From positions 1,689,501 to 1,753,500 of the forward strand of contig JAUPFP010000034.1 of the NCBI GenBank assembly GCA_036925085.1: 64,000 bases of DNA, read 5' to 3'. Of the stretch, positions 1-64,000 are shown piece by piece (position 1 is the stretch's first letter; each line of letters begins with the position of its first letter). The translations under genes were made by a program, and so were the position numbers. The notes under the pieces are model-generated. The model searched no databases, was not told the DNA's origin, and worked only from the letters and a program-made list of their open reading frames with translations. The stretch is from Brachycybe producta (taxonomy: Eukaryota; Arthropoda; Diplopoda; Playtdesmida; Andrognathidae).

Positions 1-1299
1 AGAGGTTACATCTAATCTGGTGTAGTTTTTTTTTGAAGAGGGTTGGGTTTTGTGTATTATGTTTGTGTTATCCATCAAAGTGGAAAATCAGTCATTCTAC
101 AGATTCACGAATCAATTTGCAAAACCACTAATTGGGTTGTAAAACTTGTACCATGAATAGCATTTTAGACCAATCTCTGTGTGTGTTTGTGCAAGATGGC
201 CTAAAAGAATTTTACAAATTGTCAATCTTGAAAAAGATTTTTTTTTTCTTCTTTCAAAATTGGAATCATGCTTGTTGCTTGCTTTAGGCATTTATTCAGC
301 ATATTGCCTAAAGAAGAATTGAAAAATTTGAAAAATCTGAGCAGGATTCTTCTAACTTTTGATAAAACTTTTTTTCAAGAGTATGCCACATAAAACAATT
401 ATTTTTATTGTGTTGAATGAATTCTTGAATTGTCTGTTTGCCTTAGGCAATGTTCTAAATGTCTAAAACGAAGCAAACGCCTAAGGCCAAAATTCAAGAT
501 AAAAACTTGGCACTTGAATTTCTAAACAGGTTTCCAAACATATAAAAAAACCCATTTTTGGCGACACTTAATAAAAAAAACAGGGTTTTTATGTTAAATT
601 AAAATTCAAGTGCCAAGTTTAAAGTTTTTTCATGAATTTGGGCCTTAAACGTGATGAATTGCGCAGATTTACTTCAAGATTGCTTGTTTTTTTTTCTCAG
701 ATTGACAATATTAAATCTGTAGAATGACTGAAGCGTCCCTTGAATCCTATTTTCTATAAAACCGTTTTTTTTTTTTGGATCTTCGAACAAACAACTTGGT
801 CGATTTGAGGCTACAATATTGCCTTATGGCTGTATATAACCAATGGCTTTAATCGTTATATAATGCCTTTTGATTGAACAAATTGGAGTTAGTTTCCATG
901 AGAACTTAAGATGTGGAAAGTAGTATCCTCTTAGTTTGCTTTATACTGAGATGTAAACAGTAATTTTGTTTGTTTACTATTTGATCAAATGCTCATTGAC
1001 CCATTGGATAATTTTGTCAACTCAAGATTGCCGATTGGCTTATTTAAATTAGATTTTTTTGTCAGATATCAGATTATCAGATATCAAACGTGACCAAAAC
1101 ATTTAGAGAAAAGAAAAAATAGTAATGTAATTAATTTTCATAATGCAATCAGTAATTCTGAGTTGGCAATTTGCTTGTAGCTTACCACAGATTCAGCTTA
1201 ACAGAATGAGGACTGAATTGAGGACAAAATAAAAAGCAACCCCTTTTTTGTTATGCAGTAAAGTTAATTATTAAGTTTTTTTTTTTTAAATTAGTCTTA
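1..1299. other. Noncoding AT-rich DNA, likely GPCR intron, containing one short palindromic MITE
   Basis: No coding exon is recognisable on either strand. The stretch holds long T and A runs and the palindromic element at 482-647. If the GPCR gene continues leftward, this is first-intron DNA. Confidence 0.5.
482..647. mobile_element. Short palindromic MITE, TAAGGCC...GGCCTTA family
   Basis: Both ends read TAAGGCC(C)AAATTCA inward, followed by a shared AACTTGGCACTTGAA segment, so the 166-bp element folds on itself. Related copies lie at 41068-41260, 41834-42036 and 42441-42647, with poorer ones near 10.0 and 48.6 kb. No transposase is present. The superfamily is not assigned; TTA-like flanks would fit Harbinger. 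Confidence 0.6.
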
Positions 1300-1407
1300 A
1301 GGTGGGTTTACACTAGGCAACAAAGTGAAGTAATGTCCTGTGAAATGTGGTATACACCAACACCCTACAGAGTACCACATTTTTATGACAAGTGTTGTAG
1401 AAAATAA

Positions 1408-1614
1408 ACAGGCATTTAGAAATCGGGACGAACACAAGTTGGCTCCGCCCTTTTTATGACGACCGGCAACTTCTAATTGGTTGGTTATGTAGTCTGACGT
1501 CACATGCTCTGTTCCTTTTCAACGTCGAACCACACAACAAACCAATTAGAAGTTGCCAGTCGTCATAAAAAGAACGGAGCCAACTTGTGTTCGTCCCGAT
1601 TTCTAAATGCCTGT
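1408..1614. mobile_element. Nested MITE of the ACAGGC family with 8-bp target duplication
   Basis: The 207-bp element has near-perfect inverted ends of about 40 bp starting ACAGGCATTTAGAAATCGGG. It is flanked by the exact direct repeat GAAAATAA (1400-1407 and 1615-1622). The core contains CCGCCCTTTTTATGACG, TTCTAATTGGTTGGTTA and a TGACGTCA octamer. It sits inside the Harbinger-like element and is therefore younger. An 8-9 bp duplication with long TIRs fits hAT or Mutator-like origin. Confidence 0.85.
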
Positions 1615-1949
1615 GAAAATAAGAGCTATATTCCACTTTTTGTTGTACAGAAAATGTTGTAGCCAATGGGAAGCCCACAATCCACGATTGCACTTCAAGG
1701 TTACAAAAGTTGTGCATATTAATTGATCACTGCTCACTGGCCAGAATAAATTGTGCTCCAATTTACTGTAACAGTGTATCACAGTGTAAACACCATGCAG
1801 GGCCATAGAGAGCGAGCTCGGGCCCCGGGGTTGATTATCATTCTGGGCCCCTTAACACTTTATCTTTACTGTCTGTTATAGGCAGTTATCTACTTTTTTT
1901 TTTATTAAACATACAGTAATAAACGTGCATTGCAAATAGTGTAAAAAAT

Positions 1950-2232
1950 GATTAAAATTGAATTTCTTAAAAAAAAAATTATATTAAAATTGAATTTTTT
2001 AAAAAAATTATATTAAAATTGAATTTCTTAAAAAAATTATATTAAAATTGAATTTCTTAAAAAAAAATTATATTAAAATTGAATTTCTTAAAAAAAATTA
2101 TATTAAAATTGAATTTTTTAAAAAAATTATATTAAAGTTGAATTTTTAAAAAAAAATATTAAAATTGAATTTCTTAAAAAAATATATTAAAATTGAATTT
2201 CTTAAAAAAAAATGTAAATTAAAATTTAAAAA
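1950..2232. repeat. AT-rich tandem repeat, unit about 28 bp, roughly ten copies
   Basis: The unit is ATTAAAATTGAATTTCTTAA followed by an A run and TTAT. Copies differ mainly in A-run length. It lies in the middle of the 1300-2435 element. Confidence 0.85.
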
Positions 2233-2631
2233 AAATTAAGAAGAATTTGAGAAATTGTTTTTAATCAATTTTAAAAAAATGTTTCCCGGGCCCATCAGGC
2301 AAGTCCGAGCCGGGGAAAAATTCCACTTCCACCCCCTTCCCTCTTGTCAGTCTCGACACCTTGTGTTGCACAAATCACACAATACATGTGGTACAACGCA
2401 GAACTACATTTATGTTGCCTAATGTAAACCCGCCTTTAGAATAATATAAATACTTGCACAAAACGGTAAGAGAATTAATAAATTATTACTTGTTTTAGCT
2501 TATTTTTATAATAATGGCTTAATAAATTCTTTAATATTTTGGCTTTAGTAATCATACAACAAAAAAAAAATCAATTACTCTTGTTTTAATTTATTTATAT
2601 TAAATAAGTCATATTTGAACTTTTGAACGTT

Positions 2632-2633
2632 AC
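2632..2633 (-). other. Splice donor (GT) after the GPCR first coding exon
   Basis: On the minus strand the sequence reads GCAAAG|GTAACG. It lies where the GPCR homology stops and an in-frame run to a nearby stop begins. The intron would continue toward base 1 and off the window. It would contain the 1300-2435 Harbinger-like element and its nested insertions. Confidence 0.7.
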
Positions 2634-2933
2634 CTTTGCTGGAACACAAACTAGTATAAGAAGAAGATCAGCTGATGCCAAACTAGCCAAAAACACATTA
2701 GTAATGGTCCTCATGCGTCTGTGTCTGGTAATGGTGAAGATGATTAAAGAATTTCCAAGAATTCCAATGATGAAAGTGAGTCCGTAGACTGTTGCCGTTG
2801 GAATGATGTCCTCCAGGTAATACGTGGACATGGCTTCGTCGATGTCATAATCGTATTCCAGAGTGTCGTTTTCAGTTTCCGTCACATTACTCATATTGAC
2901 GTTAGTAGTAATGGCCGTGCTTAAATTTTCCAT
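2634..2933 (-). CDS. First coding exon of a class A (rhodopsin-like) GPCR, probably a peptide receptor
   Basis: The exon encodes 100 residues from an ATG at 2933-2931 to a GT donor at 2633-2632. The exon ends AAAG and the intron begins GTAACG, in phase 0. Residues 1-45 form an acidic extracellular N-terminus with four N-glycosylation sequons (N3, N13, N16, N22). TM1 spans about residues 46-69 and carries the family GN pair (G60-N61, N1.50). The first intracellular loop is basic (RHRRMRT, 70-76). TM2 starts near T78 with NVFLASLASAD, where D89 is the D2.50 position, and runs to CVPAK. The loop and TM2 wording resembles cholecystokinin/allatostatin/QRFP-type peptide receptors, but the ligand cannot be assigned from one exon. 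Reading past the donor adds 12 non-receptor-like residues and a stop, which supports splicing. TM3-7 were not found between 1 and 2632. Confidence 0.86.
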
Positions 2934-3233
2934 TTTTATATATATTATAATAATTGGAAGTTTTCACTAATATTAATTTTTTTTTTGTTTTAACGATTTT
3001 CTTTGTTTTTTTTTGTAATCCAGCTATTTTAATGAAAATATGTGTTGAATGTGTTGAACTGAAACATTTTTAACGCGAAATAAAAGTAATTTTGGCGCAA
3101 AAAAAAAGAATTTTGGCGCGAAATGTCACATCAAGTTTGAAGATAAATAAATAATCACAATATTCTCCTGATTTCTTGTTAGTAAAAAAAAATGTGACAA
3201 AGTTTGCTTTGTTTGGAAATCTGTTAGCAAGAT

Positions 3234-3241
3234 TGACGTCA
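3234..3241. promoter_or_regulatory. Perfect CRE palindrome TGACGTCA upstream of the GPCR exon
   Basis: The full 8-bp palindrome TGACGTCA lies 301 bp upstream of the GPCR start codon in the gene's orientation. This octamer is the canonical CREB/ATF site. Whether it lies in the promoter, the 5' UTR or an upstream intron is unknown. Confidence 0.35.
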
Positions 3242-3311
3242 AAATCAATTTAAAAGTAAAATATTGCAAATAAAAAAAATGTTGATATTAGGTGGCCATT
3301 GTTATTGCTGT

Positions 3312-3319
3312 TGACGTCA
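3312..3319. promoter_or_regulatory. Second CRE palindrome TGACGTCA upstream of the GPCR exon
   Basis: A second perfect TGACGTCA lies 78 bp beyond the first and 379 bp upstream of the GPCR ATG. Unlike other copies of this octamer in the window, this pair does not lie inside a recognisable ACAGGC MITE, which makes a regulatory role more plausible. Confidence 0.35.
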
Positions 3320-4121
3320 ATATTTTTGAATATTTGATGGTGGTTGTGGTGATGATGACATTATCGTTAATCCCATTCAAATGATGGGATTTTTTGTTTG
3401 TTTGCTTTTTCTGTCTTTCTGTTCTGTTCTGTTATAACTTTGGTAAACTTGTGAACAGAAATTGAAGGAAAAAGAAAAGACAAGAAAAAAAAGAACTGAA
3501 GGATTTTTGAGAGGAAAAAAAAAATAAGAAAAGAGAGAGGGTTGGGCCTCTTAAGAATCTTATAACACTTATACAACCAATGGCGATCAAGAGTTAGTTT
3601 TATATTCGAACTCGGGCTTAAAGCCAGAAAGAGAGAGATGGATAGAGAGAGATATAAAGAGAAATGTTTAAATAGAATTTAGAAATGAAAAGGTTTTTTT
3701 TTTTTTTTTAGCTCTGTTACTTTTTTTTTGTTCCTTATTTTTACTTCTGAAGTTGTATTTTTTTATGCTATGATGATGCTGTTACAACAATGTTCTTATA
3801 CACAAGATAGTTTTTTGTTTGATTTCTTCAAATAAAAGTAACACTGTTTTTATAATGTAGCAACCCCCCAAAAAAGAGACGAATCTCTCATAGAGGTTTC
3901 ATCTTTTATATTTTTTCGTTTTTTTTTTTGGCAACAATCTGTTGTTGTTGTTTTTTTTTTTGCTTTCTTCCTGTGCCTTTTGGTCCTATTTCAAAGGTTG
4001 GATTCAATGTGTTTTTGTTGTTCAGTTGATGCCTAAAAAAAGAAACAAATATGGGAGAGAGAAAGAAAAAAATAATTAGTTTTTTGACATCCGTAAAAAA
4101 AAAGCATTGTGACCTGCCAAT

Positions 4122-4151
4122 ATGATGATGATGATGATGATGATGATGATG
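4122..4151. repeat. (ATG)n microsatellite
   Basis: Ten uninterrupted ATG units. Confidence 0.95.
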
Positions 4152-4564
4152 GTTTCCTCTTTTTGTGACGCACCATATTAATATTTTTGGCTTTGAAAAA
4201 TATAATTTTTTTTATCCATATCTTTTTGAAAGTTGTTACCTGATTCTTATTTACGGTTAAATATTAATTATAAAACTTTTCAATAAATTATTTGTTGATC
4301 TAGCTGTTTTCATTTAAAAAAAACTCAAGGGGGAAACTTCAGTAGAAATAAAAAAAAAATTCAGGAATGTTCGAGAAACTAGAAGAGTAAATTATGATTT
4401 ATGAATTGATAATTATCAGGCAAGTTTTTACTAAAAATAGACGTTTGTGGTGCACTGCATAATGAACTTCTAACAGTGCCCCCCCCCCTCTATTGATGGG
4501 CGCATTTTAAGTTAGTTATTTTTTAGTTTAGCACTTTTAAGATAAAACTGAAAGTGTGCGTAAA

Positions 4565-4692
4565 GTTTGTCTCACACTATAGACCGGCTCGAATCGGAAA
4601 AGAAAATTCCGGATGGAATAAAAAAAAACCAAAGAATCGACCGGCATGCATCCGGTTCCGATTCCGTCCGGGTCTGTCAAGTGTGGGCAATA
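4565..4692. mobile_element. Small palindromic MITE with TCACACT-type ends
   Basis: The left end TTTGTCTCACACTATAGACC and the inverted right end ATTGCCCACACTTGACAGACC share CACACT and AGACC. Inside are inverted CCGG/GAATCGG words (ACCGGCTCGAATCGG against CCGGTTCCGATTCCG). The class resembles the Harbinger-like MITEs elsewhere in the window, but the target duplication is unclear. Confidence 0.45.
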
Positions 4693-5034
4693 TTTAAAGC
4701 AAGATTAACTGCAATGTGGTCTTGAATTAATTTCTATGGCCAATGTGATAATACGCTTGCAAGACTTACAGTGGTTTCTTGCACACCATTTTATAGAAAA
4801 CGCTGATTTTCGTTTTTTGCAAGAAACTATGCAAGATTCACAGCAATATCTTGATTTGCTTCTTGTACAAAATGTTGCGAGAAGAGTTACGGGGGCAATA
4901 GTTGTGTTAAAAATGAACAAATTATCAAAGTTTTAAAATAAGGATTGTATTTATCAACTTAAAACAATATGCATCAAGAAGAAGTAGGAAAAACAAAAAG
5001 GTGAACTTTTTGAAACAACTGTAAAACGGTTATT

Positions 5035-5200
5035 TTCAATTCAATTTTAATTCAACTGGGTACACCTGCAATCAGCTCGAAAGCCATATTGTTTAAGGAG
5101 ATAATTCCCAATCAGAAGTGACTGTCATTTAGACAAAGTTTTGACATCATCGCCAAATTGAATTCATTATAAAACAGAACAAAAATACATTTGGAAAGAA
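5035..5200 (+). repeat. Dispersed repeat fragment shared with 61370-61490
   Basis: The words TACACCTGCAATCAGCTCGA and ACATCATCGCCAAATTGAAT recur in the same order at 61.4 kb with small changes. At 61.4 kb they lie inside an element with GGATCACACATGC ends, so this is probably an internal relic of that family. Confidence 0.6.
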
Positions 5201-5418
5201 AGACCACAAATATGCATCAGTTCTAGCTCTTATTTCGTTAATAAGCTTTGGATGACCATGTCCACTTATACGGTTTTTTTGTAAACAATGCTTTGTTTTC
5301 TTCAGCTAGCAAGCGTTCAAGAAGGGCAAGGCTTTTGCAAAGCTCTACGGTATGCTAGTGATTTCCACTGAGGTTCATCTAGCACGACACAGTTACCTTT
5401 AACAAATCTTCCAGTCTT

Positions 5419-5724
5419 ATACCTTGGCACACACATGAGTTAAATGAATTCAAATTAAATGTGTTTAGGTGAATTATACGGAATCCAGTTAAGGACATGA
5501 ACACCAAATAAAAATTGACTTTATTATTTAATATTTTAAATTGAAATACTAAATCAATATTTTGTGTCAATAGTTTATATAAATTATATTTAAGTATTAA
5601 CGCAATATTTTCAGATTATTAAATGAATAAATTGAATTCGACGATATATTGTTTGCCCTTCACAAGGGCTCCATAGAACACATTATTTAAATGCATTTAA
5701 ATTATCAAATGTGTACTAGGTATT
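5419..5724 (+). mobile_element. About 300-bp MITE with AATACCT-TACACAC-type ends, copy A
   Basis: Both ends run inward from (A)TACC.(A/T)G followed by a CACAC word and then TTAAAT. The interior contains GAATTATACGGAATCCAGTT and a stretch ending CCCTTCACAAGGGCT. Copies lie at 51619-51927 in the same orientation, 33252-33555 inverted, and a rearranged pair at 18183-18660. No ORF or transposase. Confidence 0.75.
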
Positions 5725-7019
5725 ACACTGTACCTTTTCTATTTCATGTATAAGATTAACCCGAAAAGGATTCCAAATTGGTGAACACTATTCTAATTTA
5801 GTGATTTGACAAGAGTCAAATAACAGACGTGTATTTTACATTTTCTTTACAATATATCAAAGTCTGCACTGTACAAACCAAAACCATAAAAATACTTTTA
5901 ACTCATTCGTTTACTGTTATTTTCGAGAACACTCTTTGTCAATTTGTTTTTAAAGTTACTTGTAAAAAGCAGTGTTGAGGGATATTTTTAAAAAAAAAAA
6001 ATCAAACTACCAGACAAAGACTCAACTATGTCAGCTACAAACTATTTAATAGTGTTTATGAAATATTAAAAGAACTGCCAGTTGAGATTAGATAACTTTT
6101 TTTTTTATCTTTATACAAAGTAGAAGCTAATTTAAGTTAACTCTTGACATTTTTATTATGTTTTCTGAGTTAAGAAAGAAAGAGAACCCCAGTTACTCAT
6201 TCATCTTTTAGACAAACAACTTTCATCGACAGTTGCCAAGTTGGTCTCAATATAGTGAATGAAACACTTCAACTTTAATTTAATATTGGTAGCCCTATAA
6301 AGCACCAGAGAGTAAAGAAGCAATCAACAATGTTAACTTTCAACTCCTTTCTCTAAATTGCACTTAGATTAATCGTTGTGAGCATTTAAAAGCTAATCGA
6401 AATGTTGAATGATTGAAGTGAATAGATGTTTTTTTTTTGTTGTTGTCGTTGTATTTCATAAAAAAATAATCAAATGATAAAGAGAACAAGAAGAAGTATT
6501 TTGAAAAGACTCAGCAAAAATTAGATTTATTTCATTTAGAAAAAATATTAAAGGACCTTAAGAGGTGATTAACTGTTATTGGATTGATCGATGTCAACTA
6601 ATTTAGTACTTTGCAATCTGTGGTGGACTTGAATATTAAACTTGAACAGGAAGGAAGTTTATTATCATATGGATTATGGACAGGAAATAACTAAATAGAG
6701 AGAAGTTCATTATTCACTTTCAGTTAAATCTAACTTAAGTAGCCATGGCAAAATATGCAAATAATGGAGGATTAAAGAACGATTTTATGATTCTGCGTTT
6801 CAGAAGCCTCTGAAAGTGGTTTATAAACTAGTTGTGTTAAATGAATGAATGAATCACTTTAGAAAAATATTAAGAATAATAAAATATATTAAGAAAAATA
6901 AATGTTTCTGACAATTTCAAATTCGTCATTTTCGTTTTCCGCTTCAAATTTGGCCAAAATGCGAAAAAAAAAAAACAAATTGTCTGCTAATTTTCAAAAC
7001 AAGCTACAAAATAGCTTAC
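5725..7019. other. Noncoding AT-rich DNA
   Basis: I see no exon, RNA gene or defined transposon here, only simple A/T-rich DNA. Confidence 0.4.
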
Positions 7020-7462
7020 TCACTCTTCTAGTTTTTAAAATATCTTCACTCTTCTAGTCTTTAAAATATTTTCACTCTTCTAGTTTTTAAAATATCTTCA
7101 CTCTTCTAGTCTTTAAAATATCTTCACTCTTCTAGTCTTTAAAATATCTTCACTCTTCTAGTCTTTAAAATATCTTCACTCTTCTAGTTTTTAAAATATC
7201 TTCACTCTTCTAGTCTTTAAAATATCTTCACTCTTCTAGTCTTTAAAATATCTTCACTCTTCTAGTCTTTAAAATATCTTCACTCTTCTAGTCTTTAAAA
7301 TATCTTCACTCTTCTAGTCTTTAAAATATCTTCACTCTTCTAGTCTTTAAAATATCTTCACTCTTCTAGTCTTTAAAATATCTTCACTCTTCTAGTCTTT
7401 AAAATATCTTCACTCTTCTAGTCTTTAAAATATCTTCACTCTTCTAGTCTTTAAAATATCTT
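7020..7462. repeat. 26-bp minisatellite, about 17 copies
   Basis: The unit is ACTCTTCTAGTCTTTAAAAT plus ATCTTC. A few units have TTTTT in place of TCTTT. Copies abut without spacers. The core CTTCTAGT(T/C)TTTAAAA also occurs in dispersed repeats at 26-32, 40-43 and 48 kb and, as CTTCTACTTT, in the longer tandem repeat at 29880-30780, so this array probably amplified from that family. Confidence 0.95.
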
Positions 7463-7556
7463 AATGTTTTTTTGTTTTTTTTTGGAAAATTGTTTTCAAA
7501 AGCTATTTCACAGCACATTCAGAGTTCTAGTCATGAGTTTTTGCTTATAATAAGTA

Positions 7557-8069
7557 CAGTGGAAATCGTTTAACACGAAATGAATTGGACCAGAATATTG
7601 TTTTGTGTTAACTGAATGTTGTGTTAAACGTATTTTATAATGTAATTATGACTTTGTCTTATTTTTGTTCCAAAAATCGGCTAATGTGATTGCATATAAA
7701 TTATCACCAGTGAAACAAATGTAGGTAAGAAAAATGTAGAAAGTAATAGAATTCGAAAAACTTGTCCAATGATTTGTGTTTATTGTTTTATGAAGAGGGT
7801 TTTACAAAAAAATATTACCCTGAAAATAAATTTGAAAAACCTGGCCTTTACTTTATTTCGTGTTATAAAAGGATTTTAGGTTTAATTGTATTCTTGAGAC
7901 CCAAAAGAATTTTCGTGTTAACCAATATTTTTTTTTAGAGTTAATAGTTTTGTCTTAAACGAACTTAAATATATGAAAAAGAAGAATAAACCTATCCTTA
8001 TGGGACCGGATAATAAAAAATACATTTCGTGTTATCCGTTTTCGTGTTAAACGGCTTTTTTTTTTACTG
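7557..8069. mobile_element. pogo/Tigger-like non-autonomous Tc1/mariner element, TA target site
   Basis: The left end reads TA|CAGTGGAAATCGTTTAACAC and the right end ...TTCGTGTTAAACGGC...TTTTACTG|TA. The CAGTGGAAnnCGTTTAA start with repeated CGTGTTAA words is typical of pogo/Tigger. The 513-bp element repeats CGTGTTA(A/T) internally, possibly as transposase sites. No CENP-B/DDE coding region is visible. Confidence 0.75.
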
Positions 8070-8120
8070 TACTTAAGTTTGTTGTTTTATGAACCTTTCT
8101 TGTTTTTGTTATATTAATGT

Positions 8121-8625
8121 GTGTGTTATATTTGGATCATTTCAAATGAGACTAAATACTGTGCTATATTATCTTCTTTTGCAATGTTTATCCTTTATTT
8201 GAAAAATGACAACAAACAACAACAAAAAAAAGGTTTTCTTGGATCATTAGCGGTGCCAACACGTTTTATGTTGTTTGTGGCAACATTTTGTAACAGCTGT
8301 GTTTTGTGCGGTTTTACAACATTTGACAACAAATTTGTTGTTGACTTCATTATCTATCTTGTGTTGTGGTTAGAAATGACGCAAAACAATTTTTTAGATA
8401 TTATTTTTTTTGTTTTAAAAAAAATCAAAACTTCATTTTCAAAAGATTTGGCAATTTGAGACACACTTTTTTTTAGAAGATTAAAAACCTTACTGAGTTG
8501 AAAGACATCAGCAAGAAAAAAAGAAGTTGCTTTGTAAAACAGTAACTTAATTTTAAAAAGTTATTACAAACTTTCGTTGCAAAATTCATTACAAAAGGTG
8601 ATCTTTTTTTTTTATCTATTTATAC
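8121..8625. other. Noncoding AT-rich DNA with a chance open frame
   Basis: A plus-strand open frame of 112 codons (8121-8459) has hydrophobic, low-complexity composition typical of T-rich DNA and no recognisable domain. I see no evidence of a gene. Confidence 0.4.
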
Positions 8626-9735
8626 ATTAAAAGTTAACTTTAGTTAAATAGTAACCACGGTTAATTTTTAAATGGAAGCAAATGTAAATTAATCACAGTT
8701 AAATTTGCCAACAGTGGAGTTAACTCTGCAGCATTTATACAACATGGTTAACCATATTATTGAATTGTTTCTACATCACTTCCAGTTTAAACACGAATTT
8801 GGTCTACTAACAACATGGCGGCTGCTGAGAGGACTCTTGTTTTCTTTTCTACTTAAGAGAATGAAAATGTAACTGGGTTAGAAAATAGAAAATAGAAAAC
8901 GCATTGAAGCGTGTTTTCTGATTTTACTGGAGTTAACTATAACCTTGGTTATGGAACTGCAGTTATTTTTTTTAGAATGGAAACTAGGTATTAGAGTTGG
9001 TTTAACTCAATATGCAAGGTAGATGATAGATAACATCCATGACTTCATTCTGCATTCATGTGCAGTAGAGTGGCCTTATCGTAACTTTAACCTGATAGTC
9101 TGAACCAGATCTTGCACTTAGTTTCCAACATGCTCATTCAAAAAAAGTAGTTAAATTTGTTTCTCTAATGGCGCATTCACACTAGGCTGGTTTACAAGCC
9201 GCTGGTTGCTGCTGGCTATTAGCAGCAACAGCAAGCAGCAGCTGCTTTGGGTTCACACTTGTCCAGTCACTGCTGGTATTAGCAGTGCAAGTCATCCAAT
9301 CACCATCTTACAAAAACACATACTCTTAACAACAACCAACCCAAGCAGTATAGTTTCAACTACCCACTAGTGCAACTACCATCGACACTGACTGGTAGCA
9401 GCAGGAAAGGAGTCCACATGACCAGCTGGTAGCTGCTAAAGTTGGACATGTTCAACTTCACCAGCCACTGTTAAAATCACTAGCCTGCTGGAGAAAGTAG
9501 CTGCTGGTAGCAGTTCACACTATGCACCTAGAGAGCTACAACCAGCCAGCAGCAACCAGCCTAGTGTGAATGCGCCATTAATGTTAGGTGATGCTGCTAC
9601 ATGTCTTCTGTGTATCTGACATTTTAATCATGCAGTAATGTGTTTAACCATGAGCTTAATGGAGTTAAGTTGACTTCATTGTTTCTCAAATTTAACTGTG
9701 GTTATTTTAACCACGTTAACTTTTATACCAGAAAC
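8626..9735. mobile_element. Palindromic element rich in GTTAAC/GGTTAA words, carrying a nested MITE
   Basis: The left arm (AAAAGTTAACTTTAGTTAAA...AATCACAGTTAAATTTG) matches the inverted right arm (AAAAGTTAACGTGG...AACCACAGTTAAATTTG). Both arms carry TAACCAC and GGTTAAC words. The element at 9169-9577 is inserted between the arms. No coding region is seen. Confidence 0.55.
9169..9577. mobile_element. Nested Harbinger-like MITE with GGCGCATTCACACTAGGC ends
   Basis: The ends TGGCGCATTCACACTAGGCT and AGCCTAGTGTGAATGCGCCA are perfect inverted repeats. Flanking TAA and TTA differ by one base. The interior is built from CAGCAGC/GCTGCTG words (AGCAGCAACAGC, AGCTGCTGGTAGCAG), so it is GC-richer than its surroundings and can fold extensively. 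Confidence 0.75.
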
Positions 9736-11060
9736 GAGGTATTAGTGAAAGTTATTCAAAAAGCAACTGAAATCAAATTAATTTGTTTTGATTTGATGAT
9801 TCTCTACATGTTAAAAAGTTGCTGGCAAAGAGGGGGGACTCTTAATTTGTGACGAAATCTTTAAGGTTGAAAACTTAGGGTTGTATTTTTTTTTTAATAA
9901 TGTTTAAGTTAAAGCAAGTGCTGAACTCATCAATTCACACACGCAACTTTCTATCGAAAGTTGATGAGTCTAGCATTACTTTTGACTCCCCTCATTGAGA
10001 ATATGACCCTTAGCACTTGAACTCTACGAATAGGGTTCTGACATACAAAAATCCTGTTTTATTGACTATACCATCGAACAAGAGTTTTTCTTTGAATTTT
10101 TCCTTTGTTTTTGTTGGAACCCTCCTCAGAGAGGGTTCAAGTTGAAGTTCATTTGCCTATTTTTCTTTGTGAATTCGATTCTAAGTTACTGATCTAATCA
10201 TCATCGTAGTAATAATTAATAGGCTGTTGATGGCTGAGTTACAAGTAGTGCAAAAACTGGATGAGACCTATGCCCAATGTCAGTAGGTCATTTTAACCTA
10301 TTGTTGCTATACTCATGCCAAGTGTAAGACACAATTCAGGCAACTCTTATGTACAGGAAAAGGTAACTTAGTAACTTGTTTGCAATGTAAGAAGGTGGCT
10401 CGGTTTTAAATTTGTTTTTTGTCTCACTCTGTATGGATTTGCTTACTTTAATTTTGGCAAAGAAAAATCTCAAATCAACCATTGCAGAAACTAGTTTCTT
10501 TTGTCTGACATGTTCAAAAGCTCAATTTGAAAACATATCTAAATATAGATAGATACAGTATAATAATAAAGACCTACTGAGAAATATGAGATTTTCTTGA
10601 GGGAAATATTTTCTGTGTGGTTTGATTTATTTTACAGTATTAGTTTTAAAGTATTAGTTGCACACAATCTCTCTGCTTACCGAAGATAAAAATGAAAGAT
10701 TCAACGTATATTTATGATCACTGCCAAAAAGTGAAATAAAAAGCAAGTCATTTTTCACAATGACTAGACAATGTGTACCACCAATATGCGAGTGAATGTA
10801 CAACATTAATAACGTTTTTATTCAACGTTCGGATTTCTCATGCTGTAAATAACAAACCAAAGATCTACATTATCAAGTCTTAAGAATGTTTCCTATATTC
10901 GCTTGTTTTTAGATATTCTACACATTGACTAAAACGCGATGAACTATTTAGATTTTTACTTGGTACATAAATTGGAAACAAAAAATGAAATGATTTGTAC
11001 TCTGGCATTAATATGGGTGCAATTGAATACCAGAGACTTTTTTTTTGTGTTGTAAGAAAT
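9736..11060. other. Noncoding AT-rich DNA with a weak TAAGGCC-family relic
   Basis: A degraded palindromic relic around 10008-10195 shares CACTTGAACTCT and CAGAGAGGGTTCAAG words with the MITE at 482-647. Nothing else is recognised. Confidence 0.4.
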
Positions 11061-11283
11061 CTTGGAGTTGGATTGTTCCAACCTTCTAGGCCAGGATAAT
11101 TTTTGCACTCCTCGGATGCAATACAAACAGCTCAAAAATACAACATCCATAAAGAGAGAAATCCAAGCGTTACAATCAGAAACAACATTGGCAGCTCTTA
11201 TGGAAAATGCTGTCAAAAAAAAGCCAGATTTGCGAAGCCAAAAATGGGGAAGACATTTATGTGAAATTAATTTTCATAGCTAA
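11057..11283 (+). pseudogene. Unrecognised coding-like fragment, possible exon or gene relic
   Basis: About 75 codons are open after an AG at 11055-11056 that follows a T-rich tract, as a splice acceptor would. The frame ends at TAG. The peptide is balanced and charged (for example REIQALQSETTLAALMENAV near its middle), unlike the low-complexity frames of this AT-rich DNA, and local GC is higher. I do not recognise a family. It could be a last exon, a captured exon or chance. Confidence 0.25.
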
Positions 11284-11447
11284 TTCAAAAAATATCTCCA
11301 ATTTTTAAACTTTACTTGTAATAAAATAATTAACAAACAAAAAAGTTATTAAATAGTGAAACGTTTTTTAAAAAAGTTATTACTTTTTGCAACTTTCTAG
11401 ACTGGGAAAGTTGAAGTAACACATAGGCAATGAATGCAATAATAATC

Positions 11448-11893
11448 TAGAGGTGGGACGAATCCTAAATTTTCTCGGATCCGAATCCGAAACTTAAAAG
11501 TTTCTAGAATCCCTCGAATTTCACGAATCTCGAATCTCTCATATAAGAATCTTATATTATTCATTAAGAAGATACAAATAAATGAAATAATATTAAATAT
11601 TAAATTATTAATAATAATGAAAAAAAAAAGTGTGGCGGTATTCAGGGTGGCCCACAAGTTGATATTGTTGATCCGAGTTCTACAGAAATTCCAACAATCG
11701 CCGTTTATTTTGTTAGTGAACGCGCTTATATTGGACGTCAATGGACTTGAAACTACTTTTACCAAAGTTTTTAACAATTTTTTTTTTTTAGGTTAGGATT
11801 CGAAAGACGAAAAAAGCGAGAAGATTCGAGTTTTCGAATCTCGAATATTTTTCAAGATTCGCGGGATTCGAAGATTCGAATGGCCCATCCCTA
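11448..11893. mobile_element. hAT-like MITE with TAGGGATGGG ends
   Basis: The left end TAGAGGTGGGACGAATC and the inverted right end TAGGGATGGGCCATTCGAAT are hAT-like. Flanks AATAATCT and AATAATAT match at 7 of 8 bases, fitting an 8-bp target duplication. The interior repeats TCGAATC/GATTCGA on both arms. A minus-strand frame of 126 codons across it is a product of this repetition. Confidence 0.65.
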
Positions 11894-11970
11894 AATAATA
11901 TTGTCAACAGCATTACAGAGTGTGTTTCAATTATGAAAATGTCATCTTTCTTTTCGTCCTTAAAAAGGGG

Positions 11971-12007
<37 letters not shown>

Positions 12008-12008
12008 T
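11971..12008. repeat. (TC)n microsatellite
   Basis: Nearly pure TC dinucleotides with one TTTC interruption. Confidence 0.95.
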
Positions 12009-13180
12009 TTGAACATTTTATGAGCTCTTAAACGTAATATAAATATGTAATAAAACATATCCACACAAACATTAATTTAATTTTGTTCAACTGAAGTTGT
12101 ATTCAATTAGGTATCTTTAAAGTGACGAGTTAGTGATGGGTTTATTTTATTAAATTATTATGCAGATATTATTATATTCTAAGCTAAAGCTATAAATAAA
12201 GTGAATGAACTTGTCTATTTGGAATAAAGAAAAAAACAACCTTCAATTTTTGACATAAATTGACATTTATTTTTCTAACTTTTTATCCATAAAAATTTAA
12301 GTCGTTTATTTTTTGGTCTCTTTAGATGTTGTTGACGTTTGTGAAGGAAAAATAACATGTTTTTCATATATGTTTTTTGTGTGTGTTTTTTTTTCACTCT
12401 AAATTAGACAAGAAAAAAAAAAAGGAAACAGAAATAAAAATGAAAATGTATTTAAGCCTTTTTGAAGTCATATAAAGAGACCATTAAATTACATGTACCA
12501 TGCATGTCTTTCTTATAAAGTATATCATGCGAGATATATTTAAAGAAACCCACTTTAATAGTTTTATTTAGCTATTTTTTTTTTTGCAAGCAGAAATATT
12601 TTATCTGAAATTTAAAAAAAAAAAAACTGTGGGCTCATGTTCAAGTAAAAATGTGCTTTTTAATGATGATTTAATAAAAAAACATTTTTTAATCACAATG
12701 GTTAACCAGGAACGATGTGTTTTGTAATAGCAACCAAAATCTATAATAAAGGCAATTTATTTGCGATTGATATCTTTTTTTTTTGTACTTGACAACAACT
12801 TATTGGTAATTTGGAGCAATTCTCGGTTGTGATCAATAAGCTTAAAACCAATATCTTTACCAACAATCATCATTTATTGCTATAAACTCTACTGTTAACG
12901 TAATCGATGGCCGCCACCTTCAAAATGATGAATTGTCCTCAATATATAGTTTCTTGATTGGCCTGTCAAATATTGCCTAATTCGCTTACAAGCCAAAACG
13001 GTATATTCCATCTCGAACTGTTCCTTTCAAATACCACCAATATATGTTATCGGCGTAGTGGCTTTACGAATTTTGCTTTGTTTTCTAGTGGTGAGCGAAG
13101 CGAGCTTTTTTCAGTATAGCACCAAACATGTAAAGACGTTTGAAATTGAAGTACCTGTCAAATTTTGGTAAACGTAAATT
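12009..13180. other. Noncoding AT-rich DNA
   Basis: No gene, RNA or defined repeat was recognised between the TC microsatellite and the degenerate minisatellite that starts near 13190. Confidence 0.4.
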
Positions 13181-13256
13181 TACATTTCAGAGTTATGAGA
13201 GGCTCTGGAGAATCACCCAATTTCGAGAAGTTCCCGAGAGCTTCACAGTTTCTATA

Positions 13257-13807
13257 GGTTGTGGGTCACTACAGCTACCAAGGCTCACAAGCGCTACTAG
13301 GGGGAGAACCGCTACTTGGGTCACTACAGCTACCAAAAAATAGGGGGACAAAATATAGACCTTTTTTATCACTTTTTCGTCACTACAGCTAAAAAAAATA
13401 ACCCTTTCTCCCTAACCTAACCGAACCTTACCTAATGAAACCTTACCTAACCGGACCTTAACGATCCTAACCAAAAAGTACCGATACTAACAGAACCTAA
13501 CCAATCCTAACCGATACTAACAGAACCTAACCAATCCTAACCGATACTAACGGAACCTAACCAATCCTAACCGATACTAACGGAACCTAACCAATCCTAA
13601 CCGATCCTAACCAAACCTAACCGATCCTAACCAAACCAAACCGAACCTTACCGAACATAATGAAACCTAATCGAACATAATGAAACCTAACTGAACCGAA
13701 TGTAATCTAAACTAAACGTATTGATAAATAAAAAGGCCTATATTTTTGGTAGCTGTAGTGACCCTCGGTAGCTGTAGTGACCCAGTTAGCTGTAGTGAGC
13801 CAGTCCC
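13257..13807. mobile_element. Inverted-minisatellite element with CCTAA-like core and 8-bp flanking repeat
   Basis: The left arm has two copies of GG(G)TCACTACAGCTACCA. The right arm has three inverted copies (GGTAGCTGTAGTGACC and variants). The 300-bp centre (about 13399-13700) is degenerate CCTAACC/CCGAACC/CCGATACTAA DNA. The element is flanked by the exact 8-mer TTTCTATA (13249-13256 and 13808-13815), consistent with a target duplication. Ends start GG on both sides. No ORF encodes a recognisable protein. Confidence 0.65.
13399..13730 (+). repeat. Degenerate CCTAA (TTAGG telomere-like) pentamer array
   Basis: The tract is built from CCTAA with frequent CCGAA, CCAAT, CCGAT and ACTAA variants, often in 10-20 bp higher-order units such as CCTAACCGATACTAACGGAA. 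It lies in the centre of the 13257-13807 element. It is too degenerate to be a working telomere. Confidence 0.7.
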
Positions 13808-14146
13808 TTTCTATATGCTTTCAGGGCTTTTTAGTTTTGAAAGGCTCCCAGGGGCTTTCCAGTTTATAGAAGTTTCTGGAAGCCGTCGCAGTTTCAAGAA
13901 CATCTGGACAATTTCGAGAGGCTGCTTGTTTATCCAATGAATTTTTTTAATTTTAAATTAATATAGTTAAAACTTTGTACACATATTTTATTATGTCGTT
14001 AACAACTAGCATAAATTACAAATTTGTAACCGGTATAGTTTTCGAAATGCGTATTCTTAATAAGACGCATCTTACTTACCACCACTCGGCAGTGTATTGT
14101 ATATACATGTAACTCGCTCGAGCCAGTACGTGCCTGATTTCATCTC

Positions 14147-14166
14147 GGGGGGGGGGGGGGGGGGGT
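14147..14166 (+). repeat. Poly-G tract
   Basis: About 20 consecutive G residues, unusual in this AT-rich window. The length may be affected by sequencing error. Confidence 0.9.
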
Positions 14167-14281
14167 TGGACATGAAGGCTAGCATTGCTTATAGGCACGA
14201 AGAATACGGTGAGGGGAAACATGTGACAAATCATTTAAATACTAGTGGGGTAACCCGTCATAAATGACGGGAGCAAAATTC

Positions 14282-14424
14282 ACAGGCAATTGTGCCCAGC
14301 ATTAGAATTTCTTTTCCTCCGCCCTTTTATGACGTCAGACCAAGTAACAAACCCAATTAGAAATTGATGACGTTCATAAAAGGGCGGAGCAAAAGAAATT
14401 CTAATGCTGGGCACAATTGCCCGT
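14282..14424. mobile_element. ACAGGC-family MITE inside the composite's left arm
   Basis: The inverted ends are ACAGGCAATTGTGCCCAGCA and TGCTGGGCACAATTGCCCGT. The centre has CCGCCCTTTTATGACGTCAG and AATTAGAAATTGATG. No direct repeat is seen around it, and the homologous arms carry it in the same place, so it has become part of the larger element. Confidence 0.75.
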
Positions 14425-14744
14425 GATAAACTGTAGTTTAATTTTGCTACTATTATCCCCTCCCCTTTTTTTAAATTTGAAAGAGAAAACGCGTTTTTCA
14501 TTTTCTCTCGTGTGCGCATGCGCATGCGCGTCGTTTTTATTTTTACTCCTTTCTATTTTCAGTCACTTTTTTCCCTCCACGTTTCTCTCTCCCCCTCTAC
14601 ACTTTCCAACCTTTCCCCCCTCTCCAATTTAATATCATAGGGTTCTTGGATGGAGAGTGTGCAACATATAGTTGACTTTGAGAAAAAAATTTATTCATTT
14701 AAATTTATATAAATTGTACAGTGTTAATCACAGACAGACCTGGC

Positions 14745-14746
<2 letters not shown>

Positions 14747-14784
<38 letters not shown>
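14747..14784. repeat. (TA)n microsatellite at the inner edge of the composite's left arm
   Basis: A run of about 19 TA units follows CCTGGCTTAA, the same position as the long (TA)n in the compact copy. Confidence 0.9.
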
Positions 14785-14787
<3 letters not shown>

Positions 14788-16029
14788 AGTTAATAACATT
14801 TTTTTGACATCTTGACCTTTACAGTGTGGACCGTCATGCCACATTCAACTTAATTCTTCTCGAGAAAACAATTATGTTTTCTTGAAAAGCAAGCATATTT
14901 GGTGCTAGAACCGTTTTTTTTAAAGCATTGTTTTCACTTTCACTCGTGTCTCTTTGAGTGGAAGCGTACCTGTGGAACACAGCCAACATTACCAAATGAC
15001 TTGCTATACAATATTTTCTTTTTACCAACAACAAAAACCCAGAAACACATCAAGATAGGAACTTCTTGTTAAGTTGCCATTTAGAAACTGAACATTGCAC
15101 AATAACAAATACAATAAGATGCATCTGGATTGTTACATCACAGATGGTCGATTCTAATTAAGCTAGATTTAAGCTTGTTTAACTTTTTTTCTAGAATACT
15201 CCGTACACACATACAAAAAAAACTAAGGCATTTACCACAACAATTTGGGTTTTAACATCCCCCCCCCCCAATTCTCTGTGGTGTCAGATGCTTGAAATTG
15301 GATATTAGTATTTCTATAACCAAAAGCCAGCATCGTCATGTCATTTATGAATATGATGATTATTATTATTCGTTTATTCATTCATTATACTTTCTGATTG
15401 TTAGATTTTTTATGATTCTTTAGATTCCTTTTCTTCCTTGAAATCTGAAGTTTTTTTTATGACTCAATAAAAAGATTTTATGATCTTATTATTATTATTT
15501 TTCTTCTGTCTCATTTCTGAGGTCAAAATGAATTTCTTACAAATTTTCTTGCGCTGTTTGAAAGTTTGCTTGAATATTTTTTTTTTGAAGAGGATTTTTA
15601 TTTCGGACTGCGTTTATTACAAATATATGTTTGTGTATTTGTATTGTGTAATGAAACATTTGTGCAATCTGAGCTTATTTGCCATCAAGTATGATCAGGA
15701 AATGAAGTCAAATGTTTGTTTAGACAAATACAAACAGATATCAGATATTGAGTCTCTCGCGACCTCAAAGAAATTTTTTACTGTGAAAGTACATTACATT
15801 CCAGCTGTTGTTTCCAGCTTCTTTTAACAACTTGTCTAGGATAGAAAAAATATATGGTACTAAAGCTGCCCTTTGCCCAGTGGCCTATGTTACAGGGTGG
15901 ATAAAGATCGTGTTTTTTTTTAAATTTTAAAATATCAGATTTTTTTGCCGTTATCACTTTGACTGGAGTATTTTTTTACTGTAAAATTATTCTGTCTTAT
16001 CTTTGATGTTTCATATTGATATTTTTTTT

Positions 16030-16330
16030 AAAATAAGCTTTTTATCATCATCATCGTTTTCTGCGCCTTTTCCGCAATATGAAGGGTTGGCTTTATGGGT
16101 TCTGGCCCTCCACTCCTTTATATCATCAATTTTGTCAAATCTTTTAAGACCGGCTGCCAACCTGGCATCGACGCACCCTTTTGCACCCGGGTTAGAGACC
16201 TGCAATGGCGGGGTTCGGTTTTGGTCTGCCTTGAGTATTTGATTTCCTCAGTACCTTCCATAACTGGCTAGCATTCTCCTATATCCGCCACTTGAAGAGA
16301 CAGACACCCGGTGGGGCTTTGAAGCATACA
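16030..16330 (-). repeat. GC-richer dispersed-element fragment with (GAT)n tail, possibly a LINE/SINE 3' end
   Basis: Read on the minus strand, a block of roughly 50% GC ends in a short GAT-repeat tail (about 16046-16060). A short-motif 3' tail is a habit of RTE-type LINEs and their SINEs. No reverse transcriptase motif is visible, so the class is inferred. The open frames on both strands probably reflect the higher GC. Confidence 0.35.
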
Positions 16331-16547
16331 ATATTTTCTTCTATGAAGTTATACCCTGTCTACTTCTGCTTGGTTAAACATATTTAGATGATGTTAAACA
16401 TTTGTGATGTAGACCTAGATAATGAAATTTAGCTAGAAAATTATTTAACTAGGTTAAAAACAAAGTTTAAAACTTGGTTAAATGTTAACTTTAAAAGGGT
16501 TGCTGTAACACGTTGAGTGCAATTGATTGCATTTAGTTCTACATTAT

Positions 16548-16640
16548 CAGGGTGGCAGTGATTTAAATCACATTGATTTAAATCAATTGATTTTTTTTAA
16601 ATAAATCAAATGATTTTTTTTTCAAAAAAATATTCATATT
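16548..16640 (+). mobile_element. hAT-like terminus with repeated ATTTAAATCA words
   Basis: CAGGGTGGCAGTGATTTAAA is followed by further TGATTTAAATCAATTGATTT words. A CAGGGTGG start with repeated GATTTAAATC is typical of hAT elements. A possible second end, CAGGGTGGATAAAGATCG, lies at about 15893 in the same orientation, so no single intact element can be drawn. Confidence 0.4.
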
Positions 16641-18062
16641 TATTTAAACATTTAATTTATACAATAAAAAGAAAACAGTTCCCAGCATTTTTCTTTATGT
16701 TTATAAAAATAAAGCTGGGTGGTAGTCCTTTTGTTAATGCATTATTTTTTGGGAAGATATGCTTGAGGAAGTATCCTATCCCCAAATGACTGGTGGAAAA
16801 ATCATTATAGGGACACATTGATATAAATATGATATCATTGATATATTTAAGAGCCTCAGAGGTAAACTGTGTTAAGTCAACAAACCTATATTTTACATGA
16901 AGAGTCGTTTGAAAATTTTCCTCTTCATTGAAGGAATAGGACTTAACATGGTATAAATAGTTTTTGTTTATGTGGAGTCTTATGTGTATATGTCTTTTCG
17001 TGTTGACGGCAAAATATGCATGGAGTGTCAGCTGGTGTGTGGTTTTTAATGAAAAATTTCTTTTTCTTTTCTGTTTTTTTAGCAACTTTTATCTTTAATG
17101 TAAAAACCTCACATTGCAACTATGCAACTAAATTAAAGTTTGCTTATCTATATGATAACGAAGTAAAAAAGAAATCATAAAATACACAAAAAATTGAAAA
17201 GGACACAATATTATGGGTAAATTAGAATTGACTACCAGTTTTACAAAAGCCTCGTCTATCTTTCTTTCTTGTGTCCCTGTGTAACGCTGTGCAAACAAGG
17301 ACAAAAACGCGTAACACATACGAATTTATATAAATTTAAATTAACTGCTTTTTTTTATCAAGGTCAACATTATGTTGCGCTCTCCCCATCCCAGAACCCC
17401 CATGATATTAAATTGGAAAGGGGGAAAAGGTTGGAAAGTGTGACGATGCTGGCCCTTTGGCGCCACCGTTTCGACTCTGTTGAAACGGCGGTGGGGCCAC
17501 TGCCGACTCAGTTGGCAGCAGGCCAGCCGTTTGTTCTTTCGACATTTGATACGTTACGATTGGCTAGATCATCCTTTGAAGCCCACAAAAAACTTTGTTT
17601 CTTTCGGGAACCTTCGGTACAGTACTTGATGATGCCGATGGCACTGTCTCTTCGAGTCACTTGGAGGTTCCAAGCAGAGGTACTCAGAGATTTTCTGAGT
17701 CCCTCCGTCGGAAATCCCGTCGGTTGGGTTCTGGAACTCGAAAATGCTTAATATACAAAACACTTTTGTTGTGGTCAATAAAGTCTGAACATCTGTGCAC
17801 CAAGGGGTGCCATACTGACAGAAAGAAATTTTTGCAGGGTGTTTCACCATTCTGTTTTTACAGGGTGTCACAAAAGGGTAGATGAGGGGGAGAGAGAGAA
17901 AAACGTAGAGGGGAAAAAAGGGGAGGGGGAAACTGAAATTGAAATGAAAGGAGTAAAAAAGGAACAAACGACGCACACTAGAGAAAATGAAACGCTCATT
18001 TTCTCTTTCAAATATAAAAAAGGGGAGGGGATAATAGTAGCAAAATTAAACTAGAATTTATC

Positions 18063-18146
18063 ACGGGCAATTGTGCCCAGCATTAGAATTTCTTTTGCTC
18101 TGCCCTTTTATGAACGTCATCAATTTCTAATTGGTTTGTTACTTGG
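18063..18146. mobile_element. Truncated ACAGGC-family MITE at the composite's right end
   Basis: The left half (ACGGGCAATTGTGCCCAGCA through TTGGTTTGTTACTTGG) is present. The right half and the adjoining stem of the end hairpin are deleted, so ACTTGG joins directly to ACGGGTTACCCC. Confidence 0.7.
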
Positions 18147-18182
18147 ACGGGTTACCCCACTAGTATTTAAATAATACTTAAT

Positions 18183-18660
18183 ACAACCTGGAATTAAATG
18201 CAGTCAAGTTGTGTTTAGTTGAATTATAATAGAATCCAGTTAAGGATGTGAAAAACTTAAAAACGACTTCATTACTTTTAATATCTGAACATCTTGAAAT
18301 ACTAAATCAATATTAAATTACGTTTTATTTTATTTTGTTTTAACTACACCTAAAAAGTTAAACGCATTTAAATATTAAACATGTTCTACAGAGCATTTTT
18401 AAAAGGACAAACAAACAATATGTCAAATTCTATAATAAAAGATTTCATTTAATATCTCAATATATTGAGTCAATATTTAAATCTATTAAATTTGTATTTC
18501 AATATAATGGATTAAGTGTAACAAAATATTGATTTAGTATTTCAGTTTGTTCACATTAATGTCAATTTTATTTTGTTCATGTCCTTAACTGGACTTCATA
18601 TAATCCAAGTAAACATATTTACATTGAATGCATTAATTATGCAAATAATCAAATTAAATG
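18183..18660. mobile_element. Inverted pair of fragments of the TACACAC-type MITE family, copy B
   Basis: The left half carries GAATCCAGTTAAGGATGTGA in plus orientation. The right half carries TCATGTCCTTAACTGGACTT in inverted orientation. The centre contains the family's AACATGTTCTACAGAGC and ACAAACAATATGTC words. It looks like two copies joined head to head or one extended palindrome. Confidence 0.6.
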
Positions 18661-18864
18661 AATTGTATTTATGGCTCATTTTGTAAATAGATTGATTCTC
18701 AACTTTTTGGATGTTTACATTATTAATTAAAAAGTTAACTTAAAAAAACTACTCATTTAAGCTTATTATAAGCATATTAAACAACACTCTTCAATACAAT
18801 TAATTATTTATTGGACTTTTTCATTTTTTCTTCTTCACGAAAACCAGACGGTAACTTATGATGT

Positions 18865-18951
18865 CATTAACGAAATAAACTTTTTCAATATGTATAATTG
18901 TGTCTGCGACATACACAATTATACATATTGAAAAAGTTTATTTCGTTAATG
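18865..18951. repeat. Perfect palindrome, 39-bp arms with 9-base loop
   Basis: CATTAACGAAATAAACTTTT... at 18865-18903 is matched exactly by its inverse at 18913-18951, with the spacer CTGCGACAT. A perfect 39-bp match implies recent origin or conversion. Confidence 0.9.
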
Positions 18952-19080
18952 ATCCAATTGGCGTAATTGTCCATTACACGAAATGTATGTCCATTTCGCG
19001 TTTTGCATCTCAGGCCAATTTATGTTCATTTCGTGAAATAGACATACATTTCGTGTAATGGACAATTATGCCAATTGGAT
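18952..19080. repeat. Second palindrome abutting the first, with TCCATTACACGAAATGTATG arms
   Basis: Arms 18952-19000 and 19030-19080 are inverted, from ATCCAATTGGC to GCCAATTGGAT. Within each arm short words (TTGTCCATTACACGAAAT, TGTCCATTTCGCG) are repeated variants of one unit, like a small version of the inverted-minisatellite elements. No clear target duplication was found. Confidence 0.75.
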
Positions 19081-19867
19081 GCGGAACCCCAATATAGGCT
19101 AAAATTGTTTAAAATTGAATATTCTAGAAATTACAAATGATTCACATTTAAAACTTCTAGTTGCTTGTTAGCATCATACAGTATATCAAAATATAGTTGT
19201 ACAAAAAAATTAAACAAATTTATTAAGAATTAAAAAAAAAAAGATATTGGAAATTAAAAATTTAGTTTTTTTCTGAAGAAAACTATTTTTTTATAAACCT
19301 TGTTTTTTTTTTAAAAAAATTTAAAAATCAGTAACTTCTTTAAATATGTACAAATTTATTATATTTTGTGTACACCTACTGTGTACATGTGTTGATGTGT
19401 TGTTAAAAACTTCCTTAATTTTCAATGGTTTGTTTTTTATGGGTTAGTGCGATAGTCAACTATAAATAAACATGTCAAAAGTTGAGTCTTGATTTGTAAC
19501 CTTTAATAACATTGTACATTGTCCCTTCTCCTTTAGAATACATTTATAAACACACACAAAATATGAGAAAGATTAAAGAAGACTTAAAAAAAAATTCTTA
19601 ATTTCGTGTTTTTAAATGTTTAAAAAAAAATAACTCATTTTTTCGCTTTGTTAATGAATTGGTGGTCGTTAGGTTAGGTACAGCAGTAATAGTAGTTCTT
19701 CACACACATTCCAATGGATTTAAGTTTGCTTTCTGCGGAAATTCTCTTGAAAATTAAATGATATTTGTAAAGTTAATTTTCTATGAAGTGTTTTAGCAGT
19801 TGAAGTCTACAGATAGTTAGCATTTATAAAGTTATTATAACTTTTTTAATATTACTTTTTCTAAATA
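19081..19867. other. Noncoding AT-rich DNA
   Basis: No gene, RNA or defined transposon recognised. Confidence 0.4.
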
Positions 19868-20210
19868 AAAAAGTAAATATAAATAAAAACTACGTTTTTT
19901 GTTACAAACTTTTATTTCTACTAAGACATATTTTGTTTTTGTTTTTGGGACTACAGAAGTGTAATTGTTTTATTTTGTTGGAAAGTACGTTATTTAAGGT
20001 ACCTCCTCCTATATTGGCGGATCCAGGACAGGTCATTCGAGGAGGATCTGTCAGAATTTTATAGATTAACATGTAGCACTAGTAGAGGAGGTTGTGTAAA
20101 CAATTTCAGCTCTCTCTAGGTCATTATGGAGAAGTTCGTTAAAATATTAGAAATAGAAGTCCATCCAAACGGACAACGGTCAAGTCAACTTAAAAGCTTG
20201 TTATACACAA
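19868..20210 (+). repeat. Dispersed segment, copy 1, ending in a short coding-like stretch
   Basis: It shares ACTACGTTTTTNGTTACNNA, TTTATTTCTACTAAGACAT, ACAGGTCATTCGA, GATCTGTCA and GAAGTTCGTTAA, in order, with 37185-37448. After CTCTCTAG the plus strand reads VIMEKFVKILEIEVHPNG, a frame that looks like real protein. From memory it resembles a conserved stretch of RSBN1/KDM9-type proteins; this is unverified. An in-frame TAG just upstream coincides with the AG of a possible acceptor, so it could be an exon start in duplicated genomic DNA. Confidence 0.4.
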
Positions 20211-21871
20211 TGGAGATTTGTATGAGGCGCCGTTAAAGGTTCATTTGTTGATCAAACATTGAAATATTGATGTTAAACATTATTATAGGCCCATATTTAA
20301 AATGAAAGGACGCTTCATTCGTAGCAACCTTGTCGAGCCGCTTCAGAAGCGCTCAAGAATTGAACGCATCTAATGTTGTCATAAACATGCTTGCATCATA
20401 CATTATTTAAATAATATTCTAATCTCCAACAAACTTCAAATTTTTGGCATTAAATTACTTCAGAAAAAAGTTTTTTTTTGACTATATGTAAATTTTTGTT
20501 TGGGTTTTGCTAGGAGATTTTTAATTTAAACGTTTAATAACATTTGAAACGAGTTAAAAATTTAATTAAGTGATTGCTCTTATTAGGAGCGTAAAAGTCA
20601 GTCAATAAAAAAAAACACCGAAAAAAGAAGTACCGATAATTTATGGCAAAAAAGTCCCAATAGAGAAAAATTTAAATAAAAATGTTAATTAAGTTGACAA
20701 TATTCTTCTTAATTAAACTAGTACAGTATTAGAAAGATGGCCTGAGGTACAAACGTGTCCAAAAAAGAAGTAACATCTTGTATTCAAGACAAAAATGTCT
20801 TCATTTCCTGTGTGCTACGAATGGGTTCCCCAAAAGTTATACCAATTCAGAGTGGGCATCGTTCGGGTTTTACGATTACCAGGTTCTAGAGAGTAAGAGG
20901 GGAAATTAAATACCTCTCGTGGACCAACAGGCACGGAGTTGGCAAAGGGAAACCTCCCCGTTATATTCCCAAACAAAACATATAATCACTCCTGGAGTCC
21001 ACAATCACTAGCTATGGATGGGATTGCATTCCGAATGTGATTGCCAACCCCTGAATTAAGGATCTAATACCCCCATTATTTGGTTCCCATACCTGAAAGG
21101 GGAGTATAGGTTACTACTGGTTAAGAACCCCTGACCTTAAAAATTCAAATTGAAACACACCCTGTATCATTAATTTAAATCCAATTTGCATTTGTACCTT
21201 TTATTGACTTTAATCTTAAAGAAAATACAGAAAACTTGGGATCAATATAGTTTTTTTTTTAATTTAAAATGTTCTTTGAAGTTTTTTTCTTTTTTCTGTA
21301 ATCAATTTGTAATCATAGAGTTTGCAGTGATTGCCTCTTTTCAGGGGAAAGGTTTTTTTCTTTCTTCTTCTTCTTTCTTGTTTTACGCAACATCAATTGA
21401 TTTTTTTTCTTCTTCTGTTCATTTATTGGCATATATGACTATGATTTTTACGTTAAGGTGTGGTAGAGAGCTGCAAGAGTGTTTTTAATGTCTTGACATT
21501 ATTTATAAAGTGCCTTTTTATTTCGTCTAATTATAAGTCGCGTTTGACATAACAACGAAAATTATGTTAAAACATAATTGGTGTGGATGAAATTTTTTTT
21601 ATTGATTAATATTGAAGTTTTTTTTTATTTTCTAACGTGATTTGAAAGCATTAAAGATTAGGGGTGGAGTTCCTAGATAGCTTATAACTATAATAAATTC
21701 AGCGTTTTTTTATAGTAAGTTTCATCCTTATAACGAGGATTTGGTGATGATTTTTTTTTAATTCTATTTTAAGATTGTTGTTTAGAAAGTAGAAAAAAAT
21801 AAGGCTTATTATGTGACTTTTTTTTTCTTCTTAATGTAATCATTTAAAGTCGAATCAAAGATAGTTTATTA
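20211..21871. other. Noncoding DNA with an unclassified moderately GC-rich block
   Basis: About 20860-21150 is less AT-rich and ends GGTTAAGAACCCCTGACC, reminiscent of a hAT terminus, but no partner end was found. CGCTCAAGAATTGAACGCAT (about 20350) resembles the GATGCGTTCAGTTCCTAAGC word at 28476 and its inverse at 58290. The rest is T-rich with no gene seen. Confidence 0.35.
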
Positions 21872-22481
21872 GGATGCATTTAGACTACTCGTGCTTGGAC
21901 TCGGACTCGGGCTTGTGCCCTTGTCGGCTTGTCAGGCTTGAGCTTGTGCTCTTGTCAACTGAGAGTTGAGAGTTTAGTTACTTGAGAGGCTTTGACTCGT
22001 GCAGATCCGATGTGCGACTGTTATGTTTAACCCCACTCTCTAGCCCTGAATTTGAAAATTAAAAAATTTTGATTAGGGTAATAAGTGAAGCTTCCTCCAG
22101 CTTGGTTCTGTTCCTAAACTATTAATAGTTTTTAATGGGAACCACTGCCCTTGTTTGAGTTCTTTCCCTCTTGGTTTTGGTTTTTAGACGAAGTTTTAAT
22201 TACCAGTGCAAGTTTTATTATCATACACTCATTGTTGGGAGAAACACCACGAGTACTGCGAGTCAACTAAACTATGCTTGTCCCCGTCCAATGAGTTGCA
22301 AGTCTTGACGAGCATTTATTTGATGTACCAAAATCAAGCGGAGCCAGACGAGCCCCTGGCTCGCGTTACTCGTGCTACTTGTATCGTTGGTCGCAAGTTT
22401 GTCCACATTACTTGGGCTTGTTGACGAGCAGCCTCACCGAGCCCTAGTAAGAGTACTAGCACGAGTAGTCTAAACGCACCC
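21872..22481. mobile_element. Harbinger-like MITE with GG(G)TGCGTTTAGACTACTCG ends, copy 1
   Basis: The ends GGATGCATTTAGACTACTCG and CGAGTAGTCTAAACGCACCC are inverted. Flanks are TTA on both sides (21869-21871 and 22482-22484), the PIF/Harbinger target. GC-richer inner arms are built from CTCGGACTCGGGCTTG-type words. Confidence 0.85.
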
Positions 22482-22484
22482 TTA

Positions 22485-22738
22485 AAGCAACTGCACTTAC
22501 AGTATGCTTTTTTTTAATGAAAAAAGCTGGTTAGAGGTTTTGATGTCTGGTTACTATCTGTTGTCAACCAGATAAAGAGTTCTAACCTCTAATCAGTGTT
22601 TTCGATTAAAAAACCATAATTTTTGGTTGATCTAAACTGGATTTTTACTTCACAATATTGGCTCTTGTGACATATTAACTCAGGATTTGCATCAAGGCAT
22701 ATGTGATATGTGTTAGTTTGTCTGGTTTGTGATATTTA
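22485..22738. other. Short noncoding spacer between two Harbinger-like copies
   Basis: AT-rich. It contains a small inverted pair AGAGGTTTTGATGTCTGGTT / GGTTGTTGAC-type words around 22530-22600. No gene seen. Confidence 0.4.
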
Positions 22739-23158
22739 GGTGCGTTTAGACTACTCGTGCTCGTACTTGGGCTCGGTGAGGCAGTTCGTCGACAAGCCAG
22801 AGTAATGTGGACGGACTTGAGAGCAGCGATACAAGTAGCACAAGTAATGCAAGCTATGGGTAGGTACATCAAAGAGGTGCTCGTCAAGACTTTGCAAGTC
22901 GCTGGATAGGGACAAGCAACAGTATCGATGACTCGTTGGTACTCGTGGCGTTTTCTCCCAACAATGAGTGCATGATAATAAAACTTGAACTGGTAGTTAA
23001 AACCACTTTGTCGCTCATCGGATCCACCCGAGTCAAAGCCGCTCGAGTAACTGAACTATGGAACTCTCAGTTGACAAGAGCCCGAGCCCGACAAGTCAAC
23101 AAGGGCCCGAGGCCAGCCAGAGCCCGAGTTTAGCAGTACGAGTAGTCTAAACGCACCC
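22739..23158. mobile_element. Harbinger-like MITE with GGTGCGTTTAGACTACTCG ends, copy 2
   Basis: The ends GGTGCGTTTAGACTACTCGT and ACGAGTAGTCTAAACGCACC are flanked by TTA (22736-22738) and TCA, a one-base decay. The 420-bp copy is shorter than its neighbour 254 bp away but has the same ends and inner CTCGGGC/GAGCCCGAG words. Confidence 0.85.
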
Positions 23159-23161
23159 TCA

Positions 23162-23960
23162 GAGTTTCATAGCATTTGGTGTATGTGTGTTTGTGCAACT
23201 TTAAAAATGAAAAAAAAGAGGATTAACCGAATCTAGCAGTCGTAGGTCACCAGCATAATATTAGATAAGCTCAGCAGACAGAGTTAATCAGTACCTGCGG
23301 AGGAACTACAACAAAAAAAGGAAAACGAAAACATTAAGATCCATCCTTATTTATCTTATCTGAGAGAGAGAAAAAAATAACCATAAAATACAGTTGAGAG
23401 CAGCACTCGTTTAGGAAGTTATCCAGGGCAATTTGAAACTTAAGACCACGATTTCATATGATTTTAATTTGTTTCTAAATTTAATTTAATTTTATTTTGT
23501 TTAAATCTTTTTGTGATTAAAAATTGAATCTGTAAGCCCTATACTTGTTTGTGTTATTCCAATCATGCATTCATAATGGCTTTCAATAAGCCGTAACCTT
23601 TGATGCCTGTGTGCAAAACAAGTTGGCTTAGTCTCCCATTTTTTAGGCTGCGTATTTGCTTTCCTGTGGCTTTAAAGCTGCTGTTTGATTTTGCTTTACA
23701 ATTTCTTGCAACAAAGTCATGACTGCATATTGGCGTCAAAAAGGGATACATAAAAATGCTTTTACATGATGGAATTAATTTACTCTTCTAGTTTCTAAAA
23801 CGTTCAAGTTTTAAAGATATATCTTTTTATTATTATTATTGGTCATTTGTTCCTAGGATGGTAAGACGATGGAGCTGTCTTCCAGAGGATTTGATGCATT
23901 ATGGGGCTCTTAATTTTCTGACAGTGCATTCATTATTTCAGCTGCACCAGAACACATTGC
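23162..23960. other. Noncoding DNA
   Basis: Nothing gene-like is recognised. ACTCTTCTAGTTTCTAAAAC at about 23781 is an isolated fragment of the CTTCTAG repeat family. Confidence 0.4.
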
Positions 23961-24410
23961 AATTGTCATTCGGTTTACAATTTGAATTTGAATAATTACT
24001 CTGCAAGCAGCCCAAAAGTTCTATAGCAGAGGGACATTGTTGTCCATAAGCAATGCATTTTCAAAAAAAACCAAGTATGCTCGTAAACCATGGAATACCC
24101 ATTTCCCCATGCTTACATACAACCCAATTGAAATGCAGCATAGATTATGCCTTGTTTGAACTCCACTCTAATGACCCCACAAGATGTAATTGTCCCCATG
24201 CACAAAATCATCTGAAAGCAAATTCCATTGTCGAACTGCCCTTGGAACAAATTACTAATAATACGAGTCTGTCCGTTCTAAGCTTCTTAGAGTGGTCTCA
24301 GCCCTACCAAATATATCTTTGGGTTTTGACAATGCATTTCGTATTCTGTAATTGGACTTTGGTCCCTCTGCAAACAGGCCTTCTTGACTGTTTGCTGAGT
24401 CATTTTTAAA
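23960..24410 (-). pseudogene. LINE reverse-transcriptase ORF, degenerate C-terminal end
   Basis: The minus strand encodes, with stops, RTDSYY..FVPRAVRQWNLL followed by DDFVHGD, the conserved tail of non-LTR retrotransposon ORF2 (FFPRxxxxWNxLPxxVV in CR1/L2/Jockey-type elements). The copy at 59720-60300 on the plus strand has the equivalent RTDSYFWSFLSRVNQQWNLL. Downstream noncoding DNA also matches, including GGCATAAT and TGGGCTGCTT(C/G)CAGAG. Only a 3' end is present, as usual for 5'-truncated LINE insertions. Confidence 0.65.
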
Positions 24411-25019
24411 ATTCAAATACTGGATTGGTTTGATGTTCAGACAGCATATGGTATTGAATAGAGTATTCAATACCGTATTAAAATCCTATTTTAGTTACAT
24501 GATGAAGTAAATAAAAATATATTTATGTTGTGTTTTTACGTATGATTGAAGATGTTTGGGATAGGCCTAATACAGTGCGTTTCATATATATAGACGCACC
24601 CCAAAAATTGGTTATAACTCGAGTTATAGTCAATGGATTCACCTGAAATTTTCAGCATAAAGAGATCATCTTATATTCTAAACTTTCTGCTAGGCAGAAA
24701 TTTTTTTCTTTAAAAGGTAAAAATTAAAAAAATTAAAAACTGGAAAATGACCGTTTCATAATTATAGACGCACTAATGAACTTTTCACTTTTATTAATTA
24801 TTGTGACAAAATAACATGCTGAATCATTAAAAATAGTAAGGTATACAACTGTTATGATGTTTCAAAACTTAAAACATTCTTTTTTACAGAATTAAACAAT
24901 ATTTATAAGCAAATTTGCAGAAATTCTACCCCGAAACAGCTAAAATGAGACTTTTCAACTCTGCTATTGTAGTATAATCATAGCAATCTGTAAATCATTA
25001 TTGTATGATGTTGTCCCGA

Positions 25020-25275
25020 AAGTTCTCTGTAAGATTTAAGTCCGGGGACACCCTGGCCATTCGAGAGTGGTGATATTCTGGTTTCGTAACCATTGATTCC
25101 TTAGATTACTGGAGCGAACTGGTGCATTTTCTTGCTCGAATGCTAAGCTAACGCTAGGAAATCGACTTCGGCAGGTCAGTAAACACTATCATAATATTGT
25201 CTGATAATAAACATTATTTTTTGGTTGGTTCAAATGCGCTAAATACTTCGCATATTGTTAGGCCACCACCACCGA
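25020..25275 (-). pseudogene. Tc1/mariner transposase C-terminal remnant (left arm, inverted)
   Basis: The minus strand carries a diverged second copy of the same segment: a GGGGLTICEVFSAFE-like stretch near 25260 and, near 25060, LEWP followed by a one-base-shifted PDLN. It is more decayed than the right-arm copy and differs from it at many positions. Confidence 0.7.
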
Positions 25276-25379
25276 CATATCTGAGTGCGTGAAAAAATTC
25301 AATCTCGATGATTCTGACGGTTTTTTTTTCTTTCTTCATATTGGAAGGATGTTACGAGAAAAGCACAATATTTTCCTAA

Positions 25380-25720
25380 ACAAAATTTCGGCAGTGGGGG
25401 AGCCTAATATTATGGGGAACATTTAGTGCCTTTCAAACGAGCAGCTTAGTTTTTGAAACGCGAGCTTAGCATTTATTTCAACCCAAATAAATATCAGTGA
25501 TTATCAGACAATGTTACGAGGGTATGTACTGCCATATTACATCGCTTCTATAGCATTTGCTTAGTATTCCAGCAAGAAAATGGCCCAGTTTCCTCCAATA
25601 ACCTAACGAAGGAATGGTTACGGAACCAAAATATCACCACTCTCGAATGGCCGGCGTGTCTCCCGGACTTAAATCCTGGTGAAAACGTTTGGGACATCAT
25701 TGTACATGATGATTAAGCAG
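25380..25720 (+). pseudogene. Tc1/mariner transposase C-terminal remnant (right arm)
   Basis: With stops and a frameshift the plus strand reads a GGG..WG-like stretch, then QQENGPVSSNNLTKEWL, then EWPACLPDLNPGENVWDI. These match the second-aspartate region (QQDNAPxH) and the WPxxSPDLNPIENxW signature of Tc1 DDE transposases. The catalytic QQD position reads QQE. The N-terminal DNA-binding half is absent. Confidence 0.8.
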
Positions 25721-26137
25721 ATTGCCATCATGATAATACAATATCAAAACTGAAAATTGCCATTTTAGCTCCTTTTCAGTAGAATTTCGGTAAATTTGCT
25801 TATAAATATTGTTTAATTCTGTAAAAAAGAATGTTTTAAGTTTTGAAACATCATAACAGTTGTATACCTTACTATTTTTAATGATTCAGCATGTTATTTT
25901 ATCACAATAATTAATAAAAGTGAAAAGTTCATTAGTGCGTCTATAATTATGAAACGGTCATTTTCCAGTTTTTAATTTTTTTAATTTTTACCTTTTAAAG
26001 AAAAAAATTTCTGCCTAGCAGAAAGTTTAGAATATAAGATGATCTCTTTATGCTGAAAATTTCAGGTGAATCCATTGACTATAACTCGAGTAATAACCAA
26101 TTTTTGGGGTGCGTCTATATATATGAAACGCACTGTA

Positions 26138-26580
26138 TTAAAAACATAAATAATATTTTGTCATCATCTGCTGGATGACGAGTTTGATTCCATCTATTGT
26201 CTATTTTTTCTTCTTTCTCAAGGGGTTTTAATACCGTAGTATTTTTGTGTCTAATGAAATGGATTTTACTGCTTTCAACAGCTGAGAAAATTTACGGATA
26301 GCTTTTTCTTTGAAAACGTTCAATGTTAATGTCGGTTTATGTGCACATAAAAATAAAGGGAAGAAATAGAGAGAAAAAACCTTTTAAGACACTTGAAATA
26401 TACACTACTAAAAGTGAAGTCTATAAAGGAAGAAAAAAAGAAAGTCTTTAAAAAGTGTGTGTTATTTCAAGTCTTAGGTAGTTTTTTTTTTCCCTCGGTT
26501 ACTGAAAGTCGTCTTCTCTTAAATTCTCACTTTTCAGTAAAAAAAAAAAAAATTCATCAGTAGAACTCAATTTTCCTACA
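26138..26580. other. Noncoding AT-rich DNA
   Basis: No gene or defined repeat recognised between the foldback element and the CTTCTAG repeat cluster. Confidence 0.4.
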
Positions 26581-27480
26581 TTTTAGAAAGAATATTGGTG
26601 AGAAAAACTTTTTAAATGTTTTAGAAAGTAAGAATTATTTAAGTAAGATTTTAAACTTAAAAATTTTTTTATAGTAGTTTGAAAATGACCACATTTTTAG
26701 GAAACAGACTAATAATAGGTTACTGAGTCATCCTACACTTCGGAACTTTTTTTTATATCGGTGATTAGGTGGGATTACATTAAATTAAGCTTGTTGCAAG
26801 GGGTCTAGGGGGGACACAGGCCACCGGAATGTACATAAGTGTAGGTTACTGAGTGACCCACAGTTCTCCAAATAGTTATCTGGTGACCTACAATTAGTCT
26901 GTCACCATTTTTAGTTTTTGCAGATTAGCAAACGATTTTTTTTTTTCAATTTTTTTGGTCCAACTTGTAGAAAAAAACTGTAAATTGAAACATTTAACAT
27001 TGCCAATATTTAACATTAACATATATATTTTTTAAGATACTGTCATTAAAATGTTTTTTTTCTAACTCTGATTATTCTGTATTTTATGAGAAAAATTAAG
27101 AGAAACTGGTAAGTGTTTTTGAATCTAAAAGGGTAAGCTCAATTAATCCCGTAATTTCTAGTTTCATTTTGGTGTCTTTTAAAATAAACTTGTTGATGAC
27201 AAAAAATTTAAAAATATATTGTCTGCTTCAAGTAGTCATTTTCAAACGCAGACAAAAGTTTATTTCGCAAGATATCAACATGAAAATACTATAAAGTAAT
27301 TGAGCTACCCTTCTAGTTTATAAAACATATTCAAGTTTCTCTTCATTTTTCATCTGAAAGACAGAAGTTAAACGTCCAAGTGATCGACTACAGCCAGCAC
27401 TATGTTAAGTGATTCATTTACTCTTCTAGTCTCGAATACTTTTAATTTTTTTTATTAATATTTCTTTTGAAATACAGAAT
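26580..27480. repeat. Dispersed CTTCTAG repeat family, cluster of copies
   Basis: The family consists of an array-prone module: a GAGCTACCCTTCTAGTTTNT AAAACA-type word, a TTCAAGTTTCTCTTCATTTT-type word, an (A)GACAGAATAATNAG word, and a TTTGAAAATGACN word next to ATCAACATGAAAA. Copies occur in both orientations here, at 31.6-32.6, 40.6-40.95, 42.8-43.5 and 47.9-48.3 kb. No TIRs or ORF were found, so class is unknown. The element at 26701-26905 is inserted in this copy. Confidence 0.6.
26701..26905. mobile_element. Small palindromic element with 9-bp target duplication, TAGGTTACTGAGT arms
   Basis: The left arm begins GAAACAGACTAATAATAGGT and the inverted right arm GTGACAGACTAATTGTAGGT. The exact 9-mer CATTTTTAG flanks it (26692-26700 and 26906-26914). 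Internal words GGTTACTGAGTCATCCTACA and TGTAGGTTACTGAGTGACCC recur. It is the compact counterpart of the larger inverted-minisatellite elements at 13.3 and 52.1 kb. Confidence 0.7.
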
Positions 27481-28820
27481 AATTAGTGTATGATTCAATT
27501 TCTTTTCTCCATCATTTGCAATATTATCAGCTGCTTGTAAATCAGTCAGGCATAAATTCTAGAAAAGAAACTTGGCACTTGAACTTCAACTTTTGAATTC
27601 TTTCAGCACACAAATAAAACTTTGTAAACTTTTAAGTGACAAGTCAATTTTTTGAAAGTGTGTGAACCTAAGAACATGTGTCTTTAAATGCATTTAATAT
27701 TTTGAGATTGGAAGATGCTTAATTAATATCTTGGCATTAACTCCAATGTTCAAAAGGCTAATTGAATTCTGAAATATTGATTAACCCTTCTAACCTTCTT
27801 TATTTACCCTCCAACTTTTTACTTATTTTTTTTAACCTATTTGAAAGAGAAGAACACAATTCATTAAAAATACATCAATCGTTTAACTTTAATAACTAGC
27901 GACAATTTTAATCTCATTTGTTTTTGTGGTTGTCAAAAAAACGGTTTCAAACTAGTTTGAAAAATATCATTATTGAAAGTTGTAGCTATTTTTTTTATTC
28001 TTTGTTGTATTTTATGAAAGTTTTAGCTGTTTTTTTATATATATATTCGGATCATTGCATTTGAATGAAAAAAAAGACAAAAGAGTCTTAAAGTCCTATT
28101 AGTGTAAAATGAATATGGACTTGTAATTAATTATTATTGAGTTATATTCACTTCAAATTAATTTTTATTTCATTTTAAGTATCTCCGTGGTTACAACAAC
28201 TTTTTTTTATGAAGCCAGTGTTTTTGAGATGGAAATTTTTATTGCAACTAACATATGTTGTTAGTTTACCGCTTAATTGCTTCTTAATTCAAAACAAAGG
28301 TCTTCTGGGGAAAATAATTAATAGAAAAAATTTTACATAGCAATTCAAATGTAATGTAATTAATTTTTTACATAATAAAAGTAGAAACAATGCAAAAAAA
28401 AAAAAGAAAATCCAATATATTAATACATTATAGTGAATTGATACTGAAAATAGTGACACCATGGTGCGGGACAAAACGATGCGTTCAGTTCCTAAGCACA
28501 TCGAGAAGCTTACTAAAGTATGAAGCGCCATGCATGTCAAGATTGCATTAATTTATTAAAAATTGAATTAATCCAAGGTTTTTAACATGGAGAAACAACG
28601 ACTGAATATGCGACTGCAACAGAAATATATCTAATTTGAATAATTTCGTTATATTCAGTTTGCAAGAAAGTAGGTAGAAAAAATGTGAAAAATCATTAAG
28701 TTTGCATTAAATGAACAAAAATGCATAACGAGAGTTGTAATTTCTTTTGCATACACTACGAGCGTTTGATCCCAGATTAAAATTGCAATATGTATAATTT
28801 AGTAGTCTGGTTAATCTGAA
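27481..28820. other. Noncoding AT-rich DNA
   Basis: It contains a partial TAAGGCC-family word (AAACTTGGCACTTGAACTTC at about 27568) and GATGCGTTCAGTTCCTAAGC at 28476, shared in inverse with 58290. No gene seen. Confidence 0.4.
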
Positions 28821-28826
28821 ATTAAA

Positions 28827-28965
28827 ATGCATAAATGCAAAAATTGCATAAATTGCAAAAATTGCATAAATTGCAAAAATTGCATAAATTGCAAAAATTG
28901 CATAAATTTCAAAAATTGTATAAATTGCAAAAATTGCATAAATTTCAAAAATTGTATAAATTGCT
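28827..28965. repeat. 16-bp minisatellite, about eight copies
   Basis: The unit is AAATTGCATAAATTGC with variants AAATTTCA and AAATTGTA. It generates repetitive KNCINC open frames that are not genes. Confidence 0.9.
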
Positions 28966-29880
28966 TTCGAGATTTGTATAAAGTTATATACTTTCACTTA
29001 CTCTATTAAAACACTTTTTGATCTGAATACAGAGGGTTTCGTAAACCAAATTTTTATGTTGACTTAGGTTGCTGTAATTCAGGCGCTAAGAGCAATTTGA
29101 GTTGCGTCATCAAAAACGCTCATAAGACATGAACAATCTATGACTATAACTTTCCATAAAGGTATGAGTGCTTTTTTTTATTCGGTTTTTGCCTGCATGT
29201 GAAAGATGAGGCCGAATAGGTTCATCGATCGACAGAGACAACAAAAGGTCGTCCAGGATCATGACATAAATTTCATTTATTGCATTATCTTTGGAAATTT
29301 GTATGAACTTCCATAAATTCACTTATTTCTTTAAAATCTTCTTTTTGGTCAGAAAAAAAAATTCAATTCTACAAAGGTTTTTTTTTATAATGTCTCCTCC
29401 TCATCCTATTGTTTATTCTCTTTTTTATGAAGTAAAAAAATGTAGCTAGGAAACTTTTTTTCTGATTTTTTTTTTCATTGCTATTTTCGATGCAAACTTT
29501 CATGACGAAAATTTCGCTTATTTTATACATGAAAGGCGCCTCATACATAGCAAGTTGCACATTCATTAGAGATGCTTTTCAAAGCCAAAGGGTTAAGTAA
29601 GCATTGCTACCATAAATAAACAAAATCACGATTTGTCATGATGGCCCATGGGGTTGGATTTATTTGTCAATATCTTTAATATTTGGTTATTTGAAACTTA
29701 TCATCTGCAAAAGTTTGTTTCAGCATATTTTCCTTAGGTCTTTGGGGGGAGGGGGGGAGGGGGAGGGGGAGGTCTGCTCAAAGAACTTCCTGTGTTTTTT
29801 TATTAGATTTAACTGTCAAAAGGAATTGATTTTTTTTCTCAAAAAGCTAGAAAGAAACATCAAACAAAAAATATAATTAT
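28966..29880. other. Noncoding AT-rich DNA
   Basis: Nothing recognised except a G-rich tract GGGGGGAGGGGGGGAGGGGG near 29744-29771. Confidence 0.4.
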
Positions 29881-30780
29881 TAAAAGTAAACTTTATGGAA
29901 TATTTTATTAAAATGTTAAAAATCGTTTTTGACACAAAATTGGAATAAAAACTTATCTATTCTGTCATATAAAAAAAAGTCTATGAATTATTTATTTTTA
30001 ATGATATCAACATGCAAAAAAAGCCTTAAAATTATTTTTAAGATTTCAACAAAAATATCTGGATTATTTTTACTCAAGATTCTACTTTCAACTACACTTT
30101 CAATATCTTTTTAAAGTTATAAATAAAAAGGTTCTCTTTAAAAATGCCATAAAATGTTTATGTTTGTAAGCCCTTAGCCCCCCTTCCTTTTAACTCTTCT
30201 ACTTTTTATTTCGCTTTCAGTTTCTTCTTAAAATTTTAAAATATTTTCAAAAAAAGACTGTTAAAAGTTTTTTTTAAAGATTTCAACAAACAAAAATTCT
30301 TAGCGTATTTTTACTCTTCTACTTTCTAGATCACATTTTCAATTTTTTCTTAAAATTATTAATAAAACGTTTTCTTTAAAAAAATGCAATAAAAAGTATG
30401 TTTTTTAAAGATATGAACATGTCGAAAACAAAAATTCTCTTTGCATCTCATTCTTTACTCTTCTACTATTTATTTCGCTTTCAATTTTTTTTATTAAAAT
30501 TTTTTAAAGAAAACGCTTTCAAAAGGCGATAGAATTATTTTTAAATATTTCAACAAACCAAAATTCTTGGCGTATTTTTACTCTTCTACTTTCTATAATA
30601 GTTTCTACCACACATTCAATTTATTCTTAAAATCATGAAGAAAAAAGGCCTGTCTTCAAAAGGCCATTTTTAAAGATATGAATTTTTCTAAGACTCGAAA
30701 CCCTTAGCCTTACCTCTTTACTCTTCTACTTTTTTATTTAACGTTAAATTTCTTCTTAAAATTCTAAAAAAAGGCCTAGA
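29880..30780. repeat. Degenerate tandem repeat, unit about 125-145 bp, roughly six to seven units
   Basis: The landmark (T)TACTCTTCTACTTTNTATTT recurs at about 30190, 30310, 30457, 30577 and 30717. Each is followed by a TTTCAATTTNTTCTTAAAAT word and an AAAGATTTCAACA word. Earlier, more diverged units start near 29930. The landmark resembles the 26-bp minisatellite unit at 7020-7462. Confidence 0.75.
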
Positions 30781-31600
30781 TAAAGAAGGTTCCATAAAAG
30801 TGGCCCATTCTATTAAAGAAGTTACCCATCCTTGTAGTTTATTGCATGAAAACCATTTTATTGCTTTAATGAGGAATTGTGTCTCTGAGGAATAGTTTTA
30901 TTTTGACTATATTTTGCTACAATTCCTCTTGAGAATTGATGAAAAGGGAGTTGGAAAAAGAAAAATGATTGCTTTCTTTTTTTAAAAAAACCATAATAAG
31001 AAAAAGACCCACAACCTGAATGAATCAGTAAAAGAAGAAGTATATAAAATATAATGATGATGATGACGACAATGTTAAAAGAGAGCATTTATATATTTAT
31101 TTCTTGAAAGGCCTTTTTAAAAAAAAAAAAAAGAATGTGATTTATGATGAATTCTTATTCTGGAATAGGTTCAACTCTATGATTTATTATTTAGTATATT
31201 AGGGCCTAGAAGAGTCCTTGTTATATTATTAATATTAATAACAAAGCTGGTGGTTTTTTTTCTTTCTTCTTCCTACTGTTTCTTCAAAGTGGTTCACCTG
31301 CTGAAATTTAATCGACTTTGATTTATTATTGTGTGTGTGTGTGTGGCTTAGCACAAAACACAAAACCCTTTGTTAAACAGCTTAAAACTGTTAATATCTA
31401 TCAAACAAACTATTGTTGATACTTTTTTCTTCTACTTAGTAAACCACTTATATCAAGTGGTGCAAATAAAACGCATCCTTTTCATGACTTTTTTTATAAG
31501 TAGTAGTTGCAAAATATGCAAATGAACGGGAACAATAGAATAGAAATATTGTTATTTATACGTTTAAGAAGCAATATTATAAAGAAATTTGAAGTGTTTT
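30781..31600. other. Noncoding AT-rich DNA
   Basis: A short (GT)n lies near 31330-31345. No gene seen. Confidence 0.4.
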
Positions 31601-32560
31601 AGAAACTATAATTGAAAATAAATTGATTGAACCATTTAAGGTATTTTTAATGGTAATTTTAATGTTAATATCTTTCAAAATAAGATTTTTATGTCAGTTT
31701 GAAAATGACTCAACTTTAAGCAGATGACGCTTAGCTGATGATATTTTCTTAAAACTGTTGTCAATAAAGAGTTGGTTTTGAAAGTTGTCACCATGAAATA
31801 TACCTTTTAAGTGATTGAGCTATATTTCTAGTTTCTAAAACACTTTCTAGTTTTTTTTTTTTATTTTGCTCCTGAAAGGCATAAAAATCAAAGTTTGAAA
31901 ATCAGCTGTTCATAGACCATCTTACGCGAATGTCATGTTAATAGAATTTTTTTTATGTTATATTCTAATGGTATGGAAAACGGCTAAAACGAAAAATTAT
32001 CTGATTTTTCGTGTTAAACAGTTTTGGCTGTATTTTCAATTTCCTCTTATAAAACTGCTTCTGAAACGCAGAATCACGTGAATTCAATTACATTTTTCCT
32101 CCCATTTTTATGCCTTTTCAAATGAGTACAGACTTGTTAGAGGCTAAAATGATCTAGTCACTAGCCAAACTAGTTGTCGACAAGAAACACTCTAGCCTCT
32201 AAAAGTCTAAATATTTTCGATTCATTTCGAAATCAATTGTAGTCACTACAGAGATGTCTTAATAAAATTAAACTCATTATGTTAGAAGTGATTGCCTCCT
32301 TTCAGGGGGTTAACTACCTTTTCCCCCCTGTAGCATAGCGACTTTTTAAAAAAAAATGGTTCAGAAAATTATTGAAAGATATCAATCAACCTAAAAAAAA
32401 TATTCTTAAGTGATTGAGTTACCCGTCTAGTTTCACTTCATTTTGCTTCTTAAAGGCACAATAATTAAAAAAAAACTTTAAATATAAAGCGTTTTATCTG
32501 CGCCGTTCGCTATTAGTCTATGCAAATGAACCACTTTATGAAAATAAAATGAATACAGAT
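31600..32560. repeat. Dispersed CTTCTAG repeat family, two copies
   Basis: TTTCTAGTTTCTAAAACACT (about 31826) and ACCCGTCTAGTTTCACTTCA (about 32421) each precede a TTTTGCTCCTGAAAGGCA / TTTTGCTTCTTAAAGGCACA word. A pogo-like fragment (TTTTTCGTGTTAAACAGTTT, about 32004) lies between them. Confidence 0.55.
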
Positions 32561-33251
32561 GTGAACAGTTCTCATATATTCAAAAGTTTTGTTGTTTTTG
32601 TTTTTTTGTCAAAAAAGATTTTTAAGTTGTTCTTTCTTTGTTATTTTAGAAGACAACATTTTTTATGTGAAAAAAAGTTTTTTTTTTCTAAAGGAACAAT
32701 TTTTTCTTCTAAAGAATAATCAATAAGAAACGCATAAAAGTCTTTGGATGACAAGGACGATAATGGGTGACCATATTTGTCAAAAAAGAAAAGGAGAAAA
32801 CCTCTTTTTACTGACAATTGAATCTCAATTTTTTTTTTCTTCTCACCAAAAAAAAAACTATTATCATTTTTTTAGTTGAAAATATGTCAGGAAATGAAAT
32901 AGGAAAAAAGGGAGTTTGGCATTTTGAAGGAGGACATTAAATAGCTAACTCTTGTAAAAGACACACTTTAGTTTTAAAATGTTTAAGAAAATATATAATG
33001 AGCCAAAGAATTTAGTTGAAATAAAGATTTTTTTTTCCTATTAAAACTGCAAAATGACTAATTTTTGTTCATTTTTCTTTTCCTCTTTTTGAAGTGACTG
33101 AATTTCAGTTAAATTCCCCAATCTCAGACCGAGGTTCTGTGAAAATTTAGGGTTTTCAGTCAAACTTTATGAAAAAAACGTCAGTGTTTTATAAACTAGA
33201 ATAGTTAGTTATAATGCTAAAAGTTTTTGGTAAATGATATCTTTCTCCTTA
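32561..33251. other. Noncoding AT-rich DNA
   Basis: Nothing recognised beyond A/T homopolymers. Confidence 0.4.
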
Positions 33252-33555
33252 TAGCTAGTACACACCTGATAATTTAAATGCATCTAAATAATAAACGTGT
33301 TCTACAGAGCCCTGTGAAGGACAAACAAACAATATGTCGAATTCAATTTATTCAGTTAATAATCTGAAAATATTGATTTAATATTTAAATATAATATATA
33401 AACTATTGACAAAATATTGATTTAGTATTTCAATTTAAAATATTAATAAGAAAGTCCATTTTTATTTGGCGTTCATGTCGTTAACTGGATTCCGTATAAT
33501 TCACCTAAACACATTTAATTTGAATTCATTTAACTCGTGTGTGTACAAGGTATTA
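33252..33555 (-). mobile_element. About 300-bp TACACAC-type MITE, copy C (inverted)
   Basis: It is the inverse of copies at 5419-5724 and 51619-51927: AGTACACACCTGATAATTTA on the left, GGATTCCGTATAATTCACCT inside and GTGTGTACAAGGTATTA on the right. Copies remain easy to align by eye across the full length. Confidence 0.75.
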
Positions 33556-34735
33556 GATAAATTTCGATTTTCAGATAAGCTTAGAAACCTGCGGTATAGG
33601 TTTTCTGATTTCTGAGACACACTGTAATATAGGGTTACTATACAGGGCCTATATAGTAAACAAAATGCATATGACATTGTAATAGGGGGCCCTCTAGAAG
33701 AAGTGTTTTATATCCATAGAAGAAGAAGAAGAAGAAAAAAGATAGAGTTGAAGTATAGGGTTAAGTTTGTTTGAGGTATCATTTTAATGGAAAAAAGAGG
33801 ATCAATGAGATTACCATTGCGGTCGATATGTTTGATGTACAACAACTGGTAATAACTAGTAAAAAAAAAAAGATCGATATCAAATACATTGTTTGAGATT
33901 TATTCTTTTTTCTCTTATTTTCTGAGCAACTTTTTTGTTGTTGTTGTTGTTCTTATTCTTGTTGTTGCTTATTTGCAGGTCGACACAAAAACCATTATCA
34001 AAATTTCTCAAGAGAGAGAGAAAAATTAGTTTCACCTGCTCACTAAGGGTAAATTTTCGATTTTTTTCTTCTTCTTCATTTTAAATTTAGAAAAGCTCAA
34101 GGTGTATTTTTCTACCTTTGTTTTGAAATGAAAATCTTAAAAGATTTTTTATATTTTGTTTGTGATTATTTTTTTGTATTTTCTTCTCTGGCAGATGTTT
34201 TTAAATTATGTTACCTCTGAGGCTTTTTTTAAGTAAAGGAATGTTCGTCCCCCCCCCCTCTTCTAAAGGTGCCCTTTCGTGTGTGGGTGGAAATCCTTTC
34301 GTGTGTGGGTGGAAACAGAACTTTTTTTTTAAACTTTTACGTTTTTTTGGAACGTTCAGAGCCGTTTACACAGACTTGAGAGAAATGGAGACGTTGTATA
34401 TTTCACGTTATTTTCATGATCTTTTACAAGCGTTTCTGTCTATATTCACGTGTTTTTCGATGTCTATATGATGACATATTAAGTATTTTTCTATGTTTTC
34501 ATACATTTAAGTGTTTTTAGTCTGGTACTGACTAGCCTTCCTAATAGAAATGAAGTCTGGACAGGAAACATTGATTGCAAACTTTGTTAGCAAACAGTTT
34601 GCAAACTTTGTTAGCAAACAGTTTGCAAACTTTGTTAGCAAACAGTTGGCTAGCATGAAGTTTGCCAACAAAGTTTTCTAGCTGTGTACTTAGCTTTAGC
34701 TTTATATAGATATACAATTATTATTATTATAAATA
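33556..34735. other. Noncoding DNA with a short 26-bp tandem repeat
   Basis: Near 34575-34645 a unit containing CAAACTTTGTTAGCAAACAG repeats about three times. There are also AAG and TTG microsatellites. No gene seen. Confidence 0.45.
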
Positions 34736-35059
34736 CTAGTGGGTTAACACGTCATGAATGACGGGAGCAGAATTCCCTGGCAATTAATTGTGCGCATGCG
34801 CTTCGTTTTTTCTTTTTTTTTTACTCATTTCATTTCAATTTCAATCACCCCTCCCACTTTTTCCCCCTCCACGTTTCTCTCTCTTTCTCTCTCTCTCTAC
34901 ACTTTCCAAACCTTTTCTCCCTCTCCACTTTAATATCATGGGGTTCTTGGATGGGACGGGTGCAACATATAGTTGAACTTGAGAAAAAAAAAAGCTGTTC
35001 ATTTCTTCATTTATTTAAATTTATATAAATTCCGATGTGCTTCAATGGTTGTACAGCGT

Positions 35060-35163
<104 letters not shown>

Positions 35164-35541
35164 GCCAGGTCTGTGTGCGTGTGATCTAACACTGTACAAA
35201 CAAGGACAAAGACCTTGAAGCACGTCAGAATTTATATAAATTTAAATGAATAAATGAACTGCTTTTTTTCTCAAGGTCAACTATATGTTGCGCACCCCCC
35301 ACCCAAGAACCCCATGATATTAAATTGGAGAGGGGAAAAGGTTGGAAAGTGTAGGGGGGAGAGAGAGAGAGAAACGTGGAGGGAGGAAAAAGTAGGAGAG
35401 GGTGTCTGAAATTGAAATGAAAGGAGTAAAAAAAAAAGTACGACGCGCATGCGCACACCAGAGAAAATGAAAAACTCATTTTTTCTTTCAAATATAAAAA
35501 GGGGAGGGGATAAGAGTAGCAAAATTAAACTACCGTTTATC

Positions 35542-35683
35542 ACAGGCAATTGTGCCCAGCATTAGAATTTATTTTGCTCAGCCCTTTTATGAACGGCATC
35601 AATTTCTAATTGGTTTGTTACTTGGTCTGACGTCATAAAAGGGCGGAGGAAAAGAAATTCTAATGCTGGGCACAATTGCCTGT
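35542..35683. mobile_element. ACAGGC-family MITE in the compact element's right arm
   Basis: The ends ACAGGCAATTGTGCCCAGCA and TGCTGGGCACAATTGCCTGT are perfect inverted repeats extending past AGAATTT. The core has TTTTATGAACGGCATCAATT and TCTGACGTCATAAAAGGGCG. The left arm of the host element lacks it. Confidence 0.8.
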
Positions 35684-35723
35684 CAATTTTGCTCCCGTCA
35701 TTTATTACGGGTTACCCCACTAG

Positions 35724-36118
35724 TATAATATACAATACAATGAAATTGTTTCTTTAATTAGAAAATATACAGCCTTAAAACGACTATTGGTTATTTTTTT
35801 TAAAAGTTGTAATTGAAATAACAATTTCATCATAAACCAATCAACAACAGAAGTTCAAAACAGAAAGATTATTTTATTGCAGTTTACATTTTTTCCCTTG
35901 AGAACAGATGTTATGATTTTTTTTTTTCGAAGTGTACAGTAGGTCCAATATTGATATGAAATTGTATTGACTAAATTGAAATGCTCTAAGGTATCGTTAA
36001 GGTTTTAGAAATGCTTCCGGGGAATGACGGTGTAAGAAGAAATGTTGTTTTATTTTAAGGGTCTTTTACAATCATATCTTAGACGATCATCTGATATTAA
36101 AGTGGATTGTTAACGATT
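35724..36118. other. Noncoding AT-rich DNA
   Basis: Nothing recognised. Confidence 0.4.
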
Positions 36119-36147
36119 TTTTCTTCTTCTTCTTCTTCTTCTTCTTC
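36119..36147. repeat. (TTC)n microsatellite
   Basis: About ten TTC units. Confidence 0.95.
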
Positions 36148-36406
36148 AAAAAGCTAAAATTTTGAATACAATACACAAAACGCATAATAAAAAAGACCTG
36201 AAAAAGCCTGATGCGGGTTTGCAACATACGCACCACAGAAGCCAAAACGAAGTTTTAAAGATGTACCAAGCTTCAAGAATTTTTAAAATAAGAAAAATAA
36301 AAATGGGTAACTTCGCTTTAAAAAAAATTGGCCAAAAATCGAAAATTATTCAAATGTTCTAAAAAAATCATGTAAGATTTCAGGTGCTTTTTCTTAGATT
36401 TTTTTA

Positions 36407-36763
36407 CGGTCTGGATACACATGTCAGGGCCGTGGACGTCGGCCGAGTGACAGCTGTCACCGTGTGGACGAATTGCATTTTTAAATTTAATGCGTCTTTT
36501 ATTACAAGAGCGTGCAATGACAGAACAGTGCCTTGGCCTTGCCACTGGGCCCAGGTGGATATTGTCATGTTTACTTTTTTACTGTGACGGTCCGCTCTTG
36601 GACCGCATTATGCCACGTCACGATCTGGAAGCAGACTGAAAACTCGAACGAGTGTTTCCCCGGACAGGTGTGGTTTCCCGATTACCGGGCCGAGATTGGA
36701 CCGAAGCACGGTAGAACTTTCCGGCCCTGTCTCGATGGGCTCGGACATGTGTGTCCAAACCCT
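36407..36763. mobile_element. Harbinger-like MITE with GGACACACATGTC-type ends and TTA flanks
   Basis: The left end CGGTCTGGATACACATGTC and the inverted right end AGGGTTTGGACACACATGTC are each flanked by TTA (36404-36406 and 36764-36766). The 357-bp interior is strongly GC-enriched, with GGGCCGTGGACGTCGGCC. The open frames here reflect that GC content and are not genes. Confidence 0.7.
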
Positions 36764-37184
36764 TTATCCTCAGTTAGCACACAAACAAATTAAAAGAGTA
36801 AAAGGAACTTCAAAAATGTCTAGAACTTCATTCAAAATTTCATTTTATTCATCTTCATTTTTGCCTACAATAATTATTTGTCTAATTATTTTGCTGTTTC
36901 GCAATAAGTTTCAGCAAGCATAGCGAGCAAGAATTAAAAAAGAAATGTGTGAAATTGTCAAAAAATAATTTTTAATATTTTCTCACTTTTGTTTCACAAA
37001 AATGTGTTTTAGTATTTTTTTATTATTCAAAAATGTAGCTTTCTGTTCTTTATTTTATGCGATTTTCAAACTTTTGAGTTTCATCTTAAAATCAGCCCTC
37101 CTTTTGGGAAAAAAAACTGTCCTCAAACTAAGGGGCTTATCGCGAAAATGCCCGATTGCCTGTTACATCAAGTCTGTCCCTGCA

Positions 37185-37448
37185 CATAAAAATAAGTAAA
37201 TTTATGTAAAAAAAACTACGTTTTTCGGTACTGAATTTTATTTCTACTAAGACATGGTTATTGTTTTTGGAACTACATGAGTGTACAGGTCATTCGAAGA
37301 TCTGTCAAAATTTGATAGATTAACAGGTCGCACTATAGTAGAGGCAGCAATGTACAAAATTCCAGCTCTCTAGGTCATTATGGGGAAGTTCGTTAATAAT
37401 AGGAGAAATACAAGTCCATGCAAACGGATAACGGTCAGGTCAACTTAA
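37185..37448 (+). repeat. Dispersed segment, copy 2 of the coding-like fragment
   Basis: This is a second copy of the 19868-20210 segment without about 60 bp found there. It reads CTCTCTAG then GTCATTATGGGGAAGTTCGT, but the frame equivalent to MEKFVKILEIEVHPNG is broken by TAA and other changes. The copies share flanking noncoding DNA, so they spread as genomic DNA rather than as spliced mRNA. Confidence 0.5.
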
Positions 37449-38531
37449 ATAAAAGCATGTAAAAATATTAGCACATTTTCTATATTCTGATCCGGACTAA
37501 ATAATTTGGTTTGGTCATTGTAATTTTTGCGTGTTGAGGTGACACACATGCAAATAGACACAATGCGCCATCGACATGAGTGAAACAAAGGGACAGGTGA
37601 ACCGTACTTATTTGCAACATACAAAGTGCCACACGCACACAAACATGCCGAAAATCCCACTTTTTTTTTATTCAGAAAGAGAGTTGCACGCATGAATATA
37701 AAGAGAGAAGAAAAAAACACTCTGACATACAGACACACACCCTGTATTTCCATCTGCCCAAAGCTCCTTGAAGATGTTATTTAGTTTCTCAATGTTGACC
37801 AAATGTTGACTCAAAGGGTTAGATATTAAATGAACCATACATGAAAGCTCAGCACTAACTTTGTTATTTATGTAGCTTTCAAGTAGTTTTCTACTGACAA
37901 GTTAGTTTTTTTGACGTCATAAGGTGATTTTCGTTTTTCTATCATCTATGACGTCATAGTCGAGATCGATTCTTTTTTTTTTTAATATTAGATTCTTTTA
38001 TTTGTTCAGTTTTAATTGTCATTTATCCATTGTATTTGCTTCCATTCTATACTGTCATTCATTGCAATACAGAGGAAAATTCTGACAAAAGTTTGAAATA
38101 GAAAGAAGAAGAAGAAGAAGAAGAAGAAGAAAAAACATCTTATCTCAATTTTATGGCATGTTATTTCCAAATTGAGGCAAGAAATAAAAGTTCGATTTCT
38201 TTTCAGGTTTTTTTATTAGAAACTATGATGTGTTGATGATGATGATGTCTCTCAAAACACGACCACAAAAATGTTTTGAAAAAGAAAATATACCCTCTTT
38301 TCATTCTTTCATAACTCATAATAACACTTGATTTCTATCTTGAGTTTTTTTTTTCGGGGGGGGGATGTTTTTATTTGAGGCTTATTAAACGAGAATAAAT
38401 AAGTGTCGATATATGTCCTCCTATATACCAAGGCTCCAACGTTCCATTCTCCACTCTTCTTGGGATGTGAGAACGCCATATACATTAAGAGTGGAGCCTG
38501 TGTACGAGGATATAGAACGACACTACTAGCG
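37449..38531. other. Noncoding DNA with two CRE octamers and an (AAG)n tract
   Basis: TGACGTCA occurs at 37912-37919 and 37949-37956, 37 bp apart. (AAG)n is at 38104-38131. An inverted pair CTCCACTCTTCTTGG / AAGAGTGGAG lies near 38450-38490. No gene recognised. Confidence 0.4.
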
Positions 38532-38737
38532 ACAGGCAGTTCTGCCCAGCAATAAGATTTCGGTTGCCCCGCCCTTTTATGAGCGTCATCAATTTCAAAA
38601 TTGGTTTGTTACTTGGTCTGATGTCACATGTCCCGCCCTTTTATGAGGAACGTCAATTTCTAATTGGTTGATAATTGGTCTGACGCGCATAAAAGGGTGG
38701 GGCAAATGAAATGTTAGGGCTGCGCCGAACTGCCTGT
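38532..38737. mobile_element. Diverged ACAGGC-family MITE
   Basis: The ends are ACAGGCAGTTCTGCCCAGCA and GGGCTGCGCCGAACTGCCTGT. The interior has CCCCGCCCTTTTATGAGCGT, TTGGTTTGTTACTTGGTCTG and a second CCGCCCTTTTATGAGGAACG block. Flanks CTACTAGCG and TCTCTAGCG share CTAGCG at matching positions, a decayed 9-bp duplication. Confidence 0.75.
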
Positions 38738-38848
38738 TCTCTAGCGCGATAAGTAAGGCTGTGTAACCTCCCTCATTTTCACAGTGGATAGCAAGAATCA
38801 TATAATTTTATTAGGACATGGTTTCTTGTCACTTTTCTTTTTCTGATA

Positions 38849-38960
38849 CAGTGTTTCTCAAACTGTGGCGGTGTGTCAACTGGTCCGGACTCCAACTGCA
38901 GGCCGGACCATAGAGAAAAATATTTTTACACTCAATCTCTGAGAACGGAAGTTGCAAAAA
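38849..38960 (+). mobile_element. hAT (Charlie-like) left terminus
   Basis: CAGTGTTTCTCAAACTGTGG is close to the CAGNGGTTCTCAAACTNTGG start of Charlie-type hAT elements. It is followed by GTCCGGACTCC and GGCCGGACC. No matching right end was identified, so it is a fragment. Confidence 0.5.
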
Positions 38961-39002
38961 AAAAAAAAAAACGGATTATAGTCTGCTAAATTAACAATAA
39001 GG

Positions 39003-39183
39003 ATCTTGGCACACATGCCACCTTTGACCGTCTATTTCGACTGCAAAATGAAGTTGCAAGTGGTTGGGCTGTGGTTGCAACGTATTTTTTTATGTAAAAA
39101 TGTGAAGTGGTTGGTTTTGACGACAATCCGTCTTCATTTTGCAGTTGAAATCAACCACCAAAAGTGGGGCCAGTGTGTAAGAG
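39003..39183. mobile_element. Small palindromic MITE with CTTGGCACACATGCCAC-type ends
   Basis: The left GACTGCAAAATGAAGTTG and right CTTCATTTTGCAGTTGAA words are inverted, as are the outer GGCACACATGCCAC and GTGGGGCCAGTGTG. The interior repeats GTGGTTG. No ORF of interest. Confidence 0.55.
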
Positions 39184-40116
39184 GCGAACGGAGTGTGCTC
39201 CATTACTGACTGAAAGCTACTTGTGTCAGTCCATTCTGAGTAGTTTTTTTTTAAGGTTACTGCTCCATGAGTTCAGGCACGCCCGGCTCCGATCCGGCCC
39301 TTGTGATTCAGTTAATACGTTGAATCAATGAGCAAAAAAAAAATCAAAAGTATGGTAAGTGGCCAAAGGGCCGCTAGCATTTTCATCAAGCTATGAGCCT
39401 AATATGTCTTTGTGCCACTTTGTGTTTTCTCATAGGCTCATTTCATACAGACCACTTTGTGTCGTCACAAAGTTGCTCTTTATTTGTGCGCACGGTGTTC
39501 GCCACGCGTGGCTGCATTCACGCACACTCTTCCCCACTGTGGTGGCTGGTAATATGGCCCTATGTAATTAATAGTCAGCAAAAAAATGGGCATTTTATAC
39601 GGTGTGTGTAGCATGATGGGGTTATGTGTACGTAGCTTAATCCTGTATTAAAATCCACGTCAGGAGGTGGACTAGCTATTTCAGGATTGAATATGGGATT
39701 GGTGTGCATTCAGACACCATCATACTTTATTGAGTAGGGTATTCAATACCGTATTAAGTGCCAGTCTGAACACAACAGTATATTTTGCACTTGCTGGCAA
39801 AAACCACGCCTGAGAGATCAAATTATCATACTACTCCAATCCCATTATGCTTTGATTAATTATATTTATATTAGCATTACTAGCATGTGTATGTCTGAAG
39901 TCCGTTATTAGCTGAGATGCAACTGGCTGAGTTCTATAATCAGTGGACATGGAACACACCACCACGAGAATAGAAAAGAGGGAATTCTTTGTCAGAACAA
40001 TAAATGAAGGGATGTTTATTCCCTGTTAAAATGCATTGTTTTTGATAGGTACAAATTTAGATCTCTCTCTCTTTTAAGTTTTTTGTTGACATGAGACGTC
40101 AACAAATGTCTTTGTT

Positions 40117-40204
<88 letters not shown>

Positions 40205-40590
40205 AGGCAGCCAAATATATTAACGTTTATATAATCCACTTGTAGTCAAAGAGCTTTATTGAATTAACGGTCGGTCCACATTTAACTTAATTTCTTTTAC
40301 TGTCAATAAAAATAAAATGATTATTTTTGTGTTTGTTTCTGAATTTACATCATTAGAAGACATTTCTTTTTCTGGACAGAATAGAAAATAAGTTTTAATT
40401 TAAAAAAAATAAAATAATTGGATTTGATTCAGGTGGTAATTTCCCTATAACAATTTTCTATAATTTTATTTATCTAAATATTCAAATTAAATGCAAATTG
40501 CAGTGCGTTTAAAGAATATTTTGGTAATCCATTTAACTTCTGTACAATTAATTCTGAACTTCTTATTAAACTTAATGATGATTTACCAAC
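39184..40590. other. Noncoding DNA with a (TA)n microsatellite
   Basis: The tract 40121-40202 is about 41 TA units. Near 39720-39777 GAGTAGGGTATTCAATACCGT resembles AATAGAGTATTCAATACCGT at about 24458, a short shared repeat. No gene recognised. Confidence 0.4.
40121..40202. repeat. (TA)n microsatellite
   Basis: About 41 TA units. Confidence 0.95.
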
Positions 40591-40950
40591 AAACCGATTT
40601 TCGATATTGGTGTCTTTCAGGTACAAAATGAAGAGAAAAAGTGTTTAAGAAACTAGAAGGGTAGCTCAATCACATATATTATAAGGGTATTTTCATGTTC
40701 ATGTCTTTAAAAATAAACTTTTTTTTTTAGACAAAAATTAAATTTTTGTCTGGTTTATTTTAAACTGACATAAAAAGCTTATTTTGAAAGATAAGTTAGA
40801 TAACAACATGAAAATTATCCGTAGGTGACTGAGTTGACCTTCTAGTTTCTAAAACATTTCTAAGGTTTTCTTTTTTTGCACCTGAAACACACAATAATCA
40901 GAATTTGAGAGGTGTTTAAACTTTAAAAGTGTAATCCGCCTTAATAACAA
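40590..40950. repeat. Dispersed CTTCTAG repeat, inverted pair
   Basis: AAGAAACTAGAAGGGTAGCT (about 40648) and TTGACCTTCTAGTTTCTAAA (about 40835) are the two orientations of the family word. Between them are inverted ATTTTCATG / CATGAAAAT words, so this copy is a head-to-head dyad. Confidence 0.6.
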
Positions 40951-41067
40951 ATATGAAAATATATTATTTATTAAAACTCAACTTTATTCACAATAAAAAA
41001 TATTACATATTTCTATTTATTAAAATCAAACAAATCCTAGGAGTGGAAGACAGTATTGTAAGACAAT

Positions 41068-41260
41068 AGAGCCCAAAATACAAGAAAACATTCCACTTGA
41101 ACTCTAATTTGAACTCTCTCAAGCCCTGCTTTTTGTTAAGTGTTGGAACCTTCCAACACTTAACAAAAAGCAGGGCTTTTTTAATTTTTGAATCGTGGTC
41201 AGAGAGGATTCAAAATTTGAAGTTCAAATGTTAAGTTTCATTCTTGAATTTGGGCTTTTA
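41068..41260. mobile_element. TAAGGCC-family MITE with a perfect 27-bp central palindrome
   Basis: Outer arms carry GCCCAAAATACAAGAAAACA and TTGAATTTGGGC. The centre is a perfect palindrome: 41122-41148 (AGCCCTGCTTTTTGTTAAGT...) against 41151-41177, separated by CC. Confidence 0.65.
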
Positions 41261-41833
41261 GGTCCCCACTCATGGTACACATAAGTATACTGTGTTATTT
41301 GTGACGTCATACTCTTAAGTTATGTCTATTGCACTACATTAGAGTCTATTAGTAAGATATTTTGTTGGCTTACAATACAATATATAAAAAGAAACATCTT
41401 CAAGCGTTCTTTTTTTGAGTGTTTCTTACTTAATGATGAAGCCAATTTGTTCTTTTTTAAAAAAAAAATCTTTTCTAATGATGATGATGATGATGGGTTC
41501 AAGTGAAAAAGAATTTATTGTTACAACACAAGTTGTTGGAAAAACAATGTTTAGTGGGTGTGGTCCACCTCCTCCCTCCCCCCTTTCCCTCCTTATAACT
41601 CTTCAAAACAATACAAATTTTGGGGAGAAAAAAAAGGAACTTCAAGGAAGGCTTTTATATTCATATGAGTTGTTTTCAACCATTAAATGTCTTCAAGTTT
41701 CCTATTCTACTTTATTGTGTGTGTACTTTATATATAAAAATGATGTTAAATGTGGAAAACAAAACAGAATGACAAGAAACAATTTTTATTTTTCTTATTC
41801 CCCCATCATTCGTCACATTTTGAGTTACTTTTA
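41261..41833. other. Noncoding DNA with a chance open frame
   Basis: A plus-strand frame of 155 codons (41415-41882) runs through a poly-A tract, an ATG microsatellite and the next MITE. It has no recognisable domain and is treated as chance. Confidence 0.4.
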
Positions 41834-42036
41834 TAGGTCCAAACTCCAGAAGAAAATTTGGCACTTGAAATATTATCTTTGAACCCTCAAAAAACAAGGT
41901 TGCAAAAACAAAGAAAAATTCTGATCCAGAGATCACTTTCATAAGAAAAATTGGATTTTGTTTGTTGGAATTTTTTTTCTGAGAGTTCAAGTTTTAAGTT
42001 TCAAGTGTTAAGATTTCTTCTTGAATTTGGGCCATA
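41834..42036. mobile_element. TAAGGCC-family MITE
   Basis: The arms TAGGTCCAAACTCCAGAAGA and TTCTTCTTGAATTTGGGCCA are inverted. Inner words are TTTGGCACTTGAA and TTCAAGTGTTAAG. Confidence 0.6.
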
Positions 42037-42440
42037 TAGCAGTAATGTACTTCTAGTATTTCTCATGAGATAAGTCTACTTTTATTTGTTCCTTTTTTTT
42101 CTTCTTCTTAGAAATAACAAGATCTGTAATAAAGTTTTTCTTTTATGTCCCTGTGGGTAGGTCTATGTGTAACCAATTGCAAATTACCTTTTTTTTTATT
42201 ATTATATATCGTGGCTTGTTCGTATTTATTTTATGCTCAAAAGGTGTTAAAAGTGAAAGTGGAGAGAGACATTCTAAAGATGAATGTTATTTAAAATGAA
42301 ATATAGCTCAGTTTGTAAAAAAATGTTCCATAAAACACATTTGCAAAACTGTGTTAACATATATTTAAATTTATTTAACAAATAAAATGCATACAATAAT
42401 GCTGCTCTTGAAATTCTAAACTCCTTCAAGAGCTGCATTT

Positions 42441-42647
42441 TAAGGCCTAAAGTCAAGAATTAAATTTATCATCTAAAACTTCAACTTTTGAACTCTCTGA
42501 AGCAGACGGGTCAACATGGACAAAACAGTTTTCAAGGGTACTCTTAATAAGTATTATAAAAGTTTTCTTTTTATGTTGAAACCCTTGCTCAGAGAGTACA
42601 ATTTGAAGATCAAGTGCTATAGGTTTACTTCTTTAATTTGGGCCGAA
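42441..42647. mobile_element. TAAGGCC-family MITE
   Basis: The ends TAAGGCCTAAAGTCAAGAAT and CTTTAATTTGGGCCG are inverted, with TTTTGAACTCTCTGA against TCAGAGAGTACAATTTGAAG inside. Confidence 0.6.
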
Positions 42648-42769
42648 ATCCTTGCCTATGCTAAAAAGAATGGAAAATTAAGAGATTTACGGGTAAAATT
42701 CCTAATACAGTTTGAATAAACATTTAGATAATGGATATAAAAGTTTGTTTGAAAACTTTGAGTGAATTA

Positions 42770-43530
42770 TGTTAATTATTTTTATTGCTGATATTATTTC
42801 TTAAAAAAAAATAAACTTTTTATGACAATCTAAAAATCACGCTTTGCATTAAATTGCAATACTATAGTTGAGATTTGGTCACATTCAGAGACACTGGAAA
42901 TTGGAGCGCAAAATAGCTTGAATGATTGATAATACTAATGGGGCGCTAGATTTATTCGTGCATCAGGCGCGAAATATTAGCTAGTTACGGCTCTCTGACA
43001 TTTAATAAATTAATAATCTTTTATTATTCTATTTATTTCTTTATATGATTTTATAAACAGCTGATTTTCGAACTCTTAATTGAGAAAAACTATACAGTGT
43101 TTTAGAAACTAGAAGGGTAACTCAAATACAGGCAATTAGAAATCGGGACATACAGAAGTTGGCTCCGCCCTTTTCATGACGACCGGCAACTTCTAATTGG
43201 TTGGTTATGTAGTCTGACGTCACATGCTCTACCTTTTTCAACGTCGAACCACACAATAAACCAATTAGAAGTTGCCGGTCGTCATAAAAAGGTTGGAGTC
43301 AACTTCTGTATGTCCCGATTTTTAATTGCCTGTAACTCAAATTGCTCAATCATTTATTTCATGTCGATATCGTTCAAAATAAACTTTATACACTGTACTT
43401 TAACTAATTTTGCTACCCTACTAGTTTCTAAAACAGATTCAAATGTTTCTTCAAGTTGAACCGGAAGAAAAAACTAGAATAATCAAGGGGCAATTTACTT
43501 TTTAAAACCATCTTAATATAGCTGTTGAAC
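42770..43530. repeat. Dispersed CTTCTAG repeat, interrupted by an ACAGGC MITE
   Basis: GTTTTAGAAACTAGAAGGGT (about 43099) continues, after the 206-bp insertion, as AACTCAAATTGCTCAATCAT. CCCTACTAGTTTCTAAAACA (about 43415) is the opposite orientation, again giving a dyad. Confidence 0.6.
43128..43333. mobile_element. ACAGGC-family MITE with exact 9-bp target duplication
   Basis: The ends are ACAGGCAATTAGAAATCGGG and CCCGATTTTTAATTGCCTGT. AACTCAAAT flanks it on both sides (43119-43127 and 43334-43342). Its interior is about as similar to the 1408-1614 copy as two alleles, including TTCTAATTGGTTGGTTATGT and AGTCTGACGTCACATGCTCT. It interrupts the CTTCTAG repeat cleanly. Confidence 0.9.
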
Positions 43531-44954
43531 AAAGATTGCGCTTCCTTAGAACGGTTAAAAATTTAAAATTTAAAATATATTTTATTACAATAAAAAAACT
43601 GAAATCTTGCAAAAGTGAAAAAAATAATCACGTCTAAATGTCGTAAAATTAGATTTTCCACACGGTTTTGCAGAAGAGTAACAGAACATTTTGGGCCACC
43701 CTGTAGAGAATAATTGCAGATAAATGAGCTGGAAGTATTACCATAATGATATCTTTGAAAATAAACTATTTATGGCCGGTTTTATTTCAACTTATGGCAA
43801 TGAAAAGTCAGATTTAGTGATATACTTTCTAACATTCCATCTCTTTTTTTAAAAAAGCTGACTAACCCACTTTTCTAAACTTTCAGTTCTATGTGAGGCC
43901 TGGATTCCACATGCAGAAAAAAGGAAGATATTAGAAATAAAAATTTGTAAAACGTTTTCTTTATAGTTCTGTTTTCTTTTGCGTTCAAGGGCCATATCAC
44001 ATTACAAAATAAAATCCTTCCAGGATATTTTTAATTTATAAATATAGGGAGAAATAATTGGGGGAAAAAATCACACTGAAGTTGTCTGAAAAACTCTTTT
44101 TCATTGGCTAAAAATGTGACAAAATAGAAAAAGTTTAAACAATTTTAAAAGCTTTTTTTTTTCATCCTACTTTCTGCCACATAAACAGAAGGGTTTAAAT
44201 TAGATAAATTCCTTTTTCAATCGTATTTTCAGTCGCTTTTTCTGCATGCAATAAGAGAGATCTTGGCTTCAGTGTCTTTTTTGAACACTTTGTATATTTT
44301 CAAAGCTGTTTTGCCATTACTTGTTTTTTTTTTAAAAAAAAAAAAAAAAAGGCATCCTGTATATTATACGAAATATGACTTCCGTCGCATATTTAATGGC
44401 CCAACACCGCATCGTAAATTATGAAAAGAAATATAAAAAAGCTGTATAATATGGTTTTTTTTTTTCTTTTTTGGGTGAGCCATCTGCAATTCTGTAAGCT
44501 TTTTTTTAAAGAATCTTTACAAATCTAGAAAAGTTTAGAAATTTGTTTTTGAATAATAGGTGTTTACATCTTTAAAAAAAATACCGGAAAAAAAAACGTT
44601 TCTAATGAAGTGGATTTCCTCTTTTATGTTTTCACATTTATTTAATTTGGTTCAAATACAGATAAGGTTTCATTTTTTTTTTTGAAGTTAGATATTACAT
44701 TTTAATGAGCAATGATAACCCAATAATACCCAGGTTGATTGTATTTGGTGAGCTTTTCTAAAATTAACCAGCCCTCTCATTAAATTAGAATGGAATGGGT
44801 ATCAGAAGTGTGTTTATAAGACAGCAATTTGCAGATAATTTCATTGGTAACTACGTTGTCAGTAAAACCTAAACAGCAAAGAACAGATAGAGAACTAGTG
44901 AGATAGTGCCATGAAAATAGTACTTTACTTAACAGTTGACGTAGTCCTATGTTG
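43531..44954. other. Noncoding AT-rich DNA with relics of an ATGCAGAAAAA-ended element
   Basis: CCTGGATTCCACATGCAGAA (about 43899) and GCTTTTTCTGCATGCAATAA (about 44235) are an inverted pair resembling the ends at 61.35 and 62.02 kb, so a diverged copy of that family may span 43899-44270. No gene seen. Confidence 0.4.
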
Positions 44955-45092
44955 TTGTAGGTCAAGCATGTCAAACTCAAAGGCTAACAACACGGGCCAA
45001 ATAAACAAGGTCTAAGTTTATGTGGGCCGCAAAAAACCAAAACTTCAATTTTTATAGAAACGTAGGTTAGGTTTATTTCGATAAGTCTTATA

Positions 45093-45640
45093 CAGGGTTA
45101 TTCAAAAAGAAGGAGCATATTTCAACCATTTATTTCTTCCAAACTACAAAAGATAGAAATATAATTCCAACGTTCCTGGACAGAGAAAAGTTCAAAATTT
45201 GAACAGTCCGGGTGGAAGATCCAGTCAAGGCTGCAGTGGCATTGTTGCTTGGCTGTAGAAAAATGGCGGTGACTCCACAGGAACAATCATTTTGTGTGCT
45301 GCAATTATCAAAATTAGAGTCCATTGTTGAAGTGCAACGTGCATTTCGCCGCCAGTTTAAGAAACAACCGCCTCGTCATAAGCAGATTTACCAGTGACAT
45401 CAGTAATTCGCAGAATAAAACAACTCGCCCCGTTCGATAACTAGAGACCAGCTGATTCGTGTGTGTGGCAAGAAATGAGCCACTGTTTTGATATTTGTCG
45501 TGTAACACATGGTGCTCATATTGAGTGCATAAAAAATTGAACTTTTCTCTGTCCTGGAACATTGGAATTATATTTCTATTTTTTGTAGTTTGGAAGAAAT
45601 AAATGGTTGAAATATGCTCCTTCTTTTTGAATAACCCCGG
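45093..45640 (+). mobile_element. Nested mariner-like element with TA target and a transposase N-terminus
   Basis: The ends CAGGGTTATTCAAAAAGAAG and its inverse CTTCTTTTTGAATAACCCCG are flanked by TA. The TIRs extend at least 70 bp with few mismatches. Between them is only the first part of a transposase, so the 548-bp element is an internal-deletion derivative. Confidence 0.8.
45263..45397 (+). pseudogene. Transposase helix-turn-helix N-terminus (DUF4817-like), truncated
   Basis: Starting at the second in-frame ATG the frame reads MAVTPQEQSFCVLQLSKLES, then IVEVQRAFRRQFKKQPPRHK, then a stop. This matches the pattern of the short N-terminal helix-turn-helix (DUF4817-type) found in arthropod mariner-like transposases: SxxEVQRxFRxxF..xPP followed by a small charged loop. 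The catalytic DDE region is missing. Confidence 0.6.
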
Positions 45641-45800
45641 TATATAAAACAAAGTTGATATTTCTTTGCACATCAATGGCTTTTGAACGGTGAGGGCTGG
45701 CGTCATGAAATTTGCACAGGTTATTCTTTCCAGAATTTCCAAGTTAATGCAACTATTTTCCCGAGTTTTACACGTGGTGCGCGTCTTCTTATATAGGCAA

Positions 45801-45927
45801 TAAGGATGGTACCTCGCAAGCTAAATATCGATATTGAAATCGATAGTGATATCGAAGAGGTCACTATCGATGGTTGAATATCGACATCGAAATATCCATA
45901 TGTCGATACTATCGATAGCCATCCCTA
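45801..45927. mobile_element. Palindromic hAT-like MITE with ATCGATA words
   Basis: The left AAGGATGGTACCTCGC...TATCGATATTG and the inverted right AGGGATGGCTATCGATAGTA share GGATGG and TATCGATA. The interior is built from ATCGA(T/A)A words in both orientations. Target duplication not clear. Confidence 0.5.
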
Positions 45928-46210
45928 ATAGGTAAACCGTTTTATTTTAAAAATATTAGGAACCTGAAACGGGGAAAATAGTTTCGACGCCTTAAGATAA
46001 GCAATGCACCCCTGCTGAATTCCATACCAACACATAAATAATGTATTTTTGAAGAGGTGTGGAATTCTAGGAGCCTGCAGAAGTGTATATAAAGCTGCAG
46101 AATTTTTTTGGTTGGCTGTGAAAGGGGTGCGGTTTTTTGTCACAGTTGCCGTGTCTTAGCACCAATATTCTTTGGTCTTTTTCAGAGAAATTAAACTGAG
46201 ATTTTAAAAC

Positions 46211-46236
46211 CCGGGCAAAGCCCGTATAAAAGCTAG
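46211..46236 (+). mobile_element. Helitron-like 3' terminus
   Basis: The hairpin CGGGC-AAA-GCCCG is followed after eight bases by CTAG and then T. A GC-rich hairpin about ten bases before CTRR and a host T is the Helitron 3' signature. No matching 5' end or Rep/helicase was found. Confidence 0.5.
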
Positions 46237-46645
46237 TACACTATAAAAAAAGGAACAAGGACAACGGTCAAATTAATATTTTCTTCCTGACTGGGCTGCA
46301 CTGATGCACAAAATGTCAATGTAAATTGCCAAATCTAAATAGGGTACATAGCTTAGAGTTTGCTTGCAATCAGTGTTGCCATACCGATACGATTTACATG
46401 TGTACTAGATGTTTTGAAATAGAGAATTATAATATATTTCAAAGGTGAGAAAAAGTAGTGAATGGGTGAAAAAAGGTAGTAAATCTATAAAAGTAGTATA
46501 GTATAGTAGTATATACGAGCGTAATTAGAAATTTTAAAAATTAAACTACGAAATTTTTATTAAAACTTTTGTTACATGCCGTTATATTGGCTGGGCCACC
46601 AAAATATTCGTTGTGGGCCGCGAGTTTGACATGCTTGTTGTAGTT

Positions 46646-47369
46646 ACTACTGAGCCCTGTTTTTTTTTAAAAAAAAAAAGAACTCAACCCTTTTATTGTT
46701 ATTATCACCTAATCTATTTTGTGAACAGATTGAAGAATAACAAACAAACAGAAAAAAAATTACGAATTTACGACGAAATGAAATAATAATTTGACAGAAG
46801 AAAAAGTAAACAAAAGTTGAGCCATTTAGAAAATGCTTCTAATATGAAACAGTAACCAGGAGCCCTTAACACGTGCAAATAAAATACACACACCTTTTTG
46901 ACTATAAAGTATTATTAAAGTGAACTGTTTTATCTTTTGTGTGTGTGTACCCAAGCCAAGATACGACGAGTGTTAAAAACAGAAGCCATAATAAATTTTT
47001 TTTTTTTTTTTTTGAAACTCATTATTGTGTGAGTTTCTCTTTTTATCTTTCTCATGCGTTGTTGTAGTAGTTTAGTTTTCAGAGTATGGTTTCTGTTTTA
47101 CTCTTTTGATGCCAAAGCTTGCATTCATTTGCATGTTATTACCATGTGAGCACTGCGATTGTTTTTATTTTCAACTTACATGTATATAGCTCTGTCATTT
47201 TGTGAATGGCTCCACCGCTAAGCTATTTAAACGACTTTTTAAACCAGTATAACAGTTTTATTTTGTTCAGTGTTTTAGTTGTTTTGAATCTACACAACAA
47301 TTTAACCAGATCGTAGAGAAATTAAAAGATTATAAAAAAGATTGAGGGCAACGTTTTATAGATGGGTGT
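46646..47369. other. Noncoding AT-rich DNA
   Basis: Nothing gene-like. It contains a (GT)n and A/T homopolymers. Confidence 0.4.
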
Positions 47370-47379
47370 GTGTGTGGGG

Positions 47380-47855
47380 GGACATTCGCCCTAAAGACAC
47401 TTGTCCAAAAGCCATTTGCCCTAAAACCATTTGCCCTAAAGGGACACTTGTCCTAAAATCATTTGCCCTAAAGGGACACTTGCCCTAAAATCATTTGCCC
47501 TAAATGGACACTTGCCCTAATGGGACATTTGCCCTAGAACCACTTGCCCTAAAAGGACATGCTCTAATCAGTAGTGTAAATGTACATCATTTGGTGTTTT
47601 TTCAGCACCTGTGGCTTGCAAAACCAATTTAACGTACTCCACTGAAAGACACTAAACCATATGAAAAGAGAGAACAAAAAAGTGGCTTTATGGCAAATGT
47701 CCCTTAGAGCAAATGTTCCTTTAGGGCAAATGGTTTTAGGGCAAATGTCACTTTAATGCAAATGGTTTTAGGGCAAATGTCACTTTAATGCAAATGGTTT
47801 TAGGGCAAATGTTCCTTTAGGGTAAGTGTCTTTAGGGCAAACGTCTATATACCTT
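47380..47855. repeat. Inverted minisatellite arms of CATTTGCCCTAAA units around a spacer
   Basis: The left arm (47383-47570) is a series of (A/T)TTGCCCTAAA(A/G) units with GGGACACTTGCCCTAA variants. The right arm (about 47695-47850) is the inverse, TTTAGGGCAAATG(T/G). A spacer of about 120 bp separates them. The outer tips CGCCCTAAAGACACTTG and AAGTGTCTTTAGGGCAAACG are inverted repeats. Unlike the 13.3 and 52.1 kb loci, no clear target duplication was seen; a GT/G-rich tract adjoins the left tip. Confidence 0.8.
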
Positions 47856-47919
47856 TGTAGACACCTTGTATATAACTATATCCGTATCTGCATCTGCATT
47901 AGAGTAGAAATGTTCATGA

Positions 47920-48260
47920 ACAGCTGATTTTTTAACTCTGATTATTCTGTCTAAATTTTCAAGAGCAAAATTACGAGAAACTAGAAAGTGTTTTAGAAAC
48001 TAGAACTCCAACACAGAAAGGTATTTTCATGTTGATACAGTATATTTGAGTATAAACTTTTTATAAAATATAAAAAAAATCTCGTCTGCTAAAAGTTGGG
48101 CCATTTTCATACTGCCATAAAAAGTTTAATTTGAAAAATATCAACATACCCGTATGTCATGTGTGTTATTGAGCTAACTTTCTATTTTCTAAAACACGTT
48201 CAATGTTCACTTCATTTTGCAAATGAAAGATGGAATAATTAAAAAAATTCGAGATACGTT
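47920..48260. repeat. Dispersed CTTCTAG repeat, copy with inverted halves
   Basis: AAAGTGTTTTAGAAACTAGA (about 47987) and AACTTTCTATTTTCTAAAAC (about 48176) are inverse forms. TTCAATGTTCACTTCATTTT and AGATGGAATAAT follow as in other copies. Confidence 0.55.
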
Positions 48261-49329
48261 TACACTTTAAAACCACTTTAAACAAAATATAATTTAGTAA
48301 AAAAATGTGAAAAAAATTAAAAACTTGGAAAGATTTCATAAATTACTTCTCTTTACTAATTATTATTTAAATGTAAATTATCTGTTCATTTTTAAAGAAT
48401 AATAATTTTGAAACAAAATAATTAACAGGAAAAATAAAAACATTGGATAAATTATTACAAAATTATAAGTATATTTCATTTAGTTTTGTAATTTAATTAC
48501 ATATTTAAGAATGTATGTTGCATAAAATACATTAAAGCTTTTTAAAGGGTATTTTTTCATTTTATAAAACATGTTTTTGCAAACAAATTTATTAAGTTTT
48601 AATGCATATTTTGGTCGTTTAAACTCCAACTCTGAAATTCTTCGAACAGGATTCTAACATGGAAACACTTTTGTTTTTATTGAATATCCTTGAACTGAGT
48701 ACTCATTCCTATGTTGAAAGATTACTCTAAAGGTTAAAGTTCAATTGTCAAGTTTTCTTCATTAATTTATGTTTTTTTGTATTTCGAGAACTAACTTTTT
48801 TTTTCATTAGTTTATTTACGAGTTTATGTTTACAAGTACGGTTTGAAATTTATTTTGGTCTCGTTTTGGTTTCCAATAACAATTTTTCAGTCTAATTAAC
48901 AAAAGTCGAATTAGACATGGCTTTTTAGACTTGTTCAATATTAAGTAAAATGAGTGGAACTGGTTTTAATTATCAAATGGTACGAGGTTTCTAATTTCCA
49001 TATAAATTAATTTCAAGTGGTCAAAAGTATGATTTATTTGTGAGGTTCAGTTGCTGATTTTAATTCTTGATGCTTTAAATCACAAATATTGCTAGAATGT
49101 GGTATTGTTTGTTATGGCCAACTGACTTGAGAACAGGATTGAGGTAATTTTAAGTGAATCTAATTTGACTCAAAATCACATGAAATTTAAAAAAAAAATA
49201 GAATTTTATTAATTCAACGAAATATATTTTACATTTTTAATTTTATCATTTTAAAATAAATATTCAGCTAAAATGGTTTATGTTAAAATTATAATTAAAA
49301 TAACTTGTTTTTGGTAAAACTATTAAAAC
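48261..49329. other. Noncoding AT-rich DNA
   Basis: A weak TAAGGCC-family relic lies near 48617-48775 (CTCCAACTCTGAAATTCTTC against TTAAAGTTCAATTGTCAAGT). No gene seen. Confidence 0.4.
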
Positions 49330-49505
49330 GTAAACCTAAATTATGCAATTAATTTTTTGATCAAAAATATTGTAAAATATATTTAATATAAAATAAATAA
49401 TTACTCATTATCATTTTACTTTATGATAATGAGTACTTATTTTATATTAAAAATATATTTTACAATATTTACTATCAATAAATTAATTGCCTAATTTAGG
49501 TTTAC
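49330..49505. mobile_element. AT-rich palindromic MITE
   Basis: GTAAACCTAAATTATGCAAT on the left is matched by ATTGCCTAATTTAGGTTTAC on the right, and pairing continues almost to the centre (TACTCATTATCAT / ATGATAATGAGTA). The 176-bp element has only scattered mismatches. Confidence 0.75.
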
Positions 49506-49785
49506 AAAAATGTATATTTCTTATACATTATGAGAAATTTCAGTGATCAATTACTCGAATTTTACTAAAATTCGCATATTTTTTATCCTTTATTTTATTG
49601 GATAAGACAGAAAACAAACAGACACTTTTTCTTCAAGCTGAAAAAGCTTGTGTGTGAGTTGTCCTTATGAATGAATGAATGAATGAATAATAATGTTTTC
49701 TAATGCTCCAAATATTGAGACATCCGATTAGACCCCTACAATATATTCGGTTTTATGGATGAAATTATTTAGCCACGTTTTTATG
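49506..49785. other. Short noncoding stretch with (GAAT)n
   Basis: (GAAT)n lies at about 49669-49688. Nothing else recognised. Confidence 0.4.
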
Positions 49786-49789
49786 ATAA

Positions 49790-49992
49790 GACCTTGTTTC
49801 CACTAGAGCGAAAATTTAAACTTTGTGGAAACTCCAACTGGTGAAAAAAAATAGAAAAAACGTGACACCCCCCCCCCCACCTATATGGTGAATAGGCCGG
49901 GAGGGGGGGGGGAATCACGTTTTTTCTATTTTTCACCAATTGAAATTTCCACAAAGCTTAAATTTTCGCTAAAGTTTAAACAAGGCTTTAAG
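49790..49992. mobile_element. Palindromic MITE with CCTTGTTT ends and poly-C/poly-G centre
   Basis: The left GCGAAAATTTAAACTTTGTG and right CACAAAGCTTAAATTTTCGC arms, and the inner GGTGAAAAA...AAAAAACGTGA / TCACGTTTTTTCTATTTTTC, are inverted. The centre has an 11-13 base C run and a G run of similar length, so even the homopolymers are arranged as an inverted pair. Confidence 0.75.
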
Positions 49993-51618
49993 TATAAAGA
50001 CATGTTTTGCATTTTTTTTATAAGAATATCATACTAAAAATATCATTAACAATTAAAATGTTTTCTTTTGTTAAATTTTACATTTTTGTAAATTCTTTCT
50101 AAATGTCTTTATGGAGTTATTTCAATTTTTGTCAACAGCTTCTTAACAATAAAAACATTTATAGAATTGACATTTTTTGTTAAAAATTCCAATTTGTTAT
50201 ACATTTACTTGTAAAGATGTCTTTAGAATTTAGATTATCTGTATTATTTGCAATTTTTTGTCAACAATTTAAAAATGAAAGCAATTGTTCTCTTATTTGT
50301 TTAAAAATAATATTAAAAATAAGTAACAAAAAAAATAAGACCACAATTGAAAATGTCGCGAAACAATTTAAATGTCTTTAAATTATTTGCAATTTTTGTC
50401 AACAACTTAAAAGTAAAAGCAACTTTTTTTTCGTCCTTATTTGCTTATATAATAAGAATGTTAAAATAAAACTTACCAAAAAAAAATAGAGCACAATTGA
50501 AGGGTTGAAATTATTTTTGTTAAAATTTCAAACTTAATGTTTTTTGTTGGAAGTTATGTGCAATATTTGTCAATAATTGCACAAAATAGTTTTTTTAACG
50601 ATATTTATAAAAGTAGTTTTTTTTTTCACTTATCCAGAATAAAAGTTTTTGAAGAAGTTGAAATTGTTTATAGAATATGAAGATAATAATGATGAATAAT
50701 TATTATTAAATAAAATAGTTGTTAAATTTATCTTTAAATCGAAAAACTGACAAAAATCTGAACTTTTTTCTGTCTATTTTTAAAAGCACTTTACAACTAT
50801 TACTATTACATGTATTTTGGGTGGATGTCAACTGTTGTGGTTGAAGCTGTATTTTTGTGGTAAAAGACTTTTTACAAGAGAAAAAGCTTTGCTTGCTTCT
50901 ATTAAGTTTAGCTTAGCTTTCTTTATACTGTATATAAATACATATAGCGTTGGTATGTTTTCAACCAGTTTCTAGTGACAGATTTTTTGGGCAAATCGTG
51001 AAGATTTTTACAGAGTCTCTCTCACTTTTTCAGGACGAGTCGATTTAAAGAGATGCTTTTTTAGAGTTAGGAACAACGAAAAATATGTGGTCTTCGTAAT
51101 ATTTACGAGCTTCTTGCTATTTTGCTAACTTTGATGATAAAAACAGGTTACATCCTTTCTTATTTTTTTCCCCCAGAAGGGTTCATTTATAAAATTATAA
51201 AAGAATTCATTTATTTCATTTGAATCGAAGTTTTTATTTAAATAAAATTTTTCCTATTTTTTTTTATTTTAAATTTTTATTTTAAACAAATTTTAACTTA
51301 AAATATTACTCATGTCCTATAAAAAAATTAAATTCTGTTTAAAATGTGTGGAAATTTCATTTAGTATTTTAAATGAAATTTGGCAATAGAATTGAGAAAC
51401 ATTTAAAAATATTCAGAAAATTATGATTATTAAATGATTAATAATTAAATAAAATGAAACTGATTTAAATAACTCTGCTACATTGTATTATTTTTAAATA
51501 TTTCTTAAAAAAATGTTAATGTAAAATTTCTTAAAATATATTATTTTAATATTTTAATATAAATAATGTGTTGATTTATTAGTGTTTGTTCTTCAGACCA
51601 AAATATAATAGACTTATT
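49993..51618. other. Noncoding, extremely AT-rich DNA
   Basis: Weakly repeated words such as ATTTGCAATTTTTGTCAACA (about 50255 and 50387) suggest an old tandem duplication of about 130 bp. No gene recognised. Confidence 0.4.
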
Positions 51619-51927
51619 ATCCCTTGTACACACATGAGTTAAATTAATTCAAATTAAATGTTTTCCTGAAGGTGAATTATACGGAATCCAGTTAAGGACG
51701 TGAACCAAATAAAATTGATTTTTATTATTAATATTTTAAAATGAAATACTAAATCAATCTTTTGTCAATTGTTGTTTATATATTATATTTAAGTATTAAC
51801 TGAATATTTTCAGATTATTAACTAAATTAATTGAATTCGACATATTGTTTGTTTGCCCTTCACAGGGCTATGTAGAACATGTTTATTATTTAAATGCATT
51901 TAAATTATCTAGTGTGTACTAGGTATT
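51619..51927 (+). mobile_element. About 300-bp TACACAC-type MITE, copy D
   Basis: It is nearly colinear with 5419-5724: CTTGTACACACATGAGTTAA, GAATTATACGGAATCCAGTT, CCCTTCACAGGGCTATGTAG and AGTGTGTACTAGGTATTA. Confidence 0.75.
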
Positions 51928-52123
51928 AGGGCCGTATTTGTAATTGGTTTTAAGTCAAAGTTCACAATTTTAGGACTACAATTGACTTAGCAATAATTAA
52001 GATTTCGACCTTTGGTGCTTAAAATCAACATTCTGAGAACAGTTTTTTTTTCTATATCTCCTTAGATTCTCCTATGACCTCAATTCAGAGGGTTCAAGTT
52101 AAGGTTTCCTTTATGAATTTGGG

Positions 52124-52646
52124 GGGTGACTGAATAAGCGCCAAATTGAACAAACGCCAAACTGAATAAGCGCCAAATGGAACAAACGCCAAACTGAATA
52201 AACGCCAAATTTTTGGCTTTTATTCAGTTTGGCGTTAGTTTCATTTGGCGCTTCTTCAGTTTGGCGTTTGTTCCATTTGGCGCTTATTCAGTTTGGCGTT
52301 TGTTCCATTTGGCGTTTATTCAGTTTGGCGGTTATTCAGGTTTTTTGTAAATTCTGATGGTCCAAATATTGTGAGCTTTTATAGACATCAGGCTGTGCAG
52401 ATTTACAAACAGAACATGCTAACCTAACCTAACCAATCCTAACCTAACCAAACCTAACCTAACAATGTGTTTATCACATTTTGGCGGTTATTCAGTTTGG
52501 CGTTTGTTCCATTTGGCGTTTATTCAGTTTGGCGTTTGTTCCATTTGGCTTTTATTCAGTTTGGCGTTTGTTCCATTTGGCGTTTATTCAGTTTGGCGTT
52601 TGTTCAATTTGGCGCTTGTTCAATTTGGCGCTTGATCAGCGCCACC
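52124..52646. mobile_element. Inverted-minisatellite element (GCGCCAAA units) with 9-bp target duplication and CCTAA-like core
   Basis: The left arm repeats GCGCCAAATTGAACAAACGC-type units. About 52215-52336 and 52481-52640 repeat the inverse (TTTGGCGTTTGTTCCATTTG). Between the latter is a spacer with degenerate CCTAACCTAACCAATCCTAA (about 52420-52463). The exact 9-mer GAATTTGGG flanks the whole (52115-52123 and 52647-52655). The flank itself looks like the end of a TAAGGCC-family MITE, so the element appears to have inserted there and duplicated 9 bp. Open frames repeating FGVCSIWRLFSLAF are translations of the units. Confidence 0.75.
52420..52463 (+). repeat. Short degenerate CCTAA (TTAGG telomere-like) tract
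   Basis: CCTAACCTAACCAATCCTAA and CCTAACCAAACCTAACCTAA are mostly perfect CCTAA pentamers with single-base variants. The tract lies in the spacer of the 52124-52646 element, as in the 13.3 kb element. Confidence 0.75.
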
Positions 52647-52655
52647 GAATTTGGG

Positions 52656-54000
52656 TCGTAGAGAACTAGTTTTTATATATAACTACACTTTAAAAAGCTG
52701 ATTTTATTGAGATTAATCTCGAAAGTATTGAAAATAGTTTAATATTCGGATTGTTAGAACAGATGTTTCCTGCTTTTAATTTTCTATTATATCAGTAAAT
52801 CTAATAAAAAAATGTCAAATTAGAAAAAAAATATCCTCATTTTATGCAAACATAATATTCGAAAAAAGTCAATTTTTTTTTGTGGTACAAGTTGAGTCTC
52901 AATATTTATTTTATTAAAAAGTACAAAACTAAGCACTCAAAAATCTACTTAATACCAATGAAAATATTTCTAAAATTCTGAAAATAATGTTACAGGTCAA
53001 AATTTTTTTTTAAAAATAAAAAGATTAAAAATACGTTTAAAAAATAAATGGGATTCCAGTTTTTAATTTCGGTTTTGAACCAGCAATAAAAATAAATTGA
53101 CAAAAACAAAAACAAAGTCCTATAGAAAGAGACTGAAGATGAAAAGCAACCCCTTAACAGCAGGCTTTCCACCTTTACATTAGTCTGTATAATGTAATGT
53201 CAAATATAATTAAATCATTATTCTTCACTTCTCGTTAATTGTTGACGTTTGCTTTTGACAAAGTGAGAAATACAAATTCAACAAAAGAAAATAATTGAAG
53301 TTGGCATTCAATCTCAGCTCATTAATTAATCAGATAGAAAACAATTTGTGAAGGTATTTTTTTCTTCATTGTTTTTTTTTTGTGCGTGTGTATATTTTGA
53401 TTTAGAGGCTAGGTGAGATAGGTCTAGTGGAAATAAGATTAGAATAAAAAAAACAACAACAACAACAGAATCAAATACACACATACAACATAGTATTTGC
53501 CTCCTGCGAATTAAAGTTCTTGATTGATTAAACAAAGTGCGTGTTAACAGGTGATGAAGCAAGCAAACAATTAATTAATCGTCACTAATGAATGGAAGGA
53601 AGTTTTTATAACGGGTGGGGTTGCAAGTAAAACGCGTCTTGTTTAAAGCTGAATATCTAGGAAATAAAAAATCTCGAACTCTTATTTGGCTAGTTGTTTG
53701 CAATGTTCATACAAAGTGCTGTATTTATACAAAAAAACTGAAGTAGGCCTACTTTTTGGTGAAAAATTAACAATGAAATAATTTTTTTAAAAATACAACT
53801 ATGAAAAAATAAATAGCAACTAAATACAGCTAAATTTTATGAATTTATGTAGATATTGTATGAACATGAAATATGAAAAGTACGTGCATTTTAGAATATC
53901 TTTGTGCAAGATGTTTGTTAATTTTGCAAATTTTATTTTAATTATTTATAAGAATAGTCACAATTTATTTTTTTTTACCAACTTATAATCTTCAAAAGGC
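52656..54000. other. Noncoding AT-rich DNA
   Basis: No gene, RNA or defined element recognised. Confidence 0.4.
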
Positions 54001-54019
54001 CCTAAAATTTTTAATGACA

Positions 54020-54738
54020 ATTCGGATATTTGGTTTGACAATTTTTAGGATTTGACTGACCTAATGTTGGTTTTTAAAATTTTAAATGGATGTATTTATT
54101 GTCTCAATAGATTTAGAAACTTGATTGTGTTAAGACCCCTTATCACACATAGACATAATGTGAGGATTGCTTCATTGTGGCAAAAGGACAATTGCAGAAG
54201 AGCCTTGTTTTTTTTAATAGAATCATACCTTTGTGGAACAGTTTGCCAAGCGATTCCTACCGTGTTAACTCTAACGTCTTTGGTTCTATATTAAAAAAAA
54301 TGTTGCTAATTTTTATTGCTCACTTCACCATTAGAAGAAAAAAACTATTATGGGGAAGTGAGGTGAAGAACTGGTGCCAGAAATTACCAACCTAGGATTT
54401 TGTAGCCAGTAGATGCCTATTGGTCAACTATTTTATAACACGGTATCATTGTTGGAGGCAATGTTGAACCAAGTATGGCAGTACATGTACATGTATATAC
54501 GGTATAATTTGTATAAATCCTGTTTTCAGTCACATTTTTTTAGTCAGCGTTGTGTTCGCACATGGGATCTTGACATTTCTTGTCTAATGTTAAGTAACAG
54601 CCAGTTAGACAACACAGCCAAAAGTGCCTCAATCTCAGTATTTACATTTCTTCCCAATTAGGTTATATGAATAGTTATGATCATGCTATAAAGCAATAAA
54701 ACGCTAATCTCTAAAAAAAAAAAAAAAAAAAAAAAACA
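54020..54738 (+). pseudogene. LINE reverse-transcriptase ORF 3' remnant with poly-A tail
   Basis: Frame one reads DLMLVFKILNG and, after a frameshift near 54200, a second frame reads FFNRIIPLWNSLPSD, then VFGSILKKML. These are the hallmark words of the C-terminus of CR1/L2/Jockey-type LINE ORF2 (LxxxYKILNG ... FFxRxxxxWNxLPxxV ... FKxxL). Roughly 320 bp of 3' UTR follows, ending GCAATAAAACGCTAATCTCT and an A run of about 23 (54714-54736). The 5' part is absent, as in truncated insertions. Confidence 0.75.
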
Positions 54739-57700
54739 TTTTCAAAAGTCAAAACTGTCAATTTTTTTCAACAATGTTTCATTTGAAGATTTTATAATTT
54801 TGGAACGTATTTTACACATGAAATGCAATAATTATTTTTTGTGAAAGAAAAGAATAAACTCATTAATTATTACAATTTATTGATTTTATTTATTTGTACA
54901 GAGTTTTGTTTTTTTGGCAAAACTTTTTTTTTTTTAAAAAAAAACTTTTTGTGGCAAAACTTTTAAAATGAACTTTTTTTAACAAAGTTATGCAAAAAGA
55001 AGCTAGTGTGGCCTACTGCTACTTGAATACTTAAATGAACGTTTTGTATTCTATATTTAGATATTTTTCATTGTTTTACCAAACAAAATTGACGACTTTG
55101 TAAACTGTTTCATGTCATGCAATTTCTACATTAAAGATTCAAAACACTAAAAGTCCTTTTTAGTATATAATTTATCTTCACTCCTGAGTCGAATTAATGT
55201 CTAAAATATCATTCATGAAGAATGGTGGTGGTCACTTTAATGTTAAAAACTACTCATTAATTATTCACATATAGTTTGAATTGGAGTTCGTTTAGTTGTT
55301 TTAAATATTTTATGTTTAAAAAAATATCAAATTCGCAGTTTGCTGCTAATTATTGGAAAATGTATTTTCTACAGTTTAGATAAAGCTAAAAAAAACGTTA
55401 AAATAGGCTAAACAAACTTTTTAAAATGCCATAGACTTCCGTGTAAATTCTAACTTGTGCACATGTTTTTCAGTACGTGGTCCACGTGCTGAATTTTTTT
55501 CACCTTTTTATAAATTCCTCACCACGCAATAATTCTGTTGTGACAAACATGCCTGGATCTCGGTTAGAAAATCCAGGCATGGTTCTTTTTTCTTTTTACT
55601 GTTCTTGGGGATCGGAAATTCCTATTTAAAGGGATAGTGATGCTTTCTTCTTTTTTGAAATAACTAATAACTTGACACAACAGCCAGTTGAAAATACGCT
55701 CTTTTTATTGAAACCACCGACTACATGGTTGATGATACACTTTGTATAAAAACCGACTAAATCCAAAGCATGATACAAGAATGCAAAGTCCGACACTTGG
55801 AAATATTTCTGAACTTCCGAGAAATATTTTCGATGTCCAAAAAGTGAAAACTCGAAAATCACAACATGCAATAAAACTGTGTCAGTCCTAAAACTGTGTA
55901 CAAGTGCCTCGAACCTGCCCTGTGTGTGTAGTTTTATTCTTTTGTTCCTTGGGAGAGGGGCCACTGTCAACCAGAGCTCAATCACAGATCAAACTGACCA
56001 GTGATTGACCCTGGTTCCAAAACACTACCATTTTTGGAACCAATTTCTAAGAATATTTAAATAATTTCGGAGAATTACCTCCAAAATTATTAGTTGTCAC
56101 CGATCATGAGAAACTCTGAATTTTCTGTCCAAAACTTCTAATTTTTGAAATTTTGTTTCTAAAATGCTGTCAACAGGGCAGTTTGAGACACCATGGGGTG
56201 CCATCTTCCAAAAGGCTCTGGAATGCACGGCCACATGCACACACATGCGGCTGGTGCGTGGGTGTGTGTGTGGTTCCACACTATCTCACTTAATGAGATG
56301 CATGGTCTTTTATACTGCACTGCTAATAATTTTTAGTCTTTTTTTTTTTTTTGAAATCTTGAAATTGAAGATTTGATTTTTTTTTATTATCATTTCTTTT
56401 GTTTAGAATTTTATAAATTCTTTAATCTTTGTGTTTTTTCAAGCTTGTAGTGACTTTTGTGGCCGGTTGAGCACCGACTGGACACATTTTCAGGCCTTTT
56501 TTAAGTGCAATTGAAACATTTTTGTGATTTTTAGAGTGGCGTGTTTCTACCTGTTAAGGCCCCAAGGTACTGTGTGATTTTAGGGCTCTTAGTGACAAGT
56601 GTTTTGATAGTTTTCAGTATTTTTGTTTAAAAAAAAAACATACTTTTGACTTTAGATGCTCCCGTAAATGGAGGAAAGGTGGGAGGAGAGTGCCTATAGC
56701 TAAACTTACCAAGCTGTTTGTTTAACAATGAATTTCACCCAATGTTGTTGTTAAACCCATCTTCAAATTTTGAAATTTCATCGGTTTTCATCATTTCTAA
56801 GCTTCTGAAAAAAAAAAGATTTCTTTTTTCTCGAAGTGTAATCCAACCATTTCCACACTCTTATGTTGCATTGAATATGTGACAGTGGATATACTGTAGA
56901 TTTCTATACTTGAGTAAGAGATATTACAAGGGGAAAAAAATGTTTTATCCACCATCAAGATTTTTTTTTGGCTTAAATTCAATTTTGTTCGTCTATGAAG
57001 ATTTTTTTTGTGTGTGTGCAAAGACTTGAAGGGCTTAAAAAGTAGGCCCTACTCCAAATGAAAGCAAAAGGTGTATCATTTTATTTTGATAAGTTTGTAG
57101 TCTCCTATCTTTTAATTGTGCGTACTCGGTTTTATCAAAGTAAGAGATTTTGTTGTTGTTGGAGTTTTTGTATATATATTTTTTTTTATTATTATTATAA
57201 ACGGATTATAATAATGATGAAAAACATATTCTGTACATTAAAAGAGAATATCATCTTTTTCTGTCTTATTTTGTGCATAAACCATATCTACTCCATTATA
57301 ATGATAATGATAATGATGATCTTGATGTTTTTTCAACAATAAATACAATAAAAAAATAGATCTTCAGAAAAGAACTTATTATTTATTTCCATTATATTTC
57401 TCCAGTCTTTTTCAGATAAAAGAAAAAAGTAATGTAAAAAAAAAATATCAGCCACAAATTGTCAATTGATTACTATAGATGACAAAATGTATAGTCATTA
57501 CTGCAATCTTAATTGACAATTATTATAAATGGGTGGTGTTCAGAGTGTTGTAGAGCATATATGATGTCTGGAAAATCGACTCTATTTCATTGGTTAGTTG
57601 TGTTAGGATTGGATTGAAGCCTCCATTACATGTTTTTTTTTTTTTTTCGAGAAGAAAATAGCATTTTTCTTGCTTTCGATAGTCAATAGTCATAGTATCA

Positions 57701-57860
57701 GATTCAATACTGTTATTTTTCATTAACGTTGGCTGTACTGTTATATTCAGGGTTCTAAGCAACATGGAAAACCTTGAAAATTCTAGGAGTGTTAAAGTTT
57801 CTAAGCACTTTTGAAATTGCTTGAGCAAACTTGAATGTGGTTAGGATCTGAACACCAAAT
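54739..57860. other. Noncoding AT-rich DNA
   Basis: No gene recognised. The less AT-rich stretch 55630-55990 carries a minus-strand frame of 119 codons without a recognisable domain. A hairpin ATGCCTGGAT / ATCCAGGCAT lies near 55550-55580. Homopolymers and AAT/ATG microsatellites fill 57150-57340. Confidence 0.35.
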
Positions 57861-57870
57861 CAAAAACTGC

Positions 57871-58312
57871 TCCATGCGCTCGTCGAGCACATCAAGCTCA
57901 TCGAGCGATTAAAGTCGTCGCTCGATGAAGAGTACTCAAAAAAGCAAAAAAAAAAAAGCAGAACAAAAATAAACATTCCGCCATTTTCTCAGCAAAAAGG
58001 AAGAGAAAACAAGCTCTAGCTCAAAAATTATACGAGGTGGATCTAAACGGATTTCAGATTCTGAAAGCACACACTTAGTTCTACCAATAACCAAGAACGT
58101 ATGTTTGGATGGCTGGTAGTTTTTTTTTTTTTGAGACGATATTTTTTGCCTTTTCTAGTGGCACTTTTAAAGTCAATAAAACGTTTTTCATTTTTGGCCG
58201 TGAAAGGCGCCAATCAAAATGCAAGTTATTCGTTCAATTCATTTTCGAGTGCTTAGTACGCAAACAGTTTCAAACGAGCAACGCGAACAAAAGAGGTGCT
58301 TAGGAACTGAAC
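57871..58312. mobile_element. Possible TIR element with ATGCG(C/T)TC ends
   Basis: The left ATGCGCTCGTCGAGCACATC and the inverted right ATGCGTTCAGTTCCTAAGCA CCTC share ATGCG(C/T)TC and a GCAC(A/C)TC word. GATGCGTTCAGTTCCTAAGC also occurs at 28476, so this end is dispersed. The internal CGAGC/GCTCG words form small hairpins. Confidence 0.4.
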
Positions 58313-59356
58313 GCATCATCTGTATAGGCATGACAAGTTCTTTATGAGCGTTGTTTGCACTAGAGTTCTACATTGACCAATTCGGTCCTTAACCATGGCC
58401 ATTAGCGAAATTTATTTTTTATTTCATGCCATTACAGTGTGCTATTTTGAAGCAGAAGACGTCTGATTTCGTTTGGCATTTTGTTGGCACACACTATGGG
58501 TTGCATACAGTGTATACTAGTTTGCAACGTGCAGTGCAGACGACACTACTGTAGATGTCCTACATCAACAATGTGAACATTAGTTGAGAGATGGGTGTGA
58601 TACCCTATTTCTCAGCTGGTACCTGACATTCATACTAACATGTGACTTATTTGGGAATACTTCTTTAGAGACAACCTGGGTGCCAGCCCAGCTATTTTGT
58701 TTTGGCTATGTGGTTGCCACAGTTGATAGATATTGGTTTGGTGGGTGTGCCCATGGGCATGAGTGGCCTAGAGCCTAACGGCAGATGGGCCAAAGTCATA
58801 TTTCACACTATGGAAAGTATAATTATCTGTTTCATTTTAGTGACATTGCTCAAAATCAGATGCTTTTTTTCCTGGAAAGGAGCTTTGTAACACACTAACA
58901 GCATGGTGATGCTCTTTCAGAGAAATAAAGGTTCAAAAATGTTTTAAGCTTATTAGGCCTACTTCAAAAAGGAAAAAGAGTATTGTGAAACTTTCAAGGG
59001 CAGTGTTGATTGACAATGCAATTCATGAGACTCTTGGTAAAATATTTACTTTATATGGTAGAGAATAAAATAAATTTAAGAGACCTGAATGAAGCCAACA
59101 AACAAAATTATTATATTCAAGGAATATAAAACTTACTCACATTTGTAGACCTGAGAGAATTTGTATACAAAATAATGATTGTCGTAATGCATTTTTTGCC
59201 ATATAAAACAGATTAATTTCATAATGTAGAAAAAGTGTTGATCATTTTTTTAAAAATTAATTATAAATTATAATGCACTTTTTAGCATTGCATATTTTAA
59301 AATATGTTTTGCTAAGAATTTTTTTCTCATGAATGTCTCTGTACTGAGGGAGAGGG
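58313..59356. other. Noncoding DNA
   Basis: The stretch 58450-58900 is less AT-rich than its surroundings. Open frames there have no recognisable domain. Nothing else seen. Confidence 0.35.
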
Positions 59357-59458
59357 ATCTTTTTAATGGGCCACTTTTTACCATTCTTTCATACAAATGT
59401 AAACGACATGTATATATTTGTATGAAAGAATTGGTAAAAAGTGGCCCATTAAAAAGAT
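59357..59458. repeat. Near-perfect palindrome, 44-bp arms
   Basis: ATCTTTTTAATGGGCCACTT at 59357 is matched by AAGTGGCCCATTAAAAAGAT ending at 59458. Pairing continues through TTTACCATTCTTTCATACAA with one mismatch, and the loop is about 14 bases. Confidence 0.85.
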
Positions 59459-59719
59459 GTTAATACCATGTCAATACCACTGGAAGATGCACAAGATTGC
59501 ACTTCATAAAACTCAAAAACAACTCAACTCAAAAAACACTTTTTTTTTGGGAAAATGAGTGTAAAGTTATATTTTTTGTATCTGAAACTCTATTGTAGGG
59601 GAGCCAAATGGATATTGTGAATAGTCAAAATGGTTTTTGCACTTTAAAAAGCTCAGCAAAATAAGCCATGAATCTTCTCTTAACTTTAAACTCATTTTTC
59701 CAAAAAGTGTTTTTTTTTA

Positions 59720-60300
59720 ATTGTGCCACTCTTCAAGCCGAGGTGCTACATGGAACCTCTTCAACCTACAGTTAAAATTATCGGCATTTAACACATATTT
59801 GTTCTTCTGAAAAATAGCAATCGTTGAGATGTGACACTTTCCATGTGATGTGCGATATTTGGGACAGGGGGCTGACTTCAGCCTCAATATTCCTAAAAAA
59901 AATGTTAGTGGGATCTTGTACCAAGCCAACTTCTAGTACATTGTACAAAGTTGTGTATATGGGTAGGGTTGACCACCCTAGAAAAAATGAACAGATTTTT
60001 GCACGAACAGACTCGTATTTTTGGTCATTTTTATCTAGGGTGAATCAACAATGGAATTTACTTCCAGAAGAAGTTGTGCATGGGGAATGTTTTGAATTAG
60101 GGAATTTATAAGATTGCAATTGAACGAGGCATAATATACCAATGCTGCCATTCAACTTGACATTATGTTTTGCATGAGGGATTGTTAAAGTAAGTGATAC
60201 AAGTTTATATTGACAATGCATTTCTATGCTGCAAAAAAAATGTTTCTGTGCCACAGGCCCACTGGGCTGCTTCCAGAGCAATTATTAAAATTCAAATATA
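59720..60300 (+). pseudogene. LINE reverse-transcriptase ORF C-terminal end, same family as 23960-24410
   Basis: The open frame 59824-60111 ends RTDSYFWSFLSRVNQQWNLL followed by PEEVVHGECFELGN and a stop. This corresponds to the WNxLPxxVV tail of non-LTR ORF2. The 24.2-kb minus-strand copy matches in protein and in downstream DNA (GGCATAAT, then TGGGCTGCTTCCAGAGCAAT). No reverse-transcriptase core is present. Confidence 0.7.
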
Positions 60301-61349
60301 TTTTTGTGGTTTTTTTTTACATGTGTTTCATTTTGCCAAACAAATAATGTAGATTTATTTAAATTTAAGTTAGTTAATTTCTTTTTTCAGATACTTTTTT
60401 TCTGCATGTTTATTGCTATGTTTTCTAGGTATAAATAAGTTGTATAGTTTCATTTATTTTTTTTTTTAAAAATACTTCTTGCTAAACAACAAATTCTACA
60501 AATTATTCTTAAGCATTTTTAAAAAATACAAAAAGGTTTAAAAATAAGAGTAAAAAAGATAATAGACTTTTTAAAATTCTTGAAATTCTTGTCATCTTTG
60601 AAGTGCATCATCATCATCCATTTAATTAATGTTATTCGCTATATAATACTGTTTATATTTTTATTTGCCTAAAACTTTGTGAATTTACTCATCAGTCTCT
60701 CAGGACTTACACCATTCTCATGACAACTGAAATTTCATTGTCAATTTTATAATAAATTTGTCTTATTTTTTCTTCCTATTTTGTATTTGTGATTGGCTTA
60801 CGTTTGAAATTAAATTAATCATTTTGTGTGGCTTTTGTATTAAGTTCAATTCTACCCTGTACCATTGTACAAGTTGTTTGATTTAGTAGCTTCATGTGGT
60901 CAATATGGGTTTTGTAAAACTAGAGTTAGAGATATTAACAAGATCATACAAACTCGTACAAACAAGACACTTTCCAATTTATTGATTAATATAAAAAAAA
61001 ACCAACCTCCTGTTTACTATTTGTTCATAAGAACACCTTTTTTTCTGTTGACTTTGTGGGTATTTTAAGCTTTTTAGAAATCTTTACCATCTGTTGTTCA
61101 TCTTATTCTATTGAGCTAGAAATTCAATAAAAAAAGTTTAGAACTTTTTTCTCCTCCTCTGAGTTATTTATTTTTTTCTATAATAATATTTTTTCTGTAT
61201 TTTTTTGCAGTCTAGTGATCATTTCTTAACTTCTTTTGTTTTGCACCTAACTCAAGAAATATTATTTCTTTCACTTTTGATTTTTAGTATGAAAAGAAAA
61301 AGAAAGAAAATCCGAAAAAAATAACCAAGTAATCGATAGCTAAAGCCTG
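60301..61349. other. Noncoding AT-rich DNA
   Basis: Nothing gene-like beyond chance frames. AATAAA signals are expected by composition. Confidence 0.4.
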
Positions 61350-62037
61350 GATCACACATGCGTAAAAACAACCAGAAAATTCAATTCAACTCAGTACATC
61401 TGCAATCAGCTCGAGGGCTATGTGGCAAAAGTTTAAACATCATCGTCAAATTGAATTCACTTAAAACAGAAACTATATGCTGGAAAATATTAATATAAAC
61501 ATAAAAACAAATTAGAATAAAGTTTCAGTTACTTTTCTGCTTTCCTTAGTGGTTTAGTGTTCTCATCTATTAAGATCCCACATGCAGAAAACGTCAAACG
61601 AAAATGTAACTGAATATAAAATACTGTGTGTCTTAATTTAAATAATTCTATTCTATTTATTTAGCAGAAAATAAGACCGAAAAAGTTAAAATGAATAGTA
61701 AAGTGTTATTTAAATTAGATAAATTATATTTTCAGTCGCATTTCAATCGGCGTTTTCTGCATTTGGGTTTATTCTTGGCCATAAAAACATTTTTTTGCAA
61801 AGCTCGTTTTTTAATTTAGAAGAGTGAAGAAAAAAAAGAATGAGAATTAGCCATAAAGAATAATGCTGCTGAAAGACGCTTTCTTATTGGCTGATAACAT
61901 GTAATTAATTCTGCATGACAAGAAATAATTTTACGTTTATTTCTTCATAATGTCAGCTTTATGAATAGAATGTAATTATTCAAATTAAAGACACAGTTCT
62001 TTTTCAGTTGAATTTTTTTTTCTGCATGTGTGATCCT
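61350..62037. mobile_element. TIR element with GGATCACACATGC ends
   Basis: The left CCTGGATCACACATGCGTAA and the inverted right GTTAGGATCACACATGCAGA share GGATCACACATGC. An internal segment (61370-61490) matches 5035-5200. Related ends occur at about 43899/44235 and at 63905-63925. No transposase recognised. Ends of the G-G-N-TCACAC type resemble Harbinger-like MITEs. Confidence 0.6.
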
Positions 62038-63890
62038 AACTTAAAAATAAAGTTGAACAGTTTTTGTTTGTTTCTTCAATAGACTTTTTTTATTCAACTC
62101 TTTATGAAATAAGCAACTTTTTTATAACTTGTGTTTGTGCTTTGTATTGTTATTAAACTTTACGCTTCAGAAGATATTATTCTCTATTAAAGAGATTAGA
62201 ATAATTTCATTGAATACAATTTAATAAAATCGCTAATCACCAATGATTAATTGCGATCTTTTACGTGAAAGTTAAAAATGTAAAAAAAAAAAATTAAAAG
62301 AATCTTGAAGAAAAGAAATTTTTTTTTGTTTTCTGTACATGGAAACAATTAAGTTTGAACTAAACTTGAAAAAAATATATGATTAAGTTAATTAATTATC
62401 GTGAAGCTAGACTCAATTATAATTTTTATAAAAAAATTTTAAAAAAAAGTAGATTGCAAAACAAAAGGAAACTTTTAATTGCGTTTGTAGACATTTCTAT
62501 AAGTAAATATCTTTGTATTATCACTTGTTAGTTTCTGCTAATTTAAAGTTAAACTGGGTCCTCAACTTGTGACATGTTGGGCCACTTAAAGAGCAAAAAT
62601 GCAATTTACTATTAACTAAAGTGGTTCGAAAGAGATGTTAAACGATGTCGACTTGAAAATACATTCAGTATGTTCAATTACTAGTCTAGTTTTTTAAAAA
62701 AAACTTCGAATTTTCTAAATGGTATTTCTGAAAAAAAAATTTTTTTTAAAGGTCACTTTAATTTATGCCGGGTATGCAAAATTGCTAATTTTCCACTTTA
62801 AAAATATTGTTTTACAATACATTCATCATAATCACTTAACTATATTCTAGTTAAATTTTGCTCTATCATTTCTTCTTTTAGAAAAAGTTGTAACATTATT
62901 TGTGTGAATTTAGCTTTACAGATTTACTTATGGCCCAACATTGAGTATCATTAGAGAGCCAATAAGTTGAGAATAGTTATTGAGAGAGAGAGGGAGAGAG
63001 AGAGCAGTGTCTACTTCAACTAATGATGAAGAAAGATTTCTTTCTTTCTTAAAAAACAAACAAATAAAACGTGTTTGGTATAAATCTTAGGATTTGAAAT
63101 TATTTCTCGAGAAATAAACCTATAGAAATGGAAATTGAAACGAATTGCGTTTTTTTGTGTGTGTGTGTGCAACTTGAATGAATGTCGAACTAGTTGTAAT
63201 CACAATCTCAGAACTATTATGTTTGATGATGTCTTTTCAGACGATTTTTTTATATTTTATTTGTGGCAATGAATCAATCTTTTTTAAGCTCTCACATCTA
63301 CCTTATATATATTATATAATACATAGGGTCCTATGTATATATATATTGTTTTGATTGATTTTTATTTTTATATATAGTTTTTTATATTTTTTTCTTCTTG
63401 TCTTTGTTTTTTTGTTTGTTTACATCTGACATTCTCAGTTCAGAGTATTGATAAATCGATCAGGCTATAATAATAAGCTTTTTTTTCAGCGTGTGTGTTC
63501 ATATGGGTGGTAGTGTTGTGATGAGGTGATTTTATTATCTTTTGTTTATTGAATGTGTGTGTGTGCCAACTTCCTGTGATGTTGTGTCAAAAAAAGCAGT
63601 TATCAATATTATAATAATGTCTAGAAAGATAATGTCTATAGAATTACGTGTATAGGGACATTCAGAAAATAACGTTTCTGAATCAAGTTGTGCCAATACA
63701 TTTGAATTAGGGATTATTTTTTCATTTTTCTGTTATGCCTTTTTTCTGCTGTTGCAAATGTAGCATCTTTGGTCTTAACAGGCACAGAAAAAAAGCTAAC
63801 TAAAAAAGTGATTGTAAATAGAATTTACCTAATTCGAAAACAAACAAAAAAATTGGAAGAAATTTAGCTTTTTTTTTTTTTTGGTCTTTT
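62038..63890. other. Noncoding AT-rich DNA
   Basis: A fragment of the CTTCTAG repeat family is at about 62560-62720. A (GA)n lies near 62980-63005, plus GT and TA microsatellites. No gene seen. Confidence 0.4.
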
Positions 63891-63899
63891 ATTTTCAGG

Positions 63900-64000
63900 T
63901 GACGTTTTCTGCATGTGGGATTTTTCTGGTGGTTTTTCAGTTTCTTGATTTCTCCTAAGGGAAGAATCAGACACATTGAAAAACCACCAGAAAACAGAAA
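63900..64000. mobile_element. Partial element cut by the window edge, with internal hairpin
   Basis: TTTTCTGCATGTGGGATTTT resembles the inverted right end of the 61350-62037 element. TTTCTGGTGGTTTTTCA (about 63924) pairs with TGAAAAACCACCAGAAAA near 63977-63994. The rest lies beyond 64000. Confidence 0.45.

Follow-up and report, generated by a model that had tools for sequence, protein, structure and literature searches.

The inverted minisatellite at 52123-52646 of the window (the whole 64,000-nucleotide stretch analysed here) is very probably a non-autonomous foldback, a DNA transposon that moves by cut and paste. It is one copy of a high-copy, apparently non-autonomous foldback-type family, named F1, which is dispersed in the host genome, has two constant and different tips and 8-bp target-site duplications (TSDs), and passes on both its arms and its core with each copy. 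F1 is a new family with a clear 8-bp duplication, within the already known class of foldbacks. Inverted minisatellites of this kind can thus be read as foldback transposons, and differences in their arms as differences between families. The interpretation offered in a preliminary description of the locus is, taken as a whole, partly supported, but not in its proposal that some mechanism re-creates the arms.

Structure and boundaries of the window element

The inverted arrays reported earlier at 52.1 kb are real: Tandem Repeats Finder delimits three arrays of 16-bp units, which also show a higher-order period of 32 bp (Table 1), and as single-stranded DNA the element folds to -121.8 kcal/mol, where its shuffles average -58.1 (z -15.6; equalled by 0 of 100 shuffles). 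The degenerate CCTAA tract said to lie inside it is also present. The layout is not a simple arm-spacer-arm order, the real order being a forward array, a reverse array, a 79-bp unique segment, the CCTAA tract and a second reverse array.

A 9-bp duplication had also been proposed. The word GAATTTGGG does flank the element exactly, at 52115-52123 and 52647-52655, and has five occurrences in the window, where 1.02 would be expected, the remaining three occurrences lying in contexts that look loosely alike by eye. However, since the family tip motif starts the element at 52123, the duplication is 8 bp long and the ninth base, a G, is the element's own; a 9-bp duplication is rejected on the family boundaries. 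The locus reads GAATTTGG / GGGGTGACTGAATAAGCGCC ... GGCGCTTGATCAGCGCCACC / GAATTTGG, and the earlier observation of a dyad with flanking duplications is, in this form, partly confirmed.

To the left of the element, window positions 51800-51930 hold a dispersed repeat whose copies, 77-92% identical, lie near 5.6, 18.4 and 33.3 kb of the window and in four loci.

Table 1. Foldback-type elements of the window and the parts of the F1 copy
Feature	Position	Strand	Basis
Left TSD copy GAATTTGG, 8 bp	52115..52122	none	Boundary set by family tip motif
Right TSD copy GAATTTGG, 8 bp	52647..52654	none	Boundary set by family tip motif
Whole F1 element, 524 bp; A tip left, B tip right	52123..52646	+	100% self match, many full-length relatives; ends by tip motif
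A tip GGGGTGACTGAATAAGCGCC, one mismatch from motif GGGGCGACTGAATAAGCGCC	52123..52142	+	709 genomic places with at most one mismatch; control 0
Forward 16-bp array (A arm)	52129..52211	+	Tandem Repeats Finder; order seen across family
Inner reverse array, head-on to A arm	52212..52339	-	Tandem Repeats Finder; order seen across family
Unique segment, 79 bp, partly self-complementary	52340..52418	none	Folding; shuffle comparison
CCTAA core, 45 bp, degenerate	52419..52463	+	Tandem Repeats Finder
Outer reverse array (B arm)	52480..52638	-	Tandem Repeats Finder; order seen across family
B tip, minus-strand sequence GGTGGCGCTGATCAAGCGCC	52627..52646	-	730 genomic places with at most one mismatch; control 0
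F2 element, 551 bp (L031)	13257..13807	+	8-bp duplication TTTCTATA at 13249-13256 and 13808-13815
F3 element, left end uncertain, no CCTAA core	47363..47853	+	Probable duplication TTTATAGA / TTTGTAGA; ends by eye

The F1 family

In the 295-Mb host genome the A tip has 709 matches and the B tip 730 (at most one mismatch), and the reversed control of each has 0. A genome search with the window element returned 1327 first-look candidates, of which 40 were scored; the 39 scored relatives besides the window copy show 85-94% identity in their best pieces, many are full-length, and entire arms are common to different copies. Forward array, reverse array, CCTAA tract and reverse array follow one another in 29/29 long rows, while the number of arm units differs between copies and between the two ends. 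F1 therefore displays the structural features of foldbacks, namely inverted arms of tandem repeats, dispersed TSD-flanked copies and a variable number of units.

The pairing of ends was followed with the perfect ends listed on contigs C1 to early C6, one of 100 A ends, beyond the end of the B list, being omitted. Among the remaining 99, 66 have an inward perfect B end less than 20 kb away (65 at 128-2229 bp, and one mispair at 9594 bp), and 33 have no partner among the perfect B ends listed. Same-tip inward pairs under 20 kb, again among the ends listed, number three A..A and five B..B; the sole short A..A pair sits within a B..A element of 531 bp, and every other pair includes at least one end with an opposite tip closer to it. 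An arm pattern searched for in viral contigs gave 0 matches.

Target-site duplications and empty sites

With the boundaries fixed by the tips, an 8-bp duplication is exact in 17/28 distinct F1 insertions, has one mismatch in 5/28 and fails in 6/28; for F2, the family of the 13.3-kb locus, the figures are 16/23, 1/23 and 6/23. These counts omit insertions having no end pair (L024 of F1; L041, L048 and L056 of F2) and four duplicate F2 rows, and count once L023 and L028, which are the same insertion as judged by eye from their flanks and both lack a duplication. At the same boundaries, 7 bp is exact in one F1 row and 0 F2 rows, and 9 bp in one row per family. L016 and L017, two of the six F1 rows that fail at 8 bp, show an exact 9-bp duplication in a separate comparison, as does L052, an F2 row without the 8-bp duplication. 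The earlier view of the 52.1-kb element as a transposed insertion with a target duplication is upheld. The six insertions in each family that lack an 8-bp duplication at fixed boundaries count against the foldback-transposon reading, as do the 33 A ends without a listed partner.

For 49 F1 and F2 insertions, the two flanks were joined and searched against the window and the fetched loci. Uninterrupted relatives carrying the 8-mer once were found for three F2 sites (L035, L038 and L051); in F1 there are weak matches at L018 and L030. For the window F1 site, the joined 239 nt found no copy in the genome that continues beyond the duplicated 8-mer, and the best partial match in the window itself is 82% over 34 nt (E 0.23). 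It had been suggested that this flank matches the end of the TAAGGCC-type MITE family, and that removing the element with one duplicate would restore the MITE family sequence; neither proposal is sustained by these searches, and the predicted pre-insertion sequence is unproved, as no genomic relative runs beyond the 8-mer.

The F2 copies L035, L038 and L051 are inserted in a dispersed repeat with GAGAGA/GGGGGA runs (window 34700-35700; L068:4150-5035).

Two further families, F2 and F3

Three inverted-minisatellite dyads lie in the window, at 13.3, 47.4 and 52.1 kb. Tandem Repeats Finder agrees with the preliminary description that the 13.3-kb locus has the same architecture as that at 52.1 kb with unrelated arms; it belongs to F2, whose tips occur at 423 and 537 genomic places. 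The 47.4-kb dyad belongs to F3, with units of 16-17 bp around GCCCTAAA. A genome search with F3 gave 2349 first-look candidates, of which 40 were scored, most copies at 78-84% identity; F3 is a high-copy family and, judged by sequence identity, an older one. Its duplication is less certain: by eye, L069 is flanked at either end by GCAGAAAT(T), and the window copy by TTTATAGA/TTTGTAGA, the remaining fetched copies being truncated, cut or unclear. No CCTAA tract lies in the F3 spacer, either in the window copy or in the five copies that were read over their whole length. Homology among the internal parts of F1, F2 and F3 was rejected, as 189, 196, 260, 297, 142 and 86 of 300 shuffles were as good in the six comparisons.

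Inheritance of the arms

From two loci alike in architecture and core, but not in arm sequence, the preliminary description had argued for a mechanism that rebuilds the arms around the CCTAA core. F1 and F2 do both combine this architecture with a CCTAA tract despite unrelated arms and unique segments, which speaks for such a mechanism. However, the arms of F1 are passed on with each copy, with two tips that are constant and different. Over the 64 bp behind the tips of 28 F1 copies, mean A-B identity is 0.870 for arms of the same copy and likewise 0.870 for arms taken from different copies, and 971/2000 random A-B matchings are as high as the observed within-copy mean. Re-created arms are therefore unsupported, since the A and B arms of one copy resemble each other no more than they resemble those of other copies, and the tips remain distinct. 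The tips also keep their identity in pairing: nearest pairs in F1 are A..B, and in F2, on contigs C1-C5 with the ends on C6 excluded, 56 of 58 adjacent inward pairs are A..B, with one A..A (2978 bp) and one B..B. Furthermore, F1 copies without a core transpose, and F3 has arms but no core. Re-creation of arms was rejected on the equal identities within and between copies and on the distinct tips of F1 and F2, and we regard it as extremely improbable; the arms at 52.1 and 13.3 kb differ because the loci belong to two separate families.

Loss of the core and the 16-bp size ladder

Coreless copies are found at the lower end of the F1 size range. Among 65 A..B pairs (the 9594-bp mispair being excluded), 11 of the 13 under 300 bp have sizes that are multiples of 16 (binomial P 4e-12), as have 8 of the 52 larger ones. 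The six smallest paired copies (128-183 bp) are all palindromes without a CCTAA tract, one of them (L084) having a single CCTAA word inside an arm unit, and their 8-bp duplication is exact in five and has one mismatch in the sixth. The core is thus dispensable, in that these copies lack it yet carry TSDs. The long copies were chosen by similarity to a cored query, so that their cores do not constitute an independent count.

Relative to each other the two reverse arrays form direct repeats, and in-register recombination between them would delete the unique segment and the core while sizes stay on the ladder. We infer that cored copies gave rise to coreless ones by in-register deletion of this kind, which would yield small coreless palindromes, and that slippage or unequal exchange may cause the number of arm units to drift. 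The size ladder of F1, in 16-bp steps, offers a clean record of arm and core loss.

Telomere-like tracts in foldbacks and in the genome

In F1 the CCTAA tract has one orientation relative to the tips in 29/29 rows; in the 19 of 28 copies in which its borders match a fixed pattern, it is 30-80 bp long, with a length that is a multiple of 5 in 18 of them. The F2 tract is longer and degenerate, with 10- and 30-bp periods (Tandem Repeats Finder). No cluster of four or more CCTAA words occurs in the 62.4 kb of the window that remain once its three elements are set aside, in 80 kb of random DNA (the first 8 stretches from a draw of 100) or in 82.8 kb of F1 flanks. Such clusters do occur in the flanks of 14/30 F2 loci, nearly all from further F1, F2 or F3 copies, with the exception of L051:370-399. 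Under a looser cluster rule, two or more arm words of F1, F2 or F3 lie within 350 bp of every cluster in the window and fetched loci, the exceptions being L078:31-67, which is F3 arm sequence itself, and again L051:370-399. This last tract (region L051:293-542) is flanked by 24-nt inverted arms of unrelated, non-tandem sequence, and its inverted-repeat family is multi-copy (263 candidates, of which 40 were scored), with some copies head to head by coordinates.

The claim that CCTAA cores are tied to dyads thus holds for their concentration in F1, F2 and perhaps a third, unrelated family, but not for F3 and the small F1 copies, which are coreless; as these have arms, the arms do not depend on CCTAA. 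The best explanation of the tract is that it is an inherited, internal, telomere-like sequence not needed for movement. A long perfect CCTAA array runs from C1:5001 (C1:5001-5517 and beyond), near the start of contig C1, and is probably a telomere, from which a TTAGG telomere of the arthropod type is inferred.

The recurrence of telomere-like tracts in F1, F2 and perhaps a further inverted-repeat family is an odd, unexplained residue. Unrelated foldback families might each have captured telomeric repeats independently, hairpin arms breaking, telomerase adding TTAGG and transposition spreading the patch, such that many interstitial repeats would be transposon-borne. This is compatible with CCTAA in F1, F2 and the L051 family, with the C1 array and with the 0 clusters in non-element window, random DNA and F1 flanks, and in mammals telomerase has patched breaks with such repeats, according to the available part of PMC2246262. 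It would be simpler to suppose that two or three families gained a microsatellite by chance, and we hold telomere capture to be rather improbable. None of the titles and abstract openings surveyed describes telomere-like cores in foldbacks. As these tracts are concentrated in foldbacks, such elements may be a source of interstitial telomere-like DNA.

Superfamily and relation to known elements

The tips of F1 and F2, and of F3 as far as readable, start with GG. A transposase encoded elsewhere would recognise the GG...CC tips, with the tandem units perhaps serving as extra binding sites. In a visual reading of the 45 longest among 139 ORFs from the window and the fetched loci, no transposase or autonomous copy was recognised.

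Duplications of 8 bp occur in the hAT and P superfamilies. F1-type families could accordingly be hAT or P elements with foldback arms, which we think unlikely; the GG tips do not look like typical hAT or P termini. The P-superfamily element Galileo offers a precedent for this assignment, with foldback arms and transposase binding sites in the repeats, as given in the accessible portion of PMC3688188. As far as that portion and the part of PMC3573991 at hand describe it, Galileo resembles F1 in its long, internally repetitive arms, in units that expand and contract independently at each end and in its two-arm deletion derivatives, but its arms are much longer and its P-type transposase is known.

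Merlin elements are a further candidate. In the available excerpt of PMC8101967 they have terminal GG and duplications of 8 or 9 bp, and some copies carry tandem repeats; these traits are shared by the F1-type families, whose tips and 8-bp duplications fall within this description; one Merlin family with highly imperfect terminal inverted repeats is counted as a further likeness. Against this, the Merlin transposase domain PF12762 (DDE_Tnp_IS1595) found no match in the host genome at E 0.001 and 0 first-look candidates, in a search whose control set matched in 1/14 genomes and which a lost or very diverged source would escape. A Merlin transposase in the host genome was rejected on this result, and membership of F1-type families in Merlin is very doubtful.

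We give about an even chance to the F1-type families being Mutator-like (MULE) foldbacks that a MULE transposase mobilises, for example one of the Spectre or Phantom type. The 8-bp duplication of F1 lies in the 8-11 bp range for MULEs, and a complete Spectre MULE has 8-bp duplications (both from the part of PMC6446971 available); most foldbacks seem Mutator-like, as stated in the accessible text of PMC4079207. The absence of any transposase among the ORFs read weighs against it. The closest structural parallel to F1-type families is the Tm1 Mutator/Foldback of root-knot nematodes which, in the available portion of PMC3169594, has the same plan together with a Phantom-like transposase. Both Tm1 and F1 have asymmetric short end motifs, arms with a variable number of tandem units and non-autonomous, hairpin-bearing forms. 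Tm1 duplications, at 8-10 bp, are like the 8 bp of F1 but mostly 9 bp; its unit is 13-15 bp of other sequence, and an autonomous Phantom-like copy is known. No CCTAA tract is mentioned for Tm1, the paper containing 'telomer' 0 times, whereas F1 has a CCTAA tract. Tetris, a foldback of Drosophila virilis, is like F1 in its internal tandem repeats, 8-10 bp duplications and the lack of an autonomous copy, but unlike it in having 220-bp repeats that seed satellite arrays and few structurally complete copies, according to the accessible text of PMC4079207.

On the minus strand at window positions 2595-2963, an open frame resembles, by eye, the first exon of a neuropeptide-type GPCR.
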